Under the pieces are notes generated by a model. That model was given only the letters and a program-made list of their open reading frames with translations. It was not told where the DNA came from and did not search any database. The position numbers and the translations under genes were made by a program. A stretch of 64,000 bases of DNA from positions 434,001 through 498,000 of the forward strand of contig NZ_NJFZ01000006.1 in assembly GCF_002270355.1 (NCBI RefSeq). The letters run 5' to 3'. The DNA comes from Flectobacillus sp. BAB-3569. GTDB lineage: Bacteria > Bacteroidota > Bacteroidia > Cytophagales > Spirosomataceae. Position 1 is the first letter of the stretch. Each line of letters opens with the position of its first letter. Shown one piece after another: positions 1 to 64,000 of this stretch.

Positions 1-56
1 GGCTGTAGTTAATAAAAACATTTTAACACTCTTTGCCTCGTGCCTGTTGCCTTGTC
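1..56 (-). repeat. R1-type intergenic repeat, truncated by window edge
   Basis: The reverse complement of this stretch closely matches the core of two repeats at 19750-19896 and 20032-20174. All share GGCAACAGGCAC, GGCAAAGAGTGTTAAAATG and AACTACAG in the same order. A GCACGATTACTTA motif follows at about 71-84 and also occurs just before the copy at 20032. The rest of this copy lies outside the window. Confidence 0.75.
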
Positions 57-131
57 CCTAAAATAAAAAACGCACGATTACTTAATATCGACCATGAATT
101 ATCTTGAAATTAGGATGATTCTATAAATTTT

Positions 132-171
132 AAAAAAGGCGTTCGAAATTAGCTTTTCGAACGCCTTTTTT
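132..171. terminator. Bidirectional terminator-like hairpin
   Basis: A 17-bp perfect stem (132-148 with 155-171) is flanked by A and T runs, so it could end transcription on either strand. The core GGCGTTCGAAA resembles the hairpins at 11109, 15452 and 16409. R6-like (207-232) and R3-like (240-280) repeats follow before dnaX. Confidence 0.75.
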
Positions 172-341
172 AATTCTGTAATACAAAAAATAACTAGGCT
201 CCAGACGTGAAGTATTACGTCCCTACAAGTAAAATTAGCATAATCACTCATGCACTCAATCGCAAATCACTCAATTAAAGATGACTCATGTTTTTGATTC
301 CCTCGTTTGTCAAATCGTCTTACAATTCCTAACTTGCATCT

Positions 342-2117
342 ATGGAAAACTTCGTAGTCTCGGCTCGGAAATATCGCCCTGCTTTGTTTGATTCCGTAGT
401 GGGTCAATCTCATATTACAACTACTCTCAAAAATGCTATCCGAACCAACCACTTGGCTCAGGCTTTTTTGTTTTGTGGACCACGTGGTGTTGGTAAAACT
501 ACTTGTGCAAGAATTCTTGCAAAAACTATTAACTGTCAGAATCTTACGCATGAAGCGGAGGCTTGTGGCGAGTGCGAATCGTGTAAAAGCTTTCAAAATA
601 ACGCATCTTTCAATATTCATGAACTAGATGCGGCTTCAAATAACTCGGTCGATGATATTCGTAATCTAATCGACCAAGTGCGCTATCCACCTCAGTCGGG
701 ACGATATAAAATTTATATCATCGATGAGGTGCACATGCTGTCGACAAGTGCCTTCAATGCTTTTCTGAAAACCCTTGAGGAGCCACCTGCGTATGCTATT
801 TTTATTTTGGCAACGACCGAAAAGCATAAAATCCTCCCTACGATTTTATCGAGATGCCAAATTTTTGACTTTAATCGTATTCAAATCGGGGATATGACGC
901 AACATCTGGCCAATATTGCAGCCAAAGAAGGGATCATTGCCGAATGGAGTGCCCTCGAGTTGATTTCACAAAAAGCCGATGGTGGTTTGCGTGATGCGCT
1001 TTCGATGTTCGACCTTAATGTGACTTTTTCTAAGGACAATACTTTGCACTATGCCGAAGTATTAGAAAACTTACACATTTTGGATTATGATTATTATTTC
1101 AAAATGACCGACGCCCTCATGGAGTCGAAGGTAGCAGAGGCTTATCTACTTTTTGACGAAATATTGAAAAAGGGATTTGATGGGCATCAATTTGTGGTGG
1201 GTTTGTTGGAGCACTTCCGCAATTTATTGGTTTGTAAAGACCCTATAACGGTAAAATTATTACAGGTTTCAGAGAGTGTTCAGCAAAAATATCTGGAGCA
1301 GTCGGCTAAAGCAAACTTTTCGTTTTTGGCATCAGGATTGAGTATCGGTTCTCAATGTGATTTGAATTATAAATCAGCCAAAAACCAAAAATTACACGTA
1401 GAAATCACTTTACTTAAATTGGCGCATATTCCGCATGTGCTCAATTTGAGTGCACTCCCTGCTGTGGAGGGTGGGGCTGCGGGAAAGCCTAGTACCGATA
1501 GTCCTGCTGTAGTTCAGCAGCCTATCAGTGCGCCAACGGCCTCGTCTCAGGTTCCTAGCGCTGTGCCTTCTCAACCAAATAATGCTTCGGCTGGTTCTGT
1601 TTCGACTAATCCTGTACCTGTAGGTGCTATTCCAAAAGTAAATCTTGGGGGACTAAAAAGTACTGCTAATCTAGGAAAACCCGTTGGAGAAACGCCTAAA
1701 GTATCTTCGGCGCCCATGCCTGTATTAGAAGAAAAGCAGGTTGTTCAAAATAAGACTTTTACCAAAGAACAACTCAAAGTACAATGGGATTCATTCGTGA
1801 AATGGCTCGAATCTCGTGAACGCTTCAGCGAGTTTGTAATTCTTAATAGGGATTTTACGCTAGAAGGAACCACAATCCATTTGGCTGTTGATAACGAAAT
1901 TCAAGTAGAACTATTGACCACGGCATTGCGTACAGAAGTACTTACGCATTTGCGTAAAGCCATGCAAAATAGTACGATTCATATTGAGGTATCGATTTTG
2001 AAAGAGGAGGAGAAACCTATGATTTATACCCAAGCCGAAAAGTTTAAGTTTCTAGCCAATAAGAACCCAGCACTCAACGATTTGAGAAATGCTTTAGGTT
2101 TAGATTATGATTATTAA
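342..2117 (+). CDS. dnaX: DNA polymerase III subunit gamma/tau
   Basis: This is the clamp-loader ATPase of the replicative polymerase, which loads the sliding clamp on primed DNA. Residues 46-53 are the Walker A GPRGVGKT. Four cysteines (C65, C75, C78, C81) form the DnaX zinc module. DEVH at 128-131 is Walker B and SRC at 170-172 is the arginine-finger motif. A Ser/Pro/Ala-rich linker (about 380-470) precedes a C-terminal tau-like domain. The 591-residue length is normal for Bacteroidota. The gene stands alone between repeat-rich spacers and ends just before a strong hairpin at 2128-2172. I see no slippery sequence clear enough to claim programmed gamma production. Confidence 0.97.
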   Translation: MENFVVSARKYRPALFDSVVGQSHITTTLKNAIRTNHLAQAFLFCGPRGVGKTTCARILAKTINCQNLTHEAEACGECESCKSFQNNASFNIHELDAASNNSVDDIRNLIDQVRYPPQSGRYKIYIIDEVHMLSTSAFNAFLKTLEEPPAYAIFILATTEKHKILPTILSRCQIFDFNRIQIGDMTQHLANIAAKEGIIAEWSALELISQKADGGLRDALSMFDLNVTFSKDNTLHYAEVLENLHILDYDYYFKMTDALMESKVAEAYLLFDEILKKGFDGHQFVVGLLEHFRNLLVCKDPITVKLLQVSESVQQKYLEQSAKANFSFLASGLSIGSQCDLNYKSAKNQKLHVEITLLKLAHIPHVLNLSALPAVEGGAAGKPSTDSPAVVQQPISAPTASSQVPSAVPSQPNNASAGSVSTNPVPVGAIPKVNLGGLKSTANLGKPVGETPKVSSAPMPVLEEKQVVQNKTFTKEQLKVQWDSFVKWLESRERFSEFVILNRDFTLEGTTIHLAVDNEIQVELLTTALRTEVLTHLRKAMQNSTIHIEVSILKEEEKPMIYTQAEKFKFLANKNPALNDLRNALGLDYDY

Positions 2118-2127
2118 GGATTAATAC

Positions 2128-2172
2128 AAAAAATTACTAGTTCAAGACTTAGTCTTGAACTAGTAATTTTTT
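2128..2172 (+). terminator. dnaX terminator, R5-type palindrome
   Basis: A 21-bp perfect stem (2128-2148 with 2152-2172) with a 3-nt TTA loop begins 10 bp after the dnaX stop and ends in a T run. Its core CTAGTTCAAGAC / GTCTTGAACTAG recurs at 5204-5289 and 8376-8426. Confidence 0.85.
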
Positions 2173-2406
2173 TAAACAGTTTAGAAACTGAAACAAACGA
2201 TAGTCCGATACCTAGTATCGGACTATACAATTTTTTAAAAGATAAGAAACTGAATAGCGCTACAATACAAATTGATTATACTCTTCTGATGATAAGTCTT
2301 TTTAATAACTTCCTTTTATTTCTATTTGTACCGTTCTAATATTACCTACTAAAAACAACCACCATTTCATTCCTAATTTCCTATTCTTTCTTCTTTTTTG
2401 AAAAAA

Positions 2407-2442
2407 AACTAATCAAATAGTTGTTTAACTAAAATTTTAGTT
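2407..2442. promoter_or_regulatory. Candidate double operator for the BlaI-type repressor
   Basis: AACTAAAATTTTAGTT at 2427-2442 is a perfect 16-bp palindrome. A second AACTA-n6-TAGTT site lies at 2407-2422, with centres 20 bp apart, about two helical turns. The same pattern occurs at 5136-5151 and 5566-5581 upstream of tonB. Repetition at both ends of one gene module, next to a BlaI-family gene, suggests autoregulation. Binding is inferred. Confidence 0.6.
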
Positions 2443-2624
2443 TTAACTTCAACTCATTAAAACATGAGTACTCAAACAACAGGTATCTAATTATAAGTCA
2501 TAAAGCAAAAAGAAAATATCTTTTGGCAGGCGGGTATCAGCTATGAGCCTTTGGTGGCTTTATCTCAATTTGCTCGTTTCCAGAATGCTAAATTGATTTT
2601 GCATACAACTTATAAACTACAATT

Positions 2625-2999
2625 ATGCAAGAAATAGACAAAGAGTTAACTCGTGCCGAAGAGCAGATTATGCAGGTGCTTTGGCAAATCGAAAAAGGCT
2701 TTGTAAAAGATATTCTAGATTATCTACCAGAGCCAAAACCTGCTTATAATACCGTCTCAACGATTGTTAGAATTCTTCAGGAAAAAGGCTTTGTGAGCCA
2801 TAAGGCCTATGGCAAGTCACATGAGTATTTTCCGGTGGTGAGCAAAGAACAATACAGCACCTTTGCAACCGAAAAATTGGTTGAGGGCTATTTCGAAAAT
2901 TCTTTCTCAAGTTTATTTTCTTTCTTTTCTAAAAAAGGAAAAATAGACGTAAAAGAAGCCGACGAAATTTTGAACTTAATCAATAGTATGAAGAAATAG
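2625..2999 (+). CDS. BlaI/MecI/CopY family transcriptional repressor
   Basis: This 124-residue winged-helix protein has the family pattern: ELTRAEEQIMQVLWQIEKG, then an HTH around AYNTVSTIVRILQEKGFV (about residues 42-60), then a C-terminal dimerisation helix. Family members repress target genes until a partner M56 (BlaR1/MecR1) sensor protease inactivates them. Such a partner is encoded two genes downstream. Two palindromes at 2407-2442 precede the gene and probably bind its product. An 82-bp gap with a 9-bp inverted repeat (3024-3032 with 3054-3062) separates it from the exbD-like gene. The signal sensed is unknown; a beta-lactam role should not be assumed. Confidence 0.92.
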   Translation: MQEIDKELTRAEEQIMQVLWQIEKGFVKDILDYLPEPKPAYNTVSTIVRILQEKGFVSHKAYGKSHEYFPVVSKEQYSTFATEKLVEGYFENSFSSLFSFFSKKGKIDVKEADEILNLINSMKK

Positions 3000-3081
3000 G
3001 AGTTGAGATTATCATAATTCAAGGGTTTCGACATTTGAGCCTCCAGCAAGATAGTCGAAACCTGATAACCAAAACATCGCT

Positions 3082-3597
3082 ATGGCTGAAATTTCTACAT
3101 CCGACAAAGGGGGCTCGCGCCGCTCCCGACAATCTACCCGTGTCGATATGACACCGATGGTTGACCTAGGTTTTTTGTTGATTACCTTTTTTATGTTGAC
3201 TACTACCTTATTGAAACCTGTTACCATGCAGTTGAGTATGCCTGATAAAACGACAGATAAAGGGTCGGATATTCGAGAAAGCGAAACTTTAACGGTGATT
3301 TTGGACAAAGAAAATAAGGTATATTATTACCAAGGTATCCCAACAGATCCTAATGTAATCCTTAAAACAACTAATTTTTCAGACAAAGGAATCCGTCAAA
3401 TATTATTTAATTACAAAACTAAAATTGGAAAAAACTTCACGGTAGTGATTAAGGCAACCGACCAAGCTCATTATCGAAACATGGTAGATTTGTTAGACGA
3501 ACTGGCTATTACCAATAATAAGCAATATGCCATCGTTAATACATTGACAACCAACGAACAGAATTTATTATCGCTTCAATCTCGACCATCAATTTAA
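3082..3597 (+). CDS. ExbD/TolR family biopolymer transport protein
   Basis: ExbD/TolR proteins are inner-membrane partners of ExbB/TolQ that couple proton-motive force to TonB or TolA. A basic N-terminus leads into VDMTPMVDLGFLL (residues 21-33). This is the start of the single membrane helix and includes the conserved channel aspartate, D28. The rest (about 50-171) is periplasmic. Length is somewhat above a typical ExbD. It lies 12 bp before the M56-TonB gene, which argues for co-transcription. No exbB/tolQ gene is in the window, so the motor subunit must come from elsewhere. Its position between a BlaI repressor and an M56 protease is unusual. Confidence 0.92.
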   Translation: MAEISTSDKGGSRRSRQSTRVDMTPMVDLGFLLITFFMLTTTLLKPVTMQLSMPDKTTDKGSDIRESETLTVILDKENKVYYYQGIPTDPNVILKTTNFSDKGIRQILFNYKTKIGKNFTVVIKATDQAHYRNMVDLLDELAITNNKQYAIVNTLTTNEQNLLSLQSRPSI

Positions 3598-3609
3598 CAT
3601 TAACTGCGT

Positions 3610-4941
3610 ATGAACTGGCTGCACTATTTACTCCAAGTGAATCTGTATCTGATTCTATTTTATGGATTTTATCATATTGTCTTGCGTAAAGAGACTTTCT
3701 TTTATCTCAACAGAGCTTATTTGTTGGCAACCTCTGCTTTGGCGTTTTTTATCCCAATGCTGCAGTTTACTTGGGTGCGTGAGCAATTAGTGAGTGATAG
3801 TGTGTATCATACTATGAAATATATCTACGATCCACAAATGTATTATACCCCAACCGAGAGTTTTGTACAACAGGGCTGGACTTGGGGAGATATGATTGCT
3901 GTCGTATACATAACTGGCGTTCTTATTGGTATTGGTCGAATGGGACTTCAAATGGCTTATTTGGGTAATTTACTCCGTGGGAAATCACAGAAGAAGAATA
4001 TGAATAAAAGTGCATTTTCCTTTTTCAATTTCTTGTTTGTGAGTAAAGATATGCCTATGCGTGATGTGATTATGCGCCATGAGCAAGTACATATTCGTCA
4101 GTTACATTCGGCAGATATTATGTTGTTTGAGCTTTTGGCAATATTTAATTGGTTCAACCCCGTTATTTATTTATACAAAAAAGCAGTTCGGTATATCCAT
4201 GAGTTTATTGCTGATGAAATCACAAGTCAATGGGAGGAATCTAAGGAGGAATATGCGATGCTGCTGTTTCACGAGCAATTTGGTGTGCAAACCATACCGC
4301 TAACCAATAACTTTTTTAATGACTCTATGCTAAAACAACGTATTCAGATGCTGATGAAGGACCGTTCTGAAGACGATGTTCAGTGGAAATATCTATTAGT
4401 TTTACCTTTGTTGGGAGCTATGCTGATTTTGGCATCATCTAATTTGAGAGGTTCAGAAATGGAACAACGTCTCAATGTAAAATGGAGAGCCATTGTAGAA
4501 AAAGGAGGGCAGGCTGTTGTACCAAGTAAATCTGGGCGACAAGTATTGGCCGAGTCAGGAATCAGTATTTCTAGTGCGACGATTATCAGTCCTGCTTTAG
4601 CCGAAGAACTACAAATGGAAGCCGACTCTATTATGAATGGCGTTGACCATCAGCCAGAGTTTAATGGGGGTATGCCTGCTTTTGTGGAATACTTACGTGC
4701 CAATTTGAAGTATCCCGAAGAAGCTCAAAAGGCAAATATGGAAGGGAAGGTGTATATCCAATTTGTGGTAAACAAAGATGGCTCAGCTGAAGATTTTAAA
4801 GTGCTAAAGTCGGCTGGAGAACCCCTTGATAATGAAGCTTTAAGGGTATTGAGGTCTGTTCCAAAATGGGTGCCAGGCACACATCAGGACAAATTAGTAA
4901 GATGTACTTTCGTCGTCCCTATTTCATTCAAAAAAGCATAA
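3610..4941 (+). CDS. M56 (BlaR1-like) metallopeptidase fused to TonB C-terminal domain
   Basis: The N-terminal half is an integral-membrane M56 protease with helices near 5-23, 38-54 and 95-115. The zinc motif is HEQVH at 157-161, followed by HEFIADE at 197-203, which holds the third ligand region. A further membrane segment (about 258-276) leads to an external linker and a TonB C-terminal domain (about 345-443). That domain normally contacts TonB boxes of outer-membrane receptors. BlaR1-type proteins cleave themselves and BlaI on sensing a ligand. Here the usual penicillin-binding sensor is replaced by a TonB domain, so the signal may come from outer-membrane transport. That link is inferred. 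Spacing of 12 bp after the exbD-like gene supports an operon. Confidence 0.92.
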   Translation: MNWLHYLLQVNLYLILFYGFYHIVLRKETFFYLNRAYLLATSALAFFIPMLQFTWVREQLVSDSVYHTMKYIYDPQMYYTPTESFVQQGWTWGDMIAVVYITGVLIGIGRMGLQMAYLGNLLRGKSQKKNMNKSAFSFFNFLFVSKDMPMRDVIMRHEQVHIRQLHSADIMLFELLAIFNWFNPVIYLYKKAVRYIHEFIADEITSQWEESKEEYAMLLFHEQFGVQTIPLTNNFFNDSMLKQRIQMLMKDRSEDDVQWKYLLVLPLLGAMLILASSNLRGSEMEQRLNVKWRAIVEKGGQAVVPSKSGRQVLAESGISISSATIISPALAEELQMEADSIMNGVDHQPEFNGGMPAFVEYLRANLKYPEEAQKANMEGKVYIQFVVNKDGSAEDFKVLKSAGEPLDNEALRVLRSVPKWVPGTHQDKLVRCTFVVPISFKKA

Positions 4942-5135
4942 ACATAGTAAGTTGTTTTACACCAATTCCAATAGCAATCAGCATTGAGCTTTCGGCTTTC
5001 AGTAAAAAAATAAGTATATATCAGCTATTACCTAATATTATTAGCTGATATATCCGAAAGCTGATAGCTCATACCTGATAGCCAATACTGAGTCCAACTT
5101 CCTACCTCTCTTGAGGTATTTTTTTACTAAACAAT

Positions 5136-5151
5136 AACTAAAAAAATAGTT
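5136..5151. promoter_or_regulatory. Candidate BlaI-type operator, upstream copy
   Basis: AACTAAAAAAATAGTT matches the AACTA-n6-TAGTT pattern found before the blaI-like gene. Its left flank (CTTGAGGTATTTTTTTACTA, ACAAT) resembles that of the site at 5566, so the two look like duplicated regulatory blocks. Confidence 0.5.
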
Positions 5152-5203
5152 CTACTGTTGAAGCGGCTACACCATACAGACAATGTGTGTAAATGACCAA
5201 TAA

Positions 5204-5289
5204 CTAGTTCGAGACTTTATCTCGGACTAGCTATTGCTTCAGTTTTCAAACTGTTTAAAAAATGAGTCCAGTACAAAGTCTTGAACTAG
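5204..5289. repeat. R5 composite palindrome
   Basis: The block starts with CTAGTTCGAGAC and ends with GTCTTGAACTAG, with internal CTCGGACTAG and CAGTTTTCAAACTG hairpins. Related copies are at 2128-2190 and 8376-8426. Confidence 0.65.
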
Positions 5290-5382
5290 GCATTTCGAAT
5301 AAAGGCATTTTTCATATTCTTAAAATCAGAAATCTGTAATAGTTGGGAAAGTACTAATTCTACATTAGTACTGGACGAAGGT

Positions 5383-5441
5383 TTAGCATTTTTTGATGTA
5401 GTGGCAACTCTTGCAGTTGCCACTACATCAAAAAATGCTAA
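5383..5441. repeat. 27-bp perfect inverted repeat
   Basis: Arms 5383-5409 and 5415-5441 are perfectly complementary around a 5-nt loop. The arms contain TTTTTTGATGTAGTGGCAAC. The stem has A and T runs at its base like a bidirectional terminator, but it is far from either gene end, so its role is uncertain. Confidence 0.85.
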
Positions 5442-5565
5442 TGATAAGAATTCTTTTGAACAAAAGAAAATCCTTCATACAACCCTAATTCTACATTCAC
5501 AATTCAATCATTCATAATTCGCCATTACCCCAACCTCATCTGAGGTAATTTTTTTCAATACAATA

Positions 5566-5581
5566 ACTAAAAATTTAGTTT
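5566..5581. promoter_or_regulatory. Candidate BlaI-type operator of tonB
   Basis: AACTAAAAATTTAGTT lies 26 bp upstream of the tonB start. It differs at one central position from the perfect palindrome at 2427-2442, suggesting tonB belongs to the same regulon. Confidence 0.6.
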
Positions 5582-5607
5582 TAAATTCTTTTAAACTTCT
5601 CAATATC

Positions 5608-6444
5608 ATGAACAGTAACTCATCAAATCAACAGCACGAGACCTTAGATGACATTATCTTCGAAGGTCGTAATAAGCTCTATGGCGCTTATTTTCTAAGA
5701 CAAGAGTACAAACAAATTGTTAAAAGAGCCACTTTGATAGGCGTAGGGGCATTTGGATTGGCTTTATCGACTCCTTTTATTTGGGCCTCACAGAACTCAC
5801 GAGATAAACGTGAGGTAGAAATTACCCTACAAGATGTAAAACTACCACCTGCGGAGGAAAAGAAAATAGAATTACCAGAGCCACCCAAACCTGAAACACC
5901 CGTTGAGCCAGTAAAACAAATTAAGTATCTAGCTCCTGAGATAGTAACCGATGAAAGAGAAATTGAATTGCCTCCAACGCAAGAAGAGTTAGCTGAGAGT
6001 AAAGCAGTGATTGGTACTGAAAATGTGGACGGAGCCGAAATCGAAATACCTCCAGTTGACCCTGACCTTGCCAATACTAAGCCTGCCATAGAAGCGCCAG
6101 TGCACGTCGAAAAAACTGAGGAATCGATTTTTACGACAGTTGAAAAAATGCCAGAATATAAGGGTGGTATTCGAGCTTTAGGAGAGTATCTCAATAAAAA
6201 TTTGAAGTTTCCGTCACAGGCGCAACGAGCAGGTGTAGGAGGAAAAGTGTTTGTATCATTTGTCGTAATGGGAGATGGAAGTATTTCGCAATTGTCTGTA
6301 TCAAAAGGAATTGGGTTTGGATGTGACGAAGAAGCACTAAGAGTGGTGTCGAAAATGCCTAACTGGATTCCTGGAAAACAGTCGGGAAGACCTGTCTCGG
6401 TTCGCTTTACCTTACCAATTACTTTTCAGATTATGGAGGAATAG
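5608..6444 (+). CDS. tonB: Energy transducer TonB
   Basis: TonB spans the periplasm and passes energy from ExbB/ExbD to outer-membrane transporters. The N-terminus has the Bacteroidota-type motif FEGRNKLYGAYFLRQEY (about 18-34), then a membrane helix at about 42-60. A Pro/Glu-rich spacer runs from 75 to 170. The C-terminal domain (about 185-278) includes GGKVFVSFVVMGDGS and ends in LPITFQI. It resembles the TonB domain of the M56 fusion upstream, so the window holds two TonB C-terminal domains. The shared operator suggests co-regulation with the blaI-exbD-m56 genes despite the 666-bp gap. Confidence 0.95.
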   Translation: MNSNSSNQQHETLDDIIFEGRNKLYGAYFLRQEYKQIVKRATLIGVGAFGLALSTPFIWASQNSRDKREVEITLQDVKLPPAEEKKIELPEPPKPETPVEPVKQIKYLAPEIVTDEREIELPPTQEELAESKAVIGTENVDGAEIEIPPVDPDLANTKPAIEAPVHVEKTEESIFTTVEKMPEYKGGIRALGEYLNKNLKFPSQAQRAGVGGKVFVSFVVMGDGSISQLSVSKGIGFGCDEEALRVVSKMPNWIPGKQSGRPVSVRFTLPITFQIMEE

Positions 6445-6720
6445 TTCTAATTTAAAAATGTATGAGTTTCACACCTTCAAAATACCAGTTCTATACTGTT
6501 TTTAGTAGAGAGATTAGTTAAATTATAATTATTTTAATATAATTAATAATTAATTGTCTGGTTGTTAGGTTTTTATGGGAATATTTTTTGAATATTTGCG
6601 ATAAATTTTTATCTTAGTTAAATAGATAAAGTACAATTTGAGTGTTTGGTAAAGACCATTTCACTCATTGGCAAATGAAAAAAGAAATCTAGCAATAACT
6701 CCTAAAAACTTATTATCATT

Positions 6721-7029
6721 ATGGCAATTACAAAACAGTATTTGAAATCAAAACCAGTATGTAAAGTAACATTTGCAGTTCCTGCTGACGTAGCAAACGG
6801 TGCAAAAGCAGTGAACGTGGTAGGTGAGTTCAATAATTGGGATGCCTCGGCTACAGCCTTGAAAAAACAAAAAGATGGTACTTTTAAAGGTACGCTTGAA
6901 TTAGAAGCTGGAAAAGAATTTCAATTCCGTTATTTATTTGATAGCGCTATTTGGGCAAACGAAACAGAAGCTGATAAGTTTGTTCCAAACGGTATCACTT
7001 CTGACGAGAATTCTGTAGTTGTATTGTAA
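6721..7029 (+). CDS. Stand-alone isoamylase early-set / CBM48-like domain protein
   Basis: This 102-residue protein consists almost entirely of one early-set beta-sandwich of the glycogen-binding CBM48/AMPK-beta type. The clearest signature is VNVVGEFNNWDASATALKK (about 33-51), followed by FKGTLELEAGKEFQFRYLFD. No signal peptide is visible, so it is probably cytoplasmic. In larger enzymes this domain binds alpha-glucans; alone, its partner is unknown. It is monocistronic, preceded by an A+T-rich promoter region and followed by a symmetrical hairpin at 7032-7068. Confidence 0.88.
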   Translation: MAITKQYLKSKPVCKVTFAVPADVANGAKAVNVVGEFNNWDASATALKKQKDGTFKGTLELEAGKEFQFRYLFDSAIWANETEADKFVPNGITSDENSVVVL

Positions 7030-7031
7030 TC

Positions 7032-7068
7032 ACTCGAGCAGTAAGAAGGCGCCTCTTACTGCTCGAGT
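7032..7068. terminator. Hairpin between convergent genes
   Basis: A 15-bp perfect stem (7032-7046 with 7054-7068, core ACTCGAGCAGTAAGA) with a 7-nt loop sits 2 bp after the CBM48 stop and before the convergent acetyltransferase gene. The following T tract is weak. Confidence 0.6.
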
Positions 7069-7143
7069 TGTTTATAGAAATGTATAAAGTAAATACTTGA
7101 AAGCCACAACCTCACTTTTGGTGTTGCTCTTTCAGTTTATTTA

Positions 7144-8253
7144 CTAGACTTTGACAAAGATTTTTTTATTGTGCATGATCCAAAGTATGCCACACCATAA
7201 GCTTACGAGGATAATTGCTCCTGCAAGGGAAGCATTATAAGGGCTATCAAACCATGGCGTAATCCATGATTTGTATAACCAGACTTGAAGATTGACTTCT
7301 TCGCCTTCGGCATTCTGTAGTTTTATCATTCGTAAAATACGCGGAATCAGACCCGATAAGAAGAATACTGTGATAGCGTTGACACCGTATACCACGAATG
7401 GCTTTGTCCATCGTTGGTAGCCTTTGACATCAATAAGCCAGTACAATCCCACCCAAAAGCAAGTTGCCATACCAGCACTCCAACACACGTATGAACTTGT
7501 CCATAAGGACTTATTGATGGGAAATCCCGCACTATCCCAAGCCCATCCGACTAGCATGCCCATGCATCCTATTAAACAGAGATTAAGAAGTTTTTTATGA
7601 ACTTCTTGATCTCTGTTTTGCATATAATACCCTGCCAACATACCTGCAATGCCATTGCCAATGGCGGGCAAACTACTTAACAGTCCTTCTGGGTCCCAAA
7701 CTTTTGCTGCTTTATAAAGATGTGGAATCCCCAAAATCATACGGTCAAAATAAGCTCCAAGGTTAGTTTCGGCATATAAATTGGCAGCGCCAATGCCCGG
7801 CACAGGTACCACCGTCATAAGAATATAATACAAAATCAAAATACCTGCCAATACTCCTATTTGAGTACGAGGCTTGGTATAAAGAAAGAGGATAGAGCAA
7901 CAGAAAAAGACTAGACTTATGCGTTGCAAAACACCCATGATACGCACTACTGATATATCAAATTTGGGAAAAAGAGATAGAAAAAGCCCTAAGCCAAAGA
8001 GCTTTAAACTACGCTCTATTATTCTAAGAAGAGTTTTAGAGTCGGGTTGTTTATCTTTAAATGCATAAGAAATAGAAACTCCAACGATAAAAAGAAAGAA
8101 AGGAAATACCAAATCGGTAGGAGTGCAACCATCCCAAGCGGCGTGTTCGAGAGGCCAATAGATATGTCCCCAATCGCCTGGGTTGTTGACCAAAATCATC
8201 ATGGCTACCGTGAGCCCTCGAAAGGTATCGAGTGAGAGTAAGCGTTGTTTCAT
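7144..8253 (-). CDS. NagX/HGSNAT-like membrane acyltransferase (DUF5009)
   Basis: This polytopic membrane protein of 369 residues resembles bacterial relatives of heparan-alpha-glucosaminide N-acetyltransferase. The N-terminal pattern is RLLSLDTFRGLTVAMMILVN, then EHAAWDGCTPTDLVFPFF (about 36-53), where H37 matches the active-site histidine region. Around ten hydrophobic segments follow. The family moves acetyl groups across the membrane onto amino sugars or similar acceptors. The substrate here is unknown. The start is preceded by R3 repeats. Confidence 0.88.
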   Translation of the reverse strand: MKQRLLSLDTFRGLTVAMMILVNNPGDWGHIYWPLEHAAWDGCTPTDLVFPFFLFIVGVSISYAFKDKQPDSKTLLRIIERSLKLFGLGLFLSLFPKFDISVVRIMGVLQRISLVFFCCSILFLYTKPRTQIGVLAGILILYYILMTVVPVPGIGAANLYAETNLGAYFDRMILGIPHLYKAAKVWDPEGLLSSLPAIGNGIAGMLAGYYMQNRDQEVHKKLLNLCLIGCMGMLVGWAWDSAGFPINKSLWTSSYVCWSAGMATCFWVGLYWLIDVKGYQRWTKPFVVYGVNAITVFFLSGLIPRILRMIKLQNAEGEEVNLQVWLYKSWITPWFDSPYNASLAGAIILVSLWCGILWIMHNKKIFVKV

Positions 8254-8352
8254 AAGTTGTTGTTAGAAGTGTAATTCTAAGATAGTTGTTATTGAGTGAT
8301 TTAGCGAGTTGTGATTGAGTGATTTTTGAAAAAAATCTAGTTTTTCAAACTG

Positions 8353-8488
8353 ATTACTGGACAAAACTGAATATCCTAGTTCAAGACTTAGTCTTGGACT
8401 CATTCTTTTAACAGTTTAAAACTGTTCTTAAAAAATCATTGAAAAAGTCGATACACCTGAATCACACTTTCTCGTTTTGTCCAGTAAT
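8353..8488. repeat. 136-bp element with 15-bp perfect terminal inverted repeats, R5 inside
   Basis: ATTACTGGACAAAAC at 8353-8367 is repeated inverted at 8474-8488. The interior contains an R5 unit (8376-8426) with the 17-nt palindrome AACAGTTTAAAACTGTT at 8410-8426. Imperfect R3 inverted repeats (GTGATTTTTGAAAA / TTTTCAAAATCAC) flank it on both sides. No coding capacity is seen. It resembles a small MITE-like or nested palindromic repeat. Confidence 0.7.
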
Positions 8489-8523
8489 TAGCTTTTCAAA
8501 ATCACTAAATCACAACTCTCTCA

Positions 8524-8820
8524 TCACAATTTGTTGGGTGCTATTTCAATCTTCGAAATCTGTACCTCTGGCTTAAACTGCAATATCCATGCAAGCACTT
8601 CGTCCATCACGGTCATATTGAGCGAGTATTCGATAAACTGCCCTTTTTTGATAGCGACGACCAATTCGGCCTGTTTGAGCAGGTCGAGATGATGCGAAAT
8701 ACTCGGTTTCGACATATTGAATTGCTCGGCGATTTCACCAGCATTGAGGTCTTTGTCTTTGAGGAGCTCTAAAATTTCACGACGTGTGGGGTCGTTGAGC
8801 GCTTTGAATAAGGTATTCAT
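8524..8820 (-). CDS. ArsR/SdpR-type winged-helix repressor
   Basis: This 98-residue regulator follows the autorepressor SdpR pattern: LFKALNDPTRREILELLKD, then GEIAEQFNMSKPSISHHLDLL as the helix-turn-helix. No metal-binding cysteine box is present, so metal sensing is unlikely. It starts 12 bp after the alpha/beta hydrolase gene on the same strand and is probably co-transcribed with it. In the known SdpR/SdpI systems the repressor is paired with a membrane immunity protein; none is seen here. Confidence 0.9.
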   Translation of the reverse strand: MNTLFKALNDPTRREILELLKDKDLNAGEIAEQFNMSKPSISHHLDLLKQAELVVAIKKGQFIEYSLNMTVMDEVLAWILQFKPEVQISKIEIAPNKL

Positions 8821-8832
8821 AACTTAAATATT

Positions 8833-9795
8833 TTATCGGAGTTTCTTTATCCAGTTAATGATTCCCTCTATAAGTTGAGGTGCTAAAGGTAAATCTGGAT
8901 TTTGATAATTTTGTTGTGATTCCTGTGGGTCTAGCGTGCCTAATTTGAGTACATGATTCATTTGTGGAATCATCAGATAAGTAGACTTTGGAGCAGCCTG
9001 ATGCAAGGCTTGTCCTTCTTTTTCAGCAACTTGAATATCGGCACTGCCTTGAACAATCAAAATTGGGTTTGTGATTTTAGTAATTTCTTGGCTAGGATTA
9101 TACCGCAACCACGAAATCATATAGGGCTGGATACTCGTGCGAAACAAGCTGAAAATTACCATATTTTGCATGAGTTTGGGAATAGTTTTACCTTGTTTGA
9201 GTGTTGCCAAATAGTTTTTAACAGTATCCTTTACCGAATCAGGAATGGCTTGTGGGCGAAGCTGCTCACTGATTACCTCATCGATTCCTTGAGCGATACC
9301 AGATACCGAAATATAGCCATCAACCTTTCTTTTTTGTGCCAGAAGCATTCCTAATAACGAGCCTTCCGAATGTCCAAGAACAAGTACTTTGCTAAATCGA
9401 GGGTCTTTGCGAAGTGTATCCAAAAATTGAGCGGCATCGTCGGCGCCTGTCTCAAAACGCATATCTATTTCTTTGACAGCGGTATTACTACTTTTTCCAA
9501 TACCTCTCTTGTCATATCTCAAGCTTGCTATTTGATTTTTTGCCAAGCCTTCTGCCAACAATTTATAGGATTGAGCCTTTACGCCCAAAGGATTATTCCC
9601 GTCGCGGTCTGTCGGACCCGAACCTGCAATAATCAGTACAACTGGCATAGGCTTAGTTGTTTGAGGTACTAATAAGGTTCCTTCAAGATTACCTTTGGTT
9701 TGTGGTAAAACTACGATTTGTTCTTGATTTTGAGCGAAAAGATTGAACTGAGTAAATGCAACCGTCAACCATAGATAGATAAGTTTTTTTGTCAT
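8833..9795 (-). CDS. Secreted alpha/beta hydrolase
   Basis: This 320-residue serine hydrolase has an N-terminal signal peptide ending near FNLFAQ. IIAGSGPTDRDGN (about 55-67) is the oxyanion region and GHSEGS (141-146) the nucleophile elbow with S143. GSADIQV contains the likely acid (D253) and MNHVLK the histidine (H281). It resembles peptidase/esterase-like hydrolases of the YcjY/CocE-like group. The substrate is unknown. It is the first gene of a likely two-gene unit with the SdpR-type repressor. Confidence 0.9.
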   Translation of the reverse strand: MTKKLIYLWLTVAFTQFNLFAQNQEQIVVLPQTKGNLEGTLLVPQTTKPMPVVLIIAGSGPTDRDGNNPLGVKAQSYKLLAEGLAKNQIASLRYDKRGIGKSSNTAVKEIDMRFETGADDAAQFLDTLRKDPRFSKVLVLGHSEGSLLGMLLAQKRKVDGYISVSGIAQGIDEVISEQLRPQAIPDSVKDTVKNYLATLKQGKTIPKLMQNMVIFSLFRTSIQPYMISWLRYNPSQEITKITNPILIVQGSADIQVAEKEGQALHQAAPKSTYLMIPQMNHVLKLGTLDPQESQQNYQNPDLPLAPQLIEGIINWIKKLR

Positions 9796-10140
9796 GATAG
9801 GAAAAGGGTGAAATTTTTCTGAATATTAAGTATTTATCCGATGTTAAAAAGCTTAAAGATAGCTATCGTCAGAAGTATCTCTAGTCTCAAATAGTGTAGA
9901 TTTTTGCATACTCAGCAGCGTTTGAGTGAAAATACATGAATCGGTAGTTTTAAAACACGAAACATATATCTCTAAAGCCATTGAAAATTTGACAAGTTTA
10001 GCATTAAAAAAGGACAATCATCACACTTACATTTTCAAATTATCAAATCTTCAAATTACACAAATCCCCCCAAAGCCCCGTCAGGATACAATAAGTTTTT
10101 CTGTATATTAGAACCCTCAACTATTTAACGCCCTTTTACC
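9796..10140. other. Divergent intergenic region
   Basis: This 345-bp spacer separates the hydrolase (minus strand) from the isomerase-like gene (plus strand), so both promoters should lie here. A short R4-type run (ATTTTCAAATTATCAAATCTT) occurs near 10032-10055. I see no convincing gene; a 61-codon open frame at 9926 lacks any protein-like features. Confidence 0.5.
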
Positions 10141-11058
10141 ATGCAAAGACGTGATTTTACCAAAAATCTATTAGCAGCTTCTGCCGTAAGTACGCTTTCG
10201 AGCGGTGTGTTGGAAGCAAAAAATACTTCAGCTCAACCTGCTTTTAAACTCAAATATGCACCTCATTTTGGAATGTTCGAAAATTCCGCAGGAAAAGATC
10301 CTATCGACCAACTTAAGTTTATGCACGAAATGGGTTTTCGTGCGCTTGAGGATAATGGTATGATGGACAGATCTGTGGAGGTACAAACAAAAGTCGGGGA
10401 AACTATGGCAAAGCTAGGAATGACCATGGGAGTTTTTGTGGTAAACTTTGATAACTGGCCATTACAAACTTCCTTGGCTTCGGGTAAAAAGGAATGGCGT
10501 GATAAGTTTTTACAAAGATGTAAAGAAGCCGTAGAAGTCGCCAAACGTGTGAATGCCAAGTGGATGACCGTAGTGCCAGGCAATTACGACCGTAGTATTC
10601 CCATCGGAATCCAGACTGGACATGTAATTGAGTCTTTGCGTATGGCAAGCGCCATTTTCGAACCACATGGCTTGGTGATGGTGTTGGAGGCATTAAGCGA
10701 TACCCCAGATTTGTTTTTAAGAAATTCAGATCAAACCTATATGATTTGTAAGGCTGTCAATAGTCCATCGTGTAAGTTTTTGTTTGATATGTGGCACATG
10801 CAACGTAACGAGGGACATATTATTTACAACATTGACCAAACGTGGGACGAGATTGGATATTTCCAAATTGGCGACGAGCCTGGGCGTAAAGAACCAACCA
10901 CAGGCGAGATGAATTACAAGAATATTTTCAAACATATTAATGCAAAGTCACAAGCAACTGGCCGTGATTTTGTTTTCGGCATGGAACATGGCAATTCGGT
11001 AAAAGGCAAAGAAGGTGAAATCAAATTGATTGAGGCCTATCGTGCTTCAGATTTATAG
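10141..11058 (+). CDS. TIM-barrel sugar isomerase/epimerase-like protein (hydroxypyruvate isomerase family)
   Basis: This 305-residue protein starts with a Tat-like signal, MQRRDFTKNLLAASAVS, so it is probably exported. The body is an AP-endonuclease-2/xylose-isomerase-like TIM barrel. Candidate metal and catalytic residues lie in VLEALSD, FDMWHMQ, GDEPGR and GMEHGNS, which follow the hydroxypyruvate isomerase order. The substrate is unknown. The gene is monocistronic and shares a bidirectional terminator with the receptor gene that converges on it. Confidence 0.88.
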   Translation: MQRRDFTKNLLAASAVSTLSSGVLEAKNTSAQPAFKLKYAPHFGMFENSAGKDPIDQLKFMHEMGFRALEDNGMMDRSVEVQTKVGETMAKLGMTMGVFVVNFDNWPLQTSLASGKKEWRDKFLQRCKEAVEVAKRVNAKWMTVVPGNYDRSIPIGIQTGHVIESLRMASAIFEPHGLVMVLEALSDTPDLFLRNSDQTYMICKAVNSPSCKFLFDMWHMQRNEGHIIYNIDQTWDEIGYFQIGDEPGRKEPTTGEMNYKNIFKHINAKSQATGRDFVFGMEHGNSVKGKEGEIKLIEAYRASDL

Positions 11059-11108
11059 GATTGTCTAGATTGAGTGAATGAGTGGTTTGATGAATGAGTG
11101 ATTATCCT

Positions 11109-11147
11109 AAAAAAGCGGTCGAAAATTGTTTTTTCGACCGCTTTTTT
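11109..11147. terminator. Bidirectional terminator between convergent genes
   Basis: A 17-bp perfect stem (11109-11125 with 11131-11147, core GCGGTCGAAAA) is flanked by A6 and T6. It lies between the isomerase-like gene and the receptor-like gene. The stem is identical to the one at 15452-15489. An R6 palindrome at 11179-11197 follows. Confidence 0.85.
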
Positions 11148-11178
11148 GATACTACTATGCTAGATTTTATTCGGCTTT

Positions 11179-11197
11179 AGACGCAATCATTGCGTCT
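11179..11197. repeat. R6 palindrome (AGACGCAAT/ATTGCGTCT)
   Basis: Perfect 9-bp arms flank a single central base. Related copies, many degenerate, occur near 207-232, 15399-15420, 16366-16390, 16475-16497, 32631-32656, 54730-54750 and 54790-54810. Confidence 0.75.
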
Positions 11198-11277
11198 CTA
11201 CGTCTAGAATACAAATTGTGACATAACTACTCATACACTTTTCAAAACTCTACACTCCGCACTCCAAACTCTACTAC

Positions 11278-13689
11278 TTAGTTCGCTTTCACACGATTTG
11301 ATTCTGACTCGGAACCTGTTTGACGTGAGCGACTTGCTTTTAATTTCTGATTACCAAAACTATAACTAAACCCTAAACGAAGGTTTTGAGATGCTTCACG
11401 ACTAAAGTACTTAAGGTTAATATCTTGATATTCAATAAGTCCTCTTGTTTGTTCGGTATAAAATACGTCATTCATCGCCAACGAAATCTTGCCTTTTCCT
11501 TCTAATACTTTGTATTGTAAACCAATTGTTAATGCTCCTAATGGGTTTAAAGTTAAAAACTCTTGTTGTGAACGAGTCATATACCAACCACCCATTTCCA
11601 TGCTCAGTTTGTTGGTAAATTTGGCGTTAATATTAAAGTAAGCCAACCAGTTTACACGAGATTGATCAAAAGTGCCTCCTAGATAATTGGCATTGTAGGC
11701 ATTGTATATCAATTGATTACCGCCGTATCCCGAAATTTTCTTTCCAATTTTGATAGGGAAGTTTAGTTCTACAAAGTAGTTTTTGTAAGTCGCTAAGTTT
11801 TCGGCAGTTGTATAGGTACGCTTTGTTGCAGGGTCTTGCTTTGGCGCATTATCCACTATGACATCGTTAGTGTTGTTGTAACCAAGCGCAAAAAATGGCT
11901 GTCCATCAAATGTCAATTGCAATTTAATTTCGTTGGTCAACTGTGGTTTCAACAATGGATTACCTCTCGTAAAAGTCAAAGAGTCAATCTGGAATTCAAA
12001 TGGGTTTTGTTGTTGATAACTTGGGCGGTCGATACGACGGGTAAACGAAGTTGTAATGGCCAAGCTTTTGTTAAGCTTATGTGTTAAGAAAACACTTGGG
12101 AAAAACTGCCAATAGTTACGCTCCAACACATTTTTATTTTCAACCTGACTAAAACCCGTTGCAACGGTTTGTTCTGTACGCAAACCCGTTTGAAGTTCCC
12201 ATTTTTTACCAAAACTGGTATTGTAATTTACATAAAGCGCATTGATGTTTTCTTTATAATTGAAAACATTGCTTCGTTTGGTATCTAACACCTGTTCACG
12301 ATAAAAACGCAAATCGTTGTCAATCGTGGCAAAACTCATTTTTCCACCCGCTTCCAACTTGCTGTCCTTCGAAATAGGGTGTGTATAATCCAACTTTGCT
12401 GTCATAAATTGCACAGGGTTATCCACACTCTGTGAATTATTACGACGTAAACCATTGTCCACAATCGTAATCAAGTTTTGATTTTTGAGTTTGTACTGTA
12501 CGTAGTCTAAATCCACGTTTAGTTCACGACCTGTACTATCAAAACTATGTTTCCAGTTGAGATTATAACCAATATTATTACGAGTAGTAGGTTGGTCGTT
12601 AAGGGTTTCGAACTGACTAGTTAATTGTTTAGTTTCTGTCGAAAATACTTTTGTAATAGCTGTACTGTTGTTGCTGCCCGAACGGTCAAAACCTGTGAGT
12701 AATATCCCGATGGTATTTTTCTTATCTAAATAATAGTCAGCGCCTAGACGTGCATTATGAACTTTGGCATCACCAGGATTCATCATGATATTCGAAAACT
12801 CATCCTTGCCAATTACACGGTCAATTTGTGTGAGTTGAAAAAACGTCCTATCCGAATACGTATAGCTTCCAAATACGTTCCACTTGCCTTTGCGGTGATT
12901 GAGCGAAAAGTTAGGAGAATATCCGCCAAAAAAGTCATTTTTACTACGATTTACGACCGTATTATCAACCATTGCACCTCTAAAGTTGAGGGCAACCGAG
13001 CCATTTGTACCAAGATTAGCATTGCGTTTCATTACAATATTTATCACAGCACCACCCGCAGCATCATATTTGGCAGAGGGATTTTTGATTACTTCGATTT
13101 TTTCGATGCTATTACTAGGCAAATCTTTCAAAACCTGATTCATATCGGTGTACTGCGATGGTTTTCCATCAATCATAATCGATACCGAAGCTTTACCCGC
13201 AATCGTGATACGGTCTTGAGCAATAATTAGCCCAGGGACTTTTTGTAAAACTTCAATAGCAGTACTTCCCACAGAAGCAGGACTATTAGCCACATTTACG
13301 ACTAATTTATCGGCTCTTTGTTCCAAAAAGGGTTTCTGAGCGGTTACTGTTACTTCGTCTAAGGTCTTTGAACTTGTCTTTAAGATAATATTTTCGATGG
13401 TAACTGGTGATTGGTCTACAGAGAAAACAGCACTAAAGGCTTTTTGATAGCCCATCATCGAAATACTAATGAGGTAGCGACCTTTATTGACTGATTCAAA
13501 ATGATAAACCCCAGAGGCATCCGTCAAGTTGGCTTTTACCATACTTGAATCCTTAGCTGAAAGTAGGGATACCGTGGCAAATTCGGCAGCTTGATTTTTT
13601 TCGTCAAAAACTTTACCCGTAATTTTTTGTTGAGCCAAAGCTCCAAATCCACAAAAGATAGATAGTAGTAGTGTTTGTAATAATTTCAT
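11278..13689 (-). CDS. TonB-dependent receptor-like outer-membrane beta-barrel protein
   Basis: The ATG at 13689 is preferred over the in-frame ATG at 13821 because it begins a good signal peptide, MKLLQTLLLSIFCGFGALAQ. That gives about 803 residues. A carboxypeptidase-regulatory-like domain (ITGKVFDEKNQAAEFATVSL) comes first. A plug-like domain follows (LDEVTVTAQKPFLEQRADKL, VPGLIIAQDRITIAGKASV, IEKIEVIKNPSAKYDAAGG). A long barrel of the outer-membrane beta-barrel type makes up the rest. Such proteins import ligands with TonB energy or are related barrels. The ligand is unknown, and no SusD partner is adjacent. The C-terminus ends in a charged tail after the last strand. Confidence 0.9.
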   Translation of the reverse strand: MKLLQTLLLSIFCGFGALAQQKITGKVFDEKNQAAEFATVSLLSAKDSSMVKANLTDASGVYHFESVNKGRYLISISMMGYQKAFSAVFSVDQSPVTIENIILKTSSKTLDEVTVTAQKPFLEQRADKLVVNVANSPASVGSTAIEVLQKVPGLIIAQDRITIAGKASVSIMIDGKPSQYTDMNQVLKDLPSNSIEKIEVIKNPSAKYDAAGGAVINIVMKRNANLGTNGSVALNFRGAMVDNTVVNRSKNDFFGGYSPNFSLNHRKGKWNVFGSYTYSDRTFFQLTQIDRVIGKDEFSNIMMNPGDAKVHNARLGADYYLDKKNTIGILLTGFDRSGSNNSTAITKVFSTETKQLTSQFETLNDQPTTRNNIGYNLNWKHSFDSTGRELNVDLDYVQYKLKNQNLITIVDNGLRRNNSQSVDNPVQFMTAKLDYTHPISKDSKLEAGGKMSFATIDNDLRFYREQVLDTKRSNVFNYKENINALYVNYNTSFGKKWELQTGLRTEQTVATGFSQVENKNVLERNYWQFFPSVFLTHKLNKSLAITTSFTRRIDRPSYQQQNPFEFQIDSLTFTRGNPLLKPQLTNEIKLQLTFDGQPFFALGYNNTNDVIVDNAPKQDPATKRTYTTAENLATYKNYFVELNFPIKIGKKISGYGGNQLIYNAYNANYLGGTFDQSRVNWLAYFNINAKFTNKLSMEMGGWYMTRSQQEFLTLNPLGALTIGLQYKVLEGKGKISLAMNDVFYTEQTRGLIEYQDINLKYFSREASQNLRLGFSYSFGNQKLKASRSRQTGSESESNRVKAN

Positions 13690-14123
13690 TGGTTTAAATT
13701 TGTTAAAAGCACTTAGCCAAGTCCACTTGTAGGTTTCAAAGAGGTTTATACTTGGAATCAGATTGAATTGATAGAGAAGTTTAGTACTCCCTAGATGCAA
13801 CAGAACAAAGTTAGGTTGCACACATCAATAAAAAATTTGCTTCGTGAAGAATGGAACGATAAATGGATAGGGGGCAAATTTATCTGCTTTAGGCTATATG
13901 CTGTAAGCAAAAAAGGTCCTGTCTGGTGGGGTTACTTAATTAGCAGTTTCTACTCAATTTAGGAACTCTCTGAAGGAATATTTGTTTATTCTATAAAACT
14001 TATAGATTAAATTTTTAATTTTAAAAAGGAATTAAGTTTTCAATACAAAGTAATGACGCAATTATGGAAGAATGTCTTACTTTTTTGAAGTGAAAAATTG
14101 ACACGACAACTAAAAACTAGCAT
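13690..14123. other. Divergent intergenic region receptor-tlpA
   Basis: This 434-bp spacer should hold the promoters of the receptor-like gene and the tlpA-like gene. A short R2-like TTTAGGCTATATGCTGTAAGC occurs near 13890. I see no gene or clear hairpin. Confidence 0.5.
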
Positions 14124-15335
14124 ATGAAATTACATAAAATTATAGCCTCAGCGGCTTTAGCAATAGCAAGCTTTGGTATCACAAAAGCACAAGTAGCTCC
14201 TAAACAAGGGGTTTGGAGAGGTACTTTTAGTTTGTTTGAAGGAAAAGAGTCTCCTTTTAATTTTGAGTTAAAAGGCAAAGATGCCTATTTATTAAACGCT
14301 TCAGAGAGATTTGAGCTAAAAGGTGTTACACAAAAAGGCGATTCATTATTTATTCCTGTTGAGATTTTTGATGCTGTATTAGCAGCCAAAATCGAAAGCC
14401 CAACCACCTTGTCGGGGGTATTCAAAAAAGGCACTACTCGTATTCCATTCAAGGCATCGCAAGGTAGTCGCTATCGTTTCTTCGAAAAAGGAACACCTTC
14501 AAAGGCAAGTTTAGCAGGCAAATGGGAAGTGTATATGGGCCCTGCTACAACACCAGTGATTGGTGTATTTGAACAAAAGGGTCAAAAAATTACAGGAACA
14601 TTTTTATCAAAAACGGGCGATTATCGCTATTACGAAGGAGATATCAAAGGTGATGAGTTTTATCTTTCGGCCTTTAGTGGCTCAAGTCCAGCGTTGATTA
14701 TTGGTAAAATTGAAGGCAATACCATTACTGGTCAAAGCATTGGAGCTACAAGCGCTCGACCATTGAAAGGAACGAAGAATGACCAAATAGAATTACCAGA
14801 TGCGTATTCATTGACGAAAGTGAAAGATGGTAAACAATTTGATTTTACTTTTCCAGATGCCTTTACAGGACAAAATACCTCGTTGAGTGATGCCAAGTAC
14901 AAAGGAAAAGTGGTTATTGTAACGATTTTGGGCAGCTGGTGTCCAAACTGTATCGATGAAGCCTCTTATATGGCGCCGTGGTACAAAGCCAATAAAAATC
15001 GTGGCGTAGAAATCATTGGTTTATCTTTTGAGCGTAAAAATGACCCAGCTTTTGCAAAAACTCGTTTGGAAGCTTTGAAAAAACGATTTGACATCCAATA
15101 TGACATCTTATTTGCTGGTTTGGCAGATACGCAATACGCTTCGTCGGTATTACCTGCTTTGTCTGAGATTATTTCTTTTCCAACTACCATTATTGTGGAT
15201 AAATCTGGGAAAGTCGCTAAAATTCATACAGGATATTCAGGTCCAGCAACAGGAAAATACTATGATGATTTTGTAAAAGAATTTAATCATGAAATTGATG
15301 AATTATTGAAGCAAGATTTGTCAACTGGAAAATAG
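14124..15335 (+). CDS. TlpA-family thiol-disulfide oxidoreductase
   Basis: This is a periplasmic thioredoxin-like protein of 403 residues. A signal peptide (MKLHKIIASAALAIASFGI, ending near TKAQ) is followed by a beta-rich N-terminal region of about 200 residues. The C-terminal TlpA/AhpC-type domain (about 235-395) carries the redox motif WCPNC with C273 and C276. Family members reduce periplasmic disulfides, often for cytochrome maturation. The long N-terminal domain may bind a partner and is not identified. The gene is monocistronic, ending at a shared terminator. Confidence 0.93.
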   Translation: MKLHKIIASAALAIASFGITKAQVAPKQGVWRGTFSLFEGKESPFNFELKGKDAYLLNASERFELKGVTQKGDSLFIPVEIFDAVLAAKIESPTTLSGVFKKGTTRIPFKASQGSRYRFFEKGTPSKASLAGKWEVYMGPATTPVIGVFEQKGQKITGTFLSKTGDYRYYEGDIKGDEFYLSAFSGSSPALIIGKIEGNTITGQSIGATSARPLKGTKNDQIELPDAYSLTKVKDGKQFDFTFPDAFTGQNTSLSDAKYKGKVVIVTILGSWCPNCIDEASYMAPWYKANKNRGVEIIGLSFERKNDPAFAKTRLEALKKRFDIQYDILFAGLADTQYASSVLPALSEIISFPTTIIVDKSGKVAKIHTGYSGPATGKYYDDFVKEFNHEIDELLKQDLSTGK

Positions 15336-15451
15336 ACGTGAGTGAGTTGTGATTTGTTGAATGAGTGATTGTTCTAAGATTTGTATTCTTTAAGCTGTAG
15401 AGACACAATACTTTAGGTCTTAAGCCAAGTTAGATATAGCATAGTAATATC

Positions 15452-15489
15452 AAAAAAGCGGTCGAAAAATAATTTTCGACCGCTTTTTT
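15452..15489. terminator. Bidirectional terminator between convergent genes
   Basis: A 17-bp perfect stem (15452-15468 with 15473-15489, core GCGGTCGAAAA) is flanked by A6 and T7. It separates the tlpA-like gene and the glycine-zipper lipoprotein gene and matches the stem at 11109-11147. Confidence 0.85.
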
Positions 15490-15592
15490 TGATGAATCAT
15501 TATCAAATTTTGATAATGCACTAGACCGTATTTAACAGGTATAATTTTTAGCCTACTGCAAAAAGCTTAGAGCCTAAAACAGATAAAATTAT

Positions 15593-16102
15593 TTACTGTT
15601 TTTTATCTAAAATCGCACCTACACCTGCTCCTGCACCAGCACCTAATGCTCCACCGATAACAGCTCCAGCCGCTCTATTTCTTTTGTTGACTACGGCTCC
15701 AGTTACAGCACCAACACCAGCGCCAATCAAGGCTCCTTTGGCAACTTTCGACATTTTGCTTTTTTTCTTGGTTACTGTTGGCGTACTAGCCGTATTTGTC
15801 GAAGAGCTACTTGAGCTAGAAGTCTTTTCAACTTTGGCTGGATTACTATTGTTAGCACCAGAAATGGCAGCACTAGTGCTTTGAGCACCCTCGCCAGCTG
15901 ATTGAGTCACCTGAGTGGTTGGTGTTGCTTTTTGCATTGAGTCAATCACCATTTGTTTTACTTCTTGCGCTTGAGCGACCATTTTCATCGAATCAATGGC
16001 AGCTTTTTTTGCTAATTCGATAGCAGCTTTATCATCTGTTTTTTGTTGGCAAGAAGCCAAGCCAAGAATGGCTGTTGCGAAAATCAAAATTAACTTTTTC
16101 AT
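15593..16102 (-). CDS. Glycine-zipper lipoprotein
   Basis: This 169-residue protein has a lipoprotein signal with lipobox LASC (C19). A helical Ala/Lys/Met-rich stretch (about 24-60) leads into a Ser/Thr-rich linker that includes a run of serines. The C-terminal third (about 122-165) is a glycine zipper: KGALIGAGVGAVTGAVV, then GAVIGGALGAGAGAGVGAI. Such segments insert in or span membranes. It resembles small envelope lipoproteins of unknown function. Its only close neighbour is the convergent tlpA-like gene. Confidence 0.85.
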   Translation of the reverse strand: MKKLILIFATAILGLASCQQKTDDKAAIELAKKAAIDSMKMVAQAQEVKQMVIDSMQKATPTTQVTQSAGEGAQSTSAAISGANNSNPAKVEKTSSSSSSSTNTASTPTVTKKKSKMSKVAKGALIGAGVGAVTGAVVNKRNRAAGAVIGGALGAGAGAGVGAILDKKQ

Positions 16103-16408
16103 AAATTTTACGTGTTAGTATAAAGCAATTGATTACTTATGTGTTGTTTTAAAATAATTGCTTTATGAATGTTTGACAGTACAAAGTTGAAAGCAGAAAA
16201 ATCTGTTTCTTTGACATATTAACGTAATTCGTACTCGTTTGGGTTTGCTCCTGATTGGTAATTGAGTAAATGGTCAGATTTTTCAAGGAGGATTATTCAC
16301 CTATTGAATTGAGTGATTTGAGTTTGAGTGGATGAGTGATTATGTTAAAATTTATATTCTAGCCGTAGAGATATAATGCTTTGCGTCTTAAGCCGAGTCC
16401 AGTATCAA

Positions 16409-16444
16409 AAAAAGTGGTCGAAAAACAATTTTCGACCACTTTTT
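16409..16444. terminator. Terminator with compensatory base change
   Basis: A 16-bp perfect stem (16409-16424 with 16429-16444, core GTGGTCGAAAA) lies downstream of the minus-strand PVC-type gene. Compared with 11109 and 15452, one G-C pair has become T-A in both arms (GCGG to GTGG, CCGC to CCAC), so pairing is kept. Confidence 0.75.
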
Positions 16445-16505
16445 ACTAAAATATTGAGTGAATAACCTTTAGATGAAAAGCATTACGTCTCTACAAGTGA
16501 ATCAC

Positions 16506-16590
16506 ACATTTTCAAATTTTCAAATCCTCCCATCTTCAAATCTTCAAATCTTCAAATTTTCAAATCTTCAAATTCTCTCATCTTCAAATC
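16506..16590. repeat. R4 tandem-like CTTCAAAT repeat
   Basis: About ten imperfect copies of an 8-mer, CTTCAAAT or TTTCAAAT, run almost to the stop codon of the minus-strand PVC-type gene. A shorter run is near 10032. Confidence 0.75.
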
Positions 16591-16595
16591 AAAAA

Positions 16596-19500
16596 CTATT
16601 TCTTTTTCAAAGTCATCAAAAACTCTACTAGATCGACTAATTCTTGTTGGGACATCCCGTCTGCTAAGCCTGTTGGCATCATCGAATTGCTTTGCATTTT
16701 CATCGACTTGATAGCGCTAGTCTTTATATTTTGAACAATACCTCCAGGCATTTTTAAAACAACATCAGTTTCGGTTTTGGAAGCAACAATTCCGACTAGT
16801 TGCGTGCCATCTTTGAGTTTGATATCCCAACCTTCATAGCCAAAACTAATACCCGCATCTGGATGTAAGATGGCTAGATATTGCCCTTCTTTTGCCAATT
16901 TGCCACCTATTTCCGAAAGTTTTGGACCAAAATCCATTCCTTCGCCATTGACTTGATGACATACCGAACAGTTGTTGGCAAATACCTGTGCACCATTTTT
17001 CGGATTACCTGTCAACGCAATGAGTTCTGAAATAGGAGGGAGCTTTTTGGTAGCGGTATTACTAGCACCTAAATATTTGGCAGCATCAACACGTACCGAA
17101 CGACGCCAAGCGCGGCTCACGCCTTCTACTGCCACAGGAATTAACTCCTTCTTGATTTTTTTTGTTTTTAATAACTCTAACACAAGGTCTTCGCCATTGC
17201 CACTACCGCCCAAATAACGAGTCGCCTCACGATGGATATTGGCGCTATATTTAGGATTAAACATGGCATCCTGTAATAATGTCAACTGCGTTTTTCCTCC
17301 ATTCCAACGAATCGCACCAAGAATCTTAATGGCTAAATCTTCTTGTTTAGGATTATTGATGATATTTTTAGCCAATTGAACCCCTTGTGGAGATTTGAAT
17401 AGAGCATTCCCCGCATCGCCAACTTTTTCACCTTTGCCAATCATACTAATCAAGCGCTCGTTGCCTTCTGGTAGGGTATATTTGTCTTGTAATTGTACAA
17501 ATTCTTTGTCGTCGAGATTATTCATTAATTGTACCAAGGCATTTTTGGCAATCGGAGATGTTTTAACAAACTCGGCATCCAAATGGCTTAATGCCAAACG
17601 ATTAATTTGATTCTGTTCTGGCGAACTACCATTTAGCATGCCTAAAAGTGCCGAAGATTTTTCAGGACCTTTCACAAAATCAAAAGCACGGAAATAACGC
17701 AAGCGTTCTTTTAAGGCGATACTTGGGTCTGTAGCCAAAGAAGCTAATAGTTTCACGGATTGGGCACTTCTCGAACGCCAAACAATATCTTTTCCAGAAG
17801 CAGAGTTTGTTGGATTCTGATTTTGGGATAAATAGGCGCTAAAGCAAGCATCCCAATTGTCTTCGGCACCGATACCCAAAGCTTCCAAATACCAGCGGTC
17901 TTTACCATCGTGCTGCGATGCCAAAGTTGCCCACAACTGGCTAGCTTTAGGATTTTTTTGTCCATACAAAGCTATCGCACACTCTCTGCGCACATGAGGG
18001 TCTGTGTCTTTTGCTAATTTTTCTACATAGTCTAAAATCTCTAATTTACTTTGTCGAGCAGCTCGCAATCCAGCAATACGAATATCAGGGTTGGCATCTT
18101 GAATAGCTTGGTTGATATACTTTTGAGCATCTACTAGTTTGACCAATGCCCAAAAAGCCCTAGCACGAACTCTTGGGTTATCATTTTTCCAGTAAGAAAC
18201 CAATGCATTTTCTGAGCTTTTTCCCACTTTGGTCAAAGCTTCCCACGCCAAGTAGCGAGTAGCAATATTAGGACTTTGGAGTGCTTTAGCTGCACCTTCA
18301 GCTGTGCTAAAATCTTGTTTGGGAACAGAATAAGGCGTTTGAGGAGGGGCAATACGATAAATACGTCCACGAGTTAGATCACCTGCTTGGTGTCCTCCAA
18401 CGCCTGGGTCATACCAGTCAGCGACAATGAGTGAGCCATCTGGAGCAACGCATACATCAGCAGGACGAAACCATTGGTCAGTTTCATTTTTCATGATATT
18501 CACAATTTGTGCGGCATAACCAGCCCCTTTCTTGGTTACAGGATAAGAGCGCACGACGTTGTGTCCTGGCTCACAGTGAATCATTTGACCATAAAACTGT
18601 TTGGGTAACAAATCGCCTTCATATAGAACCATTCCCGTTGGCGAGCCTGAGCCTGTTTGTAATAGGTTGGGCACTGTACCGGGGTCGTTCAAATGCCAGT
18701 GGCGCAAAGGAATTTCTTCCTCCATATTGGTGCGAGGATATCCCCACGAAGCACGTGTCATTTGGTCTTTATAGCCATAGTTACCATATTCCATCACAAA
18801 ATTGATACGCACGCCTTTATTGCCATCATCGTCGTTGTCTGATTGCCACAGTGTTCCATACGAATCAACCGCTACTTCGTAGTTGTTTCTAAAATTTTGT
18901 GCCAAACATTCTACTTCTGAACCATCGAGGTTACAACGGAATAGCATTCCTTCTTGGAAGTTTTTTCGAGAAATTTCTCTTCCAAATTGGTCTTTAACGA
19001 GGTTTCCTTTGGCATCTTTCAACTGACGACCTTCATTCCCAAAGTTAAAATACAGCTTTCCATCTGGTCCAAATACAAAAGTATGTACGCCATGATCGTG
19101 TTGTTCGCCTTCAATTCCTTGGAATAAAATCTCTTTTTTGTCGGCTTTATCATCCCCATCAGTATCGGTCAATTTCCAAACATAAGGGCTTTGAGAGACA
19201 ATCACCACGTTGTTGAGTACAGAGATACCCAATGGAGCATTAATTTCTGGACCTTGATAAAACACTTTACTTATATCTGCTTTGCCATCACCGTTGGTAT
19301 CTTCTAAAATCACAATTCTATCACCTTCTTTGTGGGTAGGGTTGCCCGTGATAGAAGGTCTATAATTGTAAGCTTCTAAAACCCATACACGACCTTTTGC
19401 ATCCACATCAATATCAGTTGGATTGATGAGCATGGGTTCGGTCGCAAAAGTACTTACGGTAAGACCATCTACCATTTTAACCCCTTTGAGTGCATTATCA

Positions 19501-19655
19501 GGTAACCGTTTTTGATTTTCGGTCAGTAGGGAGTCTACATAATGATTAATAAATCGACTTTTGGGCGAAAATTGATATGCGGTGCCCAAAAGCACACCAC
19601 CGAGCAAGACTGTAGGAATCAGTACCTTAGATTTTTGAGAAAGTTTGTTTAACAT
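16596..19655 (-). CDS. PVC-type haem-binding dehydrogenase-like protein with beta-propeller, HEAT repeats and cytochrome c domain
   Basis: The ATG at 19655 starts a clear signal/anchor (MLNKLSQKSKVLIPTVLLGG) and is preferred over 19715, giving 1019 residues. The N-terminal half resembles the membrane-bound dehydrogenase/NHL-like propeller: DIDVDAKGRVWVLEAYNYRP, EDTNGDGKADISKVF, HDHGVHTFVFGPDGKLYF. HEAT-like helical repeats fill the middle (about 440-850). Near the C-terminus CSVCH (C896, C899, H900) binds haem c, with a possible axial Met downstream. The family was first noted in Planctomycetes and Verrucomicrobia and is linked to periplasmic sugar oxidation. The substrate here is unknown. 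Confidence 0.92.
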   Translation of the reverse strand: MLNKLSQKSKVLIPTVLLGGVLLGTAYQFSPKSRFINHYVDSLLTENQKRLPDNALKGVKMVDGLTVSTFATEPMLINPTDIDVDAKGRVWVLEAYNYRPSITGNPTHKEGDRIVILEDTNGDGKADISKVFYQGPEINAPLGISVLNNVVIVSQSPYVWKLTDTDGDDKADKKEILFQGIEGEQHDHGVHTFVFGPDGKLYFNFGNEGRQLKDAKGNLVKDQFGREISRKNFQEGMLFRCNLDGSEVECLAQNFRNNYEVAVDSYGTLWQSDNDDDGNKGVRINFVMEYGNYGYKDQMTRASWGYPRTNMEEEIPLRHWHLNDPGTVPNLLQTGSGSPTGMVLYEGDLLPKQFYGQMIHCEPGHNVVRSYPVTKKGAGYAAQIVNIMKNETDQWFRPADVCVAPDGSLIVADWYDPGVGGHQAGDLTRGRIYRIAPPQTPYSVPKQDFSTAEGAAKALQSPNIATRYLAWEALTKVGKSSENALVSYWKNDNPRVRARAFWALVKLVDAQKYINQAIQDANPDIRIAGLRAARQSKLEILDYVEKLAKDTDPHVRRECAIALYGQKNPKASQLWATLASQHDGKDRWYLEALGIGAEDNWDACFSAYLSQNQNPTNSASGKDIVWRSRSAQSVKLLASLATDPSIALKERLRYFRAFDFVKGPEKSSALLGMLNGSSPEQNQINRLALSHLDAEFVKTSPIAKNALVQLMNNLDDKEFVQLQDKYTLPEGNERLISMIGKGEKVGDAGNALFKSPQGVQLAKNIINNPKQEDLAIKILGAIRWNGGKTQLTLLQDAMFNPKYSANIHREATRYLGGSGNGEDLVLELLKTKKIKKELIPVAVEGVSRAWRRSVRVDAAKYLGASNTATKKLPPISELIALTGNPKNGAQVFANNCSVCHQVNGEGMDFGPKLSEIGGKLAKEGQYLAILHPDAGISFGYEGWDIKLKDGTQLVGIVASKTETDVVLKMPGGIVQNIKTSAIKSMKMQSNSMMPTGLADGMSQQELVDLVEFLMTLKKK

Positions 19656-19749
19656 AAGTTTTGGAAGAAAGGGCTTTGGTAAATTATGTACAAGGGAACA
19701 GGCACAAAGGCGCAAAGTGATTAAGGGTAAATTGTAAAAACACGGTAAA

Positions 19750-19896
19750 GTAAGTGAGCAAAATTAGAATTAGGTTATGTGTTTAGGCACTAGGCAACAG
19801 GCACAAGGCAAAGAGTGTTAAAATGTTTTAGTAACTACAGAAATGCTTTTTTCCAAAACCCACTGCCGAAAGCCGTTACCTGAAAGCCCTGAGCAT
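19750..19896 (+). repeat. Large direct repeat, copy 1 (R1 + R2)
   Basis: It begins GTAAGTGAGCAAAATTAGA, contains an R1 core and GTGTTAAAATGTTTTAGTAA, and ends with R2 text (CACTGCCGAAAGCCGTTACC). It is nearly identical to 20032-20174; copy 2 lacks a few bases in the R1 core. A third, inverted and truncated copy is at 1-56. Confidence 0.85.
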
Positions 19897-20031
19897 AATC
19901 TTAAATTTTATTTTGTGTACATACTTAAGTATTAGTGCTGAATTACGAGTTGTGAATTGTGAATGTAAAATTCTAATTATCAGCATCTTACATTTTCTAT
20001 TGATTAAATATTATTTTGCACGATTACTTAG

Positions 20032-20174
20032 GTAAGTGAGCAAAATTAGATTTAAGTTATGTGTTTAGGCACTAGGCACAAGGCAAAGAGTGTTAAAATG
20101 TTTTAGTAATTACAGAAATGCTTTGTTTCCAAAACCCACTGCCGAAAGCCGTTACCTGAAAGCCGTAAGCATTA
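20032..20174 (+). repeat. Large direct repeat, copy 2 (R1 + R2)
   Basis: This is the second direct copy of the block at 19750-19896, with scattered substitutions and small indels. The same GCACGATTACTTA flank found near position 71-84 lies just upstream (about 20018-20030). Confidence 0.85.
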
Positions 20175-20380
20175 GACAAGCATAACTTTTTGCCTTGTAC
20201 CTGTTGCCTAGAACCTAATTCTATGATCCACTTATTAATCAAATACGTGTCTTTTTTACACAATATCAAATATAAAAGTAAAATATTGGATTAAATCTAT
20301 TTTAAATAGGATACTATGCTAAAAGTAAAAAGGAGATAACATTATTTTATGTGTCTTTACATGGGTTTGAACCAAGAAAA

Positions 20381-20404
20381 AAGGCTACCGTTTCCAGTAG
20401 CCTT
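20381..20404 (-). terminator. Terminator of the TPR gene
   Basis: Stem AAGGCTAC / GTAGCCTT (20381-20388 with 20397-20404), read on the minus strand, is followed by a T run. It lies 6 bp after the TPR gene stop. Confidence 0.8.
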
Positions 20405-20409
20405 CAAAA

Positions 20410-21663
20410 CTAAATTTCTTCTTCTTTGATAACCCCCAAATTAATAAGCCAGAGATAAGCCACAAAGAGGTATTCATAGTAGGTAATAAAATTGCTGACC
20501 TTATGCAGGCTCGTAACTAATACGATATTGAAAGCGCCCATTAATATCAACACGCCCGTAATAGACAAAGGAAGCCATTTTCTGTTTTTGATAAAACCCA
20601 TAGAAAAACATTGAGATAGTGGGATGATAATCGTAAAACAAAACAATAAGCAGATCCAACCTGCGGTTGCTCCAGTGGTAAAGTAATAAATGGTGGAGGC
20701 TATTCCGCCTACTAAGCCTATTCCTACGATTTCGGAAGCCCTTTTTTCGGTAGGGGATAATGCCAAATTCCCGAATTTATTTAATCTTAAAAATAAATTC
20801 CCAAGCGGTTCTATAATCCAACTCACATAAAACACTACCACTACTAATAGATAAATAGGCAATATCCATGGGTATTGGTCACTCAAATCGCCAAGGTAGT
20901 TTGCACCCATCATCAACCCAATGATAATCGCTAACTGCACTAGTCCGTTATGTTTCGATAAGAAAAAGCTAAAAGCCAGAAACTGACGATAAATCCAATT
21001 TTGAGACTTGATACTTTCTATCATCCCATGACGAGCAAATTTCATGTTTGGGTCAAGGCGTAGGGCTTCTGCAAAATGTGTTTTGGCTTGTTCTACTTCC
21101 TGATTTTGTAACAATGCCCAACCGATATTGGCATGGCTAAAAGCATCGTTTGGATTGTTGTACAAAGTTTCTTCCATGCTATCCTGCAACAACTCGGTAT
21201 GCCCTAGTTGATTGAGGCAAATGGTTTGGTAGTTGAGACAAGCATTATTATCGGGTTCTAACTCAAGACCTTTATGGACATATTTGAGTGCTTCGCTCCA
21301 AGATTTTCTTTGGATATATATTGCAGACAATACAGCCCAAAATTCAGCAACAAAAGGGTTTAATTGAATGGCTTGTCGGATATAATCTTCGGCTACGGCA
21401 AGCTGGTCTTTTTGCAAAGCCATAGTTGCCTTCAAGTAGACGCCAAGTGCTGATTTGGGATGATAGTGACAAATTTCGTCGGTAAAAAAATTAGCAGAAG
21501 TATAATCTGATAAAGCTAAATAACAGAGAACCAATTCCGCCAGAACAAATTCGTGGGTTGGTTCTAAATCTAGCGCTTTGGTTAATTCCGTTATGGCCTC
21601 CTTTGGCTTATTGTTAGTACGCAGTCGAACGCCTTGTTCCAGATAATGCTCGGCAGTATTCAT
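20410..21663 (-). CDS. Tetratricopeptide-repeat protein with C-terminal membrane domain
   Basis: This 417-residue protein has about six TPR units in its first 230 residues (for example EAITELTKALDLEPTHEFVL and WSEALKYVHKGLELEPDN). Five or so hydrophobic segments follow between 235 and 410. There is no N-terminal signal peptide, so the TPR half is probably cytoplasmic and membrane-tethered. TPRs mediate protein-protein contacts; no specific function can be assigned. It is monocistronic, with its own terminator. Confidence 0.85.
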   Translation of the reverse strand: MNTAEHYLEQGVRLRTNNKPKEAITELTKALDLEPTHEFVLAELVLCYLALSDYTSANFFTDEICHYHPKSALGVYLKATMALQKDQLAVAEDYIRQAIQLNPFVAEFWAVLSAIYIQRKSWSEALKYVHKGLELEPDNNACLNYQTICLNQLGHTELLQDSMEETLYNNPNDAFSHANIGWALLQNQEVEQAKTHFAEALRLDPNMKFARHGMIESIKSQNWIYRQFLAFSFFLSKHNGLVQLAIIIGLMMGANYLGDLSDQYPWILPIYLLVVVVFYVSWIIEPLGNLFLRLNKFGNLALSPTEKRASEIVGIGLVGGIASTIYYFTTGATAGWICLLFCFTIIIPLSQCFSMGFIKNRKWLPLSITGVLILMGAFNIVLVTSLHKVSNFITYYEYLFVAYLWLINLGVIKEEEI

Positions 21664-21884
21664 TGCAAATAGTGTGTCTGATGGTTTATGGTAAAGGTAG
21701 GACGGTGTAAAAGGAAGTATTGAACTTTCTCACAAATCCACTTTTTACTGTATATAAAACTAAAGTTGATAGAAAATTAGTACAGAAACAGGATAACAAA
21801 TTGATGTTCTATAGGCTGTCAGTCGATAAGTTATAGCTTTCAAAACACTTTAGCCCTCTGAACCTTTGTGCATTTAAAGCTCAT

Positions 21885-22688
21885 TTACCACTCTAACTTT
21901 CCTGTTTTTTTATATTGTTCCAAGGCTTTTTTGATTTCTTTAATTCTGTGGTCAGGGTCGGGGTGACTACTTTGAAACTCCGATGGGCGATTTGGTCCCG
22001 CAGCTTGTTTCAATACTTCCATCACATCTACCATTTGCATGGGGTCATATCCAGCTTCGAGCATATATTTTACGCCAAATTTATCCGCTTCAAGTTCGTC
22101 GTTACGACCATATTTGAGCGTAATCATTTTGCCAACATATTGAGCAATAGCTGCAGAGTTATTGTGACTGTAAGGGTCAGAGGTAGCTGTCACTGCCGCC
22201 GAAAGTAGTCCACTAGTAAGTTCGTCTTTAGCCATTTGTTGTGCCGAGTGGCGACCAATCACATGGCCAACTTCATGCCCTAATACTCCTGCTAATTGAT
22301 CTTCAGTGGTGAGTTTTTTCAACAAACCATACGTAATAAATATCTGTCCCCCAGGCAAAGCAAAGGCATTGATGGTATTGGGGTCGGCCAAAAGATAGAA
22401 ATTGAACTGATAAGGCGATTTTGATGCTTCGGAGTTGTTTACCACCTTGCTACCAATTGTTTTGACCAAATCTTGAAGTTTTTGATTTTGGTATAACCCA
22501 CCAAATTCGGCAGCCATTTGCGGTGCCGATTGTAAACCCATAGAGATTTCTTGCTGCGGAGTCATGGTTACAGCCTGTCTTTTTCCAGTAACTGGATTTA
22601 CCTGCATTTTGGAAAAATAAGAGAAAATCGATACGACAGCCAGTACTAAACCAACCAATAATCTTGAGCGAAGATTGCCTAAATTCAT
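21885..22688 (-). CDS. M48-family metalloprotease (small, BepA/LoiP-like)
   Basis: The ATG at 22688 begins a membrane anchor/signal (MNLGNLRSRLLVGLVLAVVS) and is preferred over 22844, giving 267 residues. The zinc motif is HEVGH (138-142), and ELEADKFGVKYM supplies the third ligand. NAFALPGGQIFITYGLL is the conserved strand before the motif. Related periplasmic M48 proteins degrade or help assemble outer-membrane proteins. The gene is monocistronic. A much larger M48 protein of a different subtype is encoded at 42054-44117. Confidence 0.93.
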   Translation of the reverse strand: MNLGNLRSRLLVGLVLAVVSIFSYFSKMQVNPVTGKRQAVTMTPQQEISMGLQSAPQMAAEFGGLYQNQKLQDLVKTIGSKVVNNSEASKSPYQFNFYLLADPNTINAFALPGGQIFITYGLLKKLTTEDQLAGVLGHEVGHVIGRHSAQQMAKDELTSGLLSAAVTATSDPYSHNNSAAIAQYVGKMITLKYGRNDELEADKFGVKYMLEAGYDPMQMVDVMEVLKQAAGPNRPSEFQSSHPDPDHRIKEIKKALEQYKKTGKLEW

Positions 22689-23216
22689 GTTTGTCAAAGA
22701 TTTTATAGAGAAAATAAGTATCAACTTAAATAGATGGTGAGAGGGCTTTCTGCTTTCGGCTAATAGTAAAAGTATCTGTAGCGATAAAAAACACTTCAAA
22801 TCTATTGGTCTGCTACCTTTTACCTGACTACTCAACCAACTCACTTTCTTAAAAGTATTACATTTTAGAAAAATATACTCGCGTGCAAACGAACTTATTA
22901 CTGTAATTTCAGGAAAATTAAGAAACTATCAAGTGCTTTCAAAATAATGACGAACTCATCGGTAGAAGTAACATTTGTATCGCCAAAACCTCAATCGCTG
23001 TTAAATAATGTTAAATCTTTATACGCTATGCTTGAAATAGTCGTTGAAATACAGAAATTTGAGTTTAGGCTATGGTATAAGCTTACAACTTGAATTGTGC
23101 TCGAGTAATATTCAACACAAAAACACTTTAAAGTCTGTAAATACCTACTCATTACAAGTAAATTGCCTAAGAACTTAACTTTCAAACTCAAAACTTTTTT
23201 GTAAATTTGCATTCTT
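22689..23216. other. Divergent intergenic region m48-bamD
   Basis: This 528-bp spacer carries an R2 fragment (GGGCTTTCTGCTTTCGGCTA, near 22743) and the bamD promoter-like box at 23202. I see no gene. The upstream in-frame extension of the M48 frame (to 22844) lacks protein-like sequence. Confidence 0.5.
23202..23209 (+). promoter_or_regulatory. Bacteroidota -7 box (TAAATTTG) before bamD
   Basis: TAAATTTG fits the Bacteroidota TAnnTTTG -7 consensus. It ends only 7 bp before the bamD ATG, so the transcript would have almost no leader. No strong -33 TTG element is seen at the expected distance. Confidence 0.45.
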
Positions 23217-24107
23217 ATGCGAAAACATTTTTTATTATTCATATTTTTTGCCTTCATCTTAGCCTCATGTGGTAAATTCGAGAAAATCAGAAAACTTACT
23301 GATGAAAAGAAAAAATACGCAGCGGCTATCGAATATTACAAAAAAGGCGAGTACGACAAGGCTGGAATTTTGTTTGAAGAAATTCTCCCTTCCTTGACTG
23401 GTACCGATCAGCAAGAGTTGGTGACTTTCTACCAAGCATATTGTGATTATCACACAGGCAACTTTGAAATGGCAAACTTCCGTTTCAAACGTTTTGCTGA
23501 AACTTTTGCTCGTAGTGAGTATGTAGAAGAAGCGGTTTATATGTCAGCCTATGCGTTGTTCAAAAACTCTCCCTCTTACAACCTCGACCAAAGTGGTACT
23601 TTGTCGGCTATCAATGAGCTTCAAAGCTTTATTAATAACAACCCAGATAGTAAGTTCCGTACCGAAGCATCAGATTTGATTAAGGATTTGCGTAAAAAAT
23701 TGGAGCGTAAAGCTTACGAAAAAGCGAAATTGTATCACAAAACATCGCCTTTCAATATAGCATCCTTGAAGTCGTCGGTAATTGAAATTGCTAACTTTCA
23801 AAAGGACTATCCAGATTCAGAGTTTAGCGAAGAGTTATATTATCTAAAAGTAGTATCTCAATACGACTTGGCGGTAAGTACGATTGAAACTAAACAGTTG
23901 GAACGCTACAGAGACGTAGTGAAATTTTACCAAGAATTGATAGATAAATATCCTGGCAGTAGTTATCTGAAAAAAGCCGAAAAGCTTTATGATATTAGCA
24001 TGAAAGCTTCAGACCGCTTGGCAAAATTAGAAGAAGAATACAGAAAGGCACGCGAAAAAGAGAAATCAAATACTACGAAAGTAGGCGCAGCCGAAAATCA
24101 AAAATAA
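23217..24107 (+). CDS. bamD: Outer-membrane protein assembly factor BamD
   Basis: BamD is an essential lipoprotein of the BAM complex, which folds beta-barrel proteins into the outer membrane. The signal peptide ends in lipobox LASC (C18). TPR-like helical repeats follow, including YKKGEYDKAGILFEEILPSL and FKRFAETFARSEYVEEAVYM. The 296-residue length is typical for Bacteroidota. The order bamD, rpoZ, coaBC, porD is conserved in this phylum. rpoZ starts 74 bp downstream. Confidence 0.95.
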   Translation: MRKHFLLFIFFAFILASCGKFEKIRKLTDEKKKYAAAIEYYKKGEYDKAGILFEEILPSLTGTDQQELVTFYQAYCDYHTGNFEMANFRFKRFAETFARSEYVEEAVYMSAYALFKNSPSYNLDQSGTLSAINELQSFINNNPDSKFRTEASDLIKDLRKKLERKAYEKAKLYHKTSPFNIASLKSSVIEIANFQKDYPDSEFSEELYYLKVVSQYDLAVSTIETKQLERYRDVVKFYQELIDKYPGSSYLKKAEKLYDISMKASDRLAKLEEEYRKAREKEKSNTTKVGAAENQK

Positions 24108-24181
24108 TTTTTGAACCCTTTATTGGGAACGAGAGTTAATATATTGTTCAATTCAGTCAGAATTAAAATAGCATTAATAAT

Positions 24182-24505
24182 ATGGCAACCAATCCATCAA
24201 TCATCACTAGAGATGTAGATAAACTTGCAATTAAAGCAGGTGGTAACACTTATGAGGCAGTAGCAATTATCTCAAAACGTGCTAGACAAATTGCCCTCAA
24301 AACTAAAGAAGAATTGAACGCTAAATTGGCGGATTTTGCTTCTTCAGTAGACAACTTGGAAGAGATTTTCGAAAACCGTGAGCAAATCGAAATTTCTAAG
24401 TTTTATGAGAGATTGCCAAAGCCAACATCTTTAGCTATCGACGAGTTTACAGAAGACAAATTTACTTTCCGTCTTCCTGGTCAAACTAGCCAAACTGAAG
24501 AATAA
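24182..24505 (+). CDS. rpoZ: RNA polymerase omega subunit
   Basis: Omega supports assembly of the RNA polymerase core by holding the beta-prime subunit. The 107-residue protein has the Bacteroidota form, with ITRDVDKLAIKAGGNTYEAV and ISKRARQIALKTKEELNAKL. The position right after bamD strengthens the call. A terminator at 24556-24588 follows, so bamD-rpoZ is probably one unit. Confidence 0.93.
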   Translation: MATNPSIITRDVDKLAIKAGGNTYEAVAIISKRARQIALKTKEELNAKLADFASSVDNLEEIFENREQIEISKFYERLPKPTSLAIDEFTEDKFTFRLPGQTSQTEE

Positions 24506-24555
24506 GATTGACAACAATGACTTTGTAGTCTTGTTTCAATAACAATATTTTTCTT

Positions 24556-24588
24556 AAAAGGGTCAGATGTATTGCATCTGACCCTTTT
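24556..24588 (+). terminator. rpoZ terminator
   Basis: A 14-bp perfect stem (24556-24569 with 24575-24588, AAAAGGGTCAGATG) has a 5-nt loop and T-rich tail. It lies 50 bp after the rpoZ stop and 51 bp before coaBC. Confidence 0.85.
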
Positions 24589-24638
24589 ATTTTGTTGTAA
24601 ATTGCTTTCGAAAACAACAATTCTCTAAAGAATCTCAA

Positions 24639-25841
24639 ATGATACTCAATAATAAAAAAATCCTTTTGGGGGTTTCGGGTAGTATTGCGGCCTATAAAAT
24701 TGCTTTTTTGACTAGACTTTTGGTAAAAGAAGGAGCAGAGGTAAAAATAGTGATGACTCAGGCGGCTAAAGAATTTACTACGCCCCTCACACTGGCAACA
24801 CTCTCGAAAAATCCCGTTGTTTCAGAATTTATCAAAGACTCAACGGGGGTATGGAACAATCACGTGGATTTGGGTTTGTGGGCCGACGTAATGCTGATTG
24901 CTCCTGCTACAGCACATACTTTGTCGAAATGTGCCAATGGTATCTGTGATGATTTGTTGACGGCTGTATATCTGTCAGCAAAATGTCCCGTGTATTTTGC
25001 ACCTGCCATGGACTTGGATATGTATCAGCATCCGAGTACTTTACATAATCTCGAAAAACTCCAAGAATATGGCAATACCATCATTCAAGCAGGTTTTGGA
25101 GAGCTAGCTTCAGGTTTGGTAGGCGAAGGTCGAATGGCAGAACCTGAGCAATTGCTTGAACATTTGAAGAAATTTTTTGCATATCAACCAAGTTTGGCAC
25201 AAAAAAAGGTATTAATTACCGCAGGTCCTACACAAGAAGATATTGACCCTGTTCGCTATATTAGTAATCATTCTACTGGAAAAATGGGATATGCCATTGC
25301 TAATCAGTTTGCTAAAGCTGGAGCAGAGGTGATTTTGGTGAGTGGCCCTACTAATCAGCCATTGCCAGATACCCATATTCATTTGGTAAAAGTGCGTTCG
25401 GCGCAACAAATGTTTGAAGCTACACAAACGCATTTTTATGATGCGGATATTATTGTCTTGGCAGCTGCAGTGGCAGATTATACTCCTGCAACGGTAGCAG
25501 ATAAAAAAATAAAAAAGAAGGAAGCTACGTTTAATATTGAATTGGCTAAAACCATAGATATTGCCAAAACATTAGGTGCTGAAAAGCAAGAGCATCAAAT
25601 CTTGGTAGGTTTTGCCCTCGAAACTGATAATGAGATGGAAAATGCCATCGGGAAGCTCAAATCTAAGAATTTGGATATGATTGTATTAAATTCTTTACAA
25701 AATAAAGGGGCAGGTTTTGGTCATGATACCAATCAAGTGACTATTATTACCAAAGATGGAACATTGCATGAATTTAGCCTCAAAAGCAAAACGGATGTTG
25801 CCTCTGACATCGTGAATGCGATTCAGCAATTGAGTTTGTAG
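24639..25841 (+). CDS. coaBC: Bifunctional phosphopantothenoylcysteine decarboxylase / phosphopantothenate-cysteine ligase
   Basis: This enzyme makes 4'-phosphopantetheine for coenzyme A. The N-terminal CoaC flavoprotein half (about 1-180) shows GVSGSIAAYK, the active-site region NHVDLGLWADVMLIAPATA and PAMDLDMYQHPS. The C-terminal CoaB half (about 185-400) shows ITAGPTQEDIDPVRYISNHS and GKMGYAIANQF. The 400-residue length is normal. It is followed 35 bp later by porD, so the two may be co-transcribed. Confidence 0.97.
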   Translation: MILNNKKILLGVSGSIAAYKIAFLTRLLVKEGAEVKIVMTQAAKEFTTPLTLATLSKNPVVSEFIKDSTGVWNNHVDLGLWADVMLIAPATAHTLSKCANGICDDLLTAVYLSAKCPVYFAPAMDLDMYQHPSTLHNLEKLQEYGNTIIQAGFGELASGLVGEGRMAEPEQLLEHLKKFFAYQPSLAQKKVLITAGPTQEDIDPVRYISNHSTGKMGYAIANQFAKAGAEVILVSGPTNQPLPDTHIHLVKVRSAQQMFEATQTHFYDADIIVLAAAVADYTPATVADKKIKKKEATFNIELAKTIDIAKTLGAEKQEHQILVGFALETDNEMENAIGKLKSKNLDMIVLNSLQNKGAGFGHDTNQVTIITKDGTLHEFSLKSKTDVASDIVNAIQQLSL

Positions 25842-25876
25842 AGATCATTTTTACCGTATAAACGAATAACGTATTT

Positions 25877-26788
25877 ATGAAATCATTACTAAAAATAGTA
25901 CTGATAGGACTGTTGGGAATGTTGAGTCAGACTATGTATGCTCAAGAGTTGAGTTGTACAGTGTCTATTAACACCGATCAGATTCAAGTCAATGAGCAAC
26001 GCGGTGCTACACAGATATACAACGAAATCCAATCGGTACTTCAGGAATTTATGAATAACCGTCGCTGGACGAATGATAATTTTTTACCTGAAGAAAAAAT
26101 CAAGTGTTCGCTCAATATCATTATCACTCGTGCTAGTGCCAGTGGTGATTATGAGGCAAATGCTCGTTTTCAAGTAATACGCCCAGTGTATGGCACCACC
26201 TACGAAACTGTAATTCTAAATTACATTGACAAAAGTTTTAACTTTAAATATTTGTCAGGAACGCCTTTGTATTACAACGACAACAACTATACCGATAATT
26301 TGACGCATCTTTTGGCTTTCTATTCGTATGTTGCTTTGACTTTTGATTATGATACATTTAGCAAATTTGGCGGTGATAAATATGCTCAGAAGTTGCTCAA
26401 TGTCGTAAACCTTGCACAAAATGCGGGTGGGTCATGGGCGCCTTCGACTGATGTAAGAAGTCGCTATTTTTTAGCTGAAAATCTACTAAATCAGCAATTG
26501 CTTCCTATTCGTGAAGGATATTATAATTATCATCGTTTGGCTTTGGACAATTTTGGCAGCAATCCTGTAGAGGCTCGAAAACAAATTACGGCGTATCTCA
26601 ATACGATCAAGCAGGCCAATGCCAATAAGCCTGGGCAATTGCTCAGTCGTTTGATTTTTGAAGCAAAATCGCCAGAGTTAATCAATATTTATACTGATGC
26701 TCCAAGTGAAGAACGTAAAAAAGTAAGTGCTTTACTGTCGTCACTAGATCCTCTCAATTCTGACCAATATCGTAAGCTAGCTAAATAA
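25877..26788 (+). CDS. porD: DUF4835 family protein (PorD-like)
   Basis: This 303-residue exported protein has a signal peptide ending near YAQE and matches the Bacteroidota DUF4835 family. Conserved patterns include QIYNEIQSVLQEFMNNRRWT and LLAFYSYVALTFDYDTFSKF. PorD is linked to type IX secretion in Porphyromonas, though its exact role is unsettled. The position after coaBC is conserved in the phylum. recN often follows in relatives but is absent here; a GH130 gene follows instead. A hairpin at 26816-26844 ends the unit. Confidence 0.9.
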   Translation: MKSLLKIVLIGLLGMLSQTMYAQELSCTVSINTDQIQVNEQRGATQIYNEIQSVLQEFMNNRRWTNDNFLPEEKIKCSLNIIITRASASGDYEANARFQVIRPVYGTTYETVILNYIDKSFNFKYLSGTPLYYNDNNYTDNLTHLLAFYSYVALTFDYDTFSKFGGDKYAQKLLNVVNLAQNAGGSWAPSTDVRSRYFLAENLLNQQLLPIREGYYNYHRLALDNFGSNPVEARKQITAYLNTIKQANANKPGQLLSRLIFEAKSPELINIYTDAPSEERKKVSALLSSLDPLNSDQYRKLAK

Positions 26789-26815
26789 TCATATTTCAGT
26801 AAGCTCGAAAATTGC

Positions 26816-26844
26816 ATAAGCCTGCCCTGTAGGGGTGGGCTTAT
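26816..26844 (+). terminator. Probable terminator after porD
   Basis: A stem of about 12 pairs (26816-26827 with 26833-26844) includes two G-T wobbles and is followed by a short T-rich stretch. It overlaps the candidate -33 element of the next gene. Confidence 0.55.
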
Positions 26845-26873
26845 TGTTTTATAGGGGCATTGTTGTAAATTTC
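26844..26873 (+). promoter_or_regulatory. Candidate promoter of the GH130 gene
   Basis: TTG at 26844-26846 and TAAATTTC at 26866-26873 are separated by 19 bp, close to the Bacteroidota TTG-n19-TAnnTTTG pattern. It lies 33 bp upstream of the preferred ATG at 26907 and supports that start over the ATG at 26835. Confidence 0.45.
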
Positions 26874-26906
26874 GATTCTAATTCAATTCCTCAAATCCCC
26901 TTTTCT

Positions 26907-28016
26907 ATGAAAAATACTATAAGTTTGGCATCGCTTGCCCTGTTGGCTGGTGTAGGTTTAAGTAGTTTTATAAGCCATCTTACTGATACTCCCAATTGGC
27001 AATTTTCGCCATTTACCAAAGTCGATGCCGTAAATCCAGTTTTGACGCCTTCCAATAAACAAATTTTTACTTGCCCAATTCTAAAAAAAGAGGTCAAATG
27101 GGAAGAAAAAGACGTATTTAATCCTGCCGCTGTTGTGCGTGAAGGCAAGGTGTATTTGGTGTATCGCGCCGAAGATAAAATCGGCAAATTTGCTGGAACT
27201 TCTCGGTTAGGATTAGCTATTTCTACCGATGGTTTGCATTTCAAAAAAGAAGCAAAACCTATTTTTTACCCTGAAAATGATGCCCAAAAACCACTAGAAT
27301 GGGAAGGCGGTTGCGAAGATCCTCGTATTGTCGAAAGTGCTCAAGGGCAATATATCATGACTTACACTTCTTATGATGGTAAAACAGCCAGACTAATGTT
27401 GGCAACTTCCAAAGATTTGCGCAAATGGACTAAGCATGGACTCGTTTTCAAAGCTCCCAAACATCATAATACATGGTCAAAGTCGGGTGCAATTGTGGTG
27501 GATAAAGTAGGTGACAAAATGATTGCTAAGAAAATTAATGGAAAGTATTGGATGTATTGGGGCGATACCGATTTGTTTATGGCAACGTCAACAGACTTAC
27601 TTAATTGGACGCCAGTCGAAGATGCAAAAGGGCAATTAGTATCTGTACTGAAACCAAGAAAAGGCTATTTTGATAGCAAATTGGTAGAGCCAGGACCTTA
27701 TGCTTTGTTTACTACAAGAGGTATTGTTCTACTTTATAATAGCGCCAACAATGGTCAAACTGGGGATAAATCTTTGCCAGATATGACTTATAGCGCAGGT
27801 CAGGCTTTATTTGATGCTAGTAATCCTACGGCATTGAAAGACCGCGCTAAAAAATATTTCATGACTCCGAATAAGCCTTATGAAATAACGGGGCAGGTAA
27901 ATAATGTATGTTTTGTGGAAGGCATGGCCTTTTTTAAAAATCAGTGGTTTTTGTATTATGGCACCGCCGATTCAAAAATTGCAGTTGCTACTAGCAAAGG
28001 AATCTCGGATTTCTGA
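26907..28016 (+). CDS. Glycoside hydrolase family 130-like protein
   Basis: The ATG at 26907 begins a signal peptide (MKNTISLASLALLAGVGLSS), giving 369 residues. An earlier ATG at 26835 would precede the promoter. The five-bladed propeller shows GH130 hallmarks: VFNPAAVVREGKVYLVYRAE, SRLGLAISTDGLHF, GGCEDPRIV and MTYTSYDGKTARLMLATS. GH130 enzymes are mannoside phosphorylases or beta-1,2-mannosidases. The export signal suggests hydrolysis outside the cytoplasm rather than phosphorolysis, which is inference. No other polysaccharide-degradation genes are adjacent. Confidence 0.88.
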   Translation: MKNTISLASLALLAGVGLSSFISHLTDTPNWQFSPFTKVDAVNPVLTPSNKQIFTCPILKKEVKWEEKDVFNPAAVVREGKVYLVYRAEDKIGKFAGTSRLGLAISTDGLHFKKEAKPIFYPENDAQKPLEWEGGCEDPRIVESAQGQYIMTYTSYDGKTARLMLATSKDLRKWTKHGLVFKAPKHHNTWSKSGAIVVDKVGDKMIAKKINGKYWMYWGDTDLFMATSTDLLNWTPVEDAKGQLVSVLKPRKGYFDSKLVEPGPYALFTTRGIVLLYNSANNGQTGDKSLPDMTYSAGQALFDASNPTALKDRAKKYFMTPNKPYEITGQVNNVCFVEGMAFFKNQWFLYYGTADSKIAVATSKGISDF

Positions 28017-28252
28017 AACAAAGTAAGATACCTTTCTTTAAACTAAGGAGTAAAAAGAAGTTATGGGTTAATAGTAATCTACTGTTTAATCACTAAACCA
28101 CTTAATTCGGTATGATTTGTATTTAAAAATGAGAAAAAATCCCCAGTACAATATCCCAAATCCCCAATCAGAAAACTCCTTCCTGCTTTATTTGCATACA
28201 ACTCTCGTTATTCTTCATTAACTTGTAGTGTAATTTAAGCCCAATCACGACT

Positions 28253-28798
28253 ATGATTTCTTCTAAGATTCGTTTGTTCGTTTATCTTTCTGTTTTTTGG
28301 ATGAGTATTGGTGCAGGCTATTCGCAAGTATGGCATCCTGTAAGTTCTAATGTTACCTTCAAAATCAAAATGCTTGGCGCTGAAGTAATTGGAAAACTGT
28401 CAGGGTTTCAGGGTACTATCCATTTTGACCCCGAACATCTGGCTCAATCTGTTATCTATGGCTCGGTAGAAGCTCAAACTATTGATACCGACAATAGTTT
28501 GAGAAATAGGCATTTGAAAGAAAAAGAAGGTTTTTTTGAAGTAGCTAAATACCCGACTATTACGATGAAGTCACTCAAAATAGAAGCTAATGGAGAGAGT
28601 TTTGTAGGTACTTTTGCTTTGACGATGAAAGGGATTACTAAAAATATCCGACTTCCATTTTCTTTTATCAATGAAGGAGAAAACGCTATCTTTAAAGGCT
28701 CAACTACCATTAATCGTAGAGATTGGCAAGTAGGCGGCGGAACGATTGGTATGAGCGACAATGTAGAAGTTTCGATTGTATTGAATGTGAAGAAGTAA
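28253..28798 (+). CDS. YceI family protein
   Basis: YceI-family lipocalin-like proteins bind isoprenoid-type lipids in the periplasm. A signal peptide (MISSKIRLFVYLSVFWMSIG, ending near GYSQ) is followed by the family core. WHPVSSNVTFKIKMLG, GTIHFDPEHLAQS, SLRNRHLKEKEGFFEVAKYP and LTMKGITKNIRLPF are typical. The 181-residue length fits. The gene is monocistronic; an R1 hairpin at 28811-28882 lies just past its stop and may act as its terminator. Confidence 0.93.
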   Translation: MISSKIRLFVYLSVFWMSIGAGYSQVWHPVSSNVTFKIKMLGAEVIGKLSGFQGTIHFDPEHLAQSVIYGSVEAQTIDTDNSLRNRHLKEKEGFFEVAKYPTITMKSLKIEANGESFVGTFALTMKGITKNIRLPFSFINEGENAIFKGSTTINRRDWQVGGGTIGMSDNVEVSIVLNVKK

Positions 28799-28810
28799 TT
28801 TTGAGGGTCA

Positions 28811-28882
28811 AAGGCAACAGGCACAAAGGCACAAAGTGTATTTCAGGAAAGAGTTGTATAAACACTTTGTGCCTGTTGCCTT
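28811..28882. repeat. R1 inverted repeat / hairpin
   Basis: Arm 28811-28839 (AAGGCAACAGGCAC, AAAGGCAC, AAAGTGT) pairs with 28862-28882 over 21 bp, leaving an 8-nt bulge where one arm carries an extra AAAGGCAC unit. Further R1 text follows to about 28900. It lies 12 bp after the YceI stop. Confidence 0.8.
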
Positions 28883-28951
28883 ATTGCCTTATCCCTTTTT
28901 AAAGATAAATTGATTAATTAGACGACCTATAGGGTCACTGAACTATTAAAA

Positions 28952-29443
28952 ATGTTACCACAAACAAACGTAGAAGTTCTTACGCAGCTTACCGACTTGC
29001 TTGGTCAGATGAGTGATGAACAATATAAAAAACCTCTCAAACAACTTCATGATAACTCTATTGGGCAGCATGTGCGTCATATAGTAGAGTTTTATCAGTG
29101 CTTGCTCAAAGGCTATATTTCAGGAACGGTCAATTATGATAACCGTGAAAGAAAATCTCAAATCGAGACGGATAGATACTTTACCTTGCAGGTGCTAGGG
29201 GCTATTATTGGCAAACTTACTTTCTGGGATGAAGACAAAGTGTTGTCGTTGGCAACTAGCTATGACGGGGAGGAACTTTTGGAGATACCCACCAGTTTTA
29301 ATCGTGAGTTGGTATATCTTATCGAGCATACCATTCATCATTTGGCGATTATCAAAATTGGTTTAAATGAGGCTTTTCCAATGATCGAAATTCCTGAAAA
29401 CTTTGGTGTTGCCTATTCAACTATCCGTTTTAAAGAAAAATAA
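28952..29443 (+). CDS. DinB-like superfamily protein
   Basis: This 163-residue four-helix protein matches the DinB/YfiT metal-binding fold. Candidate metal histidines lie in NSIGQHVRHIVEFYQCLLKG (helix 2) and LIEHTIHHLAIIKIGL (helix 4). The family includes thiol transferases and damage-inducible proteins; no substrate can be given. The NRDE gene starts 70 bp downstream and may be co-transcribed. Confidence 0.88.
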   Translation: MLPQTNVEVLTQLTDLLGQMSDEQYKKPLKQLHDNSIGQHVRHIVEFYQCLLKGYISGTVNYDNRERKSQIETDRYFTLQVLGAIIGKLTFWDEDKVLSLATSYDGEELLEIPTSFNRELVYLIEHTIHHLAIIKIGLNEAFPMIEIPENFGVAYSTIRFKEK

Positions 29444-29513
29444 GTTTCAGAGGCTCTATGCTTTTGGTTTGCTTATCACCAATAGCCTATTGCCCAAAGT
29501 TGCTATTACAACC

Positions 29514-30200
29514 ATGTGCGTTTTGACATTTGTGCCGAAAGGGGAACAAAATTTTATCTTGACTAACAATCGTGACGAGGCAACTGCCCGTCCTAAAGCT
29601 ATACCGCCACAAGCATATCAAATCGGAAATACGGACGTCTTTATGCCTAAAGATGCTCTTGCAGGTGGTACGTGGATTGCTACTTCCGACAATTTTACTT
29701 TATGTTTATTGAATGGTGCGTTCGAAAATCATAAGCACCAACCTCCTTACCGACAAAGTAGAGGAACCATTATTCCTGCCTTTTTCGAAAAACAAAATCT
29801 TAATGCTTTTTTAGAAGATTTCCTTTTTGAAGGTATCGAAAACTTTACGTTGATAGTGATAGAACATCAAAGTAAACTTGTCCTTACCGAAATCAGATGG
29901 GATGGAGAAAGATTATTTGTTGCTGAAAAAGATGCACAAATGTCTCATATATGGTCGTCGGCAACGCTATACAATGCGCAAGTTCGCCATGAAAGAGAAC
30001 AATGGTTTGAGCAATTATTACATCAATATCCCGCAGGGATAAGTGCAGACGTGCTATTAGATTTTCATCAAAATGGGGGTAATGGCGATATTCAAAATGA
30101 TATGCGCATGAACCGCAATAATACACTGATGACCCAATGTATTATGCAAATCGTCAGACAAGAAAATGGAGTAGAGTACCAATATGTAGATTTTGTGTAA
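29514..30200 (+). CDS. NRDE (TANGO2-like) family protein
   Basis: The ATG at 29514 is chosen because family members start with Met-Cys: MCVLTFVPKG. The exposed Cys could be an N-terminal nucleophile as in Ntn hydrolases. This gives 228 residues. The family signature LTNNRDEATARPKAIPP (about 19-35) is clear, as is GGTWIATSDNFTLCLLNGAF. The eukaryotic relative TANGO2 is tied to lipid or haem handling, but the bacterial role is unknown. The open frame extends upstream to overlap the DinB gene; that part has no family similarity. Confidence 0.9.
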   Translation: MCVLTFVPKGEQNFILTNNRDEATARPKAIPPQAYQIGNTDVFMPKDALAGGTWIATSDNFTLCLLNGAFENHKHQPPYRQSRGTIIPAFFEKQNLNAFLEDFLFEGIENFTLIVIEHQSKLVLTEIRWDGERLFVAEKDAQMSHIWSSATLYNAQVRHEREQWFEQLLHQYPAGISADVLLDFHQNGGNGDIQNDMRMNRNNTLMTQCIMQIVRQENGVEYQYVDFV

Positions 30201-30564
30201 ATACTCTTCTCTCAGGTATAAAGAAGTTATCAGTAAACAGTGTATTTGTTATTAGAATGGCTTCATCGTCAAGGGTATATAGTAGTTGGGTTGCAGATGT
30301 ATTGTTGATTTAATTTTAAGTATTAACGTAAAATAAAATTGTATTAATACACTGTAAGCTTTAGATGTTAAGCCACAAAGCTCGTTTGAATTTGTTGAGA
30401 CTATTTTAGCCGAAAGCCCATTGCTGAAAGTCGAAAGCCCAAAAGTTGCATTTTATTTTGCTTACCAACTTACCAAGACTGAAACGATATTTTTGGGGAG
30501 TGATTATAAGAATAATCACTCATTCACTCATTCTCAATTCACTCAATAGATAACTCCCTCCTCA
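30201..30564. other. Intergenic region with R2 and R3 repeats
   Basis: This 364-bp spacer between convergent genes holds R2 repeats (GCCGAAAGCCCATTGCTGAAAG, about 30409-30445, shown in part) and R3 repeats (TCACTCATTCACTCATTC, about 30517-30550). No gene or strong terminator hairpin is seen. Confidence 0.5.
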
Positions 30565-31592
30565 TCACTTCCCGAAGTGTTGTTTGATAACTTTCCATAA
30601 CACCTTGGTCGGAACGGGTTTGATTCCTAGTTTTTGTTGTTGGATAGAAATATTCGCAATGATGCGCCAATGATAGGCCAAATCCTTGTAAGCCTTCAAA
30701 AGTTTATATTCTGGGTCGTAGATATGCCCAGGTTCGGCACTTACGCCGTTAAGTTCCATTACTCGAATATATTGCCCTTTGTACAAATCCTGAATCGAGC
30801 GCACACGCATGTCGAATCTGCCGTAATGAAAGCCCTCGATAGGTTTGGCAATTTTATTAAAAACTTCATGTAATTGTTCATTGATTAATTCATTGCCATT
30901 CAGGAATTTAGTGCCTCTGCAGTGGTTTCCAATAGGTTCTAATAAAATTCGCTCATGACGCTGTGGAATTTTATAAAAATCCATACCCAAACGCTTTTTC
31001 ATATTTTCCAACTGAAAACGTGCACGAGTACTTTGTTGCATCAAGGTTTCGATACTTGATGTTCCGTCCCCAATCACCGACAAAAATTCTTTTTTTACCA
31101 CAGAACTCACATAACCCTGTTCCTCGTTTGGAAGGCGATAATACAACACCCCCAGCTCAATATCATAGTCGATATATTCTTGAATGATAAAGTCGATAGG
31201 ATGGCTGTCAAAATAGCTTTTGAGCGCTTTTTCATCCGTAATTTTCTCTACTTCTGTACCTCTTTCACCTACATTGGGCTTACAAATAAGCGGGTATTCC
31301 AGCGTTTTGATTTGTTCTAACACAAATTCAAAAGAACAACCTTGCGTAATAAAAACCGTTTGAGGAAGATATTGCGCAGGAATTTGCTTTAGAATATCTA
31401 TTTTGGATTCACCAAAAAAACCACCATAATCAATGCATGGATCGGCATTGGTAAAAAGGTCAAGGATTTTGTTCGAAAAGCCTGATAAAGCCAATAGGGG
31501 ATAAGTGGTAGATAAAAAGCCCACCATGTCCAATATTCGTAAGTAAAGAGTTTTATAAGCCATAATGGCCATTGTGTTTTTTTAGAAGTCAT
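30565..31592 (-). pseudogene. ATP-grasp protein (D-Ala-D-Ala ligase-like), broken by a one-base frameshift
   Basis: The start at 31592 encodes MTSKKTQWPLWLIKLFTYEY and membrane-like WWAFYLPLIPYWLYQAF, the N-terminus expected for this Bacteroidota family. That frame stops at 31398. The remainder of the protein continues in another frame from about 31458: FTNADPCIDYGGFFGESK, PLICKPNVGERGTEVEKI, IQEYIDYDIELGVLYYRLP, to 30565. One extra T in the run complementary to A5 at 31453-31457 would join them as SLTFFTNADP. The domain is ATP-grasp, related to D-alanine-D-alanine ligases and cyanophycin synthetases. It is either a real lesion or a sequencing error. Tandem repeats lie immediately upstream. 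Confidence 0.85.
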
Positions 31593-31599
31593 TTTTTGT

Positions 31600-31797
31600 A
31601 TAGTGAACAGTTGCTAGGGCACAAAGTGTTTTTTTATAGTGAACAGTTGTTCAGGCACAAAGGCACAGAGTGTTTTTTTTAGTGAACAGTTGTTTGGGCA
31701 CAAAGGCACAGAGTGTTTTTTTTTAGTGAACAGTTGTTCAGGCATAGAGGCACAGAGTGTTTTTTGTCTAGTGAATAGTTACAAAGGGTATAGGTGT
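31600..31797. repeat. ~44-bp tandem repeat, four units plus a degenerate fifth
   Basis: Units begin near 31601, 31638, 31681, 31725 and 31770. The consensus is AGTGAACAGTTGTTCAGG, then CACAAAGGCACAGAGTG and a T8-9 run. The first unit is shorter (37 bp) and the last has decayed. The unit contains an R1 core. The array lies just upstream of the ATP-grasp start, where its promoter should be. An apparent 63-codon frame across it is only translated repeat. Confidence 0.88.
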
Positions 31798-31873
31798 AAT
31801 GTGCTGATAATTAGTATTTTATTTTCATGATTCACAACTCACAATTCACAATTCATCATTCACCATTAACAAT

Positions 31874-32497
31874 TCACAGCTCACTCAACAATTTTCCTCC
31901 TTGTGCTACAGCCATAATGATAAAAATATATGCCATCCATTTCTGGACGGTTTCTTGTTGAATTTTAGCAAAAATTTGATCTTTGTATTTTAAGGCCAGT
32001 TGACTGTAAAAGTAATTAAGCAAAAAAGCGCCGAATGAAGCTCCCATTGCAAAGGCAATTTTATCAGAATATGTCTGAACTTTTAGCCAAGAAAAAGTTT
32101 GATAATTAATCAATACAATCATCCAAAACGGCAAAAGTTGTGGATTGAAAATGGATAGCATCAAACCTTTCCAAAAATGAGCTTTTGAGGGACTGGTTCC
32201 CATATCTTCAGTATGTGCTTGCTGTTTGCTGATCCATGTAAAATACGCCAATATTAACAGTAAGGGTACTACTCCCCATTGAAGATAGGTCAATAACCAC
32301 GGATAAAACTGAAAAATCACCAATCCTTCTGCCGCCAACAAACTATAAACAAACTCAGGAATACAGCCACCTACATTCATTTTTAGCGCACCTTTGGGGT
32401 TATTGTGCAAACTTAATTGTACCACCGACATATTGAGCGGTCCAGGCTGAAGCGAACCCATAAAGCTAATAATCGTGGTACAGAGAAATATGAGCAT
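31874..32497 (-). CDS. LysE/RhtB family transporter
   Basis: This 207-residue membrane protein has five or six hydrophobic segments and the family N-terminus, with GSLQPGPLNMSVVQLSL (about 15-31) matching the LysE PGP motif. Family members export amino acids or related metabolites. The substrate cannot be told. It lies upstream of the ATP-grasp gene on the same strand, separated by 281 bp of repeats. Confidence 0.88.
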   Translation of the reverse strand: MLIFLCTTIISFMGSLQPGPLNMSVVQLSLHNNPKGALKMNVGGCIPEFVYSLLAAEGLVIFQFYPWLLTYLQWGVVPLLLILAYFTWISKQQAHTEDMGTSPSKAHFWKGLMLSIFNPQLLPFWMIVLINYQTFSWLKVQTYSDKIAFAMGASFGAFLLNYFYSQLALKYKDQIFAKIQQETVQKWMAYIFIIMAVAQGGKLLSEL

Positions 32498-32842
32498 CGT
32501 TAGTTAATGGTGAATTTTGAATGAGTGAATTATGAATAATTTTTTTCCGTAGGTACGCAATGCCTTGTTTGTCAAACCTTTGATTAATGGTGAATTTTGA
32601 ATGAGTGAATTGTGAATATTTTTTTATTTGTAGAGACTCAAGGCATTGCGTCTCTATACCTCATTGCCTAATCCCTGTCCCCTCATCACCTACCACTTTG
32701 TGCCTTTGTGCCTGTTGCCTTTGTCCCTCAACTCTCCCCTTTTTCCCTAATCCCTATCCCCTCTAAAAAACAAATCTACAGCAAAAGCATAGTTTAAGAA
32801 AGTCGGCGAGCGACCAAAATGATTTTTACTGTAAATTGCATT
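32498..32842. other. Divergent intergenic region with R1, R3 and R6 repeats
   Basis: This 345-bp spacer includes two near-identical R3 copies (GGTGAATTTTGAATGAGTGA at about 32508 and 32588, with AATTATG or AATTGTG following), an imperfect R6 palindrome (32631-32656) and an R1 block in reverse (32693-32735). A GTAAATTGC box at about 32830 may be the priA promoter. Confidence 0.6.
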
Positions 32843-35347
32843 ATGTTATTGCAAGAAAACACCCTAGATTTCCAAGAGGAAAACACCGTCTTTGCCGATG
32901 TAATCGTGCCTGTAGCGGTGCCAAATTTGTTTACATACCGTGTCCCTCGCGATTTTGCCCTGCATATTCGGGTGGGAGCAAGGGTTATTGTGCAATTTGG
33001 AAAATCTAAAGTAGTAACTGCTGTTATTGCTCGTTTACATCATCAGCCACCCCAAAAATATCAAGCCAAATACATTCTCGAATTATTGGACGATGCTCCA
33101 CTGGTTACACCACAGCAAATTGAGCTATTTCATTGGATAGCAGATTATTACATGTGTCATGTGGGCGAGGTACTCAATGTGGCGTTACCATCTGGACTCA
33201 AAATATCAAGCTTGTCGAAAGTACAATTCAATCCAGAATTTGACCGTCCAGAACTCCTCACTGAGCGAGAGGTAGTAATTATAGAAGAACTCAAAAAGCA
33301 TCAATCGCTTACATACGATGAATTAGCACGTTTTGCAGATGTCAAAAATGTCTACCATCTCATTAAAGCATTGGTACAAAAGCAAGCGATCATTGTTTTT
33401 GAAGAAGTTAAGGAAAAATATACGCCCAAAATTATTCGCAAAGTACGTCTTAACCATTTTTATGAGGAGGCAGGCTATTTGACAGCTTTGCTGGGTGAAC
33501 TTGAAAAAGCGCCCAAACAGTTAGAAGTAATTTTACAATACTTGCGATATGTGCCTGTATTGCGCACACCTGCACTTAATGCGAAGGGTTTGGAGAAAAG
33601 TACCCTAACCAAAGCCGAGATTTCCGATAGTTCTTTGAATACCTTATTGAAAAATGGAATTCTCGAACAGTTCGACGTGATTGTAAGCCGATTTGAGGAG
33701 GATGTAGACTTTGTGGAAGCTCCAACGCCTGAATTGTCTGAAGCACAAAAGCGAGCATTGACCGAAATCATGCAGTCTTTTGAAGAAAAAGATACCGTTT
33801 TGCTACATGGAATTACGGGTAGTGGTAAAACGGAGGTGTATATCAACCTAATCGAGCAAGTATTGGCTGGTGGTTCGCAAGTACTGTATCTGTTGCCTGA
33901 AATTGCACTTACCACCCAAATTGTGGTGCGTTTGCGCAAAGTATTTGGGGATAAAATGGGGATATATCACTCTAAGTTTTCGGATAATGAGCGAGTAGAA
34001 GTCTGGAAAGGAGTTATTTCTGGTAAATTTCAGTTTGTGATTGGCGTACGCTCTGCGGTGTTTTTACCCTTTGATAACTTAGGTCTCATCATTGTAGATG
34101 AAGAACACGAAACTTCTTACAAGCAATTTGACCCCGCCCCACGTTATCATGCTCGTGATGTGGCGGTGGTGATAGCGCATAAGCAAAAAGCCAAAGTGTT
34201 GCTAGGTTCGGCTACGCCTGCCATCGAAACTTATTACAATGCCTTGACAGGTCGCTATGGTTTGGTAACGATGAAACAACGTTTTGGCGATGCCCAATTG
34301 CCAGATATTCGTCTAATTGATGTGAAATCTGCTCGCAAGAATAAGCAAGCCAAAGGCGATTTTTCGACGATGATGCTCGATGCCATTCGACTAAATTTTG
34401 AGCAAAAAGAACAAACCATTTTGTTTCAAAACCGTCGTGGGTACTCACCTTATATTCAGTGTGATGACTGCGATACAATTGTGTCTTGTCCCAACTGCGA
34501 TGTGAGCTTGACCTATCATTATCGTGAGCAAGAATTACGCTGTCATTATTGTGGTTATCATGAGTCGATGCATCGCACTTGTCAGGCTTGTGGTTCTGTC
34601 AAATTGCGAACGAGAGGTTATGGTACTGAAAAAATCGAAGAAGAATTACAACTACTTTTCCCCGAAGCCAAAATCGCCCGTATGGATTTGGATACCACAC
34701 GTACCAAAACGGCATTTCAAACTTTGATTAATGAAGTAGAAAAAGGAGCAGTAGATATTTTGGTAGGTACGCAGATGGTATCGAAAGGATTGGATTTTGA
34801 AAAAGTGAGTTTAGTCTGCATTTTCGATGCCGACAAAATGATTAATTTTCCTGACTTTAGAGCTACCGAAAAAGCTTTTCAGATGCTAACCCAAGTAGCA
34901 GGGCGTGCAGGACGCAGGTCGATACGTGGCAATGTATTGATACAAACCAACAATACAAAACAGCCAATTTTACAACAAATCATCGATGGTGATTATGAAG
35001 GCATGTATACGCAAGAGATTGCAGAGCGTGAAGCTTTCCGTTATCCGCCTTTTACCAGATTGATTAAGATTATTGTTAAACATACCGACGATGCCGCTGC
35101 CGACAAAGCAGCCAAGGATTTAAGCATAAAGCTTATCGAAAAACTTAGCGCAGCACGAGTTTTAGGACCAGAAAGACCGCTTGTAGAACGAGTTCGTAAT
35201 CAGTTTATTTATGAAATTATGATTAAACTTGAAAAGAACCTGCCACTCAAAGCAGTCAAAAATTATATTTCTGAACAAATCGAAACCATCTCAGTTGGAA
35301 AAGAATATAAAGGCTGTAGTATTATTGTTGATGTGGATTGTGGGTAG
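32843..35347 (+). CDS. priA: Primosomal replication restart helicase PriA
   Basis: PriA reloads the replisome at stalled forks. The ATG at 32843 (MLLQENTLDFQEENT) is preferred over 32819, because a GTAAATTGC promoter-like box lies between them as before bamD; either is possible. The 834-residue form has an N-terminal DNA-binding domain (FADVIVPVAVPNLFTYRVP). Walker A is GITGSGKTE (323-331) and Walker B is DEEH. Zinc cysteines start at C540, C543, C549 and C552 and continue in CHYCGYH and CQACGS. Helicase motifs GTQMVSKGLDFEKV and QVAGRAGR follow. All key residues are intact. Confidence 0.97.
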   Translation: MLLQENTLDFQEENTVFADVIVPVAVPNLFTYRVPRDFALHIRVGARVIVQFGKSKVVTAVIARLHHQPPQKYQAKYILELLDDAPLVTPQQIELFHWIADYYMCHVGEVLNVALPSGLKISSLSKVQFNPEFDRPELLTEREVVIIEELKKHQSLTYDELARFADVKNVYHLIKALVQKQAIIVFEEVKEKYTPKIIRKVRLNHFYEEAGYLTALLGELEKAPKQLEVILQYLRYVPVLRTPALNAKGLEKSTLTKAEISDSSLNTLLKNGILEQFDVIVSRFEEDVDFVEAPTPELSEAQKRALTEIMQSFEEKDTVLLHGITGSGKTEVYINLIEQVLAGGSQVLYLLPEIALTTQIVVRLRKVFGDKMGIYHSKFSDNERVEVWKGVISGKFQFVIGVRSAVFLPFDNLGLIIVDEEHETSYKQFDPAPRYHARDVAVVIAHKQKAKVLLGSATPAIETYYNALTGRYGLVTMKQRFGDAQLPDIRLIDVKSARKNKQAKGDFSTMMLDAIRLNFEQKEQTILFQNRRGYSPYIQCDDCDTIVSCPNCDVSLTYHYREQELRCHYCGYHESMHRTCQACGSVKLRTRGYGTEKIEEELQLLFPEAKIARMDLDTTRTKTAFQTLINEVEKGAVDILVGTQMVSKGLDFEKVSLVCIFDADKMINFPDFRATEKAFQMLTQVAGRAGRRSIRGNVLIQTNNTKQPILQQIIDGDYEGMYTQEIAEREAFRYPPFTRLIKIIVKHTDDAAADKAAKDLSIKLIEKLSAARVLGPERPLVERVRNQFIYEIMIKLEKNLPLKAVKNYISEQIETISVGKEYKGCSIIVDVDCG

Positions 35348-35500
35348 GCTTTGAGCTTTTGGTTATCAGCTTTCAGGAAAGATACACAATCAATGATGAA
35401 TCTTTCCTGAACCTTCCAACAAATGAAATCCAAATAAGATATAAAGTTCGTATATCGCTAGGCGGATACCTGCTACTTAAACTTTGCTTCCTATATCATT

Positions 35501-36334
35501 ATGAAAAATATCTTATTGCTTGTGATGGCTATTTCTTTGTTGGGCGGAATGGTCGTATTATCTTACTTTTTTACTCCCTTGGCTTGGGGTGCAGGACTTC
35601 TTTGGCTTTGCCTTACCTTACTTTGGCTTTGGAGTTTACGCATCAAAGACTCCAGTATTATTGATTCCTTTTGGGGAATGGGCTTTGTGATGTTGGCATG
35701 GCTTTGGTATGGGCTTTTATCTGATACCAATCCGAGAGCTTTGGTGTTATGTGTCTTGGTCTCGATTTGGGGAATACGATTGTCAGCACATATAGCAGTT
35801 CGTAATCATGGGAAAGGCGAAGATTATCGCTATCAAGCTTTCCGCGAAGCGCATGGAGATAAATATTGGTGGAGATCATATTTCAGAGTATATCTACTAC
35901 AAGGAGTATTGCTTTGGTTGATTTCTTTACCGCTATTTTTTACCCAACATACAGCCTTTACAGGTTGGACGTGGGTCGATGCCTTGGGCGGCATCATCTG
36001 GTTGGTAGGTTTTGTATTCGAAGCCTTTGGCGACTGGCAATTAGCGCAATTCAAAGCTAACCCTCACAACAAAGGCAAAGTATTTGACAGTGGTTTGTGG
36101 CAATACACCCGTCATCCCAACTATTTTGGCGATGCGGTATTATGGTGGGGATATTTCTGTTTTGCCATTGCAGCAGGAGCAAGCTGGACGGTCTTAAGCC
36201 CTCTATTAATGACCTTCCTTTTGATGAAAGTCTCAGGCGTAGCTTTACTCGAAGAAAGACTCGTAGAAACCAAACCCCAATACCTCGACTATATGAGCCA
36301 AACTCCAGCGTTTTTTCCTAAGTTTTGGAGATAG
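35501..36334 (+). CDS. DUF1295 (steroid 5-alpha-reductase-like) membrane protein
   Basis: This 277-residue polytopic protein matches DUF1295. The C-terminal signature is WQYTRHPNYFGDAVLWWGYF (about 203-222), typical of the 5-alpha-reductase / isoprenylcysteine methyltransferase superfamily. Upstream, DSSIIDSFWGMGFVMLAWLW and RLSAHIAVRNHGKGEDYRY are also conserved. Enzymes in the group reduce or methylate lipid-like substrates using a bound nucleotide cofactor. The substrate is unknown. It follows priA by 153 bp. Confidence 0.9.
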   Translation: MKNILLLVMAISLLGGMVVLSYFFTPLAWGAGLLWLCLTLLWLWSLRIKDSSIIDSFWGMGFVMLAWLWYGLLSDTNPRALVLCVLVSIWGIRLSAHIAVRNHGKGEDYRYQAFREAHGDKYWWRSYFRVYLLQGVLLWLISLPLFFTQHTAFTGWTWVDALGGIIWLVGFVFEAFGDWQLAQFKANPHNKGKVFDSGLWQYTRHPNYFGDAVLWWGYFCFAIAAGASWTVLSPLLMTFLLMKVSGVALLEERLVETKPQYLDYMSQTPAFFPKFWR

Positions 36335-36424
36335 AGGTGATAAATAAGAAGGGTGGGGGTCGGCTTCCCATTTTTAGTACATTTTGAAAATATAGGTAAT
36401 CTTTATGATTTGATCATGCTTTTA

Positions 36425-36473
36425 ACCCTTCTTGAGCTGAGTATATCATTACACAACGAAGCTCAAGAAGGGT
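36425..36473 (+). terminator. Terminator-like inverted repeat
   Basis: A 13-bp stem (36425-36437 with 36461-36473, ACCCTTCTTGAGC) has a 23-nt loop and is followed by GTTTTGTTTTTTT. It probably ends the DUF1295 transcript. Confidence 0.65.
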
Positions 36474-36736
36474 GTTTTGTTTTTTTATAATCTATAGACT
36501 CATGCTACCCCAAGAGACATGTGGACTAACGAAATAATCTTCTCTCTTCTTTAGGGAACTTCCTCTAAAGAATCAAATGCACAGATCTAACACAGGTATA
36601 CTGTAAGTTCTGCACTGTTAATGGAGTAAAGTAAAGCATATTATTTCTTTAAACTTTAAACCTGTTTTTTTTAGGAAAGCTTAAATATCGTAACGATAAG
36701 TATTTGTGAAGATACCGAGGATGTGGGATAAATTGC

Positions 36737-36744
36737 TATATTTG
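36737..36744 (+). promoter_or_regulatory. Candidate -7 box (TATATTTG) for the CPBP gene
   Basis: It matches TAnnTTTG exactly and lies 46 bp before the ATG. The nearest TTTG upstream (36703) is farther than usual, so a -33 element is not clear. Confidence 0.4.
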
Positions 36745-36790
36745 AATAGGCAGATTTTTCTTTCAAGTACATTTAAAAACTTCACAAACT

Positions 36791-37486
36791 ATGACAAAAT
36801 CTACTACGCTACACATTCTTACATTTTTGGGATTGGCCTCTGGTCTAACAATTGCTTTTAGCAAACTTCCGCCGATTATATTATATGCTATCGACTTCAG
36901 AGAAATGCTGTGTGGTATGGGTCCTTTGCTGGGAGGATTAGTTTGTTATCAGATATATGGTATATCTACTTCCTATTCAGTTGCAGGAACACAGCCTATC
37001 AAAATTTGGGCTATGGTAGGATTAGTTTCCTTAACTTTTCTACTAACGAATACTGGTACTTCATCGAGTACTAGCTTACCCTTTATGCTTTCTCAAATGT
37101 TGTACTGCTTTGGAGAAGAATACGGTTGGAGACATTATCTACAAACTGTTACTAACCCACTCCATAAATGGCTTCAGCCATTTGTCATCGGATTAATTTG
37201 GTTTGTTTGGCATTTTGCTTGGTTACCTGAGCCATTAAAAGCATTGCTAGGTCAAAACTTCAATGCACCATTACCTATCGGCATTATTACAGGCATTGTT
37301 TCGCTAGCCTTGTTTTCAATGTTTTTGGGATGGACTATCCAAAAAACAGGTGCAGTTCTAGTACCAACATTAATACATTTTGCTACGAAATCAAATTCTG
37401 GTACTCTCTTGGCAACCATAATTGTTGTTGTCCTTGGCATTATTACTTGGGATACTTTTAGCTTGGGAAAGGCGATGCGAAAATAA
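36791..37486 (+). CDS. CPBP family intramembrane glutamic endopeptidase
   Basis: This 231-residue membrane protein of the CAAX-protease / bacteriocin-processing (CPBP, Abi) family has about seven hydrophobic segments. Catalytic motif 1 is EEYGWR (E109, E110, R114). Motif 2 is FVWHFAW with a histidine near 144, and the last region is LIHFATKSNS. All expected active-site residues are present. Substrates of bacterial members are mostly unknown; some act in immunity to bacteriocins. The DUF4262 gene starts 58 bp downstream and may be co-transcribed. Confidence 0.9.
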   Translation: MTKSTTLHILTFLGLASGLTIAFSKLPPIILYAIDFREMLCGMGPLLGGLVCYQIYGISTSYSVAGTQPIKIWAMVGLVSLTFLLTNTGTSSSTSLPFMLSQMLYCFGEEYGWRHYLQTVTNPLHKWLQPFVIGLIWFVWHFAWLPEPLKALLGQNFNAPLPIGIITGIVSLALFSMFLGWTIQKTGAVLVPTLIHFATKSNSGTLLATIIVVVLGIITWDTFSLGKAMRK

Positions 37487-37544
37487 TTCTTATCAAATGC
37501 CAATTCTACATTAATCTTTAAGCTACTTTTTGTAACCCTATAAA

Positions 37545-38306
37545 ATGAAAAACGAACCTCATTGTATCAATAAAAACGACTTACTGGAACGAACCAAGCA
37601 AGATATTGCCCAATTTGGACTTCAAGTAATATCGGTTACATCTACTGACTATCTGCCATCTTTTTCTTTCAGTATTGGCTTGACCCAAACATACCAACAT
37701 CCAGAAATTATTTGCTTTGGACTGCCTAGCAGTTTAGGTCATGAAATAATAAATGACATTGCTTCTATGCTTAAAAATGGAACAATATTCGAAGAAGGGG
37801 AAATTTATACAGATATCTTTCAAGATAGTAGAGCTACTTTTTTATCGGTTGATGAAAGTAATTTGGAATACTATTTTGGCGCAGGACTAAACTATTATCA
37901 GGATAAACCTTTTGAAGCTTTGCAGCTCGTTTGGACTGACCGAAATGATTTATTTCCTTGGGAGGATAATTTTGAAGAGGAGTTTTTGTATCAACAGCCT
38001 TTACTCGACAGAAATACAGCATTCAAGTTTAATGAGCCGCCGCATTTGAGCATTTTTACGACTCGTCAGTGGCTTGAAGAACATAAGCCAATTCTAAGGG
38101 TTGTGCATGATCATGATGGAGATTGGCAGTTTTTGACAGGAGACCAAATACCCGAAGATATACGAGTCGTATCTCTTTCTGAAATAGTTCGCAGTGACCA
38201 TACCTTAAATGAGGTCTTCGACCTAGAATACGGCGAAGATGCCGAAAGAGCATCCGTTGGTGAAGCATGGGAAAGAAATTCACTAGAAGAATATGAGGAG
38301 GAGTAG
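37545..38306 (+). CDS. DUF4262 domain protein with DUF2185-like C-terminus
   Basis: The N-terminal part of this 253-residue protein (about 12-135) matches DUF4262: DIAQFGLQVISVTSTDYLP, FSFSIGLTQTYQHPEIICFG, then acidic FPWEDNF. The C-terminal part (about 183-240) has the pattern of DUF2185-like domains: HDHDGDWQFLTGDQIPED, VVSLSEIVRSD, GEDAERASVGEAWERN. Both domain types are common in bacterial immunity proteins, but there is no toxin gene here. The C-terminal assignment is from pattern memory only. No signal peptide, so it is cytoplasmic. Confidence 0.8.
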   Translation: MKNEPHCINKNDLLERTKQDIAQFGLQVISVTSTDYLPSFSFSIGLTQTYQHPEIICFGLPSSLGHEIINDIASMLKNGTIFEEGEIYTDIFQDSRATFLSVDESNLEYYFGAGLNYYQDKPFEALQLVWTDRNDLFPWEDNFEEEFLYQQPLLDRNTAFKFNEPPHLSIFTTRQWLEEHKPILRVVHDHDGDWQFLTGDQIPEDIRVVSLSEIVRSDHTLNEVFDLEYGEDAERASVGEAWERNSLEEYEEE

Positions 38307-38500
38307 AGGATTAGGTTAAAGATAAAGAACGTATTATTACTAAATTTCTAAACCTTGGTAAAAAGAACCTTCTTCAAAAAATAAATTGTTCTACATCACT
38401 TCACCCATTTTCAAAACTCATGATTCTGGTTTAGATTTAGGGAAAATTCACACTATCAACAAATTGTGGTGCTTTTCACCCCACTTACTTCCAAACTATC

Positions 38501-39856
38501 ATGAGAAAACTTTTCCTATTGCTGGCGATACTGCTTGGTATTGCTCCTGCTTTTTCACAAGAAATCCCTAAAATTTTACCGCTGAAAGAACGTGCTGTAT
38601 TACAGGATGAATTGCTTGATGAGCGTTTCAAAAGCGTATTGCCTAATCTGATGCGCAAAAATGGAATCGATATGTGGGTTATTATTGCCCGAGAATACAA
38701 CGAAGACCCTGTTATCAAAACTATGTTGCCGTCCACTTGGCTCAATGCTCGTCGCCGTACTATTTTGGTTATCTACGACAAAGGCGAGTCGCAAGGACTT
38801 GAGGCTTTGGCTGTGGCTCGTTACAATGTCGGTACTATTTTCAAATCGGCTTGGCAACCTGAGAAAGAACCTAATCAGTGGAAACGTCTGGTTCAAATTA
38901 TTGAAGAAAGAAAACCTAAAAAAATTGCCTTGGATGTATCTGAGCAATACGCTCATGCCGATGGTTTGAGTCATTCGGAGCATGAATCTTTGATGAGCAA
39001 TATGCCCGCCGAGTACAAAGGTAAAGTTACTTCTGCCGAGCGCCTTTGCGTGGGCTGGCTCGAAACTCGTACACCGCGCGAAATTGCCCTTTATGAAATG
39101 CTAGACCGAATTACTCATCAAATCATTGCGGAGGCATTTTCTGAAAAAGTTGTTATCCCTGGAGTAACTACTACCGACGATGTGGTGTGGTATTTGCGTG
39201 AGCGTGTAGCAGAACTAAAACTTGATACTTGGTTTCACCCAACGGTAGACATCCAACGCCCCGACCCAGATAAAGTCAACTGGCCGTATGACCGTCGCCC
39301 CGACGTAGAAGTGATTATGCCAGGTGATTTATTGCATTGCGATTTTGGGATTACGTACTTGCGTCTCAATACCGACGTACAAGAAATGGCGTATGTCTTG
39401 CGCCCCGACGAAAAACAAGTACCCGATTATTTGAACAAAGCCTTTTCTGCGGGTAATAGATTGCAGGATATCATGACGGGTTTTTTTAAGGTAGGAATGA
39501 CTGGCAATCAGATTTTGGCGCTATCGCTTCGCAAAGCCGAACAAGATGGAGTTGTTGCTCAGATTTACTCGCATCCAGTGGGGTATCACGGACATGCGGC
39601 TGGTCCTGCCATCGGTATGTGGGATATGCAAGGGGGTGTGCCCGGTTCGGGCGAGTACTCAATTAATGAAAATACGGCCTACGCTATCGAACTAAATGCC
39701 AAGGTGAAAATTCCTGAGTGGGGCAATAAAGAGGTACGTGTGATGTTGGAAGAACAGGGGCTTTTTATTAATGGGAAAGTACACTATATTGATGGTCGCC
39801 AAAAAAACATACTCACTATTCCGAGGCGACAAAAAATAGATCATTTAGGTCAATAA
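38501..39856 (+). CDS. M24 family metallopeptidase (Xaa-Pro peptidase-like), exported
   Basis: This 451-residue protein has a signal peptide (MRKLFLLLAILLGIAPAFS) and a pita-bread M24 domain at the C-terminus. Candidate metal ligands are the two Asp in HCDFGITYLRLNTDVQEM, the His in GYHGHAAG, the Glu in YAIELNAK and the Glu in MLEEQG. This order matches aminopeptidase P/prolidase enzymes. The N-terminal domain (about 30-190) is the creatinase-like half. It probably acts on periplasmic peptides or related substrates. A terminator follows at 39867-39900. Confidence 0.92.
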   Translation: MRKLFLLLAILLGIAPAFSQEIPKILPLKERAVLQDELLDERFKSVLPNLMRKNGIDMWVIIAREYNEDPVIKTMLPSTWLNARRRTILVIYDKGESQGLEALAVARYNVGTIFKSAWQPEKEPNQWKRLVQIIEERKPKKIALDVSEQYAHADGLSHSEHESLMSNMPAEYKGKVTSAERLCVGWLETRTPREIALYEMLDRITHQIIAEAFSEKVVIPGVTTTDDVVWYLRERVAELKLDTWFHPTVDIQRPDPDKVNWPYDRRPDVEVIMPGDLLHCDFGITYLRLNTDVQEMAYVLRPDEKQVPDYLNKAFSAGNRLQDIMTGFFKVGMTGNQILALSLRKAEQDGVVAQIYSHPVGYHGHAAGPAIGMWDMQGGVPGSGEYSINENTAYAIELNAKVKIPEWGNKEVRVMLEEQGLFINGKVHYIDGRQKNILTIPRRQKIDHLGQ

Positions 39857-39866
39857 TGAATTTTAG

Positions 39867-39905
39867 AAAAGGGTTTGAAGTTGATTTTTCAAATCCTTTT
39901 TTTGT
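39867..39905 (+). terminator. Terminator of the M24 peptidase gene
   Basis: Stem AAAAGGGTTTGAA / TTCAAATCCTTTT (39867-39879 with 39888-39900, one G-T pair) begins 10 bp after the stop and is followed by more T. Confidence 0.8.
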
Positions 39906-40110
39906 AAAAAAATGAATCTTATTAAATGGTGTAATCGGAAGGATATGTATCTTTGAATCAAATTTACCTTGATTAAAGTGAATATTTTGCATTTGTGTAT
40001 TTTGGTGTCAGTTTTTTGTGCCAAGGTAGATGAAGAAAGTCCTTGTGTTTTCGGAAAAACTCTGTAACTTACTTTCGATTCCGAGCTTATTTTACTCTAA
40101 GTATTAGCTG

Positions 40111-42057
40111 ATGTTTTTACGATTAATACTGTTAACTGTCTTTTTAAATCCTTACCTCATTTTTTCACAACAAAAAAAGCTAGATAGCTTACTTTTGGTG
40201 TGGAAGAGGGACTCTGTTAGTATAGCTCAAGCTCCTGATTCAAATGATGTCAAATTATTGAATTCGATAGGCTATGAATACATGCAGAGGGCATCGGCTA
40301 ATACCATAAAACTTTCAAATACGGCCTTTATTCTTGCTGAAAAAATCAAATATGATAAAGGACAAACAACAGCTCTTGCCAATCTTGCTCGATATTATTA
40401 TGTCAAATGTGATTATGAGCTTTCGTTAAGATATCTTCTAAAATCTTCTGCTATCAGCGACTATATTCAGGATTTGGATGGTAAAGCTGGCATGGCCAAT
40501 CTGCTGGCGCTTATTTATCTTGCTCAAAAGAAACATCTTCCGGCCAAGAAAGAACTATTTACCGCTATTAGTTTGAATAAAAAGCTTAATAACTCCCAAC
40601 GGTTAGCATCAAACTACTTCAATCTGGCTCTGGCAAGTAAAGAGCTCAAACAGCCAGATAGTACCTATTACTATATTCAGTTATCCAAAAAACTTGCTGT
40701 TAAAAATAATGATGATCATCTTATTGCGATGTGTAACAATCGTTTAGGGGAATTCCATTGTTCTAAAGGTCGTTCAGAAGAGGCTGTTTTTTATTATACT
40801 TCAGTCATTAAGAATCCAAAGTACCAGAATGATTGGGAGAATAGCTTTGCCTACACAGGGTTAGCTAAATGTTCCTATTCAAAAAAGAAATTCAACGATG
40901 CCGTTTCATATGCCCATAAAGGTTTAGAACTGGCCCAAAAAACCAATACGCTTTGGGATATCCACATGGCGCTAAAGGTACTTCATGAAGCTTATCACGC
41001 TGCAGGAAAAGATGCTTTAGCTTACAAATATCAAACTTTGGAAAAGCAGTATAGTGACAGTCTTTCTAATGAAAAAACAGAAATTGAGTTAACAAGCTTA
41101 TCCCTCAAGCGCAAGCAGGCCGAAAATGATGCTTTGATGCGTAGAAATCAGGTAGTACAGCAAAAGGCTGCAAATAGCCAAATGCTGATGATATTAATTG
41201 CTTCGGTTTCGGCATCTTTATTTATTATTTTAGGATTGAATATCTGGAATACGCGTAAAAAACAGCGTTTATATGATGATATTCAGGAAAAATCTGAACA
41301 AATTTTAGCCCAAAGCCACTTGATTGAAAAACAAAATGAAGAGCTTTTGGAATCAAACAGAACTAAGAATAAGCTCTTTTCTATCATAGGTCATGATTTG
41401 CGCTCGCCTTTTGCTACCATCTTGGGCAGTTTTAAAATGTTTAAAGCTGGGTATTTGGGTGAAGCTGAAAAAGAAATGATTTTAGATAAAATCTATGAAC
41501 AGGTAAGTGCTACTTCCGAAATGATTGACCACTTGTTAACTTGGGCTAATAGTCAAAAAGAAGGTCTAAAAACCCAAAAGCAAGAGTTCTGTTTGAGCCA
41601 AAAAATGGAACAGATTATGGAGGTGTTTACTAATACTGCCGAAAGCAAACAAATCTCGCTTACACATGAGTATGCCGAGCCTGTGTATATATTTGCCGAC
41701 CCCGACCAAGTTCATATCCTTTTTCAGAATCTTATAGCCAATGCTATCAAATTTACCAAGCCCCAAGGAAAGGTAGAAATATCATATCAAACAAGCTCAA
41801 CCCATTTGTTGGTAATTGTGAAAGATAATGGCATTGGAATGTCACCAGAAAAACTCTCTCAATTATTCACGATGACTGGCAAAGGGATATCGACCTATGG
41901 AACCAACTATGAAAAGGGACTAGGAATAGGGCTGAGTCTAGTCAAACAATTTGCTGACCTTAATGGTGCTAGTATTTCGGTAAAAAGTGAAGAAAATAAA
42001 GGTACAGAATTTATCATATCATTTAACATACCCATTTCTATGGAGAAAACTGTTTAA
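40111..42057 (+). CDS. Tetratricopeptide-repeat sensor histidine kinase
   Basis: This 648-residue kinase has a signal sequence (MFLRLILLTVFLNPYLIFSQ) and periplasmic TPR units (about 40-330). A coiled coil (about 320-360) leads to a membrane helix (about 366-386, MILIASVSASLFIILGLNIW). The cytoplasmic half has the H-box IGHDLRSPF (phospho-accepting His), N-box NLIANAIKF, G1 DNGIGM and G2 GIGLSLVKQF. No response regulator gene is nearby, so the partner is encoded elsewhere. It converges on the M48 gene with overlapping stop codons. Confidence 0.94.
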   Translation: MFLRLILLTVFLNPYLIFSQQKKLDSLLLVWKRDSVSIAQAPDSNDVKLLNSIGYEYMQRASANTIKLSNTAFILAEKIKYDKGQTTALANLARYYYVKCDYELSLRYLLKSSAISDYIQDLDGKAGMANLLALIYLAQKKHLPAKKELFTAISLNKKLNNSQRLASNYFNLALASKELKQPDSTYYYIQLSKKLAVKNNDDHLIAMCNNRLGEFHCSKGRSEEAVFYYTSVIKNPKYQNDWENSFAYTGLAKCSYSKKKFNDAVSYAHKGLELAQKTNTLWDIHMALKVLHEAYHAAGKDALAYKYQTLEKQYSDSLSNEKTEIELTSLSLKRKQAENDALMRRNQVVQQKAANSQMLMILIASVSASLFIILGLNIWNTRKKQRLYDDIQEKSEQILAQSHLIEKQNEELLESNRTKNKLFSIIGHDLRSPFATILGSFKMFKAGYLGEAEKEMILDKIYEQVSATSEMIDHLLTWANSQKEGLKTQKQEFCLSQKMEQIMEVFTNTAESKQISLTHEYAEPVYIFADPDQVHILFQNLIANAIKFTKPQGKVEISYQTSSTHLLVIVKDNGIGMSPEKLSQLFTMTGKGISTYGTNYEKGLGIGLSLVKQFADLNGASISVKSEENKGTEFIISFNIPISMEKTV

Positions 42058-44117
42058 TTCAAAGCTTCTTTCAGGTATACTAATTGCTCCTGCAAAAAGC
42101 TTCGTTTTTCTTCAAAAAATACCTTCCATTCCATTTTTTCGAAGATTTGTATAGCCGTAAAAAGAATATTTAGGGCTTTTGTATCGTATTCTGGATTACT
42201 AAAATAAACAAAAGTCCCATCCAAAAACGTTTGACAAGAAGCTCGGTCTTCCTCTTCCCAATAGGATTGCCAGCGTTCCACTTCGAGTAAGTGTTGAAGA
42301 GCCGATTTAAGTTCTTTCTCGATTGGAATAAAATCTTCAAATTGCTGGGTGATTTCTTCAAATGGGGTATTTACATGAGTAAACTGCAAGGCAATATATA
42401 TTTTTTGAACTAACTCATAATTTTGCTCATGTAGGTGCTTAGTTTCTGTGAGTAATGATAATGCTGTTTCGTATTGTTGTCCATGACCCTGAGCCGTAGC
42501 ACGTTGAAAACTGAGCACCGAAACCTTTTGTTCATGCTCAAACAAGGTTTTTGTACCCGTCTCTAAGGCTTTTTGTAAATCTTCGAGGAGCTTATTAATC
42601 TCCGATTTCGCAACTCTTTTATTGTCATATTCGATAAAATCTGGTAGTTCAGTCGATGCCGTAAGTTGATGAAGCTTGTTAATATCATTGTTCAGAATCG
42701 TTATGGCTTCCAACTTGTTGAATATTGCAGCTGAAAATAGGCTTTCTGGTTCAATTTCGGCATTTTTAAAAGATTCTTCTAATGGCGCAGGGTGACGCCA
42801 ATCAAAATATCCTTTGTATTCGGGCGCATAGCTGTTATGTGTTTTTTCTTTCTGTAGGTTATCCACAAATTGTTCATAACTCACCAACTCTGTAGCTTTA
42901 TCGTATTGCACCAATGCAAATAATTGTGCTGTTTGATGTTGCAAAATATCCTGTGGGTTTTGTAATAAATGAATCGCTAAATCACGATGCACTTGTTGCT
43001 GCTGGATATTGAGTTTGTGAAGATGTTGTACTCTTTCATTCATGCTCGGGTGAGTTGCCCATTGGTCTTCAACCACGAGCTTGGATTGGTTAATTTTATC
43101 AAACTTTTCCAAAGTAACTTGCGGTAACTCTTGGAAAATAGGTACCTCATTGGCTTCGGAAATTGATTTCATAACCCAGCTCTGTTGTGGATAAATATTG
43201 TTAGTAATCTGCGCTTTACTGATATTTCTTTCATAATAATTTAAAACAGTATAATAGGCAGTATTTGACAAATCAATTCTTAAAAGGGCATTTGCCAGTG
43301 CATCAGACCCTGCCACATGGGCAGCGATGGCATCGGCATGAAACTCCATTTCTCTCGAAAGTTTGAGGTAATTAAGATTAATTAGTTTGTAGAAAAACTG
43401 AAGGATTTTCTGGATACCGATAATGATATAAATTGCCACACGCACTCCCAATTTAATAAACCAATGGATGTTTGCCCATTGATCAATCAAAGATCCAAAC
43501 GAATCATTTTGAAATAAAAGGTTGTGAATTACCTGATTGGCATAATACACATAGCTACCGATTTTCATAGACTTTTGAGAAAAGTGCCCAAATTCGTGAG
43601 CTAGCACTGCTTTTAGCTCATCTTGGGTCAGGCTATTCATCAGTCCAATACCTATTTGAAGGTTCTTTTTAATCGGCAAAAACATACTCAGAAAGTTTGA
43701 GTCATAAAACACAGAAGCATTGACATCGGCAGTGAGATATACTTTTTTAGGAAAACTTGTTCCTACTTTTTGAACAATTTCATCTAGTAGGGCAAATAAC
43801 TGAGGTTGTTCATTTCTAGTAATTTCTGTATATCTGTCTAGATTAGTAGTGTTTCGGATAAAGATAAATTTTATAAGAAAAATCAAAACTACTACACCAA
43901 TACTCATCAATCCAATACCTATGAATGCCCCCCAAATGTGAATTCGAGAAACCATAAGAATCATAAAACTCAAACCAGCGACACCTAGAATTGCAGTAAG
44001 TCCTAGTGCTAGTATCAATAATAAAATGTAAATGCCAATAAATACAATTATTGAAATAGTTGCTGCAATAGCGGCATCTTTGAAGGTTTTTGATGGAGGA
44101 ACAACGATTGTACGCAT
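42054..44117 (-). CDS. Large M48-family metalloprotease (HtpX/Ste24-like)
   Basis: This 687-residue protein has N-terminal membrane segments (about 14-50 and 62-85), then the protease domain with HEFGH (174-178). REMEFHADAIAAHVAG provides the third zinc ligand. The C-terminal half (about 350-687) is long, helical and uncharacterised, possibly TPR-like. Domain size exceeds HtpX, and this long form is familiar from Bacteroidota. It may process or degrade membrane proteins. The 3' end overlaps the histidine kinase gene by four bases. Confidence 0.9.
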   Translation of the reverse strand: MRTIVVPPSKTFKDAAIAATISIIVFIGIYILLLILALGLTAILGVAGLSFMILMVSRIHIWGAFIGIGLMSIGVVVLIFLIKFIFIRNTTNLDRYTEITRNEQPQLFALLDEIVQKVGTSFPKKVYLTADVNASVFYDSNFLSMFLPIKKNLQIGIGLMNSLTQDELKAVLAHEFGHFSQKSMKIGSYVYYANQVIHNLLFQNDSFGSLIDQWANIHWFIKLGVRVAIYIIIGIQKILQFFYKLINLNYLKLSREMEFHADAIAAHVAGSDALANALLRIDLSNTAYYTVLNYYERNISKAQITNNIYPQQSWVMKSISEANEVPIFQELPQVTLEKFDKINQSKLVVEDQWATHPSMNERVQHLHKLNIQQQQVHRDLAIHLLQNPQDILQHQTAQLFALVQYDKATELVSYEQFVDNLQKEKTHNSYAPEYKGYFDWRHPAPLEESFKNAEIEPESLFSAAIFNKLEAITILNNDINKLHQLTASTELPDFIEYDNKRVAKSEINKLLEDLQKALETGTKTLFEHEQKVSVLSFQRATAQGHGQQYETALSLLTETKHLHEQNYELVQKIYIALQFTHVNTPFEEITQQFEDFIPIEKELKSALQHLLEVERWQSYWEEEDRASCQTFLDGTFVYFSNPEYDTKALNILFTAIQIFEKMEWKVFFEEKRSFLQEQLVYLKEALN

Positions 44118-44364
44118 GGTGAAACTATTGAGTTGGGACTAGATTTAGAGAAAAATGATCATGTTAAAGTTTGTAAAATTTAAACGTAATGTTATTTTTA
44201 TTCTTGAAAAAGTTTAAAAAAAGTATAGCAAATAAGCAAAAATATTTTTGATAAATAGCGCTAAATGCCTCTTAATCAGAATCCCTAAATATTTCTGTGC
44301 AAATTGTTGCTGAAGTTTTTTATTTTCCATAAAATTGGAAGAATAAACTAACTTTTCATACAAA

Positions 44365-46338
44365 ATGAATTATTTTTCTGCACTTAAGTTCAAGATATTG
44401 CTAATTGCTTTAATCTTCAGTTTTAATGGCCTTATGGCTCAGAAATCTCCGATTAAATTCGGAGATATTCCCACATCAGACCTCGAAGCCAAAGTTTACG
44501 CTATCGACTCATCTGCCTCAGCAGTGATTCTTTGTGACTATGCAACCTTGACTTATGCCTACTATTCTTCTGGTCTAAAGACCATGTTTACCCATCATCG
44601 TCGTATCAAGATATTAAAAAAATCTGGCTATGATTGGGCTACCTTCGAAACGATGACGAGAGGAGGAAATCAAGAATCTATTTCAGGGATCAAAGGAGCA
44701 ACTTACCGTTTGGTTGGAGGTAAAGTACAGGTTGATAAATTAGAAAAATCAGCCATTTTTGAGAACAAATCTGACAAAAACTTTACTTCTCACAAGTTTA
44801 CACTTCCCAACGTTCAGGAAGGAAGCGTGGTGGAGTTTACGTATCAGATACAATCCAATTACGATACCGAGATTCCAACGTGGCGTTTTCAGCACTCTAT
44901 TCCTACCCTCTGGAGTGAGTATTGGGTAAATGCTCCCAATTTTTACGTGTTTAGATTGCACACGCAAGGGTATGAGCCTTTTGTTATTTCAAAGCAAGAC
45001 CAATCGAGCATCATGCTTGAAGGGTCTAGTTATGCAAGTACGGAATATCATTTAGCCGTAAAAGATGCTCCTGCTATCAAAGAAGAGCCCTACACAACTA
45101 CCATAGAAGACTTTACAGCTAAGATACAGTTCGAAATCGCGGCGTATGTACCACCTAATGGCATTAGTAAAAACTTTTCATTGACTTGGGAAAATTTGGA
45201 TGCAGCATTATTGGGCTATGACTCGTTTGGTAAACTTGCCAAACCTGATGGCGCCGTCAGAGATATTGTACCTTTCCTAAAACGGACAGATTCAGATACT
45301 TTAGCGCATTTAAACAAAGTGCTTGATTACGTTCAAAAAGCAGTACTCTGGAATGGGGATGCAAGTATGTATGGCTCGAATACTCGTAAAAAGGTATTGG
45401 AAAGTAAGCTAGGAAACTCCGCAGACTTAAATCTTTTGCTAGTAGCTATTTTGAAAGAACTCAAATATGAAGCCCAACCCCTGATTTTGAGTACCCGTAA
45501 TCATGGTATGGTCAATGAGACACAGGTGTTAGAAAAGCGCTTTAATTATGTGGTAGCTGGCGTTTTGATGCCTAATCAGCAATGGTTGTTATTGGATGCC
45601 ACCGACCCTATGTGTAAAGCAGGTAGCGTGCCATTTCGTTGTCTTAATCAGCAAGGAAGAATCGTAGCTTCGGGTACTGGAGAATGGGTTGAAATTACCC
45701 CGAAAGAAAAATATACTGCCGCTCAAAGCGTATCGGTCACCGTAAAAGCCAATGGCGATGCTGAGATAAAGGGAGATTTACTTTTTCAAGGGTATGCAGC
45801 TATGGCTATGCGCAAAGTCTATCAGAAGGAAGGTGAAAAAGCTTTAGGTGAATATCTGAAAAAGGAATACCCCAACCTTCAAATCAAATCCTTTAAAGTG
45901 ACTGGTCAGAGCAAATATGAAGATGCTTTTACTATTTCTGTTGATGCCGAAGTATCAGAAGCTGTTAATATCCTTGGGGAGCGTATGTATATCAAACCTA
46001 GCTTTGGCTTAATCGATACCGAAAACCCTTTTCACAATAAAGACCGCAAGTTTCCTGTCAACTTTGGGTATTTGCAAGACGATCTTTCTACCATTATGAT
46101 CAATTTTCCTGAAGGGTATGTGGTAGAAGAATTGCCCAAATCAGTAAAAGCTGTTACGCCTGATAAGATGGTAAATTATACTTATCAACTATTTGCTAAT
46201 GGCAATCAGATTGCATTTATGAATAAGTTATTTGTCAAGAAAACCTATTTCTATGCAGAAGAATATCACGATTTAAGACAAGTATTTGATTTGATAGAAC
46301 AACGTAACCTCCAACAGATTGTGTTGAAGAAGAAGTAG
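44365..46338 (+). CDS. DUF3857 / transglutaminase-like protein 1, catalytic residues lost
   Basis: This exported 657-residue protein (signal ending near LMAQ) has an N-terminal DUF3857 domain (about 45-260), a transglutaminase-like core (about 310-420) and a C-terminal DUF3858-like beta region. In the active-site block the sequence is LGNSADLNLLLVAIL (about 349-363): the nucleophile cysteine of GDC-K is Ser352. The catalytic histidine of FNH is Tyr395 (FNYVVAG). The fold is kept, but protease or crosslinking activity is unlikely. It heads a run of three paralogues and may act as a binding protein or partner. Confidence 0.88.
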   Translation: MNYFSALKFKILLIALIFSFNGLMAQKSPIKFGDIPTSDLEAKVYAIDSSASAVILCDYATLTYAYYSSGLKTMFTHHRRIKILKKSGYDWATFETMTRGGNQESISGIKGATYRLVGGKVQVDKLEKSAIFENKSDKNFTSHKFTLPNVQEGSVVEFTYQIQSNYDTEIPTWRFQHSIPTLWSEYWVNAPNFYVFRLHTQGYEPFVISKQDQSSIMLEGSSYASTEYHLAVKDAPAIKEEPYTTTIEDFTAKIQFEIAAYVPPNGISKNFSLTWENLDAALLGYDSFGKLAKPDGAVRDIVPFLKRTDSDTLAHLNKVLDYVQKAVLWNGDASMYGSNTRKKVLESKLGNSADLNLLLVAILKELKYEAQPLILSTRNHGMVNETQVLEKRFNYVVAGVLMPNQQWLLLDATDPMCKAGSVPFRCLNQQGRIVASGTGEWVEITPKEKYTAAQSVSVTVKANGDAEIKGDLLFQGYAAMAMRKVYQKEGEKALGEYLKKEYPNLQIKSFKVTGQSKYEDAFTISVDAEVSEAVNILGERMYIKPSFGLIDTENPFHNKDRKFPVNFGYLQDDLSTIMINFPEGYVVEELPKSVKAVTPDKMVNYTYQLFANGNQIAFMNKLFVKKTYFYAEEYHDLRQVFDLIEQRNLQQIVLKKK

Positions 46339-46537
46339 GTCTGATAATAGATACATCGACCCTACAACTTTGAGAATATCATAGCCATGATTTACCAATT
46401 TTTCTATAAGAAAGATTGTTAAATCATGTGTTTTAAGCGCTTCGGTTTTCTGCTTTTCTCAAAATATCTTTTCTGAATTGCTCAATTCAAAATCGATTCT
46501 ATCCGAGCATATTCTTTCCCAAATAAACCTTAAAACA

Positions 46538-48502
46538 ATGAAAAAAATAACCTTTTTACTACTAATGCTTTCAATGGCTTTTATAGCCAATGCCCAACAA
46601 GAACTACCTAAATTCCCCGATGTAAAAGTAGAGGATTTGAAGAAAAAAGAGTATGTCAAGGATTCTTCTGCCGAGGCTTATATCATGATGAATTATGGGA
46701 ATGGATGGGTGTATAAAAACTCGGAAGGTGGCTATGAGATTGCCTATCAATACTTTACTAGAATTAAAGTATTGAAAAAAAGCGCTTTTGAGCGGGCTAC
46801 AAAAACACTTTTCCTCTACAAAGATGATACTCAACAGAATATAGAGACCGTCGAAAATGTCAAAGGACGAACTTACAATTTTATCAATGATGGAATAACC
46901 ATTGAAGAACTCGACCCCAAGGACGTATTTAAAGGAAAATATGACAAATCTTATGATAAGGTAAGTTTTACTTTACCCAAAGTAAAAGAAGGCTCCATCA
47001 TTGAATATTCTTATGTGGTTCGGTCGCCGTATCCTTTCAAACCTAAGGATTGGTATTTTCAGTATAATATCCCTTGTGAGCGAAGTGAATATACCTTTAG
47101 TTCTCCAACCAATTTGGCCTATCGTATTTTGATGCAGGCTTGTGAAGGCAAACTTTCATTTGATAAATGTGCAACCGCCGACGAGTATCGCACTTGCCAA
47201 TGGTTGATGTTGAATGTTCCCGCCCTCAATCGTGAAAAGTATGTTGCCAACTTGGATGATTATACTCGAAAAATCCACTTTGAGCTGGCTGAATACATTG
47301 TGGATGGCATGAGTAAACCTAAAAACCTTTCCATAGATTGGCCTGCTTTTGACAAGCAATTATTAATTGACGAGGATTTGGGGGGAAGAATTGGTAAAAT
47401 CTCAGCTTTTGATGCCACGGCTCAAAGTCTCAAAACCCAAAAAACAGATACGCTTGAATTGGCAAAGGAGGTTTACAAATATGTACAAAGCAATTTTACT
47501 TGGGATGGCAATAAATACCTATTTACTCAAAACACCTTAAAGGAGATATTCAACCGTAAAACAGGCTCGGGTACTGAGCTGAATTTATTACTTATTTCGC
47601 TACTGCGTCAGGTCGGAATAGAGGCCAATCCTGTAGTAATTAGTACCCGTGAGCATGGTCGAATATGGAAAGATTATCCTATGATTAGCAGATTCAATTA
47701 TACTTTAGCGCATGTCAATATCAAAGGGAAGGACGTCTTGTTAGATGTAACTGATAAAAACCTTCGCTGGGGATTATTACCAAGTTTTTGTATGGTGGGC
47801 GAAGGTCGTTTATTAATTAGTAATAAATCTCAATGGCTTCCTATTCGTACACCTGAGAAAAGTGGAGAAATGATTAATATGGAATTTACATTCGGAGAAA
47901 AAGAATCAGAACTTGAGAGCCAAATTACTTATGCTGGGGTAGGGTACCAAGCCATCGACTACCGCACCGAATACAATACTTTAGGCAAGGAGAAGTTTGC
48001 AGAAAAATTTCGTAAAAAACTTTCTACTATCGACAAAGCTTTGGTAGAATTTGAGGGCTTTTCAAGTACAGATACGGATGTTCAGCCTGTAATAGCTGTG
48101 ACAGGGAAAAATCCAGAGGGATATAGTGTTGTAAATGGTAAAATCTATCTTAAAACAATTCCTTATGATGGTACTACCGAGCATCCTTTTGTTAGTGCCG
48201 AAAGAGCTTTTCCTATTGATTTTACCTATCCTACCGAAGAGACTATTACTTGCAAATATACCATTCCAGATAATTATGCGGTGGTCGAACTTCCCAAAGC
48301 GATTCGAGTGACACTTCCAGAAGATGGTGGTAGATTTAACTTTTCGGTTGCTCAATATCAAGGCGGTAAAGTCATAATCGTAACCAGCCAAATACAGCTC
48401 AAAAAATCGATTTATGGTGTAGACGAATATCAAGCCATCCGTACTGTTTATGACCATATTGTGGCCAAACACAATGAAATGATCGTTCTTCAAAAAAAAT
48501 AA
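46538..48502 (+). CDS. DUF3857 / transglutaminase-like protein 2, catalytic residues lost
   Basis: The ATG at 46538 starts a good signal peptide (MKKITFLLLMLSMAFIANAQ) and is preferred over 46478, giving 654 residues. Domain order matches the first paralogue. The active-site block is KTGSGTELNLLLISLL (G343 onward), where the cysteine is Gly345. FNY (Tyr388) replaces FNH. So this is a second likely pseudoenzyme, closer to paralogue 1 than to 3. The next paralogue begins 4 bp after its stop, which argues for co-transcription and perhaps translational coupling. Confidence 0.88.
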   Translation: MKKITFLLLMLSMAFIANAQQELPKFPDVKVEDLKKKEYVKDSSAEAYIMMNYGNGWVYKNSEGGYEIAYQYFTRIKVLKKSAFERATKTLFLYKDDTQQNIETVENVKGRTYNFINDGITIEELDPKDVFKGKYDKSYDKVSFTLPKVKEGSIIEYSYVVRSPYPFKPKDWYFQYNIPCERSEYTFSSPTNLAYRILMQACEGKLSFDKCATADEYRTCQWLMLNVPALNREKYVANLDDYTRKIHFELAEYIVDGMSKPKNLSIDWPAFDKQLLIDEDLGGRIGKISAFDATAQSLKTQKTDTLELAKEVYKYVQSNFTWDGNKYLFTQNTLKEIFNRKTGSGTELNLLLISLLRQVGIEANPVVISTREHGRIWKDYPMISRFNYTLAHVNIKGKDVLLDVTDKNLRWGLLPSFCMVGEGRLLISNKSQWLPIRTPEKSGEMINMEFTFGEKESELESQITYAGVGYQAIDYRTEYNTLGKEKFAEKFRKKLSTIDKALVEFEGFSSTDTDVQPVIAVTGKNPEGYSVVNGKIYLKTIPYDGTTEHPFVSAERAFPIDFTYPTEETITCKYTIPDNYAVVELPKAIRVTLPEDGGRFNFSVAQYQGGKVIIVTSQIQLKKSIYGVDEYQAIRTVYDHIVAKHNEMIVLQKK

Positions 48503-48506
48503 TACT

Positions 48507-50423
48507 ATGATGCTAACTACACGATTACTAAAAGTTTTCTTACTACTATGCTTTGTTTATCCTATTACTGCTCAAACAGTGGTTTGGAATGTACAAGGTA
48601 TTCCAGAAAAATTAAAGGAAAAAGCTCATGCTGTAATTCGTACAGATGAGAATGTTTTGTTGGTGAAAAATGAAGGTTTTTTAACTCGAAAAAAACATAC
48701 AGTTATCACCATTCTCGACGAAGAGGGACTTAAATACGGGCATCTTTATATTGACTATAATAAACTTTCGAAAGTTACCGACCTCGAAGGCGTACTTTAC
48801 GATGCTGCTGGCAATAAGCTTCGTAAGCTCAAAAAAGAGGAAATAAACGATATTGGCAATGTATCCGAAACTAATCTATTTGACGATTATCGCTATAAAT
48901 CGGTACAATTCAACTATGCGAATTTTCCATTTACGGTAGAGTATTCCTACGAAGTGTCCGATAAGAGAATGGCCTTCTATGAATCATGGTTTCCTGGAGA
49001 TGATACCGACGATGTGTCAGTACAAGCCAGTAGCTTACAAATAGAGATGCCTGCCAATATGCAATTACGATATAAGGAAATCAATGGCGTGGCATCGGTC
49101 GAAAAATCTCAGAATGGCGCTAATACGGTGTATAAATGGAAGGTAAGCAATCTCCCGATTAAGGCTCATGAGCCTTACGCTCCAGCTTGGTCTGAGCGTG
49201 GCCCGGGTGTTTGGACGGCTCCTGCTACTTTTGAAATGGATGGTTATAAGGGTGATTTTTCTACTTGGCAAAAAGTTGGAGAGTTTGATAATTTGCTCAA
49301 CAAAGGAAGAGAAACCCTACCTCCTAGAGTAGTGAATGAAATCCAGACACTTGTCAAAGGAGAAACTACACAAGAAGCAAAAGTCAAAAAGGTATATGAA
49401 TACCTTCAACAACATACCCGATATATTAGTATCCAGTTGGGTATTGGGGGCTTGCAACCATTTGAGGCTTCTTTAGTGGCCGAAAAAGGATATGGAGACT
49501 GTAAGGCACTAAGTTTTTTTACAAAAGCTATGTTGAAAACTATTGGTGTCGAGTCGCATTATGCGTCAATTAAAGCAGGGGAGGCCACAGCGGATATTCT
49601 GACAGACTTCCCAGCGCAACAGTTTAACCATGTGATTTTGTGTGTGCCAATGCCCAAGGATACCATTTGGCTAGAGTGTACCTCGCAAACAAATCCTTTT
49701 GGATACTTATCCAATTTTACGGCTAATCGACATACGCTTTTGGCAACACCGAGTGGAGGCGTATTGGTCAAAACTCCGGCGTTATCTGCCAAAGACAACC
49801 AAGTGAGTCGAAAAGTTAAAATGGAATTGGGAGCTGATGGTTCGGCAAAGGCAAAGATTGACGCCCATTTCAAAGGGATTTTTTATGATGATATGATAGG
49901 GCTGATTCATGAAAATAATCAAGAAAAAACCACCATCTCTTTACTAAAAAACTTCTATTTGGGCAATGCTCAATTAAGCAAAATTGCTTTGCAAGAAAAT
50001 AGAGATAAAATCCCGAGTGTTCAAGTTGCTTTTGATGCCGATTTAAAAAAACTAACCTCTCCAAGTGGGTCGAGGCTATTTGTGACTCCTGATATTTTCT
50101 TCAAAGAAGATGGTGTACCATCATCAGGCTCCGAGCCTCGTACCATGGATGTCGAGTTATTTAATAATATATCTTATAACGACGAGATTGAAATTCAGCT
50201 CCCTACTTACCAAGCAGTGGAGGCATTGCCAACCGATGTAAGCTTCACATCAAAATTTGGAACCTTCCAAGTAAAGTACCAATTACAGGGCAACAAATTA
50301 TTATTGACTCGCAAGTTTACACGCAATAATGGAAAATATAAGGCCAATGACTTTGCAGAATTGATTGATTTCTATAAAAAAATCTCAAAAGCAGACCGAG
50401 CACAAATGGTTTTGAAGTTGTAA
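48507..50423 (+). CDS. DUF3857 / transglutaminase-like protein 3, catalytic residues intact
   Basis: This 638-residue exported protein (signal ending near TAQT) has DUF3857 (about 50-250) and a transglutaminase core with EKGYGDCKALSFFTKAML, in which Cys332 is the nucleophile. QFNHVILCV carries His375, and WLECTSQTNPFGYL follows the family pattern near the third residue. It is therefore plausibly active as a cysteine peptidase or crosslinking enzyme. It is co-transcribed with paralogue 2 and ends at a strong terminator. Target proteins are unknown. Confidence 0.9.
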   Translation: MMLTTRLLKVFLLLCFVYPITAQTVVWNVQGIPEKLKEKAHAVIRTDENVLLVKNEGFLTRKKHTVITILDEEGLKYGHLYIDYNKLSKVTDLEGVLYDAAGNKLRKLKKEEINDIGNVSETNLFDDYRYKSVQFNYANFPFTVEYSYEVSDKRMAFYESWFPGDDTDDVSVQASSLQIEMPANMQLRYKEINGVASVEKSQNGANTVYKWKVSNLPIKAHEPYAPAWSERGPGVWTAPATFEMDGYKGDFSTWQKVGEFDNLLNKGRETLPPRVVNEIQTLVKGETTQEAKVKKVYEYLQQHTRYISIQLGIGGLQPFEASLVAEKGYGDCKALSFFTKAMLKTIGVESHYASIKAGEATADILTDFPAQQFNHVILCVPMPKDTIWLECTSQTNPFGYLSNFTANRHTLLATPSGGVLVKTPALSAKDNQVSRKVKMELGADGSAKAKIDAHFKGIFYDDMIGLIHENNQEKTTISLLKNFYLGNAQLSKIALQENRDKIPSVQVAFDADLKKLTSPSGSRLFVTPDIFFKEDGVPSSGSEPRTMDVELFNNISYNDEIEIQLPTYQAVEALPTDVSFTSKFGTFQVKYQLQGNKLLLTRKFTRNNGKYKANDFAELIDFYKKISKADRAQMVLKL

Positions 50424-50450
50424 AAACCCTTTAATAATCCCTTAATGACC

Positions 50451-50483
50451 AACTCCGTAAGTTTTTCAAGAACTTACGGAGTT
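50451..50483 (+). terminator. Terminator of the DUF3857 gene run
   Basis: A 13-bp perfect stem (AACTCCGTAAGTT, 50451-50463 with 50471-50483) has a 7-nt loop and a T-rich tail. It lies 27 bp after the third paralogue. Confidence 0.85.
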
Positions 50484-50522
50484 TTTGTTTTGGTCAAGCA
50501 AGTACAAAAAGCGTAAAACTTG

Positions 50523-50530
50523 TAACTTTG
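50523..50530 (+). promoter_or_regulatory. Candidate -7 box (TAACTTTG) for pheT
   Basis: It matches TAnnTTTG exactly. It lies about 125 bp upstream of the pheT ATG, so the mRNA would have a leader of over 100 nt, enough for attenuation. I see no clear T-box or leader peptide in it. Confidence 0.45.
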
Positions 50531-50654
50531 CGCTCTCAAATACAAATACGGAAAAACAACAACTCATAATATCATTGCTCAGGTATCAAAACACTTTCCT
50601 AATACTTGAGTAAACAAGATTGCACTAGCAAGGTATTATCTAATTTTATACACA

Positions 50655-53078
50655 ATGAAAATTTCACTTAATTGGCTTAAACAGTTCATCGAAATTAATG
50701 AATCTCCCGAAGAGCTAGACCAAATGTTGACAGGTACTGGTTTGGAGGTAGAGGGTATCGAGCGTCACGATTCTATCCCAGGTGGGTTACAAGGCTTTGT
50801 TGTTGGCGAAGTACTTACTTGCGAACGATTTATGGTGAAAGAAAAACAGTTGAGCCTTACTACAGTAGATATTGGTCAAGAAACTCCCTCTCAAATTGTT
50901 TGTGGTGCCGCCAATGTTGATGCTGGTCAAAAAGTGATTGTAGCAACCGTTGGAACAACTCTTTACGACAAAGAAGGTAAGCCAGTGTTTGCTATTTCGA
51001 GCAAGAAAACTTACGGACATTTATCTGAAGGGATGATTTGTGCTGAAGACGAAATCGGTATTGGTTCTTCGCATGATGGTATTTTGGTATTGGATACAGA
51101 TTTGCCAAATGGTACGCCTGCCACCAAATACTTCAACCTTGAAGCAGATTATATGATTGAAATCGGTTTGACACCAAACCGTGCCGATGCTGCATCTCAC
51201 TGGGGAGTAGCTCGTGATATTAAAGCTGCTACGGGTCGTGAAATCACTTTGCCATCTATTGAGGCTTTTAAAGTAGATAATAACAATTTTCCGATCGAAC
51301 TTATCGTAGAAGATGCGCAGGCTTGTCCACGTTTCTGTGGGGTAACTATCGATGGCGTTACCGTAAAACCTTCACCAGAATGGTTACAAAATGCCTTGAT
51401 TACCATTGGTTTGCGTCCTATCAATAATATCGTTGATATTACCAATTTCATTTGTCATGGCTTGGGTCAACCAATGCACGCTTATGATTGGAGTGCTATC
51501 AAAGGTCAAAAAGTAGTGGTGAAAACTCTACCAGCAGGTACTAAGTTTACCACACTTGATGAAGTTGAACGTACTTTAGGCGAAACAGATTTGATGGTTT
51601 GTAACGCTGAAGAGCCAATGGGTATCGCAGGCGTATTCGGAGGAGCAACTTCGGGTATCAAAGACGAAACAACTCGTGTATATTTGGAGGTAGCGTATTT
51701 TGATCCTGCTTCTGTTCGTAAAACAGCACAACGTCATGGTTTGAAAACGGATGCTTCTTTCCGTTTTGAACGTGGTACAGATCCAAATGCTAAATTATAT
51801 GCTTTGAAATACGCTGCCTTGTTGATTCAAGAATTAGCAGGCGGTGTCATTGCTTCCGAAGTTTCGGATTTCTATCCAAATCCAATTCAAGATTTTGTAG
51901 TACCTGTAACATACAGAAATATTGATAGATTGATTGGTAAGCAATTAGGAAAAGAGCTTATCAAGTCTATTTTGGTATCGTTGGATATTCAAATTACAGA
52001 AGAAACCGAAGCTGGTTTTACTGCGATTGTTCCTCCATATCGTGTAGATGTTACGCGTGAGGCTGATATTATTGAAGAAATCTTACGTGTGTATGGTTTC
52101 AACAATATTGAACTTTCAGAAAACTTAGGAACTGACTATCTTTCTGATTTCCCAGCGAAAGATCGTGATAAATTGCAATGGAAAATTGCAACAAGTTTGG
52201 CTGGAAGTGGTTTTTCTGAAATTATCACTAACTCATTGACAAAGCCTTCTTACGCTGCTTTGATTCAGAGTGATTTACAAGGTGAAAATGTTGAAATTCT
52301 AAACAAGTTATCAGAAGATTTGGCGGTAATGCGTCAATCAATGGTTTTCTCTGGCTTGGAAGTATTGGCTCACAATATCAATCGTCGCCAGAAGGATTTG
52401 AAATTGTTTGATTTCGGAAAAACTTATCACAAAGTCAACGAGAAATATGTTGAAAAACGCCACTTGGCGATTTACTTAACAGGTAATATTTCGGCAGAAA
52501 CTTGGCAGGCAAAATCTGAAAAGATTTCATTCCACACTTTGGCGAATGTAGTTACTAAGTTGTTGAAAAGCTTAGGTTTCAAAGATTTCCAAACAAGACC
52601 AATCGAAGGTTCTGCTACTTTTGAATATGGTTTGACGTACGTAATCAACAAGAAAGAATGTGTTAGTCTGGGCTTAGTAAAAGCAAAATTGGCGAAGGCT
52701 GCCGACGTAAAACAATCGGTATTCTATGCTGATTTGGATTGGGATTACTTGTTCAAACAATACAAAGAAAACGTAGTATTTACCGAATTGTCTAAATTCC
52801 CTGAAGTTCGTCGTGACCTTTCATTGGTATTGGACAAAGAAGTTACTTTTGACCAAATCCAGAAATTGGCAAAACAATACGAGAAAAACTTGTTGCGCCA
52901 AATCAACGTATTTGATGTATATCAAGGCGAAAACTTGGGTGAAGGCAAAAAGTCTTACTCAGTAAGCTTTATCCTGCAAGACAACGAGCAAACGTTGACA
53001 GATAAAGTAATTGACAAAACAATGGAGCGTTTAATGGCTGGATTCGAGAAAGAAATCGGAGCAGTAATTAGAAAGTAA
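50655..53078 (+). CDS. pheT: Phenylalanine-tRNA ligase beta subunit
   Basis: PheT pairs with PheS to charge tRNA-Phe. The 807-residue length is standard. Domains in order are an N-terminal fold with MKISLNWLKQFIEI, the EMAP-like tRNA-binding domain (about 40-150), B3/B4 editing domain (about 210-390), B5 (about 405-480), the catalytic-like core, and the C-terminal anticodon-binding FDX-ACB domain (FTELSKFPEVRRDLSLVLD onward). pheS is not adjacent. It ends at a 22-bp perfect hairpin after an R2 fragment. Confidence 0.98.
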   Translation: MKISLNWLKQFIEINESPEELDQMLTGTGLEVEGIERHDSIPGGLQGFVVGEVLTCERFMVKEKQLSLTTVDIGQETPSQIVCGAANVDAGQKVIVATVGTTLYDKEGKPVFAISSKKTYGHLSEGMICAEDEIGIGSSHDGILVLDTDLPNGTPATKYFNLEADYMIEIGLTPNRADAASHWGVARDIKAATGREITLPSIEAFKVDNNNFPIELIVEDAQACPRFCGVTIDGVTVKPSPEWLQNALITIGLRPINNIVDITNFICHGLGQPMHAYDWSAIKGQKVVVKTLPAGTKFTTLDEVERTLGETDLMVCNAEEPMGIAGVFGGATSGIKDETTRVYLEVAYFDPASVRKTAQRHGLKTDASFRFERGTDPNAKLYALKYAALLIQELAGGVIASEVSDFYPNPIQDFVVPVTYRNIDRLIGKQLGKELIKSILVSLDIQITEETEAGFTAIVPPYRVDVTREADIIEEILRVYGFNNIELSENLGTDYLSDFPAKDRDKLQWKIATSLAGSGFSEIITNSLTKPSYAALIQSDLQGENVEILNKLSEDLAVMRQSMVFSGLEVLAHNINRRQKDLKLFDFGKTYHKVNEKYVEKRHLAIYLTGNISAETWQAKSEKISFHTLANVVTKLLKSLGFKDFQTRPIEGSATFEYGLTYVINKKECVSLGLVKAKLAKAADVKQSVFYADLDWDYLFKQYKENVVFTELSKFPEVRRDLSLVLDKEVTFDQIQKLAKQYEKNLLRQINVFDVYQGENLGEGKKSYSVSFILQDNEQTLTDKVIDKTMERLMAGFEKEIGAVIRK

Positions 53079-53138
53079 ATTAGCTGTAGGCTTTTGGCTT
53101 ATGGCAATGGGGTTTCGGCTTTCAGCCTAAATCCTACC

Positions 53139-53186
53139 ACTACAAAAAAAGCTGAGAAGACATATCTTCTCAGCTTTTTTTGTAGT
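53139..53186. terminator. Strong bidirectional terminator after pheT
   Basis: A 22-bp perfect stem (53139-53160 with 53165-53186) with a 4-nt loop contains an A7 run on one arm and T7 on the other. It serves pheT and the convergent small gene. Confidence 0.9.
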
Positions 53187-53265
53187 TCATTTTATCAGCA
53201 CATAAAATCATTTAATAGTGTTTCTGATAACAGATATACTAATAACTATTACTGCTGAACTTGAA

Positions 53266-53532
53266 CTATTGTAAGGCAGTACTCTTTTGGATAAGGTCTT
53301 CAATCTCCAACAAAAGCTTTTTACCAAATCCTGACCATGAGTTCATAGTACCGCTCTGAAAAAGTTCAACTAACTGATCAAAACTCACTACATTGTGGTC
53401 TTGGAGGAAGCGCTTAAGGTTTTTACTGGCACTAAGCGTTTCTAAAAAATTTCCTGCGTTTAGTTTCTGCTCCTCGTACTCTTTAATAATCCTGAGTGCA
53501 TTTAGATATTCAGAATGAGAAATTGTAGGCAT
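53266..53532 (-). CDS. Small protein with helix-hairpin-helix / RNAP alpha-CTD-like C-terminus
   Basis: I do not recognise this 88-residue protein. It is acidic-basic mixed and mostly helical, without signal peptide or membrane segment. The C-terminal half (about 46-83) reads DQLVELFQSG, then WSGFGKKLLLEIEDLIQ. This resembles the helix-hairpin-helix of the RNA polymerase alpha C-terminal domain (consensus like NFGKKSLEEI). That could mean DNA or protein binding, but a 40-residue match is weak. It stands alone between pheT (convergent) and the phosphoesterase (same strand). Confidence 0.65.
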   Translation of the reverse strand: MPTISHSEYLNALRIIKEYEEQKLNAGNFLETLSASKNLKRFLQDHNVVSFDQLVELFQSGTMNSWSGFGKKLLLEIEDLIQKSTALQ

Positions 53533-53629
53533 TGCTGTTAATCAATAGTTTTGTGTTACACCTAAAAAGTTGTACCGTGTGCTAGTTCTAGATTCCAATG
53601 TGCTAATATACGACATTTTATGTTCCAAC

Positions 53630-54571
53630 TTATGGTACAATTAGTTTATCTTTCGAATATAGCACTTTTCCAGTACTATCCACAAAGCTTGTGGTAATCA
53701 AATTATCCTTGATTTTGACCGATGTAAAAGCTGGGGTATTCGTACCAAAAAGTAAATAAGGATGTTCTTTTCGTACAATATCATTGGCATACGCAGCTCC
53801 GCCACTCACCAAGAGTTCAGTATCTAGGTCTGGAGCCTTTAGATATTGGCTATTGTGGCTATGACTCGAAATATATAATTGTACTTTGTATTTGTTCAAA
53901 AGAGGTTTGATAGTACTAATAATTTCTGCTTGATCGCCTCTGCCTGTTCCTGCCGAATACATAGGATGATGTCCTACTACAATTTTAATTTTTTCCTTAC
54001 TCATACTCAAAGTACTATCTAACCATTTTAACTGTTTTTGAGTATCCTGTGACAAAATATCTGAATGCATAAAGGCATTATTGCGATGGTCTGTAATCAT
54101 TGGAGTGGTATCAATAACCACAAATCTGACATTGTTGTTATTGGCCATTTCACGCACAAAAGTGTAATATCTATTAGGCAAAATCCATCGCTTATTGATT
54201 TTAGCATAATCAAGCTGTGCCGTAGGATTACCCATGTAATCATGATTGCCAAGGGTTATATACCAGTTTTTCAAAATATTAGAACCGCTATATACTTGTT
54301 CATAAGACTGTTTCCAGTGTGCATCGTTGATGTCGGCTACACCATTTTCATAAAAGTTATCACCCGTCGAGAAAATAAAGTCAATGGGTGTCAGCTTAGC
54401 CGATTTATCCATTTGTTTAGCTATCGAAGTCTGAGCATATTGTCCCATTCTTCCCCAGTCGCCCACAATATAAAAAGAGGTTTCTTTAGGTAAATCCATG
54501 GTTACTTCTTGTTTACAGCTCCAGTAAATTCCAATAGCAAGAATAAAGAGTAATAAGGAGAATTTTCTCAT
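53630..54571 (-). CDS. Purple acid phosphatase-like metallophosphoesterase
   Basis: This 313-residue exported protein has a signal peptide with a Cys near residue 19 (YWSCK), possibly a lipoprotein. Dinuclear-metal motifs occur in order: VGDWGRMG, STGDNFYENGV, LGNHDY, VGHHPMYS and SSHSHNSQYL. This matches tartrate-resistant acid phosphatase type enzymes. It should hydrolyse phosphate esters outside the cytoplasm; the true substrate is unknown. Confidence 0.93.
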   Translation of the reverse strand: MRKFSLLLFILAIGIYWSCKQEVTMDLPKETSFYIVGDWGRMGQYAQTSIAKQMDKSAKLTPIDFIFSTGDNFYENGVADINDAHWKQSYEQVYSGSNILKNWYITLGNHDYMGNPTAQLDYAKINKRWILPNRYYTFVREMANNNNVRFVVIDTTPMITDHRNNAFMHSDILSQDTQKQLKWLDSTLSMSKEKIKIVVGHHPMYSAGTGRGDQAEIISTIKPLLNKYKVQLYISSHSHNSQYLKAPDLDTELLVSGGAAYANDIVRKEHPYLLFGTNTPAFTSVKIKDNLITTSFVDSTGKVLYSKDKLIVP

Positions 54572-54900
54572 GTTGAATTTTCTTATTGGCGAATTTTAGA
54601 TTTATACAAAATTCGATTCATTTTCGATAAAAAAGAAACGTATATGCCTGAAAAACAATAAAAACTATTCAACGGAAGGGGAGGGAGGGAACAGGCACAA
54701 AGGTACAGAGGCACAAAGGGGTTTTCAGTAGAGACGCAATGTTTGCGTCTGTGTGAGGGAACAGGCACAGATGCACAAAGGGATTTGGTAGAAACGCAAT
54801 GTTTGCGTCTAGTGGTAGAGAGACTTTTTTCACACTTTGTGCCTTTGTGCCTCTTTGCCTTTTCGCCTATACCATCCCCCTGCTCCTTTGCCCCTAAAAA
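54572..54900. other. Intergenic region with two R1+R6 units
   Basis: This 329-bp spacer contains two near-tandem units (about 54686-54757 and 54758-54820), each an R1 core followed by an R6 palindrome. An inverted R1 block (54831-54870) follows. No gene is seen. Confidence 0.65.
54686..54820. repeat. Two tandem composite units (R1 then R6)
   Basis: Each unit has GAGGGAACAGGCACA, then a CACAAAGG run, then a GTAGA-AACGCAATGTTTGCGTCT palindrome (54732-54750 and 54792-54810). The order shows R1 and R6 duplicated together. Confidence 0.75.
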
Positions 54901-55716
54901 TCAATAAAACATCTCCATAGGATCATCGACAACTCTCAATTGTTCATCAAAACCATCAATCAATAGCATATCTGCAGAAGAAATAGCAAAATTGAAAATA
55001 TCAAAATTCTCCTTCAAACGTTTAAGATTGGATGATTTCGGAATAGTAGAAACTCCATGCTGGAGCGCCCAGCGTAAAATGATTTGGGCGGGACTTTTTC
55101 CGTATTTTTCAGCCAAAGTCACAAGTCTTGGGTCATTCATCTTTTGCCCACGAATCAAAGGCGTATAGGCTTGCAACTGAATACCTTTTACTTGACATTC
55201 GGTTAATAAATCTTCCAGAAATAAATAGGGACTAAATTCCACTTGGTTAACAGCAGGTATAATATTGGCATATCCAGAAAGTTCCTCTAAAAATGGAGAA
55301 AGGTAATTTGCCACCCCAACCGAGCGCACCAACCCCTCTTGATATAGATGCTCAAGAGCCAACCATGTTTCTTTTCGAGTTGCTTTGATAGGCCAATGCA
55401 CCAAATACAAATCGATATAATCAATCGAAAGTTTTTTGAGACTTTGCTCAAAAGCCTTTAAGGTATTATCATAACCTTGGTCGTTGTTATGGACCTTGGT
55501 TGTCACAAACAATTCGCTTCTCTGGATATTACTTCGACGTATGGCATTACCGATTTCTATCTCATTTTCATACATCGAAGCCGTATCAATTAATCGATAG
55601 CCTGTCTCAATCGCCCATTCCACGGCTTGCTCAGCTTCTTGGTTGTACATATCATACACGCCAAGCCCCAACAAAGGCATGGTTTGTCCTGTATTTAAAG
55701 TTGTATATAACTGCAT
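54901..55716 (-). CDS. Aldo/keto reductase
   Basis: This 271-residue TIM barrel uses NADPH to reduce aldehydes or ketones. The catalytic tetrad is visible: Asp44 and Tyr49 in DTASMYENE, Lys74 in TTKVHN and His107 in LVHWP. PKSSNLKRLKENFDIF matches the cofactor-binding C-terminal loop. It resembles 2,5-diketo-gluconate reductase-like enzymes. It lies 89 bp downstream of the PhyH gene on the same strand; the gap holds a 13-bp R3 hairpin (55743-55755 with 55775-55787), which may end or attenuate the PhyH transcript. Confidence 0.94.
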   Translation of the reverse strand: MQLYTTLNTGQTMPLLGLGVYDMYNQEAEQAVEWAIETGYRLIDTASMYENEIEIGNAIRRSNIQRSELFVTTKVHNNDQGYDNTLKAFEQSLKKLSIDYIDLYLVHWPIKATRKETWLALEHLYQEGLVRSVGVANYLSPFLEELSGYANIIPAVNQVEFSPYLFLEDLLTECQVKGIQLQAYTPLIRGQKMNDPRLVTLAEKYGKSPAQIILRWALQHGVSTIPKSSNLKRLKENFDIFNFAISSADMLLIDGFDEQLRVVDDPMEMFY

Positions 55717-55742
55717 GGTTTTAGATTATTTGTGTATTGGAG

Positions 55743-55787
55743 ATTGAGTGATTTTATTAAATATTTCGTCGACAAAAATCACTCAAT
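55743..55787. repeat. R3 inverted repeat (ATTGAGTGATTTT)
   Basis: 13-bp perfect arms (55743-55755 with 55775-55787) flank a 19-nt loop, followed by two more CACTCAATCA/CACTCATTCA units. It lies between the PhyH and aldo/keto reductase genes. Confidence 0.75.
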
Positions 55788-55805
55788 CACCACTCATTCA
55801 ATCAC

Positions 55806-56786
55806 TCAGTAGCTATCAAGTCCAAGTAATTTTTTGCCTAAATCTGATAATACTGCTGTTTCGTATCGGTCTCTTTCAAAATTTCTTGGGTCGCCTGGAA
55901 ATGCATATCCTTCAGGGGCGATACGGTTTTTCCATGAGTTGATTCTCCAATTTTTCAAAGCCTCATTGTCTTCCTCGGCTGGCATCATCGAAATATATTG
56001 AGCAATACGCACCTTATCTTCACTCTTATTTGGACGAATGCCATGTGGTTGAGTACTGTTAAAAATAAGCAAATCTCCAGCTTCTAATTTTACCTTTACA
56101 AAATGCTCTTCCAGACCCGTGGTGTCTGGCTTAAACCTATCTCTATCTTCTGGTTGAGTCAATTTCCAAGTATCATAAGTACGATATAATTCAGGAATAC
56201 ACTGAAAACCTCCCATATTTTCGTCTGTTTGGTCTGCTAATGCCAAGACTCCCTGTACATTTTGAGGGCGAGTTTCGGGGTCATAGTCCCAGTGGATAAA
56301 ACCCTTGAAAATATGATTAGGTCGCATCGGAAAATTCAAATTTGCTCTGTCAATGGTTACCCACAATTTTTCGGTACCCCAAACGTCCACAAAAGCATCA
56401 TATACACGTTGTGCCTGACGGTTTTCCCACAACAACTGATGATTATAAACCTCGACCATACCACTACCCACTAGTTCCTTCATTTGCATTTCGGCTCTCG
56501 GTGCCGAATACCAAGTGTCAGGATTCGTAGGATCTTTTTCCTCAAACTCCCAAAGAAACGCTGCTGTCTTTGCGGCTTGCTCACGTGAGACGGCATTTTT
56601 GATGACTACATACCCATTATGAATCCAAAATTGCCAATCTTCTTCGCTCAATACACGTAAGGGTTTACCATTGCTACGGTCATTCAAACCGATTTTGCTA
56701 CTTGTCGCAGTCGAAGGGTTTCCCGGAATATCTTTATGATTTTGATTGGCCATCATTGTAGGGGTCATTGTCGGAGTCATTTGCAT
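55806..56786 (-). CDS. Phytanoyl-CoA dioxygenase (PhyH) family protein
   Basis: This 326-residue Fe(II)/2-oxoglutarate dioxygenase-like protein has metal ligands His165 and Asp167 in FIHWDYD and His248 in TQPHGIRP, with Arg251 or Arg260 for 2-oxoglutarate. The N-terminal 30 residues are low-complexity (MQMTPTMTPTMMANQ), so the true start may be a later Met. Family members hydroxylate small molecules; the substrate is unknown. An AraC regulator is divergently encoded 244 bp away and likely controls it. Confidence 0.9.
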   Translation of the reverse strand: MQMTPTMTPTMMANQNHKDIPGNPSTATSSKIGLNDRSNGKPLRVLSEEDWQFWIHNGYVVIKNAVSREQAAKTAAFLWEFEEKDPTNPDTWYSAPRAEMQMKELVGSGMVEVYNHQLLWENRQAQRVYDAFVDVWGTEKLWVTIDRANLNFPMRPNHIFKGFIHWDYDPETRPQNVQGVLALADQTDENMGGFQCIPELYRTYDTWKLTQPEDRDRFKPDTTGLEEHFVKVKLEAGDLLIFNSTQPHGIRPNKSEDKVRIAQYISMMPAEEDNEALKNWRINSWKNRIAPEGYAFPGDPRNFERDRYETAVLSDLGKKLLGLDSY

Positions 56787-57030
56787 GGTCTTGTTAGTTT
56801 AGTAATATCTGTTGTTGAAATTGTTATACAAATTTATCCTGTTATTCTACTCAAAATCTTGGCTAATAATTGCCATTTTTTGAACAATTTTGATTTTTTG
56901 ATAAATAATGATTTGTAAATGGATAAATAAAGTTCAAAATTTGACAAATTCGTAGTAAGCTCACAAGCTAGTTGAGTGTGCTTAAACGGTATTTTGAAGA
57001 TTTTGTCTTAAAACCCATTAGTAGTGAACT

Positions 57031-57876
57031 ATGAAACTCATTCTAGAAGAATTTGCGCCAGACTCTAATAGCTCATTTCGGATTATGCAAAATCCAAGAT
57101 TGAGTCAGATTTTTTATTGGCATTTTCACCCCGAAATTGAGCTGGTTTATATCGAAGGTACTGATGGGACTCGGCATGTGGGCGAGCATATCTCGCGCTA
57201 TAGTTACAATGATTTGGTGTTGATAGGCTCTAATATTCCACATCTCAATTTTGATTATATGGTCAAAACAGAGGACTATGAAAAAGTAGTTTTGCAGTTG
57301 AGTCCGTCATTTTTGGGAAATGGACTTACCCAAACGCCCGAACTCAAAGGAATCGCTGAGCTGTTTGAGCGTTCGCAATATGGTATTGCTTTCGGCGAAA
57401 ATGTGAAATTAACATTGGCCGAAAGAATGAAAAATATTCGTACAATTCCACCCTTTGAGCAATTTTTGGAGGTATTGAGCATTTTTCAGTTATTAGCCAG
57501 TACAACTGAATATGTACTATTACACGAAAAACCTGTCGAAAATCAATACAACAAAAAAGACCAAGAGCGTATCAAACGCCTTTATCAGTTTATTGATGAA
57601 AATTATCAGCGTAAAATAGAATTGAGCGAAGTAGCCGAAATGACCAATCTGTCAGAGGCGGCTTTTTGTCGCTATTTTAAAAGAATGACACGCCTGACTT
57701 TTATCGAATTTTTGAATCATTATCGGGTCAATCAAGCCAAAAATTTATTGCTTTTAGACAAAAATGTTACCGAAACCTGCTTCGACTGTGGTTTTGAAAG
57801 TATGTCCTATTTTAACAGAACTTTCAAAAAGCTGACTGGAGTCAATCCTTTGGCATTTAAAAAGCATTATTTTTGA
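57031..57876 (+). CDS. AraC-family transcriptional regulator
   Basis: This 281-residue protein has an N-terminal cupin-like sensing domain (about 20-100, with FHPEIELVYIEGTDGTRHVG and YNDLVLIGSNIPH) and a C-terminal AraC DNA-binding domain (about 185-281). The latter includes IELSEVAEMTNLSEAAFCRY and CFDCGFESMSYFNRTFKKLT. The cupin resembles sugar-sensing AraC proteins. Divergence from the PhyH gene suggests it regulates the PhyH/aldo-keto reductase pair. The inducer is unknown. Confidence 0.93.
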   Translation: MKLILEEFAPDSNSSFRIMQNPRLSQIFYWHFHPEIELVYIEGTDGTRHVGEHISRYSYNDLVLIGSNIPHLNFDYMVKTEDYEKVVLQLSPSFLGNGLTQTPELKGIAELFERSQYGIAFGENVKLTLAERMKNIRTIPPFEQFLEVLSIFQLLASTTEYVLLHEKPVENQYNKKDQERIKRLYQFIDENYQRKIELSEVAEMTNLSEAAFCRYFKRMTRLTFIEFLNHYRVNQAKNLLLLDKNVTETCFDCGFESMSYFNRTFKKLTGVNPLAFKKHYF

Positions 57877-57916
57877 GACTTGTGTAGATTAATCTGTGGT
57901 TAACCAATAAAATAGA

Positions 57917-59395
57917 ATGACTCCTTTTATAAGTTTAGAAAATACGGCACTCAGAAAATTTGAAAAAATTGTTGTCCGTAACCTCAATTGGCAAATAGAA
58001 GACCAACAGCATTGGGCTATTGTAGGCGAAAATGGTTCGGGTAAAACGACCTTATTGGAAGCCTTGGCTGGAAAAATTCCATTTGTGGGAGGAAAAGTAA
58101 AATTCCATTTTATGGAAGAAGGACAATTACTGAAAGACAAAATCGAGTTGGTATCCAGAGATTATTCAGGAAATCGTATCCTCAATTCAGCAGCACAATA
58201 TTACCAGCAGCGTTTTAATGTATATGATGCAGAAAACTCACCGACGGTTCGAGAGTTTTTGACAGACCAAATGAAACCTATTGGCACAATTGATGAAAAA
58301 TCGGTTCAATTACCCCCTTCGCCATATACAGAAGAAGAACTCTTGAATGCCGCCAGAGTATTACGTATCGAGCATTTGCTCGAACGTAAATTAATGACTC
58401 TTTCGAACGGAGAAACTCGTCGTACCTTACTGACTCGTTCTTTCCTAAAACGTCCTAAAGTGATGTTGTTGGATACACCATTTGTGGGCTTAGATGTCGC
58501 TTCCAGAGCCATATTGCATGAGGCAATCAATGCTATTTCGCAACATGGCACACATATCATTTTGGTAACTACGCCCGATGAAATTCCAACCTGCATTACG
58601 AATGTTTTTGAACTTAAGAAAAGTACAGAAACCGAAACTACACAGGAGGTCAATTTAGATCATGCTCTCTTGGAAGAACTTTTGGCATCGAGCACAAGCC
58701 AAGATAACTTTGAATACGCTGTCAGTATGCGTAATGTCAATGTAAGTTATGGAAACAAAAAGGTATTGAATACGCTCAATTGGGAAGTAAAACGTGGTGA
58801 AAAATGGGCTGTATTAGGACCAAATGGTTCTGGTAAATCTACGCTACTAAGTCTTATTAATGCCGATAATCCACAAAGTTATGCCAACGATTTTGATCTT
58901 TTTGATCGTAAAAGAGGTTCGGGAGAGTCGATTTGGGATATTAAAGGCAAGATAGGGTTTGTATCGCCTGAATTACATTTATTTTTTACCAAGCGTACAG
59001 AAGTATTTAAAGCTGTTGCCTCTGGGTTGTACAATACCAATGGTTTGTATCAAGCATTAAAACCTGGACAACAAGAATTAGCCGAAAAATATCTTCGCTT
59101 GTTGGGCATTGAACACTTGTCTCAAAAGCGTTTTTCAGAAATTTCTACGGGCGAACAACGTATGGTTTTGTTGGCAAGAGCTTTGATTAAGAATCCTCCA
59201 TTATTAGTTTTAGACGAGCCTTGTCAAGGTCTAGACCAACAGCATATCCGTTATTTCAGGGATTTGGTAGATGAAATTTGTGTCAAATTGAATAAAACTT
59301 TGCTGTATGTAACGCACTATGAAGGTGAGATACCTGCCTGTGTTTCAAAAGTGTTGAAAATGACAGAGGGTAATGCCGAAATTTTAGATAGATAG
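57917..59395 (+). CDS. Double ABC ATPase (ModF/PhrA-like)
   Basis: This 492-residue protein carries two ABC ATPase domains and no membrane segment. Domain 1 has Walker A GENGSGKTTL (about 37-46), signature LSNGETRR and a Walker B-like LLDTPFVGLD, with Thr in place of Glu. Domain 2 has GPNGSGKSTL, STGEQRMVLLARAL and LLVLDEPCQGLD, with all residues intact. So site 1 may be inactive. It resembles ModF-type proteins whose role is unclear. It follows the AraC gene by 40 bp. Confidence 0.9.
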   Translation: MTPFISLENTALRKFEKIVVRNLNWQIEDQQHWAIVGENGSGKTTLLEALAGKIPFVGGKVKFHFMEEGQLLKDKIELVSRDYSGNRILNSAAQYYQQRFNVYDAENSPTVREFLTDQMKPIGTIDEKSVQLPPSPYTEEELLNAARVLRIEHLLERKLMTLSNGETRRTLLTRSFLKRPKVMLLDTPFVGLDVASRAILHEAINAISQHGTHIILVTTPDEIPTCITNVFELKKSTETETTQEVNLDHALLEELLASSTSQDNFEYAVSMRNVNVSYGNKKVLNTLNWEVKRGEKWAVLGPNGSGKSTLLSLINADNPQSYANDFDLFDRKRGSGESIWDIKGKIGFVSPELHLFFTKRTEVFKAVASGLYNTNGLYQALKPGQQELAEKYLRLLGIEHLSQKRFSEISTGEQRMVLLARALIKNPPLLVLDEPCQGLDQQHIRYFRDLVDEICVKLNKTLLYVTHYEGEIPACVSKVLKMTEGNAEILDR

Positions 59396-59489
59396 TATTT
59401 TGACAGTCGGTGAGGAGCAGTCAACTTTGAGCCGACTATCATAAAATTCTTATCTTTTATTTTTTTAGTTAAAATAAATAATTAATTTA

Positions 59490-59513
59490 GTAACTAGTTA
59501 CGTAACTGATTAC
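59490..59513. promoter_or_regulatory. Candidate MarR operator with overlapping palindromes
   Basis: GTAACTAGTTAC (59490-59501) is a perfect palindrome, followed directly by a near copy GTAACTGATTAC (59502-59513). AGTTACGTAACT (59497-59508) across the junction is also perfectly palindromic. The site ends 5 bp before the MarR ATG, so bound protein would block its own transcription or start. Confidence 0.6.
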
Positions 59514-59518
59514 ATAAA

Positions 59519-60010
59519 ATGGATATTATAAAAGAATTAGGTCCTTTGGCGATTGCGAGTAGGATGAAACGTCTTGCTGAATTGGTATTTAAACAGGCCA
59601 TCAATGTGTACCGTGTACATGGGATCGATTTTGAACCCAAATGGTTTCCTCTTTTTTACTTGTTGTCTCAAAAGGAATCCATCGGTGTGATGGAAGCTTC
59701 AGAACATTTGAATATTTCACACCCAGCTGTTATTCAATTTGTGAAAGAATTAGAAAAAAAAGGCTGGGTGATGTCCGAAAAATCGCCTGAAGATGCTCGT
59801 AAACGTATCTTGAAACTAACAGAAAAAGGATGGGCATTTTTACCGCAGTTGCAAGAAATTTGGGACAATATCAAAACAGTTAATCAACAACTCATAGATA
59901 AAGAAGCACATGATTTGATGCGTTCTTTAGAATCTTTTGAGCAATATTTCCTAAAAGACGGTTTTTACAAAGAGTACTATCAAAACTATATTGATGAAAA
60001 ATCGAAATAA
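59519..60010 (+). CDS. MarR-family transcriptional regulator
   Basis: This 163-residue winged-helix protein has MARR-type order: dimer helices at the termini, HTH around GVMEASEHLNISHPAVIQFV (about 58-77), and wing KSPEDARKRILKLTEKG. Family members usually repress nearby genes until a ligand or oxidant binds. A double palindrome abuts the start codon, supporting autoregulation. No plus-strand gene follows closely; the next two genes run the other way. Confidence 0.93.
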   Translation: MDIIKELGPLAIASRMKRLAELVFKQAINVYRVHGIDFEPKWFPLFYLLSQKESIGVMEASEHLNISHPAVIQFVKELEKKGWVMSEKSPEDARKRILKLTEKGWAFLPQLQEIWDNIKTVNQQLIDKEAHDLMRSLESFEQYFLKDGFYKEYYQNYIDEKSK

Positions 60011-60077
60011 GGCGCCTCTCTATTATTTGGTAATATTTGATGTTGAAATGGAAAGTTAAATTATTGTATAGGAAACT

Positions 60078-60590
60078 TTACCTAGCTGAAATAGCAATAA
60101 GCCCAAGTATTGTTACAAAAACCAAAAAAATAGAATAGATGGTTCTAAAAGTTCGTTCACTTTTTAATTTTCGGAGATCTTTTTCCTCTTGAGTCATTCC
60201 ATAAAAGAGTTTTTTATTTCTGTCATATCCTGCTGGATAAATGATAATAGGAGCCGATTGTTGTATCGGAGATTCATTAGTGACGTTTTGTACCTGCGTT
60301 GTATCAGTAAGTTTTGGACTGTTGTTCGTGGTGTCAGAAAGTACCTTTGGGACGTGGTTAGCATTTGAATCAGAGAAACTTTCTGTGGGAAAATCTGAGG
60401 AAAGACCCAAGGTTTTTTCAGATATAAAAGTAGACTTTTTCGCTCCAACTAGTTTACCATCATCTAGGCTGGCTTTTTCGGCTAATAAAGATGCTGTCAT
60501 ATATGAAGAGTTTGTCAGTGAGATTGCACTGGCACTTGGATTAGAGCATGAGAAAAGAATCCCACAATAGATAATTATTAGTTTAGTCAT
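60078..60590 (-). CDS. Hypothetical envelope protein A of a paralogous pair
   Basis: I do not recognise this 170-residue protein. It starts with a hydrophobic signal containing LFSCSN (possible lipoprotein Cys near 15). The middle is Ser/Thr/Asn-rich and disordered-looking. Near the C-terminus PIIIYPAGYDRNKKLFYGMT (about 114-133) precedes a basic patch and a membrane helix (about 149-168). The next gene upstream, 60660-61199, has the same layout and a related motif, so they are probably duplicates. Confidence 0.6.
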   Translation of the reverse strand: MTKLIIIYCGILFSCSNPSASAISLTNSSYMTASLLAEKASLDDGKLVGAKKSTFISEKTLGLSSDFPTESFSDSNANHVPKVLSDTTNNSPKLTDTTQVQNVTNESPIQQSAPIIIYPAGYDRNKKLFYGMTQEEKDLRKLKSERTFRTIYSIFLVFVTILGLIAISAR

Positions 60591-60659
60591 GGTAAATGAA
60601 AATTATATTGGATTGGAACGTTGAATGAAGGGCTTTTCTAGTTTATGCGACAATATTCT

Positions 60660-61199
60660 CTATTTAAAAAGATATATTATTCCTGCAATTGCTAATAATG
60701 CAAGCTTTGCTATTGTGACCCATTCATCCCCGCTGTATTGTCTATGATGGTATTGCTTTATATATTTTACACGACCACTTAGTTTGTAACGGGGACTCCT
60801 ATTTTTATCATATCCTCTGGGATAGGTGATAATAATGGGACGATAGTTATGAGAAGATGTTTCCGTAGAATCAATGGTTTGAGCTTGTAGCTGAATGCTA
60901 TCTGTGAGGTTCTTTGAATGAAGTGTAGAATCAATTTGTGCTTTTTTGACATTCGTATTATTTGAATCAAGTAGCATTTCGGCTGAAATGCTGATGAAAT
61001 CACAAATGGTATTTTGAAATAAGTAGCTTGATTTTTCATGTTCTTCTAGCATGAAAGTATTGTAACACAAGTGCGTGTTTTTAGATACTATAGGTTTTAC
61101 TTCTACCCTAGAAAATGAATATAGAAGAGAAGTGGCGTTGGAATTTTTGCTATTAAAAAAGCATAGTAAGCCCAAGTAAAGCATACTGATTTTAATCAT
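60660..61199 (-). CDS. Hypothetical envelope protein B of a paralogous pair
   Basis: I do not recognise this protein. The ATG at 61199 gives a signal-like start (MIKISMLYLGLLCFF) and 179 residues; an in-frame ATG at 61232 is possible. After a variable middle, RPIIITYPRGYDKNRSPRYK matches the motif in protein A. A membrane helix follows at the C-terminus (KLALLAIAGIIYLF). The 69-bp gap and shared strand suggest co-transcription with A. Confidence 0.6.
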   Translation of the reverse strand: MIKISMLYLGLLCFFNSKNSNATSLLYSFSRVEVKPIVSKNTHLCYNTFMLEEHEKSSYLFQNTICDFISISAEMLLDSNNTNVKKAQIDSTLHSKNLTDSIQLQAQTIDSTETSSHNYRPIIITYPRGYDKNRSPRYKLSGRVKYIKQYHHRQYSGDEWVTIAKLALLAIAGIIYLFK

Positions 61200-61431
61200 T
61201 TTTAAAAGAGAATTATTGTTGTAATAGAGCAAAATTAACGACTTAACAAATGATTAGGGAACCGAAAAATAAGTTTTACTATCGCTATTTTCTACTCATT
61301 TTATAAGAAAGTATTTGACTTGTTCATTTTAAATATACAGAAAAGAAAAACCATGTGCTTCAGGATCAAGGAATTGGGAAAATATCCTCATTCTTAAAGC
61401 ACCCAACTACATAAAATTCAACTTTAATACA

Positions 61432-62217
61432 ATGCAAATTCCTATTTATCAAGTAGACGCTTTTTCTTCTAATGTATTTGGAGGAAACCCCGCGGCAGTT
61501 TGTCCACTCGAATCGTGGTTGACAGACGACTTAATGCAAAAAATTGCTTTAGAAAATAACTTAGCCGAAACAGCCTTTTTTGTTCAAGAAACAGATACCC
61601 GTTTTCATATTCGTTGGTTTACGCCAACGGTAGAGGTTGATTTATGTGGTCATGCTACCTTGGCAACGGCACATGTATTATTTACGGAGCTAGGTTATGG
61701 GCATGAAGTTATCGAGTTTTTTTCAAGAAGTGGAATTTTGACCGTACAAAAACAAGGAGATTTATTGGAGCTGAATTTTCCAGCGGATGAAATCAAGGAA
61801 GTGGAACCACTATCAGCTTTGAATGAATGTTTGGAGGTAAATATTCTGCATACTTTCCGTGGAAAATCGGATTATATGGTCGTGCTCGAAAATGAAACAT
61901 TGGTGTTAGAACTTCGTCCTGATTTCCGTCAAATGGCAACTATTGAAGCCAGAGGAATTATTGCAACTGCCAAAGGAAGTAAGGTAGATTTTGTGTCACG
62001 CTTCTTCGGACCACAATCAGGGATTGATGAAGACCCAGTGACGGGTTCAGCACATACTACTTTGACACCTTACTGGGCTGAACAACTCGGCAAAACAGAA
62101 CTAACAGCTTGGCAAATATCTCCTCGTAAAGGTGAATTATGGTGTAAATTAGAAGGCGATAGAGTCAAAATTGCAGGAAAGGCAGTTCTGTATCTTAAAG
62201 GGCAAATCTTTGTGTAG
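61432..62217 (+). CDS. PhzF-family isomerase/epimerase-like protein
   Basis: This 261-residue protein shows the PhzF pattern: VDAFSSNVFGGNPAAVCPL, NNLAETAFF with catalytic Glu46, and DLCGHATLATAHVLF. The C-terminal half has SRFFGPQSGIDEDPVTGSAH, also conserved. PhzF acts in phenazine synthesis, but most family members belong to unknown pathways. No phz genes are nearby, so phenazine production should not be assumed. Confidence 0.93.
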   Translation: MQIPIYQVDAFSSNVFGGNPAAVCPLESWLTDDLMQKIALENNLAETAFFVQETDTRFHIRWFTPTVEVDLCGHATLATAHVLFTELGYGHEVIEFFSRSGILTVQKQGDLLELNFPADEIKEVEPLSALNECLEVNILHTFRGKSDYMVVLENETLVLELRPDFRQMATIEARGIIATAKGSKVDFVSRFFGPQSGIDEDPVTGSAHTTLTPYWAEQLGKTELTAWQISPRKGELWCKLEGDRVKIAGKAVLYLKGQIFV

Positions 62218-62448
62218 GCTTTAAGCTATCGGCTATAGGCATTCAGCAAAAAAGGTTTCTTTGAATTCATGGGGAATATTTTACCGAAAGCTCATAGCTG
62301 AAAGCCGAAAGTTTAATGTTTGAATTTGCCCACTAAGTTAATTTGAACGTACCAATCTGATGATGAGTGCAATCCAATAACTGATATACCAATAACTGAC
62401 AACTTTTTTATAAAAGCCTACGGCTCAAAGCTATAGCATGATAGATTT
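62218..62448. repeat. R2-type repeats
   Basis: R2 text occurs at about 62216-62250 (GGCTTTAAGCTATCGGCTAT), at 62285-62310 (AAAGCTCATAGCTGAAAGCC) and at 62415-62436 (GCCTACGGCTCAAAGC). The first two are roughly inverted relative to each other. No gene lies in this 231-bp spacer. Confidence 0.6.
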
Positions 62449-62915
62449 ATGACAAAGGAATCAATACAAATCGAATCATTCCAACCTCAGTATAAAGAGG
62501 ATTTTAAGACTTTGAATTTAGAGTGGATTCAAAAGTATTTCAAGGTAGAACCACACGATGTGGAGCAACTGGAAAATCCTGAAAAATATATTTTGGAAAG
62601 TGGAGGACAGATTTTTTTGCCCTCCATCAAAATCAAGTAGTTGGAACAGTAGCATTAGTCAAAAATAGCGATACCGATTATGAAATGGCTAAAATGGCGG
62701 TAAACCCACAATATCAAGGTATCGGAGTAGGAAAGGTTTTGTGTGCGCATACGATTCAGGCAGCAAAAGATTTAGGGGCAAAAGTTCTATGGTTAGTTTC
62801 CTCAACTCAACTTACACCAGCTTTAACGATGTATCGCAAATTAGGCTTCGTCGAAGTTCCGATTGGCGAAACCGAATATTCTCGTGCAGATATTAAAATG
62901 GAAATAGTGTTTTAG
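62449..62915 (+). pseudogene. GNAT-family N-acetyltransferase, broken by a one-base frameshift
   Basis: The first frame (from 62449) encodes MTKESIQIESFQPQYKEDFK to GGQIF and stops at 62640. The second frame continues with ALHQNQVVGTVALVKN, MAKMAVNPQYQGIGVGKVLC and the rest of a GNAT domain to 62915. QYQGIGVGK is the acetyl-CoA-binding loop. One extra T in the T7 run at 62612-62618 would restore a single product of about 155 residues (reading IFFALHQNQVVG). This is either a real lesion or a sequencing error. The substrate is unknown. Confidence 0.88.
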
Positions 62916-62943
62916 AAATCTTAGACAGGTATTTCTGTTTGAG

Positions 62944-63009
62944 AAAAAGCGCCGTAAGTACGAAAGACTTCAATATAATTGGTGTTCTTTCGCACCTACG
63001 GCGCTTTTT
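62944..63009. terminator. Bidirectional terminator between GNAT and sulfatase genes
   Basis: Stem AAAAAGCGCCGTA / TACGGCGCTTTTT (62944-62956 with 62997-63009) extends inward to 62966 and 62987 with two mismatches. A and T runs on each side would stop transcription from both convergent genes. Confidence 0.85.
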
Positions 63010-63097
63010 TAGCTATACACTAAATTTAAAAGGTAACCTATTTTAGGCAAGGACAAAGGACAACTCATCACTCCCCACTCACAACTCTGCACTTATT

Positions 63098-64000
63098 TTA
63101 CTCTTTTCCTGCTTCTCGGTTATTTTTACCTGTCTTTTGTGTAATATCGTCGCCCAAATCTTCCCGCGCTTCTTCGGCTAATTGAAGTAGCTCCTCTACG
63201 ATTTTAGGATATGTTTTCTGAACATCATATCGTTCGCCTGGGTCACGACGTAAATCGTATAAAGCCATTGGAACGGGCGAGTTCTCATTCACTTGCCCTG
63301 GATAACCATCATTTCCTGGCTGGAAACCTTCATAAGTACGCCCATTGTGCGCTAGAACCAATTTCCAATGCCCTTTTCGTACAGCTTCCAAAGAGTTTTT
63401 GCGATAGTAGTAATAAAAAGACTTTCTTGGTTCTGCCGATAGGTTGCCTTTGAGTAGTTCTGAAATATCTAATCCATCGATTTTATTGCTAGGTAGCTTG
63501 GCTTGACAGAATTTTGCAATCGTTGGTAAAAGGTCAATCGTCGAACTCAATTTATTACAAACTAATCCCTCAGGCATAGTTCCCTTCCAGCGCATTACGC
63601 AAGGCACACGTTGACCACCTTCATAGCTAGTGCCTTTTCCTTCACGGTATCCTCCCGACGAACCAGCGTGATTCCCGTAGTTGAGCCAAGGACCATTATC
63701 GCTGGTAACAATAACAAGCGTATTCTTATCCAAGCCATTTGCTTTCAAGGCTTTCAGTACTTCTCCGATCGACCAGTCTATTTCCATGATTACATCACCG
63801 TATAGCCCTTGTTGGCTTTTTCCTTTAAATCTTGGTGAAGCATTAATAGGCACATGAGGCATAGAATGTGGCAGATACAAGAAGAAAGGATTATTCTTAT
63901 TTCGTTTAATAAAATCAACGGCCTTCTCTGTATATCTCGACGTTAGCATCCCTTGTTGCTCAAGAGTCGTTATATCCTCAATTTTTTCATTATTTTGAAT
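63098..64000 (-). CDS. Arylsulfatase-family protein, partial (C-terminal part)
   Basis: The frame stays open to the window edge, so the ATG at 63949 is internal and the true start lies beyond 64000. The visible part (about 300 residues) has sulfatase features: FFLYLPHSMPHVPI, VIVTSDNGPWLNYGNHAGSS and YEGGQRVPCVMRW, with TIDLLPTIAKF further on. The formylglycine Cys/Ser motif that defines activity is outside the window. Family members release sulfate from glycans or steroids. Neighbouring carbohydrate genes, if any, are off the edge. Confidence 0.93.
   Translation of the reverse strand: MQNNEKIEDITTLEQQGMLTSRYTEKAVDFIKRNKNNPFFLYLPHSMPHVPINASPRFKGKSQQGLYGDVIMEIDWSIGEVLKALKANGLDKNTLVIVTSDNGPWLNYGNHAGSSGGYREGKGTSYEGGQRVPCVMRWKGTMPEGLVCNKLSSTIDLLPTIAKFCQAKLPSNKIDGLDISELLKGNLSAEPRKSFYYYYRKNSLEAVRKGHWKLVLAHNGRTYEGFQPGNDGYPGQVNENSPVPMALYDLRRDPGERYDVQKTYPKIVEELLQLAEEAREDLGDDITQKTGKNNREAGKE

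Follow-up and report, generated by a model that had tools for sequence, protein, structure and literature searches.

A BlaI–BlaR1-type proteolytic switch probably re-purposed for TonB and ExbD supply in Flectobacillus

The M56 protease BlaR1 is characterized by the motifs H201ExxH and E242xxxD, by Tyr261 and Arg294′, and by self-cleavage between Ser283 and Phe284, where P4 is Leu (PMC9834060). The M56 protease of the BlaI–BlaR1 pair in Mycobacterium tuberculosis lacks a penicillin-binding sensor (PMC9834060). In the FecA–FecR–FecI pathway, transenvelope signalling runs from TonB-dependent receptors to transcription, and proteolysis is part of the pathway (PMC9249621).

Here we describe a locus of Flectobacillus sp. 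BAB-3569 in which a BlaI-type repressor and a BlaR1-like protease occur together with TonB and ExbD. The stretch analysed (the window, 64 kb) lies on contig C110 of a 6.6-Mb draft genome (G000). Bacteroidota can encode dozens of outer-membrane receptors and, to our knowledge, how a small TonB pool is matched to many competing receptors is not understood, least of all in this phylum. Our analysis suggests that a proteolytic switch of the BlaI–BlaR1 type has, more probably than otherwise, been re-purposed at this locus to govern how much TonB and ExbD is supplied. The module would then be a concrete and testable regulator for which the repressor, the protease and its sensor domain, the operator sequence and the target genes can all be named.

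Gene content and conservation of the module

Analysis of the open reading frames showed four genes on the + strand downstream of dnaX, each with a match above its Pfam cut-off (Table 1). The original prediction had read this region as blaI, exbD, an M56–TonB fusion and tonB, in that order and without an ExbB, and the Pfam matches agree. The intergenic gaps are 82 bp (blaI/exbD), 12 bp (exbD/M56–TonB) and 666 bp (M56–TonB/tonB), so that the first three genes look like one transcription unit and the module tonB like a second. No ExbB gene adjoins the module; the only two MotA/ExbB matches in the genome are on contigs C57 and C48, and one of these belongs to the main exbB-exbD1-exbD2-tonB operon on C57, where tonB is cut by the contig end. 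None of the module open reading frames encodes an ECF sigma factor, a FecR anti-sigma factor or a receptor signalling domain.

The module TonB has one N-terminal transmembrane (TM) helix, a Pro/Glu-rich linker and a TonB C-terminal domain (TonB_C), and is 47% identical to the TonB of the canonical operon in a genome of the same genus (G002). The module ExbD shares 63% identity with ExbD2 from the main exb operon and is an apparent duplicate of it.

Table 1. Positions of features within the window
Feature	Position	Strand	Remarks
Operator 1 of tandem, AACTAATCAAATAGTT	2407..2422	.	Overlaps inferred -33 region of blaI promoter; kept upstream of relatives' blaI
Operator 2 of tandem, AACTAAAATTTTAGTT	2427..2442	.	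20 bp downstream of operator 1
Putative -7 box, TAACTTCA (consensus TAnnTTTG)	2444..2451	+	Fixed register after operator 2; 68 blaI loci aligned
blaI, BlaI/MecI/CopY-family repressor, 124 aa	2625..2999	+	PF03965, E 8.5e-29
exbD, ExbD/TolR family, 171 aa	3082..3597	+	PF02472, 4e-19
M56–TonB fusion, 443 aa	3610..4941	+	PF05569 2e-10 and PF03544 9e-19
M56–TonB layout			BlaR1-like membrane protease, residues 1-~280; periplasmic linker; TonB_C, residues ~346-443
HEQVH zinc motif, residues 157-161	4078..4092	+	His157, Glu158, His161 invariant in 25 homologues
E-x-x-x-D gluzincin motif, residues 198-202	4201..4215	+	BlaR1 equivalent E242xxxD (PMC9834060)
Phe235, counterpart of BlaR1 Phe284 (P1′ of autocleavage loop)	4312..4314	+	Leu231 at P4
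TonB C-terminal domain, residues 365-441	4702..4932	+	Pfam, structure model
Single operator, AACTAAAAAAATAGTT	5136..5151	.	In 666-bp gap after M56–TonB gene
Single operator, AACTAAAAATTTAGTT	5565..5580	.	27 bp before module tonB start
TAAATTCT	5582-5589		Same -7 register at module tonB, after single operator
Module tonB, 278 aa	5608..6444	+	PF03544 2.7e-17

The gene order recurs outside this strain, where the original prediction had named uniqueness to the strain as a possible refutation. It was found in the genomes or contigs of seven further relatives (one contig, G013, ends before tonB) and at named loci of Flectobacillus longus, Arcicella sp. and Pseudarcicella hirudinis, although these named loci may come from species already counted among the relatives. 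At the F. longus locus BlaI is identical to the window BlaI. A strain-specific oddity was rejected on the basis of this recurrence. The M56–TonB gene directly follows blaI, or blaI and exbD, in 75 of 80 named Bacteroidota loci, which were picked by BlaI similarity and are related, so that the counts are not independent.

The protease, its sensor domain and the repressor

Eight residues of the fusion are invariant in 25 homologues: His157, Glu158, His161, Glu198, Asp202, Tyr215, Phe235 and Arg244. They include both His and the Glu of the HEQVH motif, which is intact as the original prediction had stated, and the invariance of the catalytic motifs led us to reject a pseudo-enzyme. Phe235 lies nine residues before the conserved Arg and has Leu at P4, a close match to the BlaR1 loop; this alignment was made from spacing and identity, not from the structure model. 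In that AlphaFold model (mean pLDDT 76.9), values fall below 50 at residues 224–235, the autocleavage loop.

Elsewhere the model could be compared with known structures. Residues 3–240 matched BlaR1 cryo-EM structures with Z of 14–16, the best match being 8exs (Z 16.2, 212 residues, rmsd 4.1), and residues 346–443 matched TonB C-terminal domains (Z up to 10.9 over 88 residues), among them the one in the FoxA–TonB complex. By hydropathy the protein has four TM helices and a segment that looks re-entrant, with a long tail at its C-terminus. The fusion has the HExxH, the ExxxD and the modelled membrane fold of a BlaR1/MecR1-type M56 zinc protease; its NCBIfam blaR1_generic score is 18.7 against a cut-off of 400. 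Pfam gave only TonB_C in the C-terminal part and no penicillin-binding domain, and a penicillin sensor was accordingly rejected. The two sets of model matches indicate that, in the predicted fold, the penicillin sensor is replaced by a TonB domain at the same topological place.

It is very improbable that the fusion is mainly an energy-transducing TonB variant that works with ExbD, its protease having a maintenance role (clipping TonB or ExbD, for example) unconnected to BlaI. The final TM helix, linker and TonB_C do resemble a TonB, and an ExbD gene lies just upstream, but the fusion lacks the single N-terminal helix with which a canonical TonB couples to ExbB–ExbD and has the four M56 helices and the re-entrant segment instead. 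The invariant protease and cleavage-loop residues, and the tight linkage of blaI and M56 genes across the phylum, are furthermore typical of BlaR1 systems.

BlaI itself belongs to the Penicillinase_R family (PF03965), with a full-length match of 100.7 bits over residues 8–120 against a cut-off of 22.6, and matches MecI structures. It is 97% and 91% identical to its counterparts in two relatives (G003 and G004), in which the fusion is only 59% and 53% identical. Such unusual conservation fits a repressor that may be held by many operators. BlaI Phe101 is invariant and aligns with Phe102 of MecI/BlaI, P1′ of the site cut in Staphylococcus aureus BlaI; P1 of the predicted site is Phe here and Asn in MecI/BlaI. 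Derepression by cleavage of BlaI is likely.

Operators, promoters and regulon

The palindrome AACTA-N6-TAGTT occurs at exactly four sites in the window, all within the module, compared with 0.125 in first-order Markov simulations of the window. Position 2407, the first base of the tandem pair, is also where the original prediction had placed the start of the module, with no mention of the operators. Genome-wide there are 19 sites. Of these, six lie either in the module or by the main tonB, and three others are plausible (at a TPR protein gene, a receptor gene and the gene of a 249-aa exported protein on C15); the exported protein, with no Pfam match and a single operator, was left out of the regulon. 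Several of the remaining sites lie within coding sequences or by unrelated genes, and these sites look like background. The only other exact tandem with a 20-bp period in the genome is at C57:8808/8828 (8808–8843), between exbD2 and tonB of the main operon.

Searches of other genomes allowed chance to be assessed. With up to 2 mismatches in its 20 fixed bases, the tandem pattern was found in 37 of 59 relatives, whereas a reversed-pattern control occurred once each in only two genomes. The exact tandem was found in 31 of 296 genomes of the phylum and the control in none. At 25 of the 28 loci read from the latter search, the doublet lies immediately upstream of a blaI–M56 pair; the other three comprise one with blaI one small gene away, one permease-like gene and one other. 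Among the 79 named Bacteroidota loci (of 80) with enough upstream DNA, 55 have an exact AACTA-N6-TAGTT no more than 260 nt upstream of blaI, against a mean of 0.06 and a maximum of 1 in shuffles and 0 in a downstream control. A chance origin of the operators was rejected on the simulations, the reversed-pattern controls and the downstream control. The operator regulon is well supported, and AACTA-N6-TAGTT is a first candidate operator for many unstudied blaI–M56 pairs.

Three paralogous BlaI-family genes in the same genome have different upstream dyads, TCTACA-TT-TGTAGA on C24 and CTACGAA-N3-TTCGTAG and CTACGAAAATTTTCGTAG on C20. AACTA-N6-TAGTT was found upstream of none of them, and ownership of the operator by another BlaI of this genome was rejected on these grounds. 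Paralogous BlaIs of other species can also use ACTA-N6-TAGT (G015), so that within the family as a whole the motif is not confined to a single orthologue.

The conserved inverted repeats appear to lie over blaI's own promoter. In 68 aligned tandem sites at blaI, a box TAnnTT(T/C)G occurs two bases after operator 2, with frequencies of 0.81 for T and 0.87 for A, then 0.85 and 0.91 for the two T residues that stand three and four bases farther along. In flavobacteria, the housekeeping sigma factor has TAnnTTTG as its -7 consensus (PMC9723704). Given this fixed register, operator 2 would fill the spacer and operator 1 would sit at the -33 region, and repression by promoter occlusion is the natural reading of the arrangement.

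A tandem between exbD2 and the main tonB was found in ten genomes (G000–G004, G008, G013, G031, G036 and G023), and each of these has either the module or its variant without exbD. It is absent from the other relatives examined, in which exbD2 and tonB are mostly tightly spaced. Two genomes, G015 and G033, have neither the main-tonB operator nor an M56–TonB match nor the module's BlaI (best BlaI about 42% identical). In a tree of ExbB, ExbD1 and ExbD2, the ten operator genomes group in a single clade within which G015 and G033 are nested; support for the internal branches in that part runs from 43 to 100, so that the exact placement is not firm. Because both lack operator, protease and repressor and are nested in the clade, the main-tonB operator and its regulator appear to have been lost together, in one loss event and not two.

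These distributions bear on whether the operators at tonB have any regulatory role. The locus might be a plain autoregulated BlaI–M56 pair, its tonB operators being left-overs of a duplicated exbD2-operator-tonB cassette; the site at tonB could have been copied in this way and not placed by selection. Duplication is likely because ExbD and ExbD2 are 63% and the two TonBs about 47% identical. Most exact tandem sites elsewhere in the phylum sample are, moreover, only at blaI–M56 pairs, so that regulation of tonB may hold for only some members of the family from which the window comes. However, the main-tonB tandem conserves its four half-sites in all ten genomes even though its spacers differ from one genome to another, the site is gone from the two nested genomes without the module, and unrelated TPR and receptor genes also carry the operator. 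We consider functionless left-overs quite unlikely.

The unrelated targets are recurrent. The TPR protein, with a signal-like N-terminus, is present in only six of 39 relatives. A doublet precedes its gene in G000, G001, G003 and G008, and a doublet is found at the matching position in G002; in G023 the gene is within the module, between M56–TonB and tonB. A gene for a CarboxypepD_reg/OMP_b-brl_3 outer-membrane barrel is preceded by a site in G000, G001, G003, G023 and G028, the sites being sometimes degenerate and up to 380 bp upstream. By pattern search, G002 was seen to hold the same doublet as the barrel-receptor sites. A stand-alone exbD in G022 is also preceded by an operator. Control of a beta-lactamase or PBP2a was not found among the targets, which are tonB, exbD, the barrel receptor and the TPR protein.

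Outside this set, the operator lies before genes of MacB/FtsX-like ABC permeases in G030 and G018, and also before a G182 gene that is similar by its N-terminus only; the G030 protein is the one scanned with Pfam. Permease targets in three lineages suggest a broader envelope role. The TonB domain might thus read peptidoglycan, a Tol/Pal-like partner or membrane damage, with TonB and ExbD induced as part of a general response to envelope or cell-wall stress. TolA domain III is a further structural match of the modelled TonB_C (Z 7.4), and BlaR1 responds to cell-wall antibiotics (PMC9834060). We nevertheless regard such a stress sensor as unlikely: the recurrent identifiable targets in the window's clade are TonB, ExbD, the TonB-receptor-like barrel and the TPR protein, not cell-wall genes, and other M56 proteins carry a TonB-receptor Plug domain, which points to the TonB–receptor interface. 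One of these, in the same genome (C20:263.4 kb), has a Plug domain in place of TonB_C, and an M56 protein of G030 has both. Across the phylum, the M56–TonB fusions have one to three copies of TonB_C.

Proposed mechanism and comparison with known systems

The original prediction suggested that a BlaR1-like protease with a TonB domain as its sensor could adjust the supply of TonB and ExbD. It is partly supported by the operators at blaI and at both tonB genes, the co-loss, the promoter overlap and the conserved protease and cleavage-site residues. At the level of sequence, support comes from the gene content, the operators and their overlap with the promoter, the membership of the regulon, the joint loss of operator and regulator, the residues for catalysis and cleavage, and the fold; we infer that BlaI binds the operators and is cleaved, what the signal is, and that the circuit is homeostatic.

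In the proposed mechanism, BlaI dimers would bind AACTA-N6-TAGTT, as a tandem at blaI and the main tonB and singly before the module tonB. Bound BlaI would occlude the -33/-7 promoter and so repress its own operon and the two tonB genes; in some members of the clade it would also repress the genes of the TonB-receptor-like barrel and the exported TPR protein. The fusion would sit in the inner membrane, with its zinc protease cytoplasmic and its TonB_C periplasmic, at the place of BlaR1's penicillin sensor. The trigger would be engagement of the TonB domain, most probably by the TonB boxes of loaded outer-membrane receptors when these exceed the free TonB; engagement of the TonB box is the signal we favour. 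The autocleavage loop would then exit the active site, BlaI would be cut before Phe101, and more TonB and ExbD would be made. If the sensor competes with TonB for boxes exposed on loaded receptors, scarcity of TonB would lead to BlaI cleavage until TonB wins again. Such a homeostat would probably match TonB supply to demand.

A wider reading can be offered tentatively, as a possibility short of an even chance. Bacteroidota sensors with an M56 domain and one to three TonB_C domains, some with Plug, may read the TonB–receptor interface throughout the phylum. Unserved TonB boxes would pull on or occupy the sensor, BlaI would be cleaved, and TonB, ExbD and chosen receptors would be made on demand. 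The module itself also points to the BlaR1 scaffold as a general device for transenvelope signalling, here with an exchanged sensor domain.

The component families and the BlaR1 logic are known. For the BlaI–M56–TonB system, its operator and its proposed control of tonB, no published account was found among open-licence full texts. The CopY/TcrY copper repressors are of the same Pfam family as BlaI, with an NCBIfam match that is weak and far below the cut-off; they are metal-sensing and are not known to have an M56 partner. FecA–FecR–FecI resembles the module in linking TonB-dependent receptors to transcription across the envelope, with proteolysis, but uses an N-terminal signalling domain of the receptor, an anti-sigma factor and an ECF sigma factor, of which the module has none. 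The M. tuberculosis BlaI–BlaR1 pair shares a BlaI and an M56 protease without a penicillin-binding sensor; we know of no TonB domain or TonB regulon in that system.

The module also resembles BlaR1–BlaI and MecR1–MecI of Staphylococcus and Bacillus. Shared features are a BlaI-family repressor, an M56 gluzincin with four TM helices and a re-entrant segment, a cytoplasmic active site with an extracytoplasmic C-terminal sensor, a P1′ Phe in both the autocleavage loop and the repressor, and palindromic operators over the promoter of the system's own operon. The module differs from these systems in that the sensor is a TonB_C and not a penicillin-binding domain, the targets are tonB and exbD and not blaZ or mecA, the operator is AACTA-N6-TAGTT, and the host is gram-negative.

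Surroundings of the module

Intergenic repeats and a further gene accompany the blaI–exbD–M56–TonB–tonB module in the window. A copy resembling the REP-like palindromes was also found 5′ of the blaI gene on contig C24. In the congeneric genome G004, a SIMPL/DUF541 gene (L059, 5277-5987) is interposed between the M56–TonB fusion and tonB genes.

Features of the window around the module
Feature	Position	Location
Dispersed REP-like palindromes, TAGTTCAAGACTTAGTCTTGAACTA and variants	2128-2240; 5199-5295	intergenic
Perfect 27-bp inverted repeat, 5-bp loop	5383-5441	gap between M56–TonB and tonB genes
102-aa CBM48/AMPK-type glycogen-binding domain protein	6721-7029	directly 3′ of tonB

The main tonB, that of the distant exbB-exbD1-exbD2-tonB operon, appears to be divided between two contig ends (C57 and C45) of the draft genome, G000, and its full sequence was therefore taken from the relative G002.

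Further genes preceded by the operator

At the C15:227685 locus of G000 (L001, L250), a single AACTA-N6-TAGTT site, the sequence of the predicted BlaI operator, lies 183 bp 5′ of the start of a gene for a 249-aa exported protein, and is kept in relatives G001 and G002. A Pfam scan of this protein returned no match. The tandem operator was seen upstream of MacB/FtsX-like ABC permease genes in three lineages (L142, L147 and L263), the L263 gene being classed as such from its N-terminus alone.

The operator-preceded gene for an exported TPR protein (C138:156224-157464, L134) is broken across two frames in G000 and uninterrupted in G001, G002 and G003, reflecting either an assembly error or a recent frameshift in G000.

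BlaI paralogues and receptor-domain proteases

Dyads differed among the blaI paralogues of G000 (L021, L022 and L023), with one for each: TCTACA-TT-TGTAGA, CTACGAAAATTTTCGTAG and CTACGAAATATTCGTAG. A second M56 protease of this genome (C20:262.9-264.3 kb; L023, 4406-5770), whose gene adjoins a blaI of its own, has at its C-terminus the Plug domain of TonB-dependent receptors (PF07715, E = 2.9e-5). A single protein of the relative G030 (L065, 2725-4659) combines M56, TonB_C and Plug.
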